NCBI RefSeq assembly: GCF_004959935.1
Contig: NZ_SMYN01000006.1
Span: 205,434-238,307, forward strand
From: Falsirhodobacter xinxiangensis
GTDB lineage: Bacteria > Pseudomonadota > Alphaproteobacteria > Rhodobacterales > Rhodobacteraceae
Reading direction: 5' to 3'
Length of the DNA stretch: 32,874 nt
Both the position numbers and the translations under genes were made by a program. Positions within the stretch are counted from its first letter, which is position 1; each line of letters begins with the position of its first letter. Below the pieces are notes generated by a model. The model did no database searches, had not been told where the DNA came from, and saw nothing but the letters and a program-made list of their open reading frames with translations. Positions 1 through 32,874 of this stretch are shown piece after piece.

Positions 1-150
1 ATCGTCCACCGCCCCCCAATCGACGCCAGCGTTGCGGGTCATCAGCGCGCGTAGCGGGATCGCCCCCAGATCGTCTGCCCTGACCCCCGACAGCGCCCCG
101 CCATAACGCCCGATCGGCGTGCGGATGTAATCGCAGATGAAGACGTCCAT
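1..150 (-). CDS. pcaF: 3-oxoadipyl-CoA thiolase, N-terminal part (cut by window edge)
   Basis: The first 50 residues are visible, beginning MDVFICDYIRTPIGRYGG and continuing through VRADDLGAIPL. This is the characteristic N-terminus of beta-ketoadipyl-CoA thiolases (PcaF/PaaJ), more specific than a general acetyl-CoA acetyltransferase start. The family cleaves 3-oxoadipyl-CoA with CoA into succinyl-CoA and acetyl-CoA, the last step of the beta-ketoadipate pathway. The catalytic Cys and the C-terminal His/Cys lie outside the window. The start ATG is 2 nt downstream of the pcaJ stop codon, so it is the third gene of a pcaIJF operon. The position next to pcaIJ favours pcaF over other thiolases. 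Confidence 0.88.
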   Translation of the reverse strand, partial: MDVFICDYIRTPIGRYGGALSGVRADDLGAIPLRALMTRNAGVDWGAVDD

Positions 151-152
151 GC

Positions 153-815
153 TCAGACCTCCGGCACGTTCAGATCGACCACGTTCTCCGCAATCAGCGG
201 CGCGCCGGTCAGCGATTGCAACTCGTCAAGGCTCATACCCGCCAGCTTCTCGCGCAGCACGAAGCGGCCCTCCACGATGTCCACCACGGCAAGGCTGGTA
301 TAGACGCGGGTGACGCAGCCCACCCCCGTCAGCGGGAAGGTGCAAGCCTCCACCAGCTTCGGTTGACCATCCTTTGTCACATGTTCGGTGATGACCGCGA
401 CCTGCTTCGCGCCATGCACCAGATCCATCGCGCCGCCCACCGCAGGCACGCCTTTGGACCCCACGCGCCAATTCGCCAGATCGCCATTCTGCGCCACCTG
501 ATAGGCGCCAAGGATCGCCACATCCAGATGCCCGCCCCGCACCATCGCGAAACTGTCGGCATGGTGGAAGAAGGACGCGCCCGGTTTCAGCGTCACGGCG
601 CGCTTTCCGGCATTGATGAGGTCCCAGTCCTCCTCGCCTTCGCGCGGGGATTCGCCAAAGTTCAGCAGCCCGTTCTCGGTGTGATAGACGACCGTGCGAC
701 CCTCGACGCTGTAGCGCGCCACCATTTCGGGGAAACCGATCCCGAGGTTCACGTAAGAGCCATCGGCGATGTCCTGCGCCGCGCGCCACGCGATCTGAGC
801 GTTGGAGAGTTTCAT
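153..815 (-). CDS. pcaJ: 3-oxoadipate CoA-transferase subunit B
   Basis: A 220-aa protein beginning MKLSNAQIAWRAAQDI, with the family I CoA-transferase signature TENGLLNFG; Glu47 is the expected catalytic glutamate that forms the CoA thioester. With PcaI it moves CoA from succinyl-CoA to 3-oxoadipate. An in-frame extension upstream of this ATG runs through the pcaI coding region in another frame and has no family character, so the ATG at 813-815 was chosen. That ATG shares one base with the pcaI TGA (TGATG), which suggests translational coupling of the two subunits. Length matches the usual B subunit. The related SCOT/AtoA subunits are alternatives, but the pcaF and pcaR neighbours make PcaJ the best reading. 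Confidence 0.9.
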   Translation of the reverse strand: MKLSNAQIAWRAAQDIADGSYVNLGIGFPEMVARYSVEGRTVVYHTENGLLNFGESPREGEEDWDLINAGKRAVTLKPGASFFHHADSFAMVRGGHLDVAILGAYQVAQNGDLANWRVGSKGVPAVGGAMDLVHGAKQVAVITEHVTKDGQPKLVEACTFPLTGVGCVTRVYTSLAVVDIVEGRFVLREKLAGMSLDELQSLTGAPLIAENVVDLNVPEV

Positions 816-1534
816 CAATGCACCGCCCCCTCGCGGATCAGGATTTCCTCCTGCTGCGGGTTTTTCACCTCGACCACATGGTCCACGAAGATGCCGGGGG
901 TGACGACCTGTTCGGGGTCGATCCCGCCCGGCTGCACCAGTTCGGACACCTGCGCGATGGTCGTGGCGGCGGCCATGCACATCAACGGGCTGAAGTTCCG
1001 CGCGGCAAGGCGATAGGTCAGGTTGCCCATCGTGTCGCCGAGGTGCCCTTTCACCAGCGCAAAATCGGCCTTCAGCCATCGTTCCTGCACGTAGGGCTTG
1101 CCGTCGAACTCGGCCACGGGTTTGCCTTCGGCCAGTTCCGTCCCGAACGAGGTCGGCGTATAGAAAGCCGGAATCCCTGCCCCGCCCGCGCGGATGCGTT
1201 CGGCCAAGGTCCCTTGCGGCACCAGCTCCAACGCGACGCGGCCCTCCAAATAGGCCTCGGTGAACGCGCGCGGATCGGACGAGCGTGGGAACGAGCAGAC
1301 CATCTTGGCCACCATCCCCGCGTCGATCATCGCCGCGATGCCGATGCGCCCGTTGCCCGCGTTGTTGTTCACGACAGTCAGCTTTGCCGGGCTGCCCGTG
1401 GCGCGGAAACGGTCGATCAATGCGTGGATCAGCTCGATCGGTGCGCCGGAGCCACCGAAGCCGCCGATCATCAGGGTCGCGCCGTCCGGAATATCCGCGA
1501 CAGCGGCGGCCAGGGACGGGATCGTCTTGTCCAT
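815..1534 (-). CDS. pcaI: 3-oxoadipate CoA-transferase subunit A
   Basis: A 239-aa protein starting MDKTIPSLAAAVADI. It has the glycine-rich GGFGGSGAP segment (about residues 24-32) typical of CoA-transferase alpha subunits, and the VVNNNAGNGRIGIAAMIDAGMV stretch of this family further on. A strong ribosome binding site (AAGGAGA, about 6 nt upstream) decides the start at 1532-1534; an earlier in-frame start lacks one. It partners PcaJ. The gene is first in a pcaIJF operon and is transcribed away from the IclR-type regulator pcaR. Transcription is expected to respond to beta-ketoadipate or protocatechuate through PcaR, by analogy with other pca systems. Confidence 0.9.
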   Translation of the reverse strand: MDKTIPSLAAAVADIPDGATLMIGGFGGSGAPIELIHALIDRFRATGSPAKLTVVNNNAGNGRIGIAAMIDAGMVAKMVCSFPRSSDPRAFTEAYLEGRVALELVPQGTLAERIRAGGAGIPAFYTPTSFGTELAEGKPVAEFDGKPYVQERWLKADFALVKGHLGDTMGNLTYRLAARNFSPLMCMAAATTIAQVSELVQPGGIDPEQVVTPGIFVDHVVEVKNPQQEEILIREGAVH

Positions 1535-1610
1535 GATGTTTCTCCTTGTTGCATCATGGCTAGGTCCGCCCCCGATGGACTGCAACGCTTTTGTGCGCTA
1601 TGTTATCTTT

Positions 1611-1625
1611 GTTCGTTATTCGCAC
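1611..1625. promoter_or_regulatory. Candidate PcaR binding box in the pcaI-pcaR divergent promoter
   Basis: GTTCGTTATTCGCAC lies 9 nt before the pcaR start and about 75 nt before pcaI. It has the form GTTCG-N5-CGCAC that I recall for the PcaR box of the Pseudomonas putida pcaIJ promoter, differing only in the middle bases. A weaker reverse half-site, GTGCG at 1593-1597, makes a spaced inverted repeat with CGCAC (1621-1625). Its closeness to the pcaR start suggests autoregulation plus control of pcaIJF. This is a pattern match only. Confidence 0.6.
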
Positions 1626-1634
1626 AGGAATGGC

Positions 1635-2384
1635 ATGGAAAAACGCGACACGATGGGTGGTCTTGCCAAGGGACTGCGAGTGATCGAGGCGTTTTCGGCG
1701 GAGAAGCCGCGCCTGACGATCACCGAGGCGGCGGCGCGTGCAGACCTTGACCGTGCAACGGCGCGGCGCTGTCTGCTGACGCTGGCAGAGCTTGGCTATG
1801 CGGCCTTCGACGGCAAATTCTTCACCCTCACGCCGCATGTGCTTCGGCTTGGCACCGCCTGCCTTGCCACCATGCCGCTGCCGGGGCTAGTGCAGCCTTG
1901 GCTCGATCAACTGTCGGACATGGTTGGCGAAAGTTCGTCCGTCTCGATCCTCGACCGCAGCGAGATCGTCTATGTCGCGCGAGCGGCGCAGAAAAAGGTC
2001 ATGTCCATCGCGTTGATGCCCGGCAGCCGCCTGCCGGCCTTCTGCACCTCGATGGGCCGGGTCTTGCTGGCTGCCCTTCCCGAAACCGAAGCGCGGTCGC
2101 GTCTTGGCATCCTCGCGGCCCGCACCCCCCACACGTTGACCGACCCTGACGCCGTGATGGCCCGCATCGCGGCCGCGCGGGCGGACGGCTATGCGCTGAT
2201 CGATCAGGAGGTGGAAATCGGCCTGCGCTCCATCGCCGTGCCGCTGATGGACTCGCATGGGCGCGTCGTTGCGGCGATGAACCTTGGCCTTCCGGCGACT
2301 CAGGCAAGGGTCGAGGATCTGGCCGAGCGGTATCTGGGCGCGCTTCGGGTGATACAGGCGGAACTTCGCAAGGTGCTGACCTGA
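1635..2384 (+). CDS. pcaR: IclR-family regulator of the beta-ketoadipate genes
   Basis: A 249-aa protein. A winged helix-turn-helix lies at about residues 10-70 (KGLRVIEAF, then LTITEAAARADLDRATARRCLLTL), followed by the IclR effector-binding domain (about 80-245) with the typical stretches SVSILDRSEIVYVAR and LPAFCTSMGRVLLA. The start ATG at 1635 has an AGGA box 5 nt upstream; upstream in-frame ATGs lie inside the antisense pcaI region. Divergent orientation to pcaIJF and resemblance to the PcaR/PobR group argue for the pathway activator. PobR-type regulators of 4-hydroxybenzoate hydroxylase are close relatives, but no pobA is in view. Confidence 0.85.
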   Translation: MEKRDTMGGLAKGLRVIEAFSAEKPRLTITEAAARADLDRATARRCLLTLAELGYAAFDGKFFTLTPHVLRLGTACLATMPLPGLVQPWLDQLSDMVGESSSVSILDRSEIVYVARAAQKKVMSIALMPGSRLPAFCTSMGRVLLAALPETEARSRLGILAARTPHTLTDPDAVMARIAAARADGYALIDQEVEIGLRSIAVPLMDSHGRVVAAMNLGLPATQARVEDLAERYLGALRVIQAELRKVLT

Positions 2385-2388
2385 TCGG

Positions 2389-2940
2389 TCAGTCCCTGAT
2401 CGGCCCCACCATCCGCGACAAGACCCGGTCGCGCATCCAGAACTGGTGGAAGCAGGCCATCCCGGCATGGCCTGCGATCATGGCCAGCAGCGCCCAGCCC
2501 AACTCGCCATGGGCGAGGTCGGCGGCGCGGATCATCCACGGGATTTCCGTGCCCGTCTCGGGAACGATCTGCACGCCCCAATGATGCCAACCCTTGCCCG
2601 AGCCATAGGCCCGCAGCAACCCAAGCAGGGGGATCGCCAGCATGATTGCGTAAAGCGCCGCGTGGAACGCGCGGGCCAGCCAGCCCAGCGGCGGGCGCCC
2701 GCCACGCTGGCGCAAGGACCAGATCAGACGCGGCAGCGTCAGCGCCAGCAGCATCAATCCGACCGAACCGTGCGACGGGCCAAACGATGCGATCCGGTCC
2801 AGCAGGGGCGAGCCGCCCGTCAGCCCATAGCCGGCGAGGATGAGGAACTGCCACAGCAGAAGAACCGCCGCGCCCCAGTGAAGGATACGCGACGCCCGCC
2901 CGAACCGCGCCGCGCTGTCATGCCATTCGCCTGTCGCCAC
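2389..2940 (-). CDS. Cytochrome b561-family membrane protein
   Basis: About 183 aa, beginning near FGRASRILHWGAAVLLLWQFL, with four hydrophobic helices and the histidines expected of bacterial b561 proteins: ILHW (about residue 21), PSHG, AFHA and the pair AHGELG/GHAG in the last helices. Such proteins are di-heme inner-membrane electron carriers that move electrons between the quinone pool and a periplasmic acceptor. The GTG at 2938-2940 has a GGGG box 7-8 nt upstream and was preferred over an ATG at 2997, whose extension has no family character. The gene is convergent with pcaR, with stop codons 4 nt apart. The electron acceptor is unknown. Confidence 0.8.
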   Translation of the reverse strand: MATGEWHDSAARFGRASRILHWGAAVLLLWQFLILAGYGLTGGSPLLDRIASFGPSHGSVGLMLLALTLPRLIWSLRQRGGRPPLGWLARAFHAALYAIMLAIPLLGLLRAYGSGKGWHHWGVQIVPETGTEIPWMIRAADLAHGELGWALLAMIAGHAGMACFHQFWMRDRVLSRMVGPIRD

Positions 2941-3002
2941 ATCGCATCCCCTACGAAATTCGTCGGGTTCTGTGGCATCGCATCGGCCCGAGCGCAAGGC
3001 GT

Positions 3003-3030
3003 GAAGGGATGGCGCGGGCCGGGGCCCTTC
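3003..3030 (-). terminator. Possible hairpin terminator after the lipoprotein gene
   Basis: GAAGGG at 3003-3008 pairs with CCCTTC at 3025-3030, and an inner GGGCC/GGCCC stem (3016-3027) is possible. It sits just downstream of the minus-strand lipoprotein stop. No T-run follows, so it may be a processing structure or chance in GC-rich DNA. Confidence 0.3.
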
Positions 3031-3033
3031 GGC

Positions 3034-3306
3034 TCAGCCTGCGCACCTGTAGGTGACGTCGAACGCGAATGTGGACGCTTGCGTCATGGAGACCAGTGAC
3101 GCGGTCTTGCCGGATTTCGCACATTCCGCCGCTGCCAGCGTGTCATACCTTGGCGGCGGGGTGGTGCGGGTGGCGTCGATCAGGCCACGGATGACGACCT
3201 GCTCCCCATCGCTTTTCAGGATGCGAACGGGTTCGGAGGTTCCTTGTTCGGCACAAGCGGCAAGCGCCGCAAGGATCGGGAGCATCAGGAGTGTCAGGCG
3301 CATCAT
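3034..3306 (-). CDS. Small predicted lipoprotein, function unknown
   Basis: A 90-aa protein with a type II signal peptide: MMRLTLLMLPILAALAAC ends in the lipobox LAAC, with Cys at about residue 18. The mature part is short and polar and carries two more cysteines (in AAECAKSGK and the C-terminal TYRCAG) that could form a disulfide in the periplasm. The ATG pair at 3301-3306 follows an AAAGGA ribosome binding site; a longer in-frame extension upstream crosses the neighbouring gene and was rejected. It starts 27 nt after the beta-barrel gene and is probably cotranscribed with it. No family was recognised. Confidence 0.72.
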   Translation of the reverse strand: MMRLTLLMLPILAALAACAEQGTSEPVRILKSDGEQVVIRGLIDATRTTPPPRYDTLAAAECAKSGKTASLVSMTQASTFAFDVTYRCAG

Positions 3307-3332
3307 TGGTCCTTTTTCGTTCGTGTCAGGCA

Positions 3333-4037
3333 TCAGAACCGCCATGTCGCCCCCAGAAGGGGACCGGCCACGATCACGTCCAGATCGGTGCCGCCGCTGC
3401 GGTAATCGACGGCGAGCTGGCGATAGCCGACGGATAGCCAGAGGCGCTCGCTTGCCTGATAATTGACGGTGGCAAGGATCTGGCTGGTGTTTTCGGAGCC
3501 GACGCCGAAGCCGCCGACATCGGCGTAGAGAATTGCGGACCATTGCGGGGCCAAGGCGAAATTGGCGCGCAATGCGACGATGGGGTCCACGAAATCCTTG
3601 CTGACCGATGCCCGCAGCACGCTTGTCACGCTGCCGTCGATGCTCCATGCCCGCGCTCCGGCAAGTGCGTCCAGCGTCAGTTCGTCGTTGGTCACCACCC
3701 GCCAGCCGCCCAGAAGCGTGATCGAGCGCTGCGTCAGCTTTCCCTCGGCCGGGAAGCCGGGCCCCACGCGACCCGCGCGGGATGACGACGACCAGCTGAG
3801 ATCGCCCATGAACACGACCCGTTCGCGCCGCACCAAGCCCGACAGGAAGAACGCGCCGTCGGAATCCTCGATGACTTCGGAAATCGACTTGTCGAAAGAG
3901 ATGCCCGGCGCGCCGGTGAACGGGGTGATGTCGCCGCCAAGACCAACCCCCCAGACATAGGGCGTGACCTGCGCCGACCAGTCCTGCGCCGCTGCGGGCA
4001 GGGCCGTGACAAGCAGCAATGCGCAGGTCCGGATCAT
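3333..4037 (-). CDS. Predicted outer-membrane beta-barrel protein
   Basis: A 234-aa protein with a signal peptide (MIRTCALLLVTALPAAAQ, cleavage near residue 18). The mature part consists of alternating hydrophobic/polar strands rich in aromatic residues and ends with LGATWRF; a terminal Phe is the usual beta-barrel assembly signal. The SAQVTPYVWGVGLGGDI opening and the YQASERLWLSVGYRQLAVDY segment resemble the small porin-like barrels often annotated as hypothetical proteins in Rhodobacteraceae. The start ATG overlaps the stop of the upstream amidohydrolase frame (ATGA), implying translational coupling, so that gene's disruption might affect expression here. Substrate unknown. Confidence 0.75.
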   Translation of the reverse strand: MIRTCALLLVTALPAAAQDWSAQVTPYVWGVGLGGDITPFTGAPGISFDKSISEVIEDSDGAFFLSGLVRRERVVFMGDLSWSSSSRAGRVGPGFPAEGKLTQRSITLLGGWRVVTNDELTLDALAGARAWSIDGSVTSVLRASVSKDFVDPIVALRANFALAPQWSAILYADVGGFGVGSENTSQILATVNYQASERLWLSVGYRQLAVDYRSGGTDLDVIVAGPLLGATWRF

Positions 4038-5418
4038 GGCGCCGCCCCCAGCGTATCCTTGAACACGCGGCCCCCTTTCATGATCAGCCGCAGGTTCGCC
4101 GTGTCGGTGACCCAATCGAGGCTCGCTTCGGCATCGCCGTCGATGACCAGCAGATCGGCCAGCGCCCCTTCGGCCACCACACCCAACCGCCCGTCATAGG
4201 GCGCGCGGGCACCCGAAAGCGCCAGCAGATCGCCCGCCGCCCCTGCGCCTCGCCACCGCCGTAAAGGATATCGGTGCCGAAGGCCCAGTTCACACCGTGC
4301 TTTTCGGCGAACTCGAAGGCGCGAACCGTGCCCTCGGCCACGGTCCGCTGCGCGGCGACGGCCTTGGGATCGGTGTAGGTATTGGCGTCCTTGTCGGCAA
4401 GGAAGGGCTGGATCGACCACCAGGTTCCATTGTCGGCCATCATGCGCACGGTGTCCTCGTCCGCCAACTGCCCATGTTCGATCGACCGCACCCCCGCCGT
4501 GATGCAGCGCCGAATGCCTGCCGAGGTATAGACATGCGCGCAGACATAAGTGCCCCAATCGCTGGCGGCATCAACGGCGGCGCGCATCTCGGCCTCGGTG
4601 AACTGAAGCGATTCCAGCGGATCATAGGCCGAGGCGACGCCGCCCCCTGCCGAGATCTTGATCTGGCTCGCGCCCTTCATCAACTGCTCGCGCGTGCGCC
4701 GCAGAACTTCGGGCGCGCCATCGGCCAATGCGGTCATCCCTTGGCGCGTGGCGTAATCCGCCGGGTCCGAAGGCATCATCGGAAGACTGTTCTGGAACCG
4801 GAAATCGCCGTGCCCCGAGGTTTGCGACAGGATCGCCCCGGACGGAAAGATACGCGGCCCCGTCACCACGCCGCGATCCACCGCCGCCTGCAAGCCAAAG
4901 GCCGGGCCGCCCACGTCACGCACGGTGGTGAAGCCGCGCATCAGCGTATCGCCCGCTTCCTTGCCGGCCATCAGGTGAACGAAGCCGATATCCTGCGTCA
5001 GCGCGGCGATCTGGCTGATGGCGGCCAGCGTCGTGTGCCAATGGCTGTCGATCAGGCCGGGGATGACGGTGCGGCCGCCGCAATCGATCCGTTCTGCATC
5101 GGCCGGGCCCTGCCCCACAGCCGGAAGCGCCGCGATGCGGTCACCGTCGATCAGAATGTCCATGCCGCTTTTCAGCACCGGATCATGGCCGTCGAAGAAC
5201 CGCAGATTGGTCAGAAGCAGAGGCCGCCCGGCCGCCTGCGCGCGGACCGGAGCAAGGCCGAACCCCGCGAACATACCCACGACCGCCGCCATTCCGCCGA
5301 TCATCTGGCGGCGGGAGATATCCGCTTCGATCCGGCGCATCGCAGCAAGGGTATCGGGGCTTCCGCAATGGCAGAACTGCAGTTTTCCGGGCGCGGTTTC
5401 GAAGCAGACACGGCACAT
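4034..5418 (-). pseudogene. Tat-exported metal-dependent amidohydrolase, broken by deletion and frameshift
   Basis: The first frame encodes about 392 good residues of an imidazolonepropionase/prolidase-like amidohydrolase: metal ligands DSHWH (His126, His128), the expected carbamylated Lys254 in QIKISAGGG, His295 in CAHVY, His315 in SIEHGQ and Asp383 in GTDILYG. Near 4240 the frame changes; the second frame encodes the normal family C-terminus (GDLLALSG, LGVVAEGALADLLVIDGD, LIMKGGRVFKD). Family members have roughly 25-30 more residues between GTD and LLALSG (a TPAEAL..AT..NA helix), so the break looks like a small deletion that is not a multiple of three. The N-terminus carries a twin-arginine signal (SRRQMIGGMAA) preceded by a Cys-rich stretch (C2, C5, C16, C18). 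A GGGAGA box precedes the ATG. A sequencing or assembly error is the alternative. Confidence 0.82.
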
Positions 5419-5475
5419 TCCATATCTCCCACTCGGTCACGTCACCGTGATGGCGGGAAATGCCCTTGTCAACGA

Positions 5476-7131
5476 TTAGTCGTTCCGCGTCTGAAGATGC
5501 GCGCGCAGCCGGGAAATGTCGGACGGCTCCCAACCCTGCGGTGGCATCACTTCCATCCATGGCGCGATATGGTCGGTGAAGGCATAGAGATGCCCGTGAC
5601 CCATCGGGACGGCCAATGCGATGGCCATGTCGAAGCCCTGCTGAAGAAAGCTGATGATCGGATACCAGCGCAGTTCGCGGGAAACGTCGGGACCGCGCGG
5701 TTCCTCCATCCAATCGGGTTTGCGAAACGCGCTGTCGGATCTGAAGAATACGATCGGATCGCTGGCATATTGCAGATACACGATCCGCATCCGCCCCCAT
5801 TCCGCGGCGCCGTCCAGCCCATCCGTGCCATTCGTGAACCGCACCATCTGCCCCTGATCCAACTTTGGCAGCCATGCCGGTGATCCGGGTTCGCGTTCCG
5901 CTGTCAGCGTCTGCCAAAGCGGGCTGACGAAGGGCGGGCCGACCCAAAGCGCGCCCGAGACCGGCTCGTCGATGATCTCGTGCAGCCGCATCGATTGCTG
6001 CGAGCTGTAGGCGCCAAGGCTCAGGCCATAAAGGAACAGTTCCGGGCGCGTCGCCTCGGGCAGCTGTTTCCACCGCGTATAAACCGCGCTGAACAGCGCG
6101 CGGCCCGCTTCGGTCGAATATTCCGGCTCTACCAGCAGCGACAGCCAGCTTTGCAGATAGGAATACTGGATCGCCAACGTCGCGACATCGCCACGTTGCA
6201 GATATTCCAGCGTTTCGAACGCGGCGGGGTCCATCCAGCCGGTGCCCGTGGGCATGGCGATCACCAGATGGCTGCGATCGAACCCACCGATGCGCTCCAG
6301 CTCTGCCACGGCCAAAGCGGCACGCTCCGCCGGTTCCTCGGCGGCATTCAGGCCGACATAGACGCGCACAGGGTCGATCGCCTCCAGTCCGGTCACCTGC
6401 CGGATACGATCCGCACGGATCGCGCCGCCGATGAAGTTGCGACCCTCGCGCCCCAGATCCTCCCACGAGATCAGGGACGCGGCGCTGCCCGTGGACATGG
6501 GATCGGCGGGCGCGGCCAGATCCGGCTCGATCACCGCATCCAGCGCCTGCGCGGAACTGTCGGCGATGCGAAGGAAACCGCTGAACAGAACGCCGTTGCC
6601 AAGAAAAGTCACGATGCCCAGCACCAGCGCAAGCCCGATGATCCGCGCCAGACGGGGCCGGACATAGCGCCCAAGCCGCAGCGAGACGCGCTGCCACAGG
6701 ATACCCAGAAGCTTGCCGGACCCGACGAGGATGATCGCCGTTCCCGCGGCGATCGCCCCGATCAGGATCGGCAGCGCGGTCGGAACGGGCGCGATGCCCA
6801 TCGCCTCGCGGATCGCATTCTGCCAGTCCGCCGCCTTGACAAGGAACGTTGCCGCCGTCAGCACGCAAAGCGACCCCGACACGACGAAAAGCTTGCGCGA
6901 CAGCCATGCCCCCGGCACCGGCAGCTGGACATAGAGCCACAGCCATTTCAGAAGCAGCGCGATGCCATAGCCCGCTGTGAAGCTGACCCCCGCAAGAACC
7001 CCCTGCACCAGATCGCTGCGCGGGATGAGGCTGGGGGTCAAAGATGCCGCCATGAAAAAGGTGCCGACGATCAAGCCGATGCCGGAGACGCGTGCAGCCA
7101 CGGCACCGAAAACTTCTTGCCAGTTGCCCAT
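5476..7131 (-). CDS. Membrane-anchored alpha/beta hydrolase (Abhydrolase_9 type)
   Basis: A 551-aa protein. The N-terminal part has about five hydrophobic helices (roughly residues 15-32, 45-70, 81-99, 118-145, 164-185). It is followed by a soluble alpha/beta-hydrolase domain with a nucleophile elbow LYGLSLGAYSS (Ser371), a likely acid at Asp458 (YASDPIVFF) and catalytic-His candidates His512 or His514 (GHGHLY). The layout fits the Abhydrolase_9_N plus Abhydrolase_9 pair of Pfam, whose substrate is not known. The ATG at 7129-7131 (MGNWQEVFGAV) has only a weak GGGG upstream. It ends 57 nt before the amidohydrolase frame on the same strand, so hydrolase, amidohydrolase, barrel and lipoprotein genes may form one transcript. 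Confidence 0.82.
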   Translation of the reverse strand: MGNWQEVFGAVAARVSGIGLIVGTFFMAASLTPSLIPRSDLVQGVLAGVSFTAGYGIALLLKWLWLYVQLPVPGAWLSRKLFVVSGSLCVLTAATFLVKAADWQNAIREAMGIAPVPTALPILIGAIAAGTAIILVGSGKLLGILWQRVSLRLGRYVRPRLARIIGLALVLGIVTFLGNGVLFSGFLRIADSSAQALDAVIEPDLAAPADPMSTGSAASLISWEDLGREGRNFIGGAIRADRIRQVTGLEAIDPVRVYVGLNAAEEPAERAALAVAELERIGGFDRSHLVIAMPTGTGWMDPAAFETLEYLQRGDVATLAIQYSYLQSWLSLLVEPEYSTEAGRALFSAVYTRWKQLPEATRPELFLYGLSLGAYSSQQSMRLHEIIDEPVSGALWVGPPFVSPLWQTLTAEREPGSPAWLPKLDQGQMVRFTNGTDGLDGAAEWGRMRIVYLQYASDPIVFFRSDSAFRKPDWMEEPRGPDVSRELRWYPIISFLQQGFDMAIALAVPMGHGHLYAFTDHIAPWMEVMPPQGWEPSDISRLRAHLQTRND

Positions 7132-7298
7132 AACACGCTTGCCCCAGGAACGCCGTTCGGTTGGCAGACCATGGCCGATCGGGATGGAACTGCAAGAGCG
7201 ATTGCGGACTCGCCCGCATCGTCGGCTGTTTCCATCGGTCAAAAGCAACAAGCCGCGGCAAGAACTGCCCCGGCTTTCCCATTCGCATTTCCGTGTCG

Positions 7299-7517
7299 TT
7301 ACGTTTGGCGGTGACGTGTCCGCATCGCCAGCAGGCCAATGGCCGAAAGCAGCGCCGGGGCCGGAAGCGGAACGGGGGCGACGGCATAGGGGTCCGTCCA
7401 GCCAAGCGAGAAGGCGCCGTTGCCGTTGCCGAACAGCGATGGGCCCGCACATTCGCCAATCACCCGCAGGATGAAGTTCGCAAGGTCGAGGAAATCTGCG
7501 AACGCACTCGCCGATGA
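7299..7517 (-). pseudogene. C-terminal remnant of a VPLPA-type sorting-signal protein
   Basis: An open stretch between a TGA (7518-7520) and a TAA (7299-7301) encodes about 72 residues, including FADFLDLANFILRVIGE and then APVPLPAPALLSAIG, a hydrophobic helix and the basic tail RTRHRQT. That is the VPLPA motif, transmembrane helix and basic tail of an exosortase-type C-terminal signal. No credible start, signal peptide or N-terminal domain precedes it, so it reads as the ghost of a second exported protein beside the intact one at 7611. A very short real gene is possible but less likely. Confidence 0.6.
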
Positions 7518-7583
7518 TCACGAATCCGAACGGCCGGACCTGCCTCATTCGGACCATGGACGTCTTGCCTGCGCAAAGGGCGA

Positions 7584-7602
7584 GGCGGGCGGATCGCCCG
7601 CC
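7584..7602 (-). terminator. Hairpin downstream of the VPLPA-CTERM gene
   Basis: GGCGGGCG (7584-7591) and CGCCCGCC (7595-7602) form a perfect 8-bp stem with a 3-nt loop, 8 nt past the stop of the gene at 7611. On the minus strand it is followed by a mixed pyrimidine stretch (TCGCCCTTTG), not a clean T-run. Confidence 0.5.
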
Positions 7603-7610
7603 TCCATCCG

Positions 7611-8576
7611 TCAGGCAGCTTTGCGGCGACGCGACAGACCTGCGACAGCAATGAGGCCCGTGCCCAGCAGGACGATCCCGGCCGGCAGCGGCACCGGCGC
7701 GGGCGAGGCGACGGCAAACCCGTCCAACGCACCGAAATCCGAAGGCGCGTCACTGATAAGATAGGCGTTCACCCTGCCCAAGGCATCGGCGGTCAGGTCG
7801 ATCTGGTAAAGGCCGGTGGAGAATCCGGTCGACAGCAGCGCCAGCGCCTGATTGTCGCCCTCGGCCAGCGACAGGATGTCGAAGCCACCTGCGCTGGTGA
7901 AGTCGAACGCCTTGCCGTCGACGAACAGGCTGCCGATCGTGGTCAGCGTGCCGGCATTGTTGGCAAGGATCGCCAGCGAGTCCCACTGGCTATCCAGCAC
8001 GAACTGCACGTTCGCCGTCGGATTGGCGACCGCGTTGGTATAGGCATTGGCGAAAACAGACGGGTCGTTGCCCTCGTTCACGTCACCGGCCGCATAGGCC
8101 AGATCCATGATCCCGGCGGCTTCACCTGCAATATTGGGTGGGGTGTTCTTGGGGAAGAAAACGCGGTTCTCGTCCGCGGTGGTGACGATCCGTGCAGCAT
8201 CCAGAACGTTGTTGAAATCAAAGCCGAGCGAGTCGGTCGAGGTCCGCTCGGCAGCGCCCGCAGTAACGACCGCAGTTGCGATGCCCGAGGCGACGTCGAC
8301 CGTATAGACCGTATCATTCACGTCGCTGTATCCATACATGGATCTGTTCGATGGCCGGAACGCCAGAGAGCTTAGCGAAACGCGCGCGCCCGAGGCGTCG
8401 GTGATTGCCTGTCCGGTGGCTATGCCGGGCGTGTTCAGGTCTTGCATGGTCACCAGAGTGGTGCCGTTATTGCCCAGCGCATACCCCGTTGCGCCCGAAG
8501 GGACCGTCGCCGCCGAAGCCGCGCTTGCAACAAATACGGACACTGCACTGCCCAAAAGAGCGGTGTATAGCTTCAT
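7611..8576 (-). CDS. Exported protein with DUF4394-like domain and VPLPA-CTERM sorting signal
   Basis: A 321-aa protein with a Sec signal peptide (MKLYTALLGSAVSVFVASAASA, about residues 1-22). The body has repeated short motifs of the kind LVTMQDLNTPG, YGYSDVNDTVYTVDVASG and GLYQIDLTADALG, like the beta-propeller-like DUF4394 proteins that pair 'time/field' statements with values. It ends with APVPLPAGIVLLGTGLIAVAG and the basic tail RRRKAA, a clear VPLPA-CTERM signal. Such proteins are processed by an exosortase (XrtD-type in Rhodobacterales) and go to the surface or an extracellular matrix; no exosortase gene is in this window. A GGAGA box precedes the ATG by 7 nt. Confidence 0.85.
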   Translation of the reverse strand: MKLYTALLGSAVSVFVASAASAATVPSGATGYALGNNGTTLVTMQDLNTPGIATGQAITDASGARVSLSSLAFRPSNRSMYGYSDVNDTVYTVDVASGIATAVVTAGAAERTSTDSLGFDFNNVLDAARIVTTADENRVFFPKNTPPNIAGEAAGIMDLAYAAGDVNEGNDPSVFANAYTNAVANPTANVQFVLDSQWDSLAILANNAGTLTTIGSLFVDGKAFDFTSAGGFDILSLAEGDNQALALLSTGFSTGLYQIDLTADALGRVNAYLISDAPSDFGALDGFAVASPAPVPLPAGIVLLGTGLIAVAGLSRRRKAA

Positions 8577-8605
8577 GAGGATTTCTCCGATTACTGGTTA
8601 AAGGC

Positions 8606-8630
8606 CGTCAGATCGTACTGCGTTCTGACG
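8606..8630. promoter_or_regulatory. Inverted repeat upstream of the VPLPA-CTERM gene
   Basis: CGTCAGA (8606-8612) and TCTGACG (8624-8630) are exact inverted 7-mers separated by 11 nt, about 30 nt upstream of the start codon at 8576. The spacing suits a dimeric repressor site or a leader hairpin. No binding protein can be named. Confidence 0.35.
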
Positions 8631-8969
8631 CACGAAATTGTAGCTCGGTCAAAGCGTTAAGGAACTTTTATGTTTTTGGACGCAGGTGCATCCAAATCGA
8701 ATTTTGCGGTGTTTAGAGTCGGGTCTTCAGCATGTTGATCGCGTCCCGACCCCTTTGCCAGCCAATCATGACTGCGACACGCCACTGTAGGGGTCGCGCA
8801 AGATGAACGATCTTCATCCCATTCTTCTGCGCGCTCAAGCACGGCGGCATTTCGGGAAGCCCGTTCTTCTCTGGCCCCACCTGCCATCCGACATTGCCGT
8901 GCGTGCGGGCTCGGGCCCCGAAGATCATTGGCATTCTGAATGAGCACAAGACAGACGCAAAGTGTGCTG
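8631..8969. other. Intergenic stretch with no recognisable gene
   Basis: Between the VPLPA-CTERM promoter and the first IS remnant. Short open frames exist on the minus strand (for example 8713-8949), but their translations match nothing I know and they lack convincing ribosome binding sites. It may be degraded mobile DNA like the adjoining region. Confidence 0.4.
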
Positions 8970-9104
8970 ACCTCTGAGGGCACCTTCTATGCTTGGAAGG
9001 CGAAGTATTCCGTGATGACGGCGTCCGGGGCCAAACGGCTGGACGCGGTCACGGATGAGAATTCCGAGCTGAAGCGGTTATTGGCCGATCAGATGCTCGA
9101 CATC
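8970..9104 (+). pseudogene. IS3-family transposase OrfA remnant
   Basis: The translation SEGTFYAWKAKY..., then ..AKRLDAVTDENSELKRLLADQMLD.. matches the conserved middle of IS3/IS911-type OrfA proteins (typically FYAWKAKYGGMEVSDAKRL, ENAKLKRLLAE.MLDNA). The N-terminal helix-turn-helix and everything after MLDI, including OrfB, are missing, and the following frame is meaningless. OrfA normally binds the IS ends. It is an inactive fragment. Confidence 0.8.
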
Positions 9105-9224
9105 CGCCCCTCAGGTTCCAGTTTAGTAGCGCGGGATACAGTCATTTTTTCGCGCGTGGCTTACCCGTGGTCGATCAACCGTTTGGTTATCACGTCCCCT
9201 GCAATTGGTTCTGCTGCGAGGAGG

Positions 9225-9590
9225 TCAGCTCGCAGCTGCGCCTTTCGACTGCACATGGACATTGCCGGGCTCGGTCAGGATGGCCCAGACAATCCGGGCC
9301 ACTGTGCCAGCCTCCCAAGGCGTGGTTTGCGCGGTTGAGATGCAGAAGGCATGATCTCGCGCCGTGGGATCAGCCGCCGCACGTGACGGTTTCCACGCTC
9401 GCTGATGCCCATCAGGGTCTGCTTGCCCCCGATTGAATGCACTGCCGAAACGAATCCCAACCATGCGGCCCAGATCGCGCCTTCTTGAACTGCCGACCGT
9501 CACCTCCGCCAGCAACAAGCGCGGTTGCCGCAATGCCCAGACTGATGACAAGCCCGCTGACAGCCTCGTGTGCGCTGGCCTAGGCCTCCT
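9225..9590 (-). pseudogene. IS110-family transposase C-terminal remnant, frameshifted
   Basis: Pieces of the IS110 C-terminal domain occur in order but in different frames: ATALVAGGGDGRQFKKAR; then AAWLGFVSAVHSIGGKQ with MGISERGNRHVRRLI; then TVARIVWAILTEPG. Intact IS110 transposases have ATALVA..GD..QF....LAAWLG...RQ.S.GGK.RLGGISKRGNRYLR.LL..GAR and a C-terminal ARI.WAVL. At least two frameshifts separate the blocks and the DEDD-type N-terminal catalytic domain is absent, so it is dead. It ends about 15 nt short of the ABC ATPase stop codon. Confidence 0.78.
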
Positions 9591-9607
9591 TCGCGACGAT
9601 GGGCAGG

Positions 9608-11251
9608 TCATCCGCTCGCGGCAGCGATCAGCCCGCGGGTATAGTCGGTCTGCGGTCGCCTCCAAATCGACAGGTGATCGTTCTCTTCGACCACGCGGGC
9701 GTTTCGCATGACGACCACGCGGTCCGAGACGAATTGCACCACCGCAAGATCGTGCGAGATGAACAGGCAGGAAAAGCCAAGCTCCGCCTTCAGGTCCGAC
9801 AACAGGTTCAGGATCGTCGCCTGAACCGAGACGTCCAGCGCCGAGACCGGCTCGTCGCAGATCAAGACCGAAGGCCGCATGACAAGCGCGCGGGCGATCC
9901 CGATACGCTGGCGCTGCCCGCCCGAGAATTCGTGGGGCATCCGGTCTGCGGCGGCGGCGGGCAGCCCGACCTGATCCAGCACTTGCCGCACCTTCTTCGC
10001 GCGTTCCGCCGAGCCAAGGCCGTCATGCACAGCCAGCGGCGTTTCAAGGATATAGCCGACCGAATGGCGAGGGTTCAGCGAGGCATACGGGTCCTGAAAC
10101 ACCATCTGCACCCGCCGGCGCAGATCGCGCAGCGCCGCGCCGCGCGGATGGGTCACGTCCTGCCCGTCCAGCTCGATCCGCCCCGAGGTTGCGGTGACAA
10201 GCTGTGTCAGCGCCCGCGCCAAGGTCGATTTGCCGCTGCCGGATTCCCCGACGAGGCCAAGGGTGCCGCCTTTGGGGATCGCGACCGACACGCCGTCAAG
10301 CGCCGTGACCGGCCCCCGCGCGGTCTTGTAAGTGACGGTCAGATCATGCGTCCGCAGGGCGATCCCGTCATCCGGCACAGCGGCGACGGGCGCCGGGCGC
10401 CGGACCACGCTGAAGGCATAATCGCCCGCATCGCGCGTGACCCGGATCTCCGGCAGACGCGAGCTGCGGTAATGCTGATCCCGATCGAGCCGGAGCGACG
10501 CCGAGACCAGCCCGCGCGTGTAAGGGTGATGGCCGCTGGTGAACAGATCCTTCGCCGCAAGTTCTTCCATATGCTGGCCGTGATGCATGATCACGGCGCG
10601 ATCGGTCCAGCGCGAGACGACAGACAGATCGTGGCTGATCAGCAGCAGGCCCATCCCCAGTTCGCGCCGAAGCTCGTCCAGAAGCGAAAGGATCTGGTGC
10701 TGGATCGTGGCGTCCAGCGCCGTCGTCGGCTCGTCCGCGATCATCAGTTCGGGGCGGGAGGCTATCGCCATGGCAATCATCACGCGCTGGCGCTGTCCGC
10801 CGGAAAATTCATGCGGGAAATCGTCGATCCGGCGGGCGCTGTCCGGCATATGGACCATATCCAGCAGTTCCAGCGCCCGTTTGCGCGCGGCGGGCTTGTC
10901 GATATCCGCGTGCTGGCGGATCGCCTCGACGATCTGCGCGCCGATGCTGTGCACCGGATTGAGCGAGGTCATCGGTTCCTGAAAGATCATCGAGATGCGG
11001 TTGCCGCGCACCCGCCGCATCTGCGGCTCGGACAGCGAAAGCAGGTCGGTCCCGTCCAGAAGCACACGGCCCCGCAGCCTGGCCGCCGGTGGCAGAAGCC
11101 GCATCACCGAAAGGGCGGTCGTGGACTTGCCACAACCGCTTTCACCCACCAGCGCGACGGCCTCGCCCTTTGCCAGCGACAGGTCCAGCCCCGCGACGGC
11201 ATCGTGATCGCCGAAGCGGACGCCAAGGTTTTCGATCTTCAGAAGGGTCAT
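9608..11251 (-). CDS. Peptide-type ABC transporter, fused double ATP-binding protein
   Basis: A 547-aa protein with two complete ABC ATPase domains, like a DppD-DppF fusion. Domain 1 (about residues 1-260) has Walker [10 protein letters not shown] (37-45), signature [12 protein letters not shown] and Walker [13 protein letters not shown]. Domain 2 (about 285-545) has [21 protein letters not shown] and [11 protein letters not shown]. Each has the oligopeptide-transporter C-terminal segment (HPYTRGL and DYTRGLI). It powers uptake through the two permeases encoded just upstream. The ATG at 11249-11251 overlaps the preceding stop (ATGA). It is the last gene of the operon, and its intact C-terminus stops right before IS110 debris. 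Confidence 0.93.
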
Positions 11252-12102
11252 GCGCGGAGCCTCGGGTTCAGGATGCGGGTCAGGCGATCGCCCAGGAAGT
11301 TCACCGCAAGGACGGTCAGGATGATCGCGATGCCGGGAATGGCCGACAGATACCATTCGGTGCGGATTTGCGTGCGCCCTGCCCCGATCAGGCTGCCCCA
11401 GGTGACGGTATTCGCATCGCCAAGGTTGAGGAAGGATACCGCGCTTTCGATCAGGATGCCGTTGGCGATCAGCACCGATGTCGCGACGATGAGCGTTGGC
11501 AGCGCGTTGGGCAAAATCTCGATGAACACGATGCGGAACGGGCCGTAGCCAAGCGCGCGGGCCGCCAGCACGAAATCGCGGTGACGCAGGGTGATGAATT
11601 CCGCGCGCGCCAACCGCGCAACCATGGGCCAGGAGGCCAGACCGATTGCGACCACGATCAGCGTCAGCGACGGGTCGCTGATCGCCAGCAGCACGATGAC
11701 CAGCAGCATCGTCGGCATGGTCTGGAAAATCTCGGTCACGCGCATCAGGATCAGGTCGGTCCTGCCGCCAAGATACCCCGCCGCCGCCCCGATCAGCGTG
11801 CCGAAACCGAGGCACAGCGCGGCAGAGGAAATCCCGACCAGCAATGTCGCCCGCGCGCCGTGGAACAGCCCCGCCGTCAGATCGCGCCCGAGCGAGTCCG
11901 TCCCCAGCGGAAACGCAGGATCATCCAGCGGCCAGAGGTAGGGCATCGCGACCATGTCCAGCGGATCACCGGGAAAGAGCCATGGCGCGCTGATCGCCAT
12001 GACCGCAACGGCCAGCAGCACCAGAAGCGGAAGCAGAAGAAACGGATCGCGCAAGGGCCGGCGTTTGGGTCGCGCGCGCAGGGGGTGGTCGATGACCGTC
12101 AT
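11248..12102 (-). CDS. ABC transporter permease, DppC type
   Basis: A 284-aa inner-membrane protein. A cytoplasmic N-terminus (RARPKRRPLRDP) leads into the first helix, followed by the DppC/OppC hallmark FPLGTDSLGRDL and five further helices. The EAA loop reads EFITLRHRDFVLAARALGYG, followed by ILPNALPTLIV, and contacts the ATPase. It forms the translocation channel with the DppB-type partner. It overlaps both neighbours by 4 nt. The cargo cannot be read from the permease; the hydantoinase genes suggest a cyclic amide or a peptide-derived compound. Confidence 0.92.
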   Translation of the reverse strand: MTVIDHPLRARPKRRPLRDPFLLLPLLVLLAVAVMAISAPWLFPGDPLDMVAMPYLWPLDDPAFPLGTDSLGRDLTAGLFHGARATLLVGISSAALCLGFGTLIGAAAGYLGGRTDLILMRVTEIFQTMPTMLLVIVLLAISDPSLTLIVVAIGLASWPMVARLARAEFITLRHRDFVLAARALGYGPFRIVFIEILPNALPTLIVATSVLIANGILIESAVSFLNLGDANTVTWGSLIGAGRTQIRTEWYLSAIPGIAIILTVLAVNFLGDRLTRILNPRLRA

Positions 12103-13055
12103 GCCGAAACCCTCGGATCAAGCCGTGCGACCAGCCAGTCGATCAGGATGTTCGCCGCGATCACCACCACCGATGTCATCAGCAAGATGCCCAGCAGCAC
12201 GCTGATATCGCGCGAGGCAAGCGCCCCCATCGTCAGACGGCCAAGGCCGGGCCAGTTGAACACCGTCTCGACCACGACCGCGCCGCCGACGAGATTGCCG
12301 AAATGCAGCCCCGCCATCGTGACGACCGGGATCAGCGCATTGCGAAGGCCATGGCGGAATTGCAGGCGCAGGGGATGCAGCCCTTTGGCCCGGGCGGTGC
12401 GGATGAAGTCCTGGTGCAGCACCTCCAGCATGGCGGCACGGGTCAGGCGGGCATAGATGGCAACGAAGAAGGCTGCCAGCGCCGAAGCCGGAAGGATCAG
12501 GTGATGAAGCCGATCCGCCACCAGTGCCCAGCCGGTCAGGTCGGCGCCGATGGTCTCGGCTCCGCCCAGCGGGAACAGGTTCAGCTTGGCCGAAAACACC
12601 ACGATCGCCATCAACCCGACCCAGAAGCTGGGCGCGGAATAGAGGAACAGCACCCCTGCCGAAAGCGTGCGGTCCTGCCAGCGGTCCGCAAAGACCGCCA
12701 TCGCCCAGCCTGCCGCGACCCCGATCACCAACGCGATGGTGAACGCTGTGGCCGCCAGCAGCAGCGTGGCGGGCAAGCGGTCCACGATTACATCAAAGAC
12801 CGGCGCGCCATAGCTGATGGAATGCCCGAAATCCAATGTGAACACCCCCGCGGCATAGCGCGCAAGCTGCACGCCCAGCGGATCGTCAAGCCCATATGCC
12901 GACCGCATCGCCGCCACCGTTTCCGCCGATGCTCCGCCGGATATGCCCGCCAGCGCGTCCACCGCGTCGCCGGGCATCAGGTGCAGCATCAGAAAGCTGA
13001 CGATCACGACCCCCACCATCGTCGGGATCGCGTGAAGGGCAGCGCGCCGGATCAT
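12099..13055 (-). CDS. ABC transporter permease, DppB type
   Basis: A 318-aa inner-membrane protein with the N-terminal helix and periplasmic loop usual for DppB (VSFLMLHLMPGDAVDAL, then YGLDDPLGVQLARY, then LDFGHSI) and about six helices. The EAA loop is LTRAAMLEVLHQDFIRTARAKG, then FRHGLRNALIPVVTMAG, and the C-terminus is DWLVARLDPRV, all typical of this family. It pairs with the DppC-type subunit. The start ATG overlaps the stop of the binding-protein gene and its stop overlaps the next start, both by 4 nt. Confidence 0.92.
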   Translation of the reverse strand: MIRRAALHAIPTMVGVVIVSFLMLHLMPGDAVDALAGISGGASAETVAAMRSAYGLDDPLGVQLARYAAGVFTLDFGHSISYGAPVFDVIVDRLPATLLLAATAFTIALVIGVAAGWAMAVFADRWQDRTLSAGVLFLYSAPSFWVGLMAIVVFSAKLNLFPLGGAETIGADLTGWALVADRLHHLILPASALAAFFVAIYARLTRAAMLEVLHQDFIRTARAKGLHPLRLQFRHGLRNALIPVVTMAGLHFGNLVGGAVVVETVFNWPGLGRLTMGALASRDISVLLGILLMTSVVVIAANILIDWLVARLDPRVSA

Positions 13056-14614
13056 GCGCGCACGGCCAGACGGCGCAGCGATCCGTCATAGGCCCCTTCG
13101 GCCCCGGAGGTGTGCCCCTCGATCCGGGTGTTGGCGATGGTCAGCCATGTCGGTGCGACAAGAGGGAAGTTCGGCACGTCGCGCGCGACGATGCGCTGGA
13201 CCTCGTGCCACGCCTCAATCCGGGCGGCGCGGTCGGTGCTGGTCGCGGCGGCTTCCAGCAGCGCGTCCACTTCGGGGTTCTGGTATCCGGTGCCGTTCGA
13301 GAATGCGACGCCCTTGATGATGTTCTTGGACCAATACAGCCGCTGAACCCCCACCTGTGGGTCGAACAGGTTGGAGATCGAGGCGAGGTGCAGTTGATAC
13401 GCCTGATCGCCATAGATGCGGGCGATCAGGGTGCCCATGTCCTGCCCGCGCAGCTCCAGCGCGATGCCCGCGCGGGACAGCGAGGCGCGCAGGAACTCGC
13501 CCACCAGTCGCTGATCCTCGCTGGTGTAGTCCAGCGTCAGGGTCACGCCGTCCGGATGCCCCGCCTCGGCCAGAAGGGCCTTTGCCGCGCCCAAATCCAG
13601 CGCATAGGGGCTGGGATCGGCCAGATGGAAGTCCTTGTGATAGGGAACCACGGCGGAGGCCGAGGGCGTCGCGCGGCCATAGAAGACGATCTTGGCCAGC
13701 GCCTCGCGGTCGATGGAATGGGCGATGGCTTGGCGCACGCGCAGGTCCGACAGGATCGGATCGCGCAGGTTCGCCTCGACGATGGTGATATTGGGCGGAG
13801 AATAGGTGTAGCCCTGCGGCTCCAGCACGATATGCTCCAAATCCTCCAGCCCCTCCAGATCGCGGAAGGGAACGGGGGTGCGCACGCCGATATCGACGTC
13901 GCCCGTTTCGAACGCAATGGTGCGGGCCGCGGCATCGGTGATGAAGCGCACCACCAGCCGGTCCACGCGCGGCAGGTCGGCGTCCCAATAGTTCGGATTG
14001 CGGTCGAAGATCAGGTGGCTGCCGCGCACCCATTCCTTGAAGACATAGGGACCGGTGCCGATGGGCGCGGTGTTGTTGGGATGGGTCAGCGGGTCCGCAT
14101 CCTCGGCGTAAAGATGCTTCGGCACGATGGGGGACTCGCCCGATGACAGCGCGGTCAGCAGGAACGGCGTCGGCTTTTCCAGCCGCAGGATGACGGTATG
14201 CGGGTCCGGCGCCTCGAACGCGGTGATATGCGCGAAGGTGGAACGGTTGCGCGGGTGCAGGCGCTTCATCGTCTCCAGCGAGAATGTCACGTCATCGGCG
14301 GTGAAATCATTCCCGTCATGCCATTTGACGCCCTGCCGCAACCTGAAGGTATAGGTCAACCCGTCCTCGGCCACATCCCATTCGGCGGCCAGAAGCGGGC
14401 GCGGGGTCAGGTCGTGATCGAATTCCAGCAGCCCTTCGGTGGTCTTGGCCGACCAGATCGTGCTGGAGGTGTTGACGAACGCCAGAAGCACCGGCGTTTC
14501 GGTGGCCGCGACGGCTGTGACGGTGCCGCCACCCCCCGCCGCCAGCGCGATGCGCGGCAGAAGGGCGGTCAGCGGAAGTCCGGCGAGTCCGGCAAGAAGG
14601 TCGCGTCTTTTCAT
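13052..14614 (-). CDS. ABC transporter solute-binding protein, peptide/nickel class (SBP_bac_5)
   Basis: A 520-aa periplasmic binding protein. The N-terminus MKRRDLLAGLAGLPLTALLPRIALA is a signal peptide of Tat-like character (RRDLLAG). Family landmarks follow: TTEGLLEFDHDLTPRPLLA, FRLRQGVKWHDG, FTADDVTFSL, the PIGTGPYVFKEW stretch, FDRNPNYWD, and later RQAIAHSIDREAL. These fit DppA/OppA-type proteins that capture peptides or other organic solutes for the adjoining permeases. It lies between hyuB and the first permease with 4-nt overlaps on both sides, an unusual place for a binding protein that is normally made in excess. Ligand not determinable by eye. Confidence 0.92.
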   Translation of the reverse strand: MKRRDLLAGLAGLPLTALLPRIALAAGGGGTVTAVAATETPVLLAFVNTSSTIWSAKTTEGLLEFDHDLTPRPLLAAEWDVAEDGLTYTFRLRQGVKWHDGNDFTADDVTFSLETMKRLHPRNRSTFAHITAFEAPDPHTVILRLEKPTPFLLTALSSGESPIVPKHLYAEDADPLTHPNNTAPIGTGPYVFKEWVRGSHLIFDRNPNYWDADLPRVDRLVVRFITDAAARTIAFETGDVDIGVRTPVPFRDLEGLEDLEHIVLEPQGYTYSPPNITIVEANLRDPILSDLRVRQAIAHSIDREALAKIVFYGRATPSASAVVPYHKDFHLADPSPYALDLGAAKALLAEAGHPDGVTLTLDYTSEDQRLVGEFLRASLSRAGIALELRGQDMGTLIARIYGDQAYQLHLASISNLFDPQVGVQRLYWSKNIIKGVAFSNGTGYQNPEVDALLEAAATSTDRAARIEAWHEVQRIVARDVPNFPLVAPTWLTIANTRIEGHTSGAEGAYDGSLRRLAVRA

Positions 14615-16266
14615 GGCTCGTATCCATAGATGTCCCGTGCCGCCTGGGCCGAGATGAGTTCGTTTTCCAGATCGCGGCGCACGGCAGCGCGGTCGCGCTC
14701 TCGCGGATCGCCCATGCCCCCGCCGCCGGGCGATTGCAGGACCAGCCGTTCGCCGGGCGCGATGTCGTGAAGCTGCTTCACCGTCAGATCGCGGGTCGCG
14801 GCCCGAACGCTGCCCAAGGCTCCGTCATGCCCGCCCGCTGCCCCGCGCGGTGGAAAGCGCAGCCGTTCGAGGTTGTTGCCGAAGATGAACGTCTCGGGGA
14901 TGCCGTTCTCGATCTCGATGATCTGGCCAAGGCCGCCGCGATGCTGACCGGGGCCGCCGCTGTCCTGCCGGTATTCCTTGCGCCAGACGGTGACGGTGGA
15001 CATGCTCTCGAAAATCTCGACCGAGCCCCCGCGCACACCGCTGGGAAAGCCGGTGGCCGACAGCCCGTCGCGGAAGGGCAACGCGCCCATGCCGCCGGTG
15101 GTGACGACGCCGACCCGGAACTCATCACCGAAGACCGGCGGGCTGGTGCGGGGGCCGCGGGCGTTGATGTTCCACAGAACGCCCGCCCCTTCGGCCGGGA
15201 TGCGGTCCGGGATCGCCTGACGCAGGCAGCCGAAGATCAGGTCGGGCAGCATCAACCCCATCTGCGCGCGCGAGATCACCGCCGCAGGCTTAAGCGCGTT
15301 CAGGATCGACCCTTCGGGCGCAAAGGCCGTGCGCGGCGCAAGCGATCCGGCATTGTTCGGGATGTCCTTGATGACCGCGACGCCAAGGGCATAGCTGGTA
15401 TAGGCCAGCGTATAGCAGAACGGCACGTTGAAGTTCCGCTTCGTCATCGGGGCCGAGCCGGAGTAATCGACATGGATGCCGTCATCGGCGATGGTCAGCG
15501 CCGCCTTCAGCACGATCGGCTCGTCCATGCCATCCAACGCGATCTCGGACCGCCACGTGCCCTTGGGAAGCGCCGCGATCTTCTTCAGCACGCCTTGGCG
15601 CGAGGTTTCGATGATGTGTTCCGCCAGCTCGTCCAGCTCGGTCAGGCTGAACTCCTCCATCATCTCGCGCAGGCGGCGGCAGGCGATTTCGTTGCAGTTC
15701 AGCAGGGAATAGACGTCGCCGATGGTTTCGACCGGCTGACGCGTATTGGCGCGGATCACGGCCATCAGCGTCTCGTCCACCACGCCTTCGCGGACAAGGC
15801 GCACGATGGGCAGATACAGCCCCTCCATGAACACGTCGGTCGAGGAGGTCCAGTCCGCCATCCCGCCGATGTCCAGCACATGGCTGTTGCAGGCGGCGAA
15901 CCCGATCAGGCGGTCCCCGGCGAAGCAGGGTGTCGTGACCGAGATATCGTTGGTGTGCCCGGTGCCCATCCACGGATCGTTATGAATGAATACATCCCCG
16001 GGTTTCATCGTGTGCAGCGGGTGATGCGCGATGACATGTCCGACCGCCAGCGCCATGGAGTTGATGTGACCCGGTGTGCCGGTCACGGCTTGCGCCAGCA
16101 TCCGCCCCTGCGCGTCGAACACGCCCGCCGCAAGATCGCCGGATTCGCGCACGATGGTGGAAAAGGCGGTGCGCTGCAGAACCTGCGCCTGTTCCTCGAC
16201 AACGGCCAGTAGGCGGTTCCACATGATCTGGCGGTCGATCAGTCCGATCTTGCCGTGAAATGTCAT
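14611..16266 (-). CDS. hyuB: Hydantoinase B / oxoprolinase family protein, beta subunit
   Basis: A 551-aa protein of the HydantoinaseB/5-oxoprolinase C-terminal family. Recognised blocks: IMWNRLLAVVEEQAQVLQRTAFS and IVRESGDLAAGVFDAQGRML at the N-terminus; PGDVFIHNDPWMGTGHTNDI (about residues 90-110); the GDVYSLLNCNEIACRRL block; and the glycine-rich C-terminal LQSPGGGGMGDPRERD. With HyuA it performs ATP-dependent opening of cyclic amides such as N-methylhydantoin or 5-oxoproline; acetone carboxylase subunits are related. The ATG at 16264-16266 overlaps the hyuA stop by 4 nt; a longer in-frame extension runs antiparallel to nothing meaningful inside hyuA. The exact substrate is unknown. Confidence 0.9.
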   Translation of the reverse strand: MTFHGKIGLIDRQIMWNRLLAVVEEQAQVLQRTAFSTIVRESGDLAAGVFDAQGRMLAQAVTGTPGHINSMALAVGHVIAHHPLHTMKPGDVFIHNDPWMGTGHTNDISVTTPCFAGDRLIGFAACNSHVLDIGGMADWTSSTDVFMEGLYLPIVRLVREGVVDETLMAVIRANTRQPVETIGDVYSLLNCNEIACRRLREMMEEFSLTELDELAEHIIETSRQGVLKKIAALPKGTWRSEIALDGMDEPIVLKAALTIADDGIHVDYSGSAPMTKRNFNVPFCYTLAYTSYALGVAVIKDIPNNAGSLAPRTAFAPEGSILNALKPAAVISRAQMGLMLPDLIFGCLRQAIPDRIPAEGAGVLWNINARGPRTSPPVFGDEFRVGVVTTGGMGALPFRDGLSATGFPSGVRGGSVEIFESMSTVTVWRKEYRQDSGGPGQHRGGLGQIIEIENGIPETFIFGNNLERLRFPPRGAAGGHDGALGSVRAATRDLTVKQLHDIAPGERLVLQSPGGGGMGDPRERDRAAVRRDLENELISAQAARDIYGYEP

Positions 16267-18344
16267 GCTGCTGCTCCCTTGCGGTCGAGGACGATGGAGC
16301 CTGCCGCGTCGATCCATGCGTCGAAGGCGGCGGTGACGAAGGTGGTGGTCTCGGCCTCGGCGATAAGGGCGGGGCCGGACAGGGTCGAACCGGGGGAAAG
16401 CGCCGCCCTGTCGTAAAGATGGACGTCGCGCCATGCGCCCGCGCGCCCGTCGAAGATGCGGGTGCTGCCGCCGGGGCGGGCTGGGATGCGGGTCGTGACC
16501 GGCGCGATGGCCTTGGGGCGGTCCTGTGCCGTCGCCGCGCTGACGGACCACGCCAGGATTTCGATGGCGGCATTCGGGATGCGGCGCCCGAAATGGGCCT
16601 CGTAAGTCGCCTCGTATTCGGCGCGGATCGCATCGCCATCGGCGTCCGTCAGCGCGCGCAGCGGCAGGGAAACGGCGATCTCGTGCCCTTGGCCGACATA
16701 GCGCATGAAGGCAATCCGCGTCTCCTGCGTGGGCGCGCCTTGGGATGCGGGTTCGACCCATGCGCGGATCTCGCGGCCGACCTCGTCCAGCACCGCGGTT
16801 GCGGCGACGGGATCGAACCGGTCCAGCCGCTGATATGCGCTGCGGACGATCTCCAGCGCGACGGGCGCGGCAAGGAAGCCGACAGCCGAGCCGACACCAG
16901 CGTTGGAGGGGATGATCACCCGCGGCACGCCGATCTTCTCGGCCACGCGGGCGACATGCAGCGGGGCCGCGCCGCCGAATGCGATCATGGTATGATCCGA
17001 GGCATCGACGCCCCGTTCCACCGTATGCGCCCGGGCGGCGCTGGCCATATTCTCGCACACCACCTCATAGACCGCATGGGCGGCGGTTTCGTCATCCAAG
17101 CCCAGCGGCGCGCCGATCGCTTCGCGCAATGCCGCCCGCGCCTTTTCGGGATCGAGCGTGATTGCCCCCCCGGCGAAACCATCGGGCCGGATCAGGCCCA
17201 GCGCCACATCGGCATCCGTGACAGCAGGACGAGCGCCTCCAAGTCCATAGGAGGCGGGACCGGGCACCGAGGACGCGCTTTCCGGCCCGACGCCGATGCG
17301 GCCCAGATGATCCACACCGGCCAGCGATCCGCCGCCCGCGCCGATCTCGACCAATTCGATCACCGGAATACGCAGCGGCAGGCCCGACCCTTTGAGGAAC
17401 CTGGCGGCGCGGTCCACCTCGAACAGGCGGGCGGATTCCGTGCGGAAGTCGCGGATCAGGCTGACCTTGGCGGTGGTGCCGCCCATATCGAATGCGATGA
17501 CGCGCCGCTCGTCCAGCCGCGCGGCAACCTCTGCAGCAAAGACCGCCCCGCCCGCCGGACCGGATTCGACCAGCCGCACGGGAAACGCCCGCGCCGTTTC
17601 GATGGAGGTCAGCCCCCCGCCCGAAGTGATCAGCGCAAGCGTTCCGACAAAGCCCCTTTCGCGCAGTTCCTGTTGAAGCCGCCCCAGATATCCGTCGATC
17701 AAAGGCTGGACATAGGCATTCGCGACCGTCGTCGAGATACGTTCATATTCGCGAATCTCGGGGCAGACGTCCGACGAAAGCGAGATCGCCAGACCGGGCA
17801 CCATCGCCCGCAGGATTTCGCCCGCGCGCTGCTCATGCTTTGGATTGGCATAGGCATGCAGGAACGCGATGGCGAGGCTCTCGACACGCTCCGCCCTCGC
17901 CCGCTCCGCAATCGCATGCAGCGCAGGCTCATCAAGCGGCAAAAGCACCTTGCCGCGCGCGTCGATACGTTCCGCCACCGTCAGCCGCAGAGGACGCGCG
18001 ACAAGCGGGGCAGGACGATCCAGCGCCAGTTCGTATTGATCGTAACGGCTTTCGGTCCCGATCTCCAGAACGTCGCGAAAGCCTTTCGTGGTCAAAAGCG
18101 CCGTCCTCGCGCCACGGCGTTCGATGATCGCATTGGTGGCAAGGGTGGTTCCGTGCACGAAGCTTGCGACATCCCGAAGGCTCCGCCCGGCAAGCGCGAG
18201 GATTTCGGCCACGCCCTGCATCACCCCCTTTTCGGGAGCGGCGGGGGTCGTGAGGACCTTTGCGGTCCAACGGCTATCGCCTTCTTGAAGAACGATATCG
18301 GTAAAAGTGCCGCCGACATCCGACGAGAGGCGTAAGGAAGACAA
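16263..18344 (-). CDS. hyuA: Hydantoinase A / oxoprolinase family protein, alpha (ATPase) subunit
   Basis: About 693 aa. The N-terminal phosphate-binding loop SSDVGGTFTDIVL and the second DMGGTTAKVSLI mark the actin-like ATPase fold of HyuA. FVHGTTLATNAIIERRG, LITSGGGLTSI, VESGPAGGA and FGGAAPLHVARVA are further family blocks. It should phosphorylate the cyclic amide that HyuB then opens. A TTG start at 18342-18344 is chosen because AAGGAT lies 6 nt upstream and the homologous N-termini are short; a GTG at 18372-18374 would add 10 residues but has no ribosome binding site. First gene of a six-gene operon; no clear promoter was seen upstream. Confidence 0.88.
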   Translation of the reverse strand: MSSLRLSSDVGGTFTDIVLQEGDSRWTAKVLTTPAAPEKGVMQGVAEILALAGRSLRDVASFVHGTTLATNAIIERRGARTALLTTKGFRDVLEIGTESRYDQYELALDRPAPLVARPLRLTVAERIDARGKVLLPLDEPALHAIAERARAERVESLAIAFLHAYANPKHEQRAGEILRAMVPGLAISLSSDVCPEIREYERISTTVANAYVQPLIDGYLGRLQQELRERGFVGTLALITSGGGLTSIETARAFPVRLVESGPAGGAVFAAEVAARLDERRVIAFDMGGTTAKVSLIRDFRTESARLFEVDRAARFLKGSGLPLRIPVIELVEIGAGGGSLAGVDHLGRIGVGPESASSVPGPASYGLGGARPAVTDADVALGLIRPDGFAGGAITLDPEKARAALREAIGAPLGLDDETAAHAVYEVVCENMASAARAHTVERGVDASDHTMIAFGGAAPLHVARVAEKIGVPRVIIPSNAGVGSAVGFLAAPVALEIVRSAYQRLDRFDPVAATAVLDEVGREIRAWVEPASQGAPTQETRIAFMRYVGQGHEIAVSLPLRALTDADGDAIRAEYEATYEAHFGRRIPNAAIEILAWSVSAATAQDRPKAIAPVTTRIPARPGGSTRIFDGRAGAWRDVHLYDRAALSPGSTLSGPALIAEAETTTFVTAAFDAWIDAAGSIVLDRKGAAA

Positions 18345-18722
18345 GTTCTGATCCTTCGTTTCAAAGGCGCGCACAGGCGCTTCGGATCGAAAGTCTACGT
18401 CTTCGGTCAGGCTCAGAGCGATAGAAGCCTTTCCTGTTTTGCCATCGCCCGGCGCGCTGGTTCCGCCCCGACAGGCACGGGGAAAGAACTCTCGTTCTCC
18501 GGCCGGTCAGAGGTGCGATCCAAGGCCGATCAGGGAGGTTCGGGGCGACAACCGGATGCTGACGGCGCCCCGCCGTGATCGGCAAAGCGGAGGTCGGGGC
18601 CGAGCCCCGGAAAATCCAGGACCCTCCATCGCGAGCTAACGGGCGCTGCCGGCACGGAATTGATCAAGGCTGGCCGCAACCCGATTGGCACAGGGGGGCG
18701 GCGTCGCCCCCTCTCATAGTCC
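18345..18722. other. Intergenic region between hyuA and the TerC gene
   Basis: Both flanking genes are on the minus strand, so this holds the hyu operon promoter and the end of the sigma/exoD/terC transcript. Apart from the hairpin at 18694-18711 I see no convincing promoter, operator or small gene; the short open frames have no recognisable content. Confidence 0.5.
18694..18711 (-). terminator. Hairpin downstream of the TerC-CBS gene
   Basis: GGGGGCG (18694-18700) and CGCCCCC (18705-18711) form a 7-bp GC stem with a 4-nt loop, 11 nt past the stop codon. No T-run follows on the minus strand, so it would be a weak or Rho-assisted terminator. Confidence 0.4.
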
Positions 18723-20273
18723 CTAGGCCGCGATCCGCCGTGCCCTCAACATCTCGATCGCCCGGTTCTCGATCTTTTCGATCTCGAAGGTCCATTCGCC
18801 GATGATCACCGCCTCACCGGTCTCCGGCAGGCGTCCCAGCGACCACAGGACATAACCTGCCAGCGTGGAATAGCGTTCGGCCTCGTCTCTGAAGTCCGTC
18901 TCCAGCAGGTCACCCGCGCGGCGGATGTCGATCCAGCCGCTGAAGTGCCAAGACCCGTCTTCGGCCTGCTCGGCCAGCAACGGCTCCTCTCCCTCCTCCG
19001 GGAAGTCGCCTGCGATGGCCTCCAGGATGTCGGTCGGCGTTGCGATACCCTCCAACGCGCCGAATTCGTCCGGGATGACGGCAAGCTGCACGGGAGAGGT
19101 GCGAAGCTGTTCCATCAGGCGCACCACATTCAGGCTTTCATGCACGATCAAAGGTTCGCGGACGGAGTTGGCAAGGTCGATCCTGCCTGCCGTCAGCAAA
19201 TCGCGCAGAAGGTCCTTGGCCAGCGCGGCACCGACGAAGTTCTCCAAGCCGCCGCGCGCCAGAAGGAAGCGCGAATGGCCTTGGATCAGGATCTGCTCGC
19301 GCAAGGTATCCTCGTCCGCGTTCAGGTCCAGCCAGTCGATCTCGTTCCGGGGGGTCATCACCGATGTTGCGGGGCGGTCGGCCAGTGTCAGGACGGAACG
19401 GATCATGTCCTTCTCCTCGCGGCCAAAGATCGACTGCTCCTCGACCTGCTTGGCCATCGTATCGGCGGCTCCGCCAAGGTCCTCGCCCCGCGCGCCGCCC
19501 AGCATCCGCAGGACCGCCCCGGCGGTGCGGTCGCGCAGATCGCCCGTGGTCAGCACCCGTTCGCGGTTGCGGCGGGCAATCTGGTTCAACGCCTCGATCC
19601 CGACCGAGAAGCCGATGGCGGCATAGAGATAGCCCTTCGGGATGTGGAAGCCGAAACCCTCGGTGATAAGCGAGAAACCGATCATCATCAGAAAGCCGAG
19701 GCACAGGATCACCACGGTCGGGTGGCGCGACACGAATGCCATCAACGGTTTTGCCGACAGCATCATGACGCCCACGGCGACGATGACGGCGATCATCATC
19801 ACAGACAGATGTTCGACCATTCCCACCGCAGTGATGACGCTGTCGAGCGAGAAGACCGCATCCAGCACCACGATCTGCACGAGCAACTGCCAGAAGACGG
19901 CGTGGACGGGGTTGGCTTGCTTGTGGTGGGACGCGCCTTCCAGACGCTCGTGCAGCTCCATCGTGCCTTTGAACAAGAGGAACAGGCCCCCGAAGATCAG
20001 GATCAGGTCGCGCCCCGAGAAGGGATGCCCGAAGATGCTGAACAATGGCTCGGTCAGCGTCACGATCCATGCGACGGAGGCCAGAAGGCCCAGCCGCATG
20101 ACCAGCGCCAGCGTCAGGCCGATCATCCGCGCCTTGTCGCGCTGGTGCGGCGGCAGCTTGTCCGCCAGCACGGCGATGAACACGAGGTTGTCGATGCCCA
20201 GCACGATCTCCAGCACGATCAGCGTGGCAAGGCCAGCCCACGCGGCGGGATCGGACATCCATTCGAAAAGCAC
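18723..20273 (-). CDS. TerC-family membrane protein with CBS pair and CorC_HlyC domain
   Basis: A 516-aa protein. The N-terminal half is a TerC domain of about seven helices, with the acidic intramembrane motifs [14 protein letters not shown] (residues about 21-34) and [14 protein letters not shown] (about 138-151), like E. coli YoaE/YegH. The C-terminal half starts with a [13 protein letters not shown] linker, has a CBS pair (about 300-420; [13 protein letters not shown] through [15 protein letters not shown]) and a CorC_HlyC domain (about 430-510) ending [17 protein letters not shown]. TerC proteins are linked to metal export and tellurite or envelope stress. The gene starts 9 nt after the exoD stop, so the two are cotranscribed. 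Confidence 0.9.
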
Positions 20274-20282
20274 GGCGGTCTC

Positions 20283-20939
20283 CTATGAGGACAGGCGCAG
20301 GAAGAACTGCGCGATGAAGTGAAGCGTCGCGATCGTCGCGCCCGAAAGCAGGACGATGCAAAGGACCGAGGCCGCCCAGCCGATCAACACCCAGATCCCG
20401 TCGCGGGCGATGGCAGCCAGCGCCAGCACGCAGATGCATGCGGCGGGCGGGATGTTTCCCAGCGGGATCGGCAGGACGAGGATGAAGGCAAGGACCAGGC
20501 ACAGCCCGCCGGTGACGCGCGATGCCACCCCTTCGGTCACAGGTTCGAAGCGCGGATGCATGATCCGCTCGAACCGTCGCAGCACCGGGGTCGCGCGGGT
20601 GGCGATGGCGGCGAACAGGCTGCCCGAAAAGCTGCGCCGCAGGATCGCCTGCGGAAAGACCGGCCCCCTGTCGCGGATAAGCGCGACGGACAGATAAAGC
20701 ATCGGCAGGCCCAGCACCGCAGACGATCCGGGCGGGTTGGGCAGGATGTTCAGTATCCCGAAGATCAGCAGCAGCGCCTGCGTCGCCCGGCTGCCGAACC
20801 AGTGGATGAGATCGGACAGGCTGACACGATCGCGCCCCTCGGCAGCGAAACGGTCCAGCAGGTCGGAAAGCGGGAGGCGACTTCGGTCTTCCTCCGACGC
20901 CCCGGAGGGCGGGTGGTCATCGGAAATTACGTCTTTCAT
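20283..20939 (-). CDS. exoD: ExoD-family membrane protein
   Basis: A 218-aa protein matching the exopolysaccharide-synthesis ExoD family: an N-terminal RLPLSDLLDRFAAEGRDRVSLSDL helix pair, then helices with LLLIFGILNILPNPPGSSAVLGLPML, LFAAIATRATPVLRRFERI and LCLVLAFILVLPIPLGNIPPA. ExoD of Sinorhizobium meliloti affects exopolysaccharide production and alkaline tolerance; the biochemical role is not known. Its ATG overlaps the stop of the 49-aa gene upstream by 4 nt, and terC follows at once. Confidence 0.88.
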   Translation of the reverse strand: MKDVISDDHPPSGASEEDRSRLPLSDLLDRFAAEGRDRVSLSDLIHWFGSRATQALLLIFGILNILPNPPGSSAVLGLPMLYLSVALIRDRGPVFPQAILRRSFSGSLFAAIATRATPVLRRFERIMHPRFEPVTEGVASRVTGGLCLVLAFILVLPIPLGNIPPAACICVLALAAIARDGIWVLIGWAASVLCIVLLSGATIATLHFIAQFFLRLSS

Positions 20940-21085
20940 TCGCCCTCGTCATCGAAATCCTCGAAGCCGCCTAGGGACATCCCCGCCATGGCGTTACCCA
21001 GATCGGCCCGGCTCTTGCACGCGATTACAGCCGTCAGAGTTTCGATGCGCTTGAGGGCCTGTTCCTGCCTGACGGTCTGCGTCAT
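20936..21085 (-). CDS. 49-residue conserved-looking small protein, function unknown
   Basis: The frame starts MTQTVRQEQALKRIETLT, has one cysteine (VIACKSRAD) and ends with a glycine- and acid-rich tail (AGMSLGGFEDFDDEGE). Its TGA overlaps the exoD ATG in an ATGA junction, as coupled genes do. The composition is that of a real soluble protein, an amphipathic helix followed by an acidic tail, while the other frames of this stretch are not. It starts 98 nt after the anti-sigma stop. No family is recognised. A short regulator or chaperone-like partner of ExoD is conceivable but only a guess. Confidence 0.55.
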   Translation of the reverse strand: MTQTVRQEQALKRIETLTAVIACKSRADLGNAMAGMSLGGFEDFDDEGE

Positions 21086-21183
21086 GTCATGGGGGCAAGG
21101 GCTGGCGTGCGACGGTCTCGCGGATGCATCGCGGGTCCGCAGCCGCGTCTCGCCCTCCGGTCGTACCGGTCCATAGCGGCCCC

Positions 21184-21918
21184 TCATCTGGACGATCGCA
21201 GCAGTTCGGCGGCGGCGATCAGGGTGTCGGCCGGGGCGTGCGACCCAAGGACATGGGCGATCCCGCCATCTATGAACCACGCGAGGTTCAGATCTTCGAA
21301 ACTGGTCGATCCGAAACCGTCGGCCCCAGCTGTGCGGACAAGAAACAACGACATGCGGCCCTGATGAGGGGTGTCGAAGATCATCTCCAGCCCTGGGCCC
21401 TGCGGCGAGGGAAATATCTGAGCGTCGCGAGGCACCCATTCGTCCGGGATGCCGGGTGCGACTAGGCCGGTCAGCGCGCGGATTTCTACCGGATCGAACT
21501 CGGCCTCGGGCTGCGAGGCCATCGACAGGCGCAGCAGGCTGGCTTCCCGCGCCGCCAGCGCACTTTCGACGAAGGGTGGCGGGGGCGGCGCAGCGAACCC
21601 CTCGCGCACGCCGACCGGCCCGAAGGCGATCCACAGCGCGAAAATCGACGCCGCCGCCGCCATCGCCGGAACGCCAAGCCCGAACCAGCGCGGCGCCAGG
21701 GCCCGCCCGAGTTCCTTTGCGCGCTGACCGTCGCCCACCCTGCCCCCGGGCAAGCCCAGCGCCAGCTTCAACTCTGCCTTCAGGCGCAGTTCGTCCATGA
21801 CACGCGCCGCCTCGGCCGGATGGAGGGCCAGCCATCCTTCGACCGCCATGCGCTGCCAAGGGTCGAGCTGGCCATCGACATAAGCGTCCAGATCGTCGCG
21901 GTTCACATCAGCCGGCAT
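21184..21918 (-). CDS. Membrane anti-sigma factor without zinc-binding cysteines
   Basis: A 244-aa protein. The N-terminal cytoplasmic part (residues 1-75) reads DDLDAYVDGQLDPWQRMAVE, the entry segment of ECF anti-sigma factors, with HPAEAARVMDELRLKAEL after it. One membrane helix lies at about 82-100 (LGVPAMAAAASIFALWIAF), followed by a proline-rich linker and a periplasmic domain of about 130 residues. There is no cysteine in the whole protein, so it is not a ZAS-type redox sensor; release of the sigma factor would need another signal, such as proteolysis. The start overlaps the sigma gene by 11 nt, the usual sign of a sigma/anti-sigma pair. Confidence 0.85.
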   Translation of the reverse strand: MPADVNRDDLDAYVDGQLDPWQRMAVEGWLALHPAEAARVMDELRLKAELKLALGLPGGRVGDGQRAKELGRALAPRWFGLGVPAMAAAASIFALWIAFGPVGVREGFAAPPPPPFVESALAAREASLLRLSMASQPEAEFDPVEIRALTGLVAPGIPDEWVPRDAQIFPSPQGPGLEMIFDTPHQGRMSLFLVRTAGADGFGSTSFEDLNLAWFIDGGIAHVLGSHAPADTLIAAAELLRSSR

Positions 21919-22429
21919 CCTTGCCTCCGATCAAGCGCAGGTTGGTCTTCTCGCCCGCCTCGAAGGCACGCAAGGTCGCGCGGGCACGGCTGACCCGGGC
22001 CATCAGCGTCCCCTGCGGAACGTGCAGCAGCGCCGCCGCCTCGACGTAGCTCAACTCTTCGACGGCGATCAGATGAAGCGCCTCGCGCTGGTCGTCCGGC
22101 AGTCGGAAGAATGCGGACCGAAGCTGGGACAAGCGCAACGCCTCCTCCTGCATCCCCGAAGCCTGCGGCTCCAGCAATGCGGCGTAATCCGCCTCGCGCC
22201 GTTCGCGCGCATTCCGGGCGCGGGTGCCGTCGATGAACGCATTGTGCAGGATCGACAGAAGCCAGCCGAGCAAGGGCCTTTTGCGATCCAGACTGGCCTG
22301 ACGCTCATGGGCACGCAGGAACGCTTCCTGCAAAAGATCTTCTGCCATGCCCTCGTCACGCGTCAGCACGATGGCATAGCGGCGCAGGCGGGGCATATGG
22401 GTCAGGATTTCGCGGCTTGGTCTTGGCAT
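21908..22429 (-). CDS. ECF-type RNA polymerase sigma factor
   Basis: A 173-aa protein with region 2 at about residues 10-75 (LRRYAIVLTRDEGMAEDLLQEAF, then LLGWLLSILHNAFID) and region 4 at about 105-155 (LPDDQREALHLIAVEELSYVEAA, then PQGTLMARVSRARATLR). These are group 4 sigma features. It directs RNA polymerase to a small regulon, likely including its own operon, and should be held by the anti-sigma factor encoded next. I could not find a convincing auto-promoter in the 51 nt upstream, so transcription may begin before the membrane protein gene at 23137. Confidence 0.93.
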   Translation of the reverse strand: MPRPSREILTHMPRLRRYAIVLTRDEGMAEDLLQEAFLRAHERQASLDRKRPLLGWLLSILHNAFIDGTRARNARERREADYAALLEPQASGMQEEALRLSQLRSAFFRLPDDQREALHLIAVEELSYVEAAALLHVPQGTLMARVSRARATLRAFEAGEKTNLRLIGGKDAG

Positions 22430-22480
22430 GTCGATATGTATACGAAGCCGCGCAGCGAGTCCTTGCAGGCCGGCAGAAGA

Positions 22481-23137
22481 TTATTCTCGATCGGGAACGC
22501 CGCCCGCCAGTTTCAACTGCCCCGAAAGCAGAAAGATATAAGCCGCAAGTTCGACCGCTTCTTCGAGGATCTGATGGTCCCCCGGCCAAGCGCCAAGGTC
22601 GAGCCCCATATGCCCCTCGGACGCGGTCGAGATCAGCATCGCCGCGGCGAAAGCGAAGAAGTCGAACAGCGGCAGGCTGCCGTGCCGCCACGCACGCTTG
22701 AATGCCGCAATCGGGTCAGAGGTCGCAAAGGCGATAACGGCCACGATCAGGGCAAGGGCCACGATCGGTGTCACGGCGGGCCGATACCAGAGCAGCGACG
22801 ATGAAAAGCTTGGCCCGTAATGCGTCATGCCCACCGGATCGAGGAACACCGCGCCCCAGCTCAACTCGCGCGCGACGAGGATGATCCAGAGCACACCCGC
22901 CGCGATCCAGAGCCGCCGCACACCAGCATCGTCCCGGCGATACAAAAACGCCGACAGGAACGCCGCCGCGATCAGGACGGCGACTTGCGCATTCTCCAGC
23001 AGACCGTTTTCCCAGCTGATCCTGACGGGCGCATGCAGGCTCAGCGCCCATGCCGCAACCAACATCACGACGCCGGCGCCGCGGATCGCCTGCACTCCTG
23101 CGGCGCTGTGCAGGCTGGTATGGTCCGGAAAACTCAT
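22481..23137 (-). CDS. Hypothetical six-helix membrane protein
   Basis: A 218-aa protein with about six hydrophobic helices (VVMLVAAWALSL, AQVAVLIAAAFLSAFLY, LWIAAGVLWIILVA, VTPIVALALIVAVIAFA, LFDFFAFAAAMLIS, ELAAYIFLLSGQL) and a few conserved-looking acidic loops (ENGLLENAQ, ARELSWG, DHQILEEAVE). The glutamates next to helices and the His in GDHQILEE could bind a metal or substrate. I do not recognise the family. It precedes the sigma gene by 51 nt on the same strand and may belong to its transcript. The start is uncertain because no good ribosome binding site is seen. Confidence 0.7.
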   Translation of the reverse strand: MSFPDHTSLHSAAGVQAIRGAGVVMLVAAWALSLHAPVRISWENGLLENAQVAVLIAAAFLSAFLYRRDDAGVRRLWIAAGVLWIILVARELSWGAVFLDPVGMTHYGPSFSSSLLWYRPAVTPIVALALIVAVIAFATSDPIAAFKRAWRHGSLPLFDFFAFAAAMLISTASEGHMGLDLGAWPGDHQILEEAVELAAYIFLLSGQLKLAGGVPDRE

Positions 23138-23214
23138 CGGCGGCTACTGAGGAGTGCCGGGATTTATACGTAAATCGCGCGAAAGCAAAGCAGGCCGACA
23201 CGGAAGCTTCATCA

Positions 23215-23561
23215 ATATGTCGCCGCTTGGTTACACGCGCAGGCAGTTGCGCTACACCGAACGCTGGGCCGAAGCGGGTAGCGACCTCCGGGTCGGCAGC
23301 GTTCGGGCAACCATGACGATGCGACAGCCGAGACGATCAACGGTATCTTCAACGCTGAGGTCGTCCACCGCCGCGGACCAGGTCGCAGCTCCGAAGCGGT
23401 CGAATACGCCACATTGGGATGGGTCGACTGGTTCAACAACCACCCCTGGCTGGAGCCCATCGGGAACATCCCACCGGCGGAAGCCGAGGACAACTCCCAG
23501 GGCGAACCCACGCCTGCGCAACCAACGAAAATCAGCCCTCGGCAAACTCCGAGCGGTTCAG
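23215..23561 (+). pseudogene. IS3-family transposase OrfB, C-terminal remnant with IS end
   Basis: Translation gives YTERWAEAG..VGSVR, then after a frameshift near 23310 DATAETINGIFNAEVVHRRG, EAVEYATLGWVDWFNN and LEPIGNIPPAEAE. These correspond to the end of the DDE integrase domain of IS3-family OrfB (normally YTERLAEAGI..SVGSVGDSYDNALAETINGLYKAEVI.RRG and NNRRLLEPIGNIPPAE). The stretch around 23535-23561 (CCTCGGCAAACTCCGAGCGG) resembles the right terminal repeat of such elements. The N-terminal part, OrfA and the left end are gone. Confidence 0.8.
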
Positions 23562-23819
23562 ATCGCCCTGATCGAAAGCTTCAACGCCTGCGCGATGCAC
23601 GGCTAAACGAGGAGATTTCCGACAGCCTCGACGATCCCCGCCGCAAGATTCGCCGTATGGCGCTACTATAACGTAGTCAGGCCGCACCTCTCGCTCGGAA
23701 ATCTGACGCCGCTCGATGCACGCTGGATGCTTGGGCTACACGATGGCTCCGCGCCCGACGCGCTGGCCATCAGGCCACCCGCCGACCACCAATCTCAAAC
23801 CGGCCGACCCTCGTTATGA
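23562..23819 (+). pseudogene. Second IS3-family OrfB C-terminal remnant
   Basis: A different IS3 subgroup: IESFNACAMHG (normally AESFNGRLRDE), then LNEEISDSLDDPRRKIR in another frame, then YYNVVRPHLSLGNLTPLDAR and the tail GSAPDALA..QTGRPSL ending at TGA 23817-23819. The YN.VRPHSSLGNLTP motif around the last catalytic Glu helix and the GSAPGALA tail are typical of alphaproteobacterial IS3 elements. At least two frameshifts are present. It directly abuts the previous fragment, so one element probably landed in the other. Confidence 0.8.
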
Positions 23820-24024
23820 CCAGGCGACTGACCGCGGCAGGTCAGGGCGGCTTGCGGGGCAGTGCTGACCGAAGACGACGCGCGGCGGTTAGGACGGTTG
23901 GGCGCGAAGGGCAAAGTCAGCGATGGGACGGTATGGGGCCAGTGGATGAGTTCGGTAAGGAACCGCCAAGCCAGTGCCGCGAAGGTGCCGGGTGCCCGCC
24001 CGTTTTCGCGCTGCGAAATAGGCG
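23820..24024. other. Unassigned stretch between IS debris and the CHAP gene
   Basis: A plus-strand open frame (23862-24062, beginning VLTEDDARRLGRLGAKGKVSDG) runs into the CHAP gene on the other strand. It matches no family I know, and its upstream context is transposon debris. It is probably not a gene. Confidence 0.35.
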
Positions 24025-24573
24025 TCAGTTGCTGGCCAGCGTTTCGGCGGGACGATAGATGAAGCCATAGGCCGGGTTCACCCGACCGAAGCTGCCACCG
24101 TTGTCCACGCGCACCTGCGACCAGTCATTGCGGGGCGAGACGTCGATCACCGCATCCACGGTGATGCGGTTGCGCGTCCAGTTGGCCTGCACCACCTTGA
24201 TGGTGCGGGAGTCCACCACTTCCGCCACGACGGCGACATGGCCCATGGGCATCGCCTTTGAGGAACGGAAGTTCAGGACCGCCCCCGTGATCGGGGTATG
24301 GCCGCGCGGATACTCATTGCCTGCCTGGTTCCACCACGTATTGGCATTGCCACGAATCTCCACCCCCGAGACGAGGCGGGCGAAGGGCACGCACCAGATG
24401 CGGCTTTTGCCCTGAACCTGACGCGTGGCGTCATGGGTTGCCCGTTGAAGCTCGGCAGGGCTGACGGCAGCTACGACGATGGGATCGTTGGAATGATCGC
24501 CCGTCGACGCATGGGCACCAAGCGCCATTGCGCAAGAAATGGCGATGCCGCCGATCCAGCTCTTGACCTTCAT
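24025..24573 (-). CDS. Secreted CHAP-domain protein (probable peptidoglycan amidase/peptidase)
   Basis: A 182-aa protein with a Sec signal peptide (KVKSWIGGIAISCAMALGAHA, about residues 1-22) and one CHAP domain from about residue 55. The catalytic set is visible: Cys61 in IWCVPFARLVSG, His112 in PMGHVAVVAEV and Asn131 in VVQANWTRN, with the substrate-cleft segment TPITGAVLNFR. CHAP enzymes cut peptidoglycan amide or peptide-bridge bonds, in remodelling or lysis. The single compact domain without a cell-wall-binding module suggests a periplasmic housekeeping role. It lies downstream of tctA, separated by a terminator. Confidence 0.85.
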   Translation of the reverse strand: MKVKSWIGGIAISCAMALGAHASTGDHSNDPIVVAAVSPAELQRATHDATRQVQGKSRIWCVPFARLVSGVEIRGNANTWWNQAGNEYPRGHTPITGAVLNFRSSKAMPMGHVAVVAEVVDSRTIKVVQANWTRNRITVDAVIDVSPRNDWSQVRVDNGGSFGRVNPAYGFIYRPAETLASN

Positions 24574-24643
24574 TCTGTCCCAAATCCGTTTTGTCCGGTT
24601 GACAGGCAGACACCACGGAAAGGGTTAATGGATCAACAACGAC

Positions 24644-24669
24644 CGGCGGGGATGCGCGGAACCCCGCCG
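24644..24669 (-). terminator. Terminator of the tctCBA operon
   Basis: CGGCGGGG (24644-24651) pairs with CCCCGCCG (24662-24669), an 8-bp stem with a 10-nt loop, 10 nt after the tctA stop on the minus strand. A T-rich tail (GTCGTTGTTG) follows on that strand. The best terminator candidate in the window. Confidence 0.6.
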
Positions 24670-24678
24670 ATACATGTT

Positions 24679-26184
24679 TCAGTTGTCTTCGACGAAGACC
24701 TCGTCGCGTTTTTTACGCACCTGCGGCAGGAACACGACGATCAGAACCACCAGTGACAGAAGCAGCAATCCGGCGCTGATCGGGCGGGTGGCGAAAGTTG
24801 CCGGATCGCCGCGCGACAGGATCATGGCGCGGCGCAGGTTCTCCTCCAGCAGCGGGCCGAGAACGAAGCCCAGAAGCAGCGGCGCAGGCTCGCAGCGCAG
24901 CTTCAGCATGACATATCCCAAAAGCCCGAATGCGGCGACGGCATAGAGATCATAGACGTTCGAGCGCACCGAGTAGACCCCGATGGAGCAGAAGGCCATG
25001 ATGATCGGGAACAGCACGTAATACGGCACCGTCAGCAGCTTCACCCACAGCCCGATCAGCGGCAGGTTCAGCACGATCAGCATCAGGTTGCCGATCCACA
25101 TGCTGGCGATGATCCCCCAGAACAGCGCGGGCTGTTCGGTGGCCACGTTCGGCCCCGGCACGATGCCTTGGATGATCATCGCGCCGACCATCAGCGCCAT
25201 GACCGGGTTCGCCGGAATGCCCAGCGTCAGCAGTGGAATGAACGAGGTCTGCGCCCCTGCGTTGTTGGCAGATTCAGGCCCCGCCACCCCTTCGATCGCG
25301 CCGCGCCCGAATTCCTGCGGGTTCTTCGAGATGCGCTTTTCCACCGTATAGCTGGCAAAGGACGCAAGGATCGCGCCGCCCCCGGGCAGGATGCCCAGCG
25401 CCGATCCAAGCGCCGTCCCCCGCAGCACCGGCGCGACCATCCGCTTGAAATCCTCGCGCGAGGGCCAGAGGTTTCGGACGTTGGTCTTCATCACCTCGCG
25501 TGTCTGCTCGGATTCGAGGTTCCGCAGGATCTCCGCGATCCCGAATACCCCCACCGCCACGGCGACGAAGTTCAGCCCATCCGCATATTCGCGAATGCCC
25601 ATGATGAAACGCGGCGTGCCGGAATAGATGTCGGTCCCGACAAGGCCCAGCAGAAGCCCCAGCACCACCATCGCCAGCGCCTTCAGGATCGAGCCATGCG
25701 CCAGCGCGACCGAACTGACGAGGCCCAGCACCATCAACGAGAAATACTCTGCCGCGCCGAATTTCAGCGCAACGACCGTCAGCGGCGGGGCGAAGATGGC
25801 CACGAGGAAGGTCGAGACCGACCCGGCGAAGAACGAGCCGAGCGCGGCCACGGCCAGCGCCGTCCCCGCCTTGCCCCTGCGCGCCAGCTGGTAGCCGTCG
25901 ATCGCCGTCACCGCCGAGGAGCTTTCCCCCGGCATGTTGATCAGGATCGCCGTGGTCGAGCCGCCATATTGCGCGCCGTAATAAATCCCCGCCAGCATGA
26001 TCAGCGACGATACGGGTTCAAGCTGGAAGGTAATCGGCAGCAGCATCGCGATGGTCGCCGTTGCGCCGATGCCCGGCAGCACGCCGACCAGCGTTCCGAG
26101 GATCACGCCGATAAGGCAGAACCCCAGGTTCGCGAACGAGGTAGCCGTGGCGAAGCCAAGGGCGAGGTTTGAAAGAAAGTCCAT
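24679..26184 (-). CDS. tctA: Tripartite tricarboxylate transporter, large permease subunit
   Basis: A 501-aa protein with 11-12 helices. The TctA signatures are present: GTLVGVLPGIGATATIAMLLP (about residues 32-52), YYGAQYGGSTTAILINMPGE with the following SSAVTAIDGYQLARRG, and the second half's LGILPGGGAILASF and PESANNAGAQTSFIPLLTLG. It is the main channel of a secondary, binding-protein-dependent transporter for citrate-like carboxylates. The ATG at 26182-26184 follows a GGGGG box. It lies 10 nt after tctB and ends the operon. Confidence 0.95.
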   Translation of the reverse strand: MDFLSNLALGFATATSFANLGFCLIGVILGTLVGVLPGIGATATIAMLLPITFQLEPVSSLIMLAGIYYGAQYGGSTTAILINMPGESSSAVTAIDGYQLARRGKAGTALAVAALGSFFAGSVSTFLVAIFAPPLTVVALKFGAAEYFSLMVLGLVSSVALAHGSILKALAMVVLGLLLGLVGTDIYSGTPRFIMGIREYADGLNFVAVAVGVFGIAEILRNLESEQTREVMKTNVRNLWPSREDFKRMVAPVLRGTALGSALGILPGGGAILASFASYTVEKRISKNPQEFGRGAIEGVAGPESANNAGAQTSFIPLLTLGIPANPVMALMVGAMIIQGIVPGPNVATEQPALFWGIIASMWIGNLMLIVLNLPLIGLWVKLLTVPYYVLFPIIMAFCSIGVYSVRSNVYDLYAVAAFGLLGYVMLKLRCEPAPLLLGFVLGPLLEENLRRAMILSRGDPATFATRPISAGLLLLSLVVLIVVFLPQVRKKRDEVFVEDN

Positions 26185-26194
26185 CTCTGCCCCC

Positions 26195-26653
26195 TCAGAA
26201 CCGCAGCCACGGGCCGAACCGCTGGAACGGCAGACCGAGCGCATAGCTGAAAACCAGCGTCGAGAAGATCGTGACCAGCACCGCGAGCAGAACCGCGTAA
26301 TGCGGCTTCATCTTGCGAGAGGCGAAGGCGGCGATCAACGCCGTCAGGAACAGCGACACGACGAAGCCCAGCCCCCGCACCGTCAGCCCGAAGAAGATCG
26401 GGGCGGGCAGGATCAGCAGTATCCCGCGGATGGCAAGCGGGCCGATCGGCTCAGCCTCGTTCCGCACCGCCTTGACCATGACGGTGACGCCCAGCAGGAT
26501 CAGCACCCCCGCCAATACCAGCGGGAAATATCCCGGCCCCATGCGCAGCGAGGTGCCAAGCTCCATCCCAAGCGATTGATAGGCGAAGAACAACCCCGCC
26601 AGTATGAACAGGATGCCCGCGATGGCATCGCCCTTGTCGATTTCGGTTTTCAT
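26195..26653 (-). CDS. tctB: Tripartite tricarboxylate transporter, small permease subunit
   Basis: A 152-aa protein with four helices and the TctB hallmark LGTSLRMGPGYFPLVLAGVLILLG (about residues 32-55). The N-terminal DAIAGILFILAGLFFAYQS and C-terminal LGLPFQRFGPW are also typical. It pairs with TctA in the membrane. A GGGAGGG ribosome binding site precedes the ATG. It lies between tctC and tctA; tctB-tctA spacing is 10 nt. Confidence 0.92.
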   Translation of the reverse strand: MKTEIDKGDAIAGILFILAGLFFAYQSLGMELGTSLRMGPGYFPLVLAGVLILLGVTVMVKAVRNEAEPIGPLAIRGILLILPAPIFFGLTVRGLGFVVSLFLTALIAAFASRKMKPHYAVLLAVLVTIFSTLVFSYALGLPFQRFGPWLRF

Positions 26654-26702
26654 TGAACCCTCCCCCTTGAAACGCCCGCCGCACAGGCGGCGGGCGGGGT
26701 CA

Positions 26703-27677
26703 TCAGTCGGCGTAGACGCCAGCGGCTTCGATCACCGGCTTCCAACGGGCGATCTCGGTCTCCAGCTTCTCCTTCAGTGCGGCGGGGGTCGCATCCTCGG
26801 CGGGCGAGGGAGTGGTGCCCAGATCAGCGAAAGCCTTCACGATGCCGGGGTCCGCCAGCGCCTTTTGCAGCGAAGCCGACAGTGCTTCGTTCACCTCGGC
26901 CGGGGTGCCCTTGGGGGTATAGATCCCGTGCCAGATGGAAACCTCGGCTGCCGGAATGCCGGCCTCGGCGACCGTCGGAAGGTCGGGGAACAACTCCAAC
27001 CGTTCGGGCGTCGTCACCGCATAGGCCTTCACCGTTGCACCTTGGATCTGCTTGGTGGTGTTGGTCGTCTGGTCGCACATGATATCGACCTGCCCGCCCA
27101 GAAGGTCGGTCATCGCCGGGCCGGTTCCCTTGTAGGGCACGGTCACCAGCGGCACCTCCAGCGCCTGCATCAGCAGCATCCCGCACAGGTGCGACGCGGC
27201 CCCGATCCCGGCATTGGCCAGTGTCAGGCTGTCGCCATTCGCCTTCACATATTCGATGAAGGCGGCCATATCCGCCGGCTCGAAATCATTGCGGGCCAGC
27301 ACCGTCATCGGAACTTCGGTCACGAGGCCGACATATTCGAACGCGTTCAGCGTGTCATAGGCGAGGTTGCGATAAAGCGTCTCGCTCGTGGCCATGCCGA
27401 TGTGGTGCAGAAGGACGGTATATCCATCGGCCTCCGCCTCGGCCACCTGCGAAGCACCAAGCGTGCCCCCCGCGCCGCCAAGGTTTTCGATGATGATCTG
27501 CGTGCCGAGGTCCGTCCCCATCTTCTCGGCCACCAGCCGCGCCACCGTATCGGTCGGACCGCCCGCCGCGAAGGGCACGACCATCGTGATCTGCCGTTCG
27601 GGGTATCCTTGAGCAAATGCCGCACTCGCCGCACAAAGCGCGCCGACCGAAAGGCCTGCAAGGCGAAGGTAAGTCAT
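26703..27677 (-). CDS. tctC: Tripartite tricarboxylate transporter substrate-binding protein
   Basis: A 324-aa periplasmic protein with a signal peptide (MTYLRLAGLSVGALCAASAAFA, about 1-22). The Bug/TctC landmarks follow: YPERQITMVVPFAAGGPTDT with IIIENLGGAGGTLGA, then VPYKGTGPAMTDLLGGQVDIM and the FPDLPTVAEAG motif. It captures a carboxylate for TctAB; the ligand is not readable from sequence. AGGGAGG lies 5 nt before the ATG. First gene of tctCBA; no two-component regulator (tctDE) is in the window. Confidence 0.94.
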   Translation of the reverse strand: MTYLRLAGLSVGALCAASAAFAQGYPERQITMVVPFAAGGPTDTVARLVAEKMGTDLGTQIIIENLGGAGGTLGASQVAEAEADGYTVLLHHIGMATSETLYRNLAYDTLNAFEYVGLVTEVPMTVLARNDFEPADMAAFIEYVKANGDSLTLANAGIGAASHLCGMLLMQALEVPLVTVPYKGTGPAMTDLLGGQVDIMCDQTTNTTKQIQGATVKAYAVTTPERLELFPDLPTVAEAGIPAAEVSIWHGIYTPKGTPAEVNEALSASLQKALADPGIVKAFADLGTTPSPAEDATPAALKEKLETEIARWKPVIEAAGVYAD

Positions 27678-28154
27678 CGTATCCTCCCTAGATCTGACTT
27701 CCCCCGATTGGGCGCCTCGCCAGTTCTCTCTGCAACAGGCCCGTGGGGGTAGTTGTCAGGATAGTGTCAGTTTTGTGGGAGAGAGGGGTGGGAAACGTGA
27801 CAAGTTCGGTAAGGGGTGGGTGGGTTTCCACCCGTCCCTGTATGGAACGCAGCATAAATCACCCTTTTCCCACCTTTTGACGCCCTTTCACGTCACCATT
27901 AACGCCCTTTGCCCCTCAGACGATTCACAATATCCAACAAATACAGCGGTTTCATCCGCGCTTTCCCTGAATCTCTTCTTGGCCTTCTCCGCCCCATTGG
28001 CGCTTCCGCCGCCTGGATTGACGGTCGCGGCGATTACGCCCCAGCGTTCCTGAATTGTTCTCGTCGCGCTCCGGCTCCCCGAGCTGCGCCGAGAACCACC
28101 ATCCGCCGCGAAGCAGGAGATTTCCGGCTTCCGGCAGCCAAAGGAACGCTGACG
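27678..28154. other. Intergenic boundary between tctC and the accessory operon
   Basis: This divergent region must hold the tct promoter and that of the AAA/M41 operon. No good sigma-70 -35/-10 pair was found. A G-run cluster (27777-27824) and a small hairpin, GGGTGG at 27818-27823 with CCACCC at 27828-27833, are the only visible structures. No tRNA or attachment-site repeat was found. The plus-strand frame upstream of 28155 stays open to 27909 but lacks coding character. Confidence 0.5.
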
Positions 28155-30341
28155 ATGACCAGGACACCGACACCAAAATCCGACCGGCGCCACCGCTACG
28201 ACGCGCATTGGAGCCATCTCGCTCTCCGCGCCGCTCTGGAGGCGACGCTGCGAGGCAACACCATGAGCAAGGTCGCGGGCAACCTGCTGCGGCAGAATGC
28301 CGAGAAGCTGGCTGCCGCGCTCGATCCGGCTTACACCGCCGAGCATGCCGCGGCCGACCTTGTGTCAGGCGAGGTCGCCGAAGCGATGCGCAAGGCCTTC
28401 GAGGTCTATGGCAATCGTGCGATCCATCCCTCCGCCTTCGGCGCGGCCCAGCATCCGAGGATGTCGGCGGAGCAGGTCTATGTGCTGCTGCGCCTGTGCC
28501 GTGCCATCCGCACGGAGGACCGGCTCGCCGCGATGTCGGCGCCGAGCGCGCTGACCATCGTCGTTGGCGGCGACACGGAGGAGCTGTCGTTCAAATGGGC
28601 GATCAGCGGCGCGTTGCTGCCGGACTGGATGTGCACCGACCGCTACGTCAACGAGCCCTTCCAGATCATCACTGCCGAGATGTGCGAGGTGAACCACAAG
28701 AAGCACCCGCGGCATTCGATCGCCTCGGTCCTGAGCAGCCGCAATCCGGTGCTGTTGACCATGGAGAAGGGGGAGACGATCCCGGACCCGGTCGCGGTGG
28801 CCGAGACGGTTCGCGTGACGCTGGAACCGGCGGACCGGACGCTGATCCTGTGGATGCTGGCGCTGCTGCATCCCGACACGCCGCGGCCGGAGCTGGACCG
28901 GCTGCGCCGGCGGCTGCCGCCGGACGAGGCTCTGGGCCGGATCGGGCAGTTCGAGCTGCTCGCCACCTTCCGCGCCGCCTCCGCGCGGGACACGGTGAAG
29001 GCGCTGCGCACACTCGCGCAGAAGCCGCCGGAGGTCTCGTCCGGCCTGCGGCTTGCGGAACTTGCCGGATTCGGCGAGGCGAAGACGGTCGCGCTGCAGA
29101 TCGTCGAGGATCTGCAGGCGTGGAAGCGGGGCGAGTTGCCTTGGGCTGACGTCACCCGCGGCCTGCTGCTCTACGGCCCGCCCGGCACCGGCAAGACGGA
29201 ACTCGCGCGCGCCATGGCACGCGAACCGAGCATTTCGCTCGAATGCGGCAACTATACGACCTGGCAGCAATGCGGCCACCTCGGCGATGCGCTGAAGGCG
29301 ATGGACAAGACGTTCCGCGAGGCAAAGGCCAACGCGCCCTGCGTGGTCTGGATCGACGAGATCGACAGCTTCGGCTCGCGCGATAACCGGAACACGCAGC
29401 ATCAGAGCTATGACATCAAGATGATTAACGGGCTGCTCGCGCATCTCGATGGCATCGCCGAGCGCGACGGGGTCGTGATCCTTGCCGCCTGCAACCATCC
29501 GCAACTGCTAGATCCGGCGATCAAGCGGGCGGGCAGGTTCGACCGATCGATCTATGTCGGCCTGCCGGAACGCGACGATCTGGCGATCATCCTGCGCCAG
29601 TATCTGGGCGATGATCTGCCGGAGGCGGACCTGCAGCGGATCTCGGTGCGTGCCAAAGGCAAGAGCGGTGCCGATTGCGCGGCGGCGGTGCGCAATGCCC
29701 GAGCTTCTGCGCGCGGGGCGAAGCGCGCGATCTGCGAGGAGGATCTGATCGCGGCCCTCGGGGGCACGGGCGACAGCCTGTCCCGCGCATCACTGGAGGC
29801 GACGGCGTATCACGAGGCGGGCCATGCCGTGGTTGCGGCGGCGCTGAAGGTCGGGGAGCCTTCATCGGTGCGGCTCGAAGACCGGGGCGGGCTCTTCAGC
29901 GTCACGAAAGCGCCGCAGGTGGAGACAACCGAGGACATGCACCGTTTGCGTGCGGTCGATCTCGCGGGCCGGGCGGCCGAACGTCTGATCTACGGCGCCC
30001 CGATGCCGAGTGCTGCCGGCACCAATGACAGCGACATCGCGCAGGCGACGCGGACTGCGCTGCGGGAGGAGTTGAGCCTGGGGCTCGGCTCGTCCGGCGC
30101 GATGTGGTTCGGCAGCAGGCACGAGCCCGAGACGCTGCTGCGGATGCCGGCGGAGATGCGGGCGCATGTCCGGCTGCTTCTGGACCGGTCCGAGGACCAT
30201 GCGCTGCGCATCCTCGAGGCCAACCGCCCCGCGCTGGATGCGCTGGCCACTGCGCTGATCGAACAGAGGATCGTCGCGGACGAGCAGTTGCGGGGCTTCC
30301 TGTCCACGGTCGTCGATGTTGGCGGGGAGGCGCGGCCATGA
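28155..30341 (+). CDS. FtsH-like AAA+ ATPase with M41 zinc-peptidase domain, without membrane anchor
   Basis: A 728-aa protein. An N-terminal region of about 320 residues has no membrane helix and no recognised domain; part of it (SRNPVLLTMEKGETIP with VRVTLEPADRTLIL) looks like a degenerate ATPase module. The AAA+ domain has Walker A GPPGTGKT (341-348), Walker B VVWIDEID (Asp401, Glu402) and the arginine-finger block LDPAIKRAGRFDRSIYVGLP. The M41-like part has the zinc motif HEAGH (His553, Glu554, His557) and LAGRAAERLIYG with TND (Asp625), the third ligand position in FtsH. It should be an ATP-driven protease. ATG at 28155 has a distant AGGA; ATG at 28263 is an alternative start. It overlaps the next gene by 4 nt. 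It is not the housekeeping FtsH, which has two N-terminal helices. Confidence 0.85.
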   Translation: MTRTPTPKSDRRHRYDAHWSHLALRAALEATLRGNTMSKVAGNLLRQNAEKLAAALDPAYTAEHAAADLVSGEVAEAMRKAFEVYGNRAIHPSAFGAAQHPRMSAEQVYVLLRLCRAIRTEDRLAAMSAPSALTIVVGGDTEELSFKWAISGALLPDWMCTDRYVNEPFQIITAEMCEVNHKKHPRHSIASVLSSRNPVLLTMEKGETIPDPVAVAETVRVTLEPADRTLILWMLALLHPDTPRPELDRLRRRLPPDEALGRIGQFELLATFRAASARDTVKALRTLAQKPPEVSSGLRLAELAGFGEAKTVALQIVEDLQAWKRGELPWADVTRGLLLYGPPGTGKTELARAMAREPSISLECGNYTTWQQCGHLGDALKAMDKTFREAKANAPCVVWIDEIDSFGSRDNRNTQHQSYDIKMINGLLAHLDGIAERDGVVILAACNHPQLLDPAIKRAGRFDRSIYVGLPERDDLAIILRQYLGDDLPEADLQRISVRAKGKSGADCAAAVRNARASARGAKRAICEEDLIAALGGTGDSLSRASLEATAYHEAGHAVVAAALKVGEPSSVRLEDRGGLFSVTKAPQVETTEDMHRLRAVDLAGRAAERLIYGAPMPSAAGTNDSDIAQATRTALREELSLGLGSSGAMWFGSRHEPETLLRMPAEMRAHVRLLLDRSEDHALRILEANRPALDALATALIEQRIVADEQLRGFLSTVVDVGGEARP

Positions 30342-30901
30342 TTATCGAGCAGTGGCCATACTTCCTGATCCTCGGCGTCTGCATTCTCATCTTCGCCTTG
30401 TTTGCGATTGTGGAGCTGCGGTTGTTCTGGCGTCAGCGCTCCGAGGCAAAACGCAAGGAACAGTTCGAGCGCGACCTTAGTCGCGCTCTGAGCCGCGAGG
30501 GGTTTTTGTTCGAACCCGGGGATTTCCATGTCACGAGGTCCGCGGGCCTGAAGATGGGCGGCATGCCCGAACAGATCTGGGTGGCCGTCAAACACCGCTA
30601 TGCCGCTCCTATTCCGTATCGGCGGGATGACATCGTCGAGAGGATCGAGCGCCGCGAGCAGAGCAGGCCTGGCCACTACTATGTTGCTGACGTGGAGGTG
30701 CGCGCCGACCTTATCGTGTTGGCTGAGCTTGCGCTCGGCGGCAGCAGGGCGGCGGTGGACTGGTTCGGCCGCCATCACGACGAGTTCGGCGGGTCACCTG
30801 CGTCGTTCTTGCAGAACGGCGGAGATGAAGCAAAAGTCGCGGGGCATTTGAAGAGCATGCTGTCATGCAGCGCTCCCACCGAGCGGGAGGCACGGCCATG
30901 A
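30338..30901 (+). CDS. Small membrane-anchored protein, partner of the FtsH-like protease (inferred)
   Basis: A 187-aa protein with one N-terminal membrane helix (about residues 7-29, YFLILGVCILIFALFAIVE), a basic helix RSEAKRKEQFERDLSRALSREG and a cytoplasmic domain containing GGMPEQIWVAVKHRYAAPIPY and RRDD (about 74-98), then GHYYVADVEVRADLIV. No family is recognised. The ATG overlaps the stop of the protease gene (ATGA) with GGGGAGG upstream. The next protein shares its basic helix and the GMPE...P-x-PY-x-R-x-D module. A role as membrane tether, adaptor or substrate of the anchorless protease is inferred from position only. Confidence 0.75.
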   Translation: MIIEQWPYFLILGVCILIFALFAIVELRLFWRQRSEAKRKEQFERDLSRALSREGFLFEPGDFHVTRSAGLKMGGMPEQIWVAVKHRYAAPIPYRRDDIVERIERREQSRPGHYYVADVEVRADLIVLAELALGGSRAAVDWFGRHHDEFGGSPASFLQNGGDEAKVAGHLKSMLSCSAPTEREARP

Positions 30902-31323
30902 ATGCGGCCTTTTTGCTAGTCGCCTTCCTGATCGCCAGTGTCTTCTTTGAATGGCTCGAAGGGGCTGCGCGCCCCGCAGCCATGGTGGGACATGAGCTCA
31001 CATGGATCGACTGGATGTTCGCGATCGCCATCGGCGCGATCGGAGGGCCGACGCTGGCGATCGTGATGGTGCGGTTGATCTATTGGCATCAGCGGCGCTC
31101 GGACGCTGCCCGGAAAGCCTATGCTGAACGGGTGAGGGACAAGGCGCTTCGCGACGTTGGCGTATCCCGGAGCATCGAACCGGTGCCTGCCGATCACCAA
31201 GCGACGATTGTGGTGGTGTCGACGTCAGGAGGGTGGACGTCAGGCATGCCTGAGACGGTCTATCTCGCCGCCGTCGGGCGGGAGGGCTCGCCTGTGCCTT
31301 ATGCGCGAAAAGATATGGAATAG
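30898..31323 (+). CDS. Second small membrane protein, paralogous module; possibly truncated
   Basis: A 141-aa protein with two helices (AAFLLVAFLIASVFFEW, residues 3-19; IDWMFAIAIGAIGGPTLAIVMVRLIY, 37-62), a basic segment (RRSDAARKAYAERVRDKALRDVG) and the module SGMPETVYLAAVGREGSPVPY with ARKD (115-139), which matches the upstream protein. It stops directly after the module, where the paralogue continues for about 90 residues. The +1 frame continues IWNSLATALREQLGLHV, which could be the lost tail, so a frameshift near 31318 is possible. GGGAGG precedes the overlapping ATGA start. Function unknown. Confidence 0.68.
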   Translation: MNAAFLLVAFLIASVFFEWLEGAARPAAMVGHELTWIDWMFAIAIGAIGGPTLAIVMVRLIYWHQRRSDAARKAYAERVRDKALRDVGVSRSIEPVPADHQATIVVVSTSGGWTSGMPETVYLAAVGREGSPVPYARKDME

Positions 31324-31461
31324 CCTCGCCACCGCATTGCGAGAGCAGCTTGGGCTGCACGTGTCTCTCATCAGACACGCGCGCGGCCTGAACGCGAGGG
31401 CAGCTGCCTGTTCCGTCGTGTGTCCATAAGTCGGACAGGGCATTCGCGGCATGTCTTAGTG

Positions 31462-31584
31462 ACGCGAAAGCCCCACACAGGACGTTCGGGAAGCGACTAC
31501 CATTTCAACCCGCAGCAACGCGAAAGCCCCAAAGCCGTCATTCGACAGAGCGTGCTGAAGGCTTCGTCACAACGCTTAAGCCCC
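31462..31584. repeat. Three direct repeats of ACGCGAAAGCCCCA at about 55-bp spacing
   Basis: Copies at 31462-31475 and 31518-31531 are identical (14 bp); a third at 31572-31585 has 2 mismatches (ACGCTTAAGCCCCA). After the first two, 5 variable bases are followed by G(A/T)C(G/A)TTCG, so the similarity extends over about 27 bp. Spacings are 56 and 54 bp. Too few and too short for CRISPR; they could be operator or iteron-like sites or a decayed interspersed repeat. Confidence 0.5.
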
Positions 31585-31669
31585 ATTGCGGCCGCTTGTC
31601 AGCGTCGCGCCTGGACACGGAACTAGCACACACATATGCGGTCATCTGAGCACAGTTTCGCAATTTTTT

Positions 31670-31712
31670 ACGCATCGGCTCATATAGATCCTCGAAGGAA
31701 AATCTGATGCGT
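31670..31712. promoter_or_regulatory. Inverted repeat upstream of the ATPase gene
   Basis: ACGCATC (31670-31676) and GATGCGT (31706-31712) are exact inverted 7-mers with 29 nt between, starting 88 nt before the TTG start. GTTAAGC is repeated directly at 31711-31717 and 31719-31725. It could be an operator or a structured leader. Confidence 0.3.
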
Positions 31713-31757
31713 TAAGCAGTTAAGCTAGTCAACGCTTCCGATGCAAAGGTTTTACCA

Positions 31758-32843
31758 TTGAAACTGATTTCCTTTTCCGTAGAGAATTATCGTAGCATCA
31801 CCACAGCCCGCAAAATACAGCTTGAAAATTATTCATTACTTGTTGGTGCAAACAATGAAGGAAAGTCGAACATTCTACACGCTCTCGCGCTAGGCATGAA
31901 CGCGCTCTCAGCATGGGTATCTCAAGTTCGCAGAATGCCTGATGGAAGAATGGTTAGAGTAAGGCCTTCGCTGTTGGGACACCAACTGGGTTTTGATTGG
32001 GCTTCGGACTATCCAATCGACAAGCAAGGAAAAGCGAAGGATGATTCATGTGCTAGAATAACGCTTGAATTTGGCCTGGATGAAGATGAATTCTCTGAAT
32101 TTTCGCAGCGGATTAAGAGCAATTTAAATGGAACGCTGCCAATCCTGCTGTCGTTTGGTAAATCGCACTTCGATCTTTCTGTGCAGAAGCCTGGGAGAGG
32201 GCATGCTACTCTCAATCGAAAATCAACCAAAATCGCTTCATTCGTTTCGGATAGAATTGGATTCCACTATATACCGGCAATCAGAACTTCATCGTCTGCG
32301 GCTGAAGTTATTGGTCGGCTCGTAGAGAAGGAACTCAGGTCGATTGCCAGTGGCCTCATTGCACTAGACCATCTGGGGGGCGCAAGCTCATTGTCGCAGA
32401 AGGCATCATTTTACAAATCTTCTGCTTGTGACATACAGGCATTCATAGATAATGACGCTGCTGGAAAACTTGCGGTCGAAAAAGCTGTTTTAGCTAGGAC
32501 GCTGAAGATTGCTGACGTAAATCTATCATTCTATCCGGGAAAAGATGAGTCCGAGCTGGAAGATTTATACGACAAAAAAGTCTATCGAGATGGCTTCTTT
32601 TCCGAATTTGGTGTCGACGTTACAAAAAAGCCTATAGGGAAAAAATCTGGAAAATGGTCAGATCTTCTTTCAAAACTATTTTTAGAAAGCGGTAAAACAT
32701 GGACAAATTCCCAAAAAGATGCATGTAAGATTTGGCTCGCAGACTTCGCGGCTAATCATGCCGACACTATTATACTCGAAAAGACGAGTGGGGCACTAGA
32801 TGCATTTGTTGTAACAGTTGAAGACAAAATCGGGATGATGTGA
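31758..32843 (+). CDS. OLD/GajA-like ATPase-TOPRIM protein, apparently internally deleted
   Basis: A 361-aa protein. The N-terminus KLISFSVENYRSI and Walker A GANNEGKSN (30-38) are those of OLD-like SMC/RecF-type ATPases, and similarity in style continues to FHYIPAIRT (169-177). From about residue 200 the text changes to the second half of a TOPRIM nuclease domain: IALDHLGGASSL, FIDNDAAG (DxD at Asp231-Asp233) and GKDESELEDLYD (acidic motif, about 261-272). Signature motif, Walker B and the TOPRIM EG motif are not found; related ATPase-TOPRIM proteins are some 200 residues longer. An in-frame deletion joined near residue 188-200 is the simplest reading. The TTG start has AAAGG upstream. Strongly AT-rich next to its neighbours, a sign of transfer. 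Likely a phage-defence relic or compact variant. Confidence 0.68.
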   Translation: MKLISFSVENYRSITTARKIQLENYSLLVGANNEGKSNILHALALGMNALSAWVSQVRRMPDGRMVRVRPSLLGHQLGFDWASDYPIDKQGKAKDDSCARITLEFGLDEDEFSEFSQRIKSNLNGTLPILLSFGKSHFDLSVQKPGRGHATLNRKSTKIASFVSDRIGFHYIPAIRTSSSAAEVIGRLVEKELRSIASGLIALDHLGGASSLSQKASFYKSSACDIQAFIDNDAAGKLAVEKAVLARTLKIADVNLSFYPGKDESELEDLYDKKVYRDGFFSEFGVDVTKKPIGKKSGKWSDLLSKLFLESGKTWTNSQKDACKIWLADFAANHADTIILEKTSGALDAFVVTVEDKIGMM

Positions 32844-32866
32844 ATGTCTGCTAATGGGAGATTGTG

Positions 32867-32874
32867 TTGAAAAA
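32867..32874 (+). other. Probable start of the next gene, cut by the window edge
   Basis: A TTG at 32867-32869 lies 6 nt after GGGAG (32856-32860), 23 nt past the ATPase stop; an ATG at 32854 (MGDCVEK) is also open to the edge. Too short to identify. In Gabija-like loci a UvrD-type helicase follows the ATPase-nuclease gene, but nothing here shows that. Confidence 0.35.

Follow-up and report, generated by a model that had tools for sequence, protein, structure and literature searches.

A 32,874-nucleotide stretch of Falsirhodobacter xinxiangensis DNA, here called the window, carries a gene for an anchorless FtsH-type AAA+/M41 zinc metalloprotease (P0001), followed by two overlapping genes for paralogous membrane proteins (P0002 and P0003); the coordinates, domains and overlaps given below confirm this arrangement, which an earlier note had observed in the sequence. 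The protease is a member of a family that has received little study and that often occurs in alphaproteobacterial mobile DNA, and P0002 and P0003 look like a local addition to that family. The explanation that we prefer, tentatively and as possible rather than probable, is that a soluble AAA+ protease works with an exchangeable partner gene, and that here the two membrane proteins dock the protease at the inner membrane.

P0001 has the catalytic modules of FtsH and a different N-terminal region

P0001 (728 aa) is encoded on the forward strand from the ATG at 28155 to the stop codon ending at 30341, and from its complete AAA+ and M41 motifs it is predicted to be an ATP-driven zinc protease. The AAA+ ATPase module (residues 296-535; 29040-29759, forward strand) matches Pfam AAA over residues 337-470 (E = 2.7e-30) and contains the Walker A motif GPPGTGKT (residues 341-348; 29175-29198), IDEID (residues 400-404, with D401 and E402) and RAGRFDR (residues 458-464, with R458 and R461). 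The M41 protease module (residues 540-728; 29772-30338, forward strand) matches Peptidase_M41 over residues 543-713 (E = 3.1e-15; 57 bits against a cut-off of 29.9) and contains HEAGH (residues 553-557; 29811-29825) and Asp627 (30033-30035). Residues K347, D401, E402, R458 and R461 of the Walker A, Walker B and arginine-finger positions were invariant in 59/59 aligned proteins, as were H553, E554, H557 and D627. Thus the FtsH motifs GPPGTGKT, IDEID and HEAGH are present as the earlier note had claimed, but the columns of its fourth motif, TND, vary across the 59 aligned relatives; the invariant acidic column is instead D627, within NDSDI, which is Asp in all 59 proteins and which we interpret as the third zinc ligand of FtsH.

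Consistent with the claim that P0001 lacks N-terminal membrane helices, a hydropathy window detected no membrane segment in it, whereas the canonical FtsH of the same genome (L002) has two hydrophobic segments, starting at residues 1 and 98. Among the 68 rows scanned, L002 alone combined a hydrophobic start segment with a second one, and four rows (L048, L076, L119 and L121) had a single hydrophobic window each, starting at residues 66-81. The FtsH membrane/periplasmic segment is replaced in P0001 by a family-specific region (residues 1-294; 28155-29036, forward strand). Because the FtsH-family alignment with P0001 begins at residue 294-299, this unrecognised part is about 295 residues long, not 320 as first estimated; that it is unrecognised was borne out, since residues 1-305 gave no Pfam match at E ≤ 10. 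A profile of residues 95-305 matched 16 of 398 phylum genomes, all of the window's class. A profile sequence search of the N-terminal region against the PDB returned nothing significant (best E 0.16), and the AlphaFold2 model of residues 1-305, built from a 2-row alignment, was poor (mean pLDDT 37.4). The hydrophobic pattern of the region is suggestive of a degenerate second AAA domain; we do not claim one and dropped that interpretation because the region, compared by profile with the AAA domain of the family itself, reached a probability of only 2.1% (P 0.022).

Compared with FtsH (TIGR01241; Pfam AAA plus Peptidase_M41), P0001 has the modules in the same order and all catalytic residues, but differs in its missing membrane helices, its N-terminal region, its score on NCBIfam TIGR01241 (190.7 bits against a 600-bit cut-off) and the accessory location of its gene in a genome that also has a normal FtsH gene. 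Its best PHROG match is PHROG 30773, a virus-encoded FtsH-like group of unknown function (E = 1.4e-48); that match spans residues 296-722 and leaves the N-terminal region uncovered. Overall, the P0001 family appears to consist of divergent, anchorless and presumably soluble FtsH-like proteases.

P0002 and P0003 are paralogous membrane proteins encoded by overlapping genes

Gene 2 (30338-30901, forward strand) encodes P0002, a protein of 187 aa with one N-terminal helix and a presumed cytosolic domain, and gene 3 (30898-31323, forward strand) encodes P0003, a protein of 141 aa in which two hydrophobic segments accompany a short, presumably cytosolic part. The start of each gene overlaps the preceding stop by 4 nt as ATGA, and each is preceded on the same strand by a good ribosome-binding site with a 7-nt spacing (GGGGAGG at 30324-30330 and GGGAGG at 30885-30890); the overlaps and the presence of ribosome-binding sites are as described previously. 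The two proteins are indeed paralogues (pairwise BLASTP E = 8e-11, 36% over 88 columns), with P0003 a shortened version that lacks P0002's tail. Under the positive-inside rule, a basic segment marks the cytosolic side of a membrane protein; since such a segment directly follows the last helix in both P0002 and P0003, we place their tails in the cytosol.

Neither protein had a family match above cut-off. The C-terminal region of P0002 (within 30338-30901, forward strand) is weakly like the Xre/MbcA/ParS toxin-binding domain, and its helix weakly matches the PADLOC "2TM effector" model (E = 0.0055), which probably reflects hydrophobicity alone. The AlphaFold2 model of P0002, also from a 2-row alignment, was poor (mean pLDDT 49.8), with the membrane helix alone confident, and a Foldseek search with it found nothing at E ≤ 0.001. 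In profile sequence searches of the PDB, the P0002 tail had 0 matches at E ≤ 10 and the P0002/P0003 family nothing convincing (best E 0.99).

Protease and membrane genes are clustered in two species

The genus includes Falsirhodobacter algicola and Cereibacter flavus. At both C. flavus loci whose protease is 59% identical to P0001, a P0002-like gene follows the protease gene and overlaps it by 4 nt; together with the window, this makes 3/3 cases in which the ATGA junction is kept, even though identity between the P0002 proteins is only about 37%. Sequence shared by these two close C. flavus copies starts some 40 bp into the protease gene. At a third C. flavus locus, where the protease is 41% identical, a P0003-like gene (66% identical) lies downstream at a distance of about 0.65 kb; a helix-turn-helix gene separates the two, and P0002 is absent. 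Because the C. flavus operons reach contig ends, the window alone shows the complete three-gene order.

Between the two close C. flavus copies, dN/dS was 0.13 for the protease and 0.14 for the P0002-like gene (part of the gene, 125 codons), which shows that both are under purifying selection. For P0003 and its 66%-identical relative the value was 0.36. Constraint on the protease was weaker in the comparison of the window with C. flavus (0.39 overall; 0.54 in the N-terminal region and 0.50 in M41) than between the C. flavus copies. The dN/dS values and the conserved overlap rule out that the small open reading frames are chance or non-coding. A promoter and terminator scan was uninformative (1 promoter against 0.6 expected; 3 terminators against 3.1 expected).

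The earlier note had proposed a split FtsH, in which separate, co-translated genes would supply the membrane tether or substrate adaptor. The overlapping cluster is real, and the two C. flavus loci with a 59%-identical protease repeat its start, but general co-occurrence of protease and membrane genes was not found, a result that by the note's own yardstick speaks largely against the proposal: the membrane genes adjoin 4/75 protease loci, all in two species, and are absent from the other 71. A split FtsH is therefore not the rule of the family, and the protease does not depend on membrane partners. A P0002/P0003 profile matched 2/7 genomes within the genus and, among 394 family-level genomes, only the window's own, in a sample with no C. 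flavus match. Membrane-protein genes apart from a protease gene were not seen, save for two unplaceable C. flavus fragments that reach contig ends (L099 and L100), and a pattern-based search of plasmids for P0002 gave no match at E ≤ 1e-3. "Candidate undescribed system", as the note had it, is a fair description of the wider anchorless family.

The protease family keeps company with recombinase, transposase and nuclease genes

Relatives of the protease were found in 32/394 family-level genomes and in 47 plasmid records; pattern-based searches with P0001 found 1 locus in genome contigs and no relative in viral contigs. Among the 40 plasmid records listed, 29 matches were annotated, 28 of them as "AAA family ATPase" only, a label that conceals the protease family, and 1 as "hypothetical protein". 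In open-access literature, no title or opening of an abstract that we found describes the anchorless family.

The neighbours of the protease vary among loci, and nuclease, recombinase and transposase genes are its commonest company. Upstream, 38/75 loci have a gene for a nuclease of the GIY-YIG or PD-(D/E)XK type. Where at least 2 kb of downstream sequence was available (72 loci), the first 6 kb held a large serine recombinase in 19 and a Tn7-like TnsB in 7, that is, one or the other in 26/72, and neither in 46/72; TnsB runs in the protease's direction in 6/7 cases, with L061 opposite. In a sister branch (L101), TnsA/B/C lie 0.5-3.2 kb downstream. Two genomes of one genus (L080 and L081) share a 100% identical 4,860-bp stretch with the protease and most of the recombinase gene, outside which the left flanks differ. 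This stretch could not be defined as an element, as it ends at a putative IS21-type insertion and masked sequence. At other loci the partner position is taken by a metallophosphoesterase gene with a 4-nt overlap with the protease (L118 and L124) or by a gene for a 64-72-aa protein (L115, L173, L174, L175 and L181). CBASS genes lie near some relatives, a TIR-domain gene near another and a RES gene near another.

In the window itself, the protease's neighbours are P0002, P0003, tctC and an OLD-like ATPase gene, which is lower in G+C and, as noted before, adjoins the operon (31758-32843; AAA_15 E = 2e-10, first 45 residues only). The window stops at the contig end, and no recombinase or TnsB gene was seen in the 2.5 kb from the protease to that point. 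Identity between the window and C. flavus is 96-99% for the flanking TctA/B/C, against 59% for the protease and 37% for P0002. Only the window's genome (G000) and one other (G681) have a full-length match to the tct locus and both carry the operon, so no empty site is available for comparison.

Discussion

P0002 and P0003 could be substrates or inhibitors of the protease and not its anchors. The locus would then be a regulatory or toxin-antitoxin-like module, and on a trigger the protease would remove a membrane protein whose tail resembles an antitoxin. Antitoxins are commonly degraded by AAA+ proteases, and the tails of P0002 and two relatives match PF09722, the Xre/MbcA/ParS toxin-binding domain (E = 0.0088, 0.15 and 0.14); a profile comparison of the P0002 tail with this family gave a probability of 78% over 34 columns, a Bosea relative's locus has an annotated member of the family (23.8 bits against a cut-off of 24.5), and an F. 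algicola relative's locus holds a RES-domain gene. However, all three tail scores fall below the cut-off (the best, from a fragment, 16.5 against 24.5 bits), P0003 has no tail, and the two genomes that carry the membrane genes yielded no RES match and, at E ≤ 0.01, no PF09722 match; RES matches occur in 2/7 genomes of the genus, and not in G000. Relative to RES-Xre, MbcTA and ParST, to which the P0002 tail is weakly similar, P0002 also has a membrane helix in place of the helix-turn-helix. We do not accept P0002 as a true RES antitoxin, and consider the substrate or inhibitor explanation as a whole rather unlikely.

The association with mobile DNA raises another explanation, in which the protease primarily serves mobile elements by removing or remodelling a recombinase, transposase or repressor, and the Falsirhodobacter version is an offshoot that has lost this context. 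ClpX/ClpXP acts in this way for phage Mu, and ClpX/ClpXP and ImmA-type proteolysis operates in mobile elements; the likeness is regulated proteolysis linked to recombinases or transposases, the difference that here the AAA+ protease gene itself adjoins the genes of these candidate substrates. The downstream recombinases and TnsB, the upstream nucleases, the Tns genes of the sister branch and the identical stretch shared between different left flanks all point this way. Yet most loci have neither recombinase nor TnsB, the linkage could be cargo hitch-hiking, the shared stretch defines no element and neither gene was seen in the window between the protease and the contig end; we consider this explanation unlikely. 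We regard as improbable that the operon is an anti-phage or stress system with the protease as effector and the membrane proteins as sensors. The adjoining OLD-like gene, the CBASS, TIR-domain and RES genes near relatives, the far greater divergence of protease and P0002 than of TctA/B/C, as under antagonism or replacement, and the weak "2TM effector" match would fit; on the other hand, the PADLOC matches that P0001 gave at E < 0.01 fall in its AAA part, neighbouring genes change between loci, and defence genes are abundant on plasmids and islands anyway. The best of these matches is IetA (E = 7.6e-27, residues 332-532), the AAA ATPase of the IetAS defence pair, in which an ATPase is likewise tied to proteolysis. 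IetS is a separate serine protease, whereas the protease of P0001 is M41 and fused, and no peptidase gene adjoins it; the Methylorubrum relative of the protease is followed by an S8 peptidase gene at a distance of about 4 kb.

According to the preferred explanation, exchangeable partners and membrane docking, P0001 subunits would form the usual AAA+ hexamer, which would thread substrates through its pore into the M41 chamber. The next gene downstream would supply the exchangeable partner, be it a metallophosphoesterase, a 64-72-aa protein or membrane proteins. Within the Falsirhodobacter genus, P0002 and P0003 would sit in the inner membrane with cytosolic tails, dock the hexamer there and choose or present its substrate, and separate genes would thus restore a membrane-bound FtsH-like machine in addition to the normal FtsH. 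The related protease YME1L has an anchor that drives hexamerization (PMC5095350), and on this basis an anchorless relative would need another device for assembly or tethering.

It is a more doubtful proposal that mobile alphaproteobacterial DNA carries its own soluble AAA+/M41 protease with an exchangeable partner gene, that this protease controls a host factor or the recombinase or nuclease of the element, and that in Falsirhodobacter two co-translated membrane receptors have rebuilt it as membrane-bound. The general view of FtsH-type proteases is that they are anchored in the membrane and that the anchor aids hexamer formation; a natural anchorless family would depart from that. Its ties to recombinases, Tn7-like transposases and nucleases may mark a new meeting place of regulated proteolysis and mobile DNA, and the Falsirhodobacter operon would offer a natural test of whether separate proteins can supply the tethering.

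The window carries a well-formed protease and membrane-protein gene cluster

The cluster described in the earlier note was borne out. In the window (G000:C56:205434-238307, the right edge being the contig end), the protease gene P0001 (28155-30341; 728 residues) matched Pfam AAA (E = 2.7e-30) and Peptidase_M41 (E = 3.1e-15). ATGA overlaps join both following genes, P0002 (30338-30901) and P0003 (30898-31323), to the preceding gene, and these are led by the ribosome-binding sites GGGGAGG and GGGAGG, respectively, each at a spacing of 7 nt. P0002 has one N-terminal hydrophobic segment and P0003 two, and the two proteins are paralogues (E = 8e-11). Neither matched a Pfam or NCBIfam family above cut-off or a PHROG at E ≤ 0.01, and their sole PADLOC match was a weak one to the helix of P0002 (E = 0.0055).

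Upstream of the protease gene, on the opposite strand, lie tctC, tctB, and tctA. Downstream, the OLD-like ATPase gene (31758-32843; 361 residues) matched AAA_15 only over its first 45 residues, and the drop in G+C around it to about 47% suggests that this region is separate foreign DNA. Three direct repeats of 27 nt (31462-31598; 67-100% alike, 54-56 nt apart) were also seen behind P0003.

Within the genus, the protease is found more widely than the membrane proteins

Relatives of P0001 at E ≤ 1e-60 were found in six of the seven genomes of the genus (that of the window counted), and relatives of P0002 (E ≤ 0.001) and P0003 (E ≤ 0.01) in two, that of the window and that of Cereibacter flavus. 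Of the three protease loci in C. flavus, two encode proteins 59% identical to P0001, each gene overlapping by 4 nt a P0002-like gene that is cut off by the contig end. The third locus (L098), a mosaic, encodes a protease with 41% identity to P0001; behind it come a small helix-turn-helix gene and a P0003-like gene (66% identity to P0003), in that order. Between protease and P0003-like gene (L098:7573-8302), an apparent remnant of another gene accompanies the helix-turn-helix gene, and a stretch resembling the 27-nt repeats of the window follows the P0003-like gene. At two further C. flavus contig ends (L099 and L100), only the trailing part of a longer P0003-like gene, bearing a P0002-type tail, is present. 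In Falsirhodobacter algicola (L112), a RES-domain gene (417-905) is divergent from the protease gene, behind which lie DUF6634 and an apparently cut-short metallophosphoesterase.

The partner position behind the protease varies. It is occupied by membrane proteins in the window and at the two C. flavus loci with 59% identity; in two Rhizobium plasmids by a metallophosphoesterase, the gene of which overlaps by 4 nt; and at L115, L173, L174, L175, and L181 by a protein of 64-72 aa.

The protease belongs to a wider anchorless family

At E ≤ 1e-60, P0001 matched in 32 of 394 family-level genomes and in 9 of 289 class-level ones, five of these nine representing a distinct group (L008-L012) with proteins about 900 residues long; at E ≤ 1e-40, 47 plasmid records matched. 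A profile of residues 95-305 (E ≤ 1e-5) matched in 16 of 398 phylum-level genomes, every one in the class of the window. Copy numbers are lower bounds because only the best few candidates per genome (2, 3, and 7) were scored.

From 68 proteins, we aligned the 59 of at least 600 residues, which include canonical FtsH (L002) and L008-L012 as outgroups; left out were L105, which duplicates L063, and eight that were short or broken. The active-site motifs are complete: none of the 59 deviates at the zinc ligands, the catalytic Glu, the Walker residues, or the arginine fingers. Canonical FtsH alone among the 68 has N-terminal membrane helices; in four others, a single hydrophobic window begins at residues 66-81, and more have windows deeper inside. 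In the tree (SH-aLRT, a quick method that left 16 of 55 inner branches open), the window and C. flavus copies group together (99), joined next by L098 (91) and then by L101 (97), with L112 and the long-branched L061 farther out (99). L008-L012, a second anchorless AAA/M41 group from other alphaproteobacteria, fall outside the main family. The family is poorly described, and we found no description of it in the titles and abstract openings of the open-access papers listed.

Protease loci often keep company with mobile DNA

A context scan of 76 loci matched 75 (all except L179), genes being counted within the fetched flanks; the set is partly redundant, with two loci from several genomes. The most frequent neighbors were a conserved protein of ~172 aa (31/75) and a GIY-YIG-type nuclease (29/75; labeled from record annotation, one protein being only sub-threshold in Pfam and another having a PHROG endonuclease match), followed by a large serine recombinase (20/75), DUF6634 (11/75), PD-(D/E)XK nuclease (9/75; PDDEXK_5 above cut-off in L120), metallophosphoesterase (9/75), a small overlapping protein (6/75, L103 doubtful), and the P0002/P0003 family (4/75). 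Tn7-like genes, labeled from annotation in Bosea and matches to TniB, TnsA, and Mu-transposase, comprised TnsA-like (11/75; seven downstream with TnsB, the upstream ones putative, two having no Pfam match), TnsB (7/75), and TnsC (6/75). Where the downstream sequence reached at least 2 kb (72 loci), that side had the recombinase in 19, TnsB in 7, either in 26, and neither in 46.

At 11 of the 75 loci (L044, L045, L046, L049, L050, L053, L067, L069, L104, L113, and L121), the ~172-aa protein, a GIY-YIG-type or PD-(D/E)XK nuclease, the protease, and the recombinase follow in series, and in many cases a small CopG-like gene precedes them in divergent orientation; this arrangement may represent an undescribed kind of integrative element. 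At L101, L115, L177, L181, L183, and L184, tnsA, tnsB, and tnsC lie downstream of the protease in the same direction, and at L061 the downstream tnsA and tnsB are encoded on the opposite strand. L080 and L081, from two genomes of one genus, share 4,860 bp at 100% identity, a stretch that takes in the protease and the greater part of the recombinase and ends at an apparent IS21-type insertion and at masked sequence.

The genes are under purifying selection in a mosaic operon

Between the two C. flavus copies, dN/dS was 0.13 for the protease (AAA 0.08, M41 0.07, N-terminal region 0.17) and 0.14 for the P0002-like gene (125 codons only), indicating purifying selection; the L099/L100 tail fragments gave 0.32. 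Between window and C. flavus, it was 0.39 for the protease (N-terminal region 0.54, AAA 0.20, M41 0.50) and 0.36 for P0003, the P0002 pair being saturated. TctA/B/C are 96-99% identical between the two, the adjoining protease 59%, and P0002 37%. Because the synonymous distance of the protease (0.91) exceeds that of the tct genes (0.29-0.52), this contrast speaks for replacement at a shared site more than for rapid evolution alone. Further, 30998-31475, which covers most of P0003 and extends about 150 bp past it, has 79% DNA identity to the C. flavus copy behind the distant protease, which marks the window operon as a mosaic.

Discussion

A soluble protease, assembled as a hexamer, would thread its substrates and dock at the membrane, with the tails of P0002 and P0003 in the cytosol. 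Hexamerization of YME1L is reported to be driven by its membrane anchor, for which a hexameric coiled coil can substitute (PMC5095350); by analogy, this job would have to fall to the N-terminal region of the family or to the membrane partners. We place membrane docking somewhat short of an even chance.

A substrate or antitoxin-like role is unlikely, if conceivable. Residues 130-160 of P0002 weakly matched PF09722, the Xre/MbcA/ParS toxin-binding domain (E = 0.027 for the whole protein, 0.0088 for the fragment), which was also the sole family matched by the tail of one relative (E = 0.15) and ranked second for that of the other (E = 0.14). When the tail was compared by profile with PF09722, represented by ten members from related genomes and one Bosea protein, the probability was 78% over 34 columns; another column rule gave 68% over 40. 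We treat this likeness as a lead, not as membership; the genome of the window gave no RES match and no PF09722 match at E ≤ 0.01. Control of an element by the protease appears less probable still, and a role in defence the least probable of all. A split FtsH, with a tether or substrate adaptor made by separate co-translated genes, is possible for this genus but is no general principle. The four readings partly overlap, since docking would be compatible with each of the other three roles.
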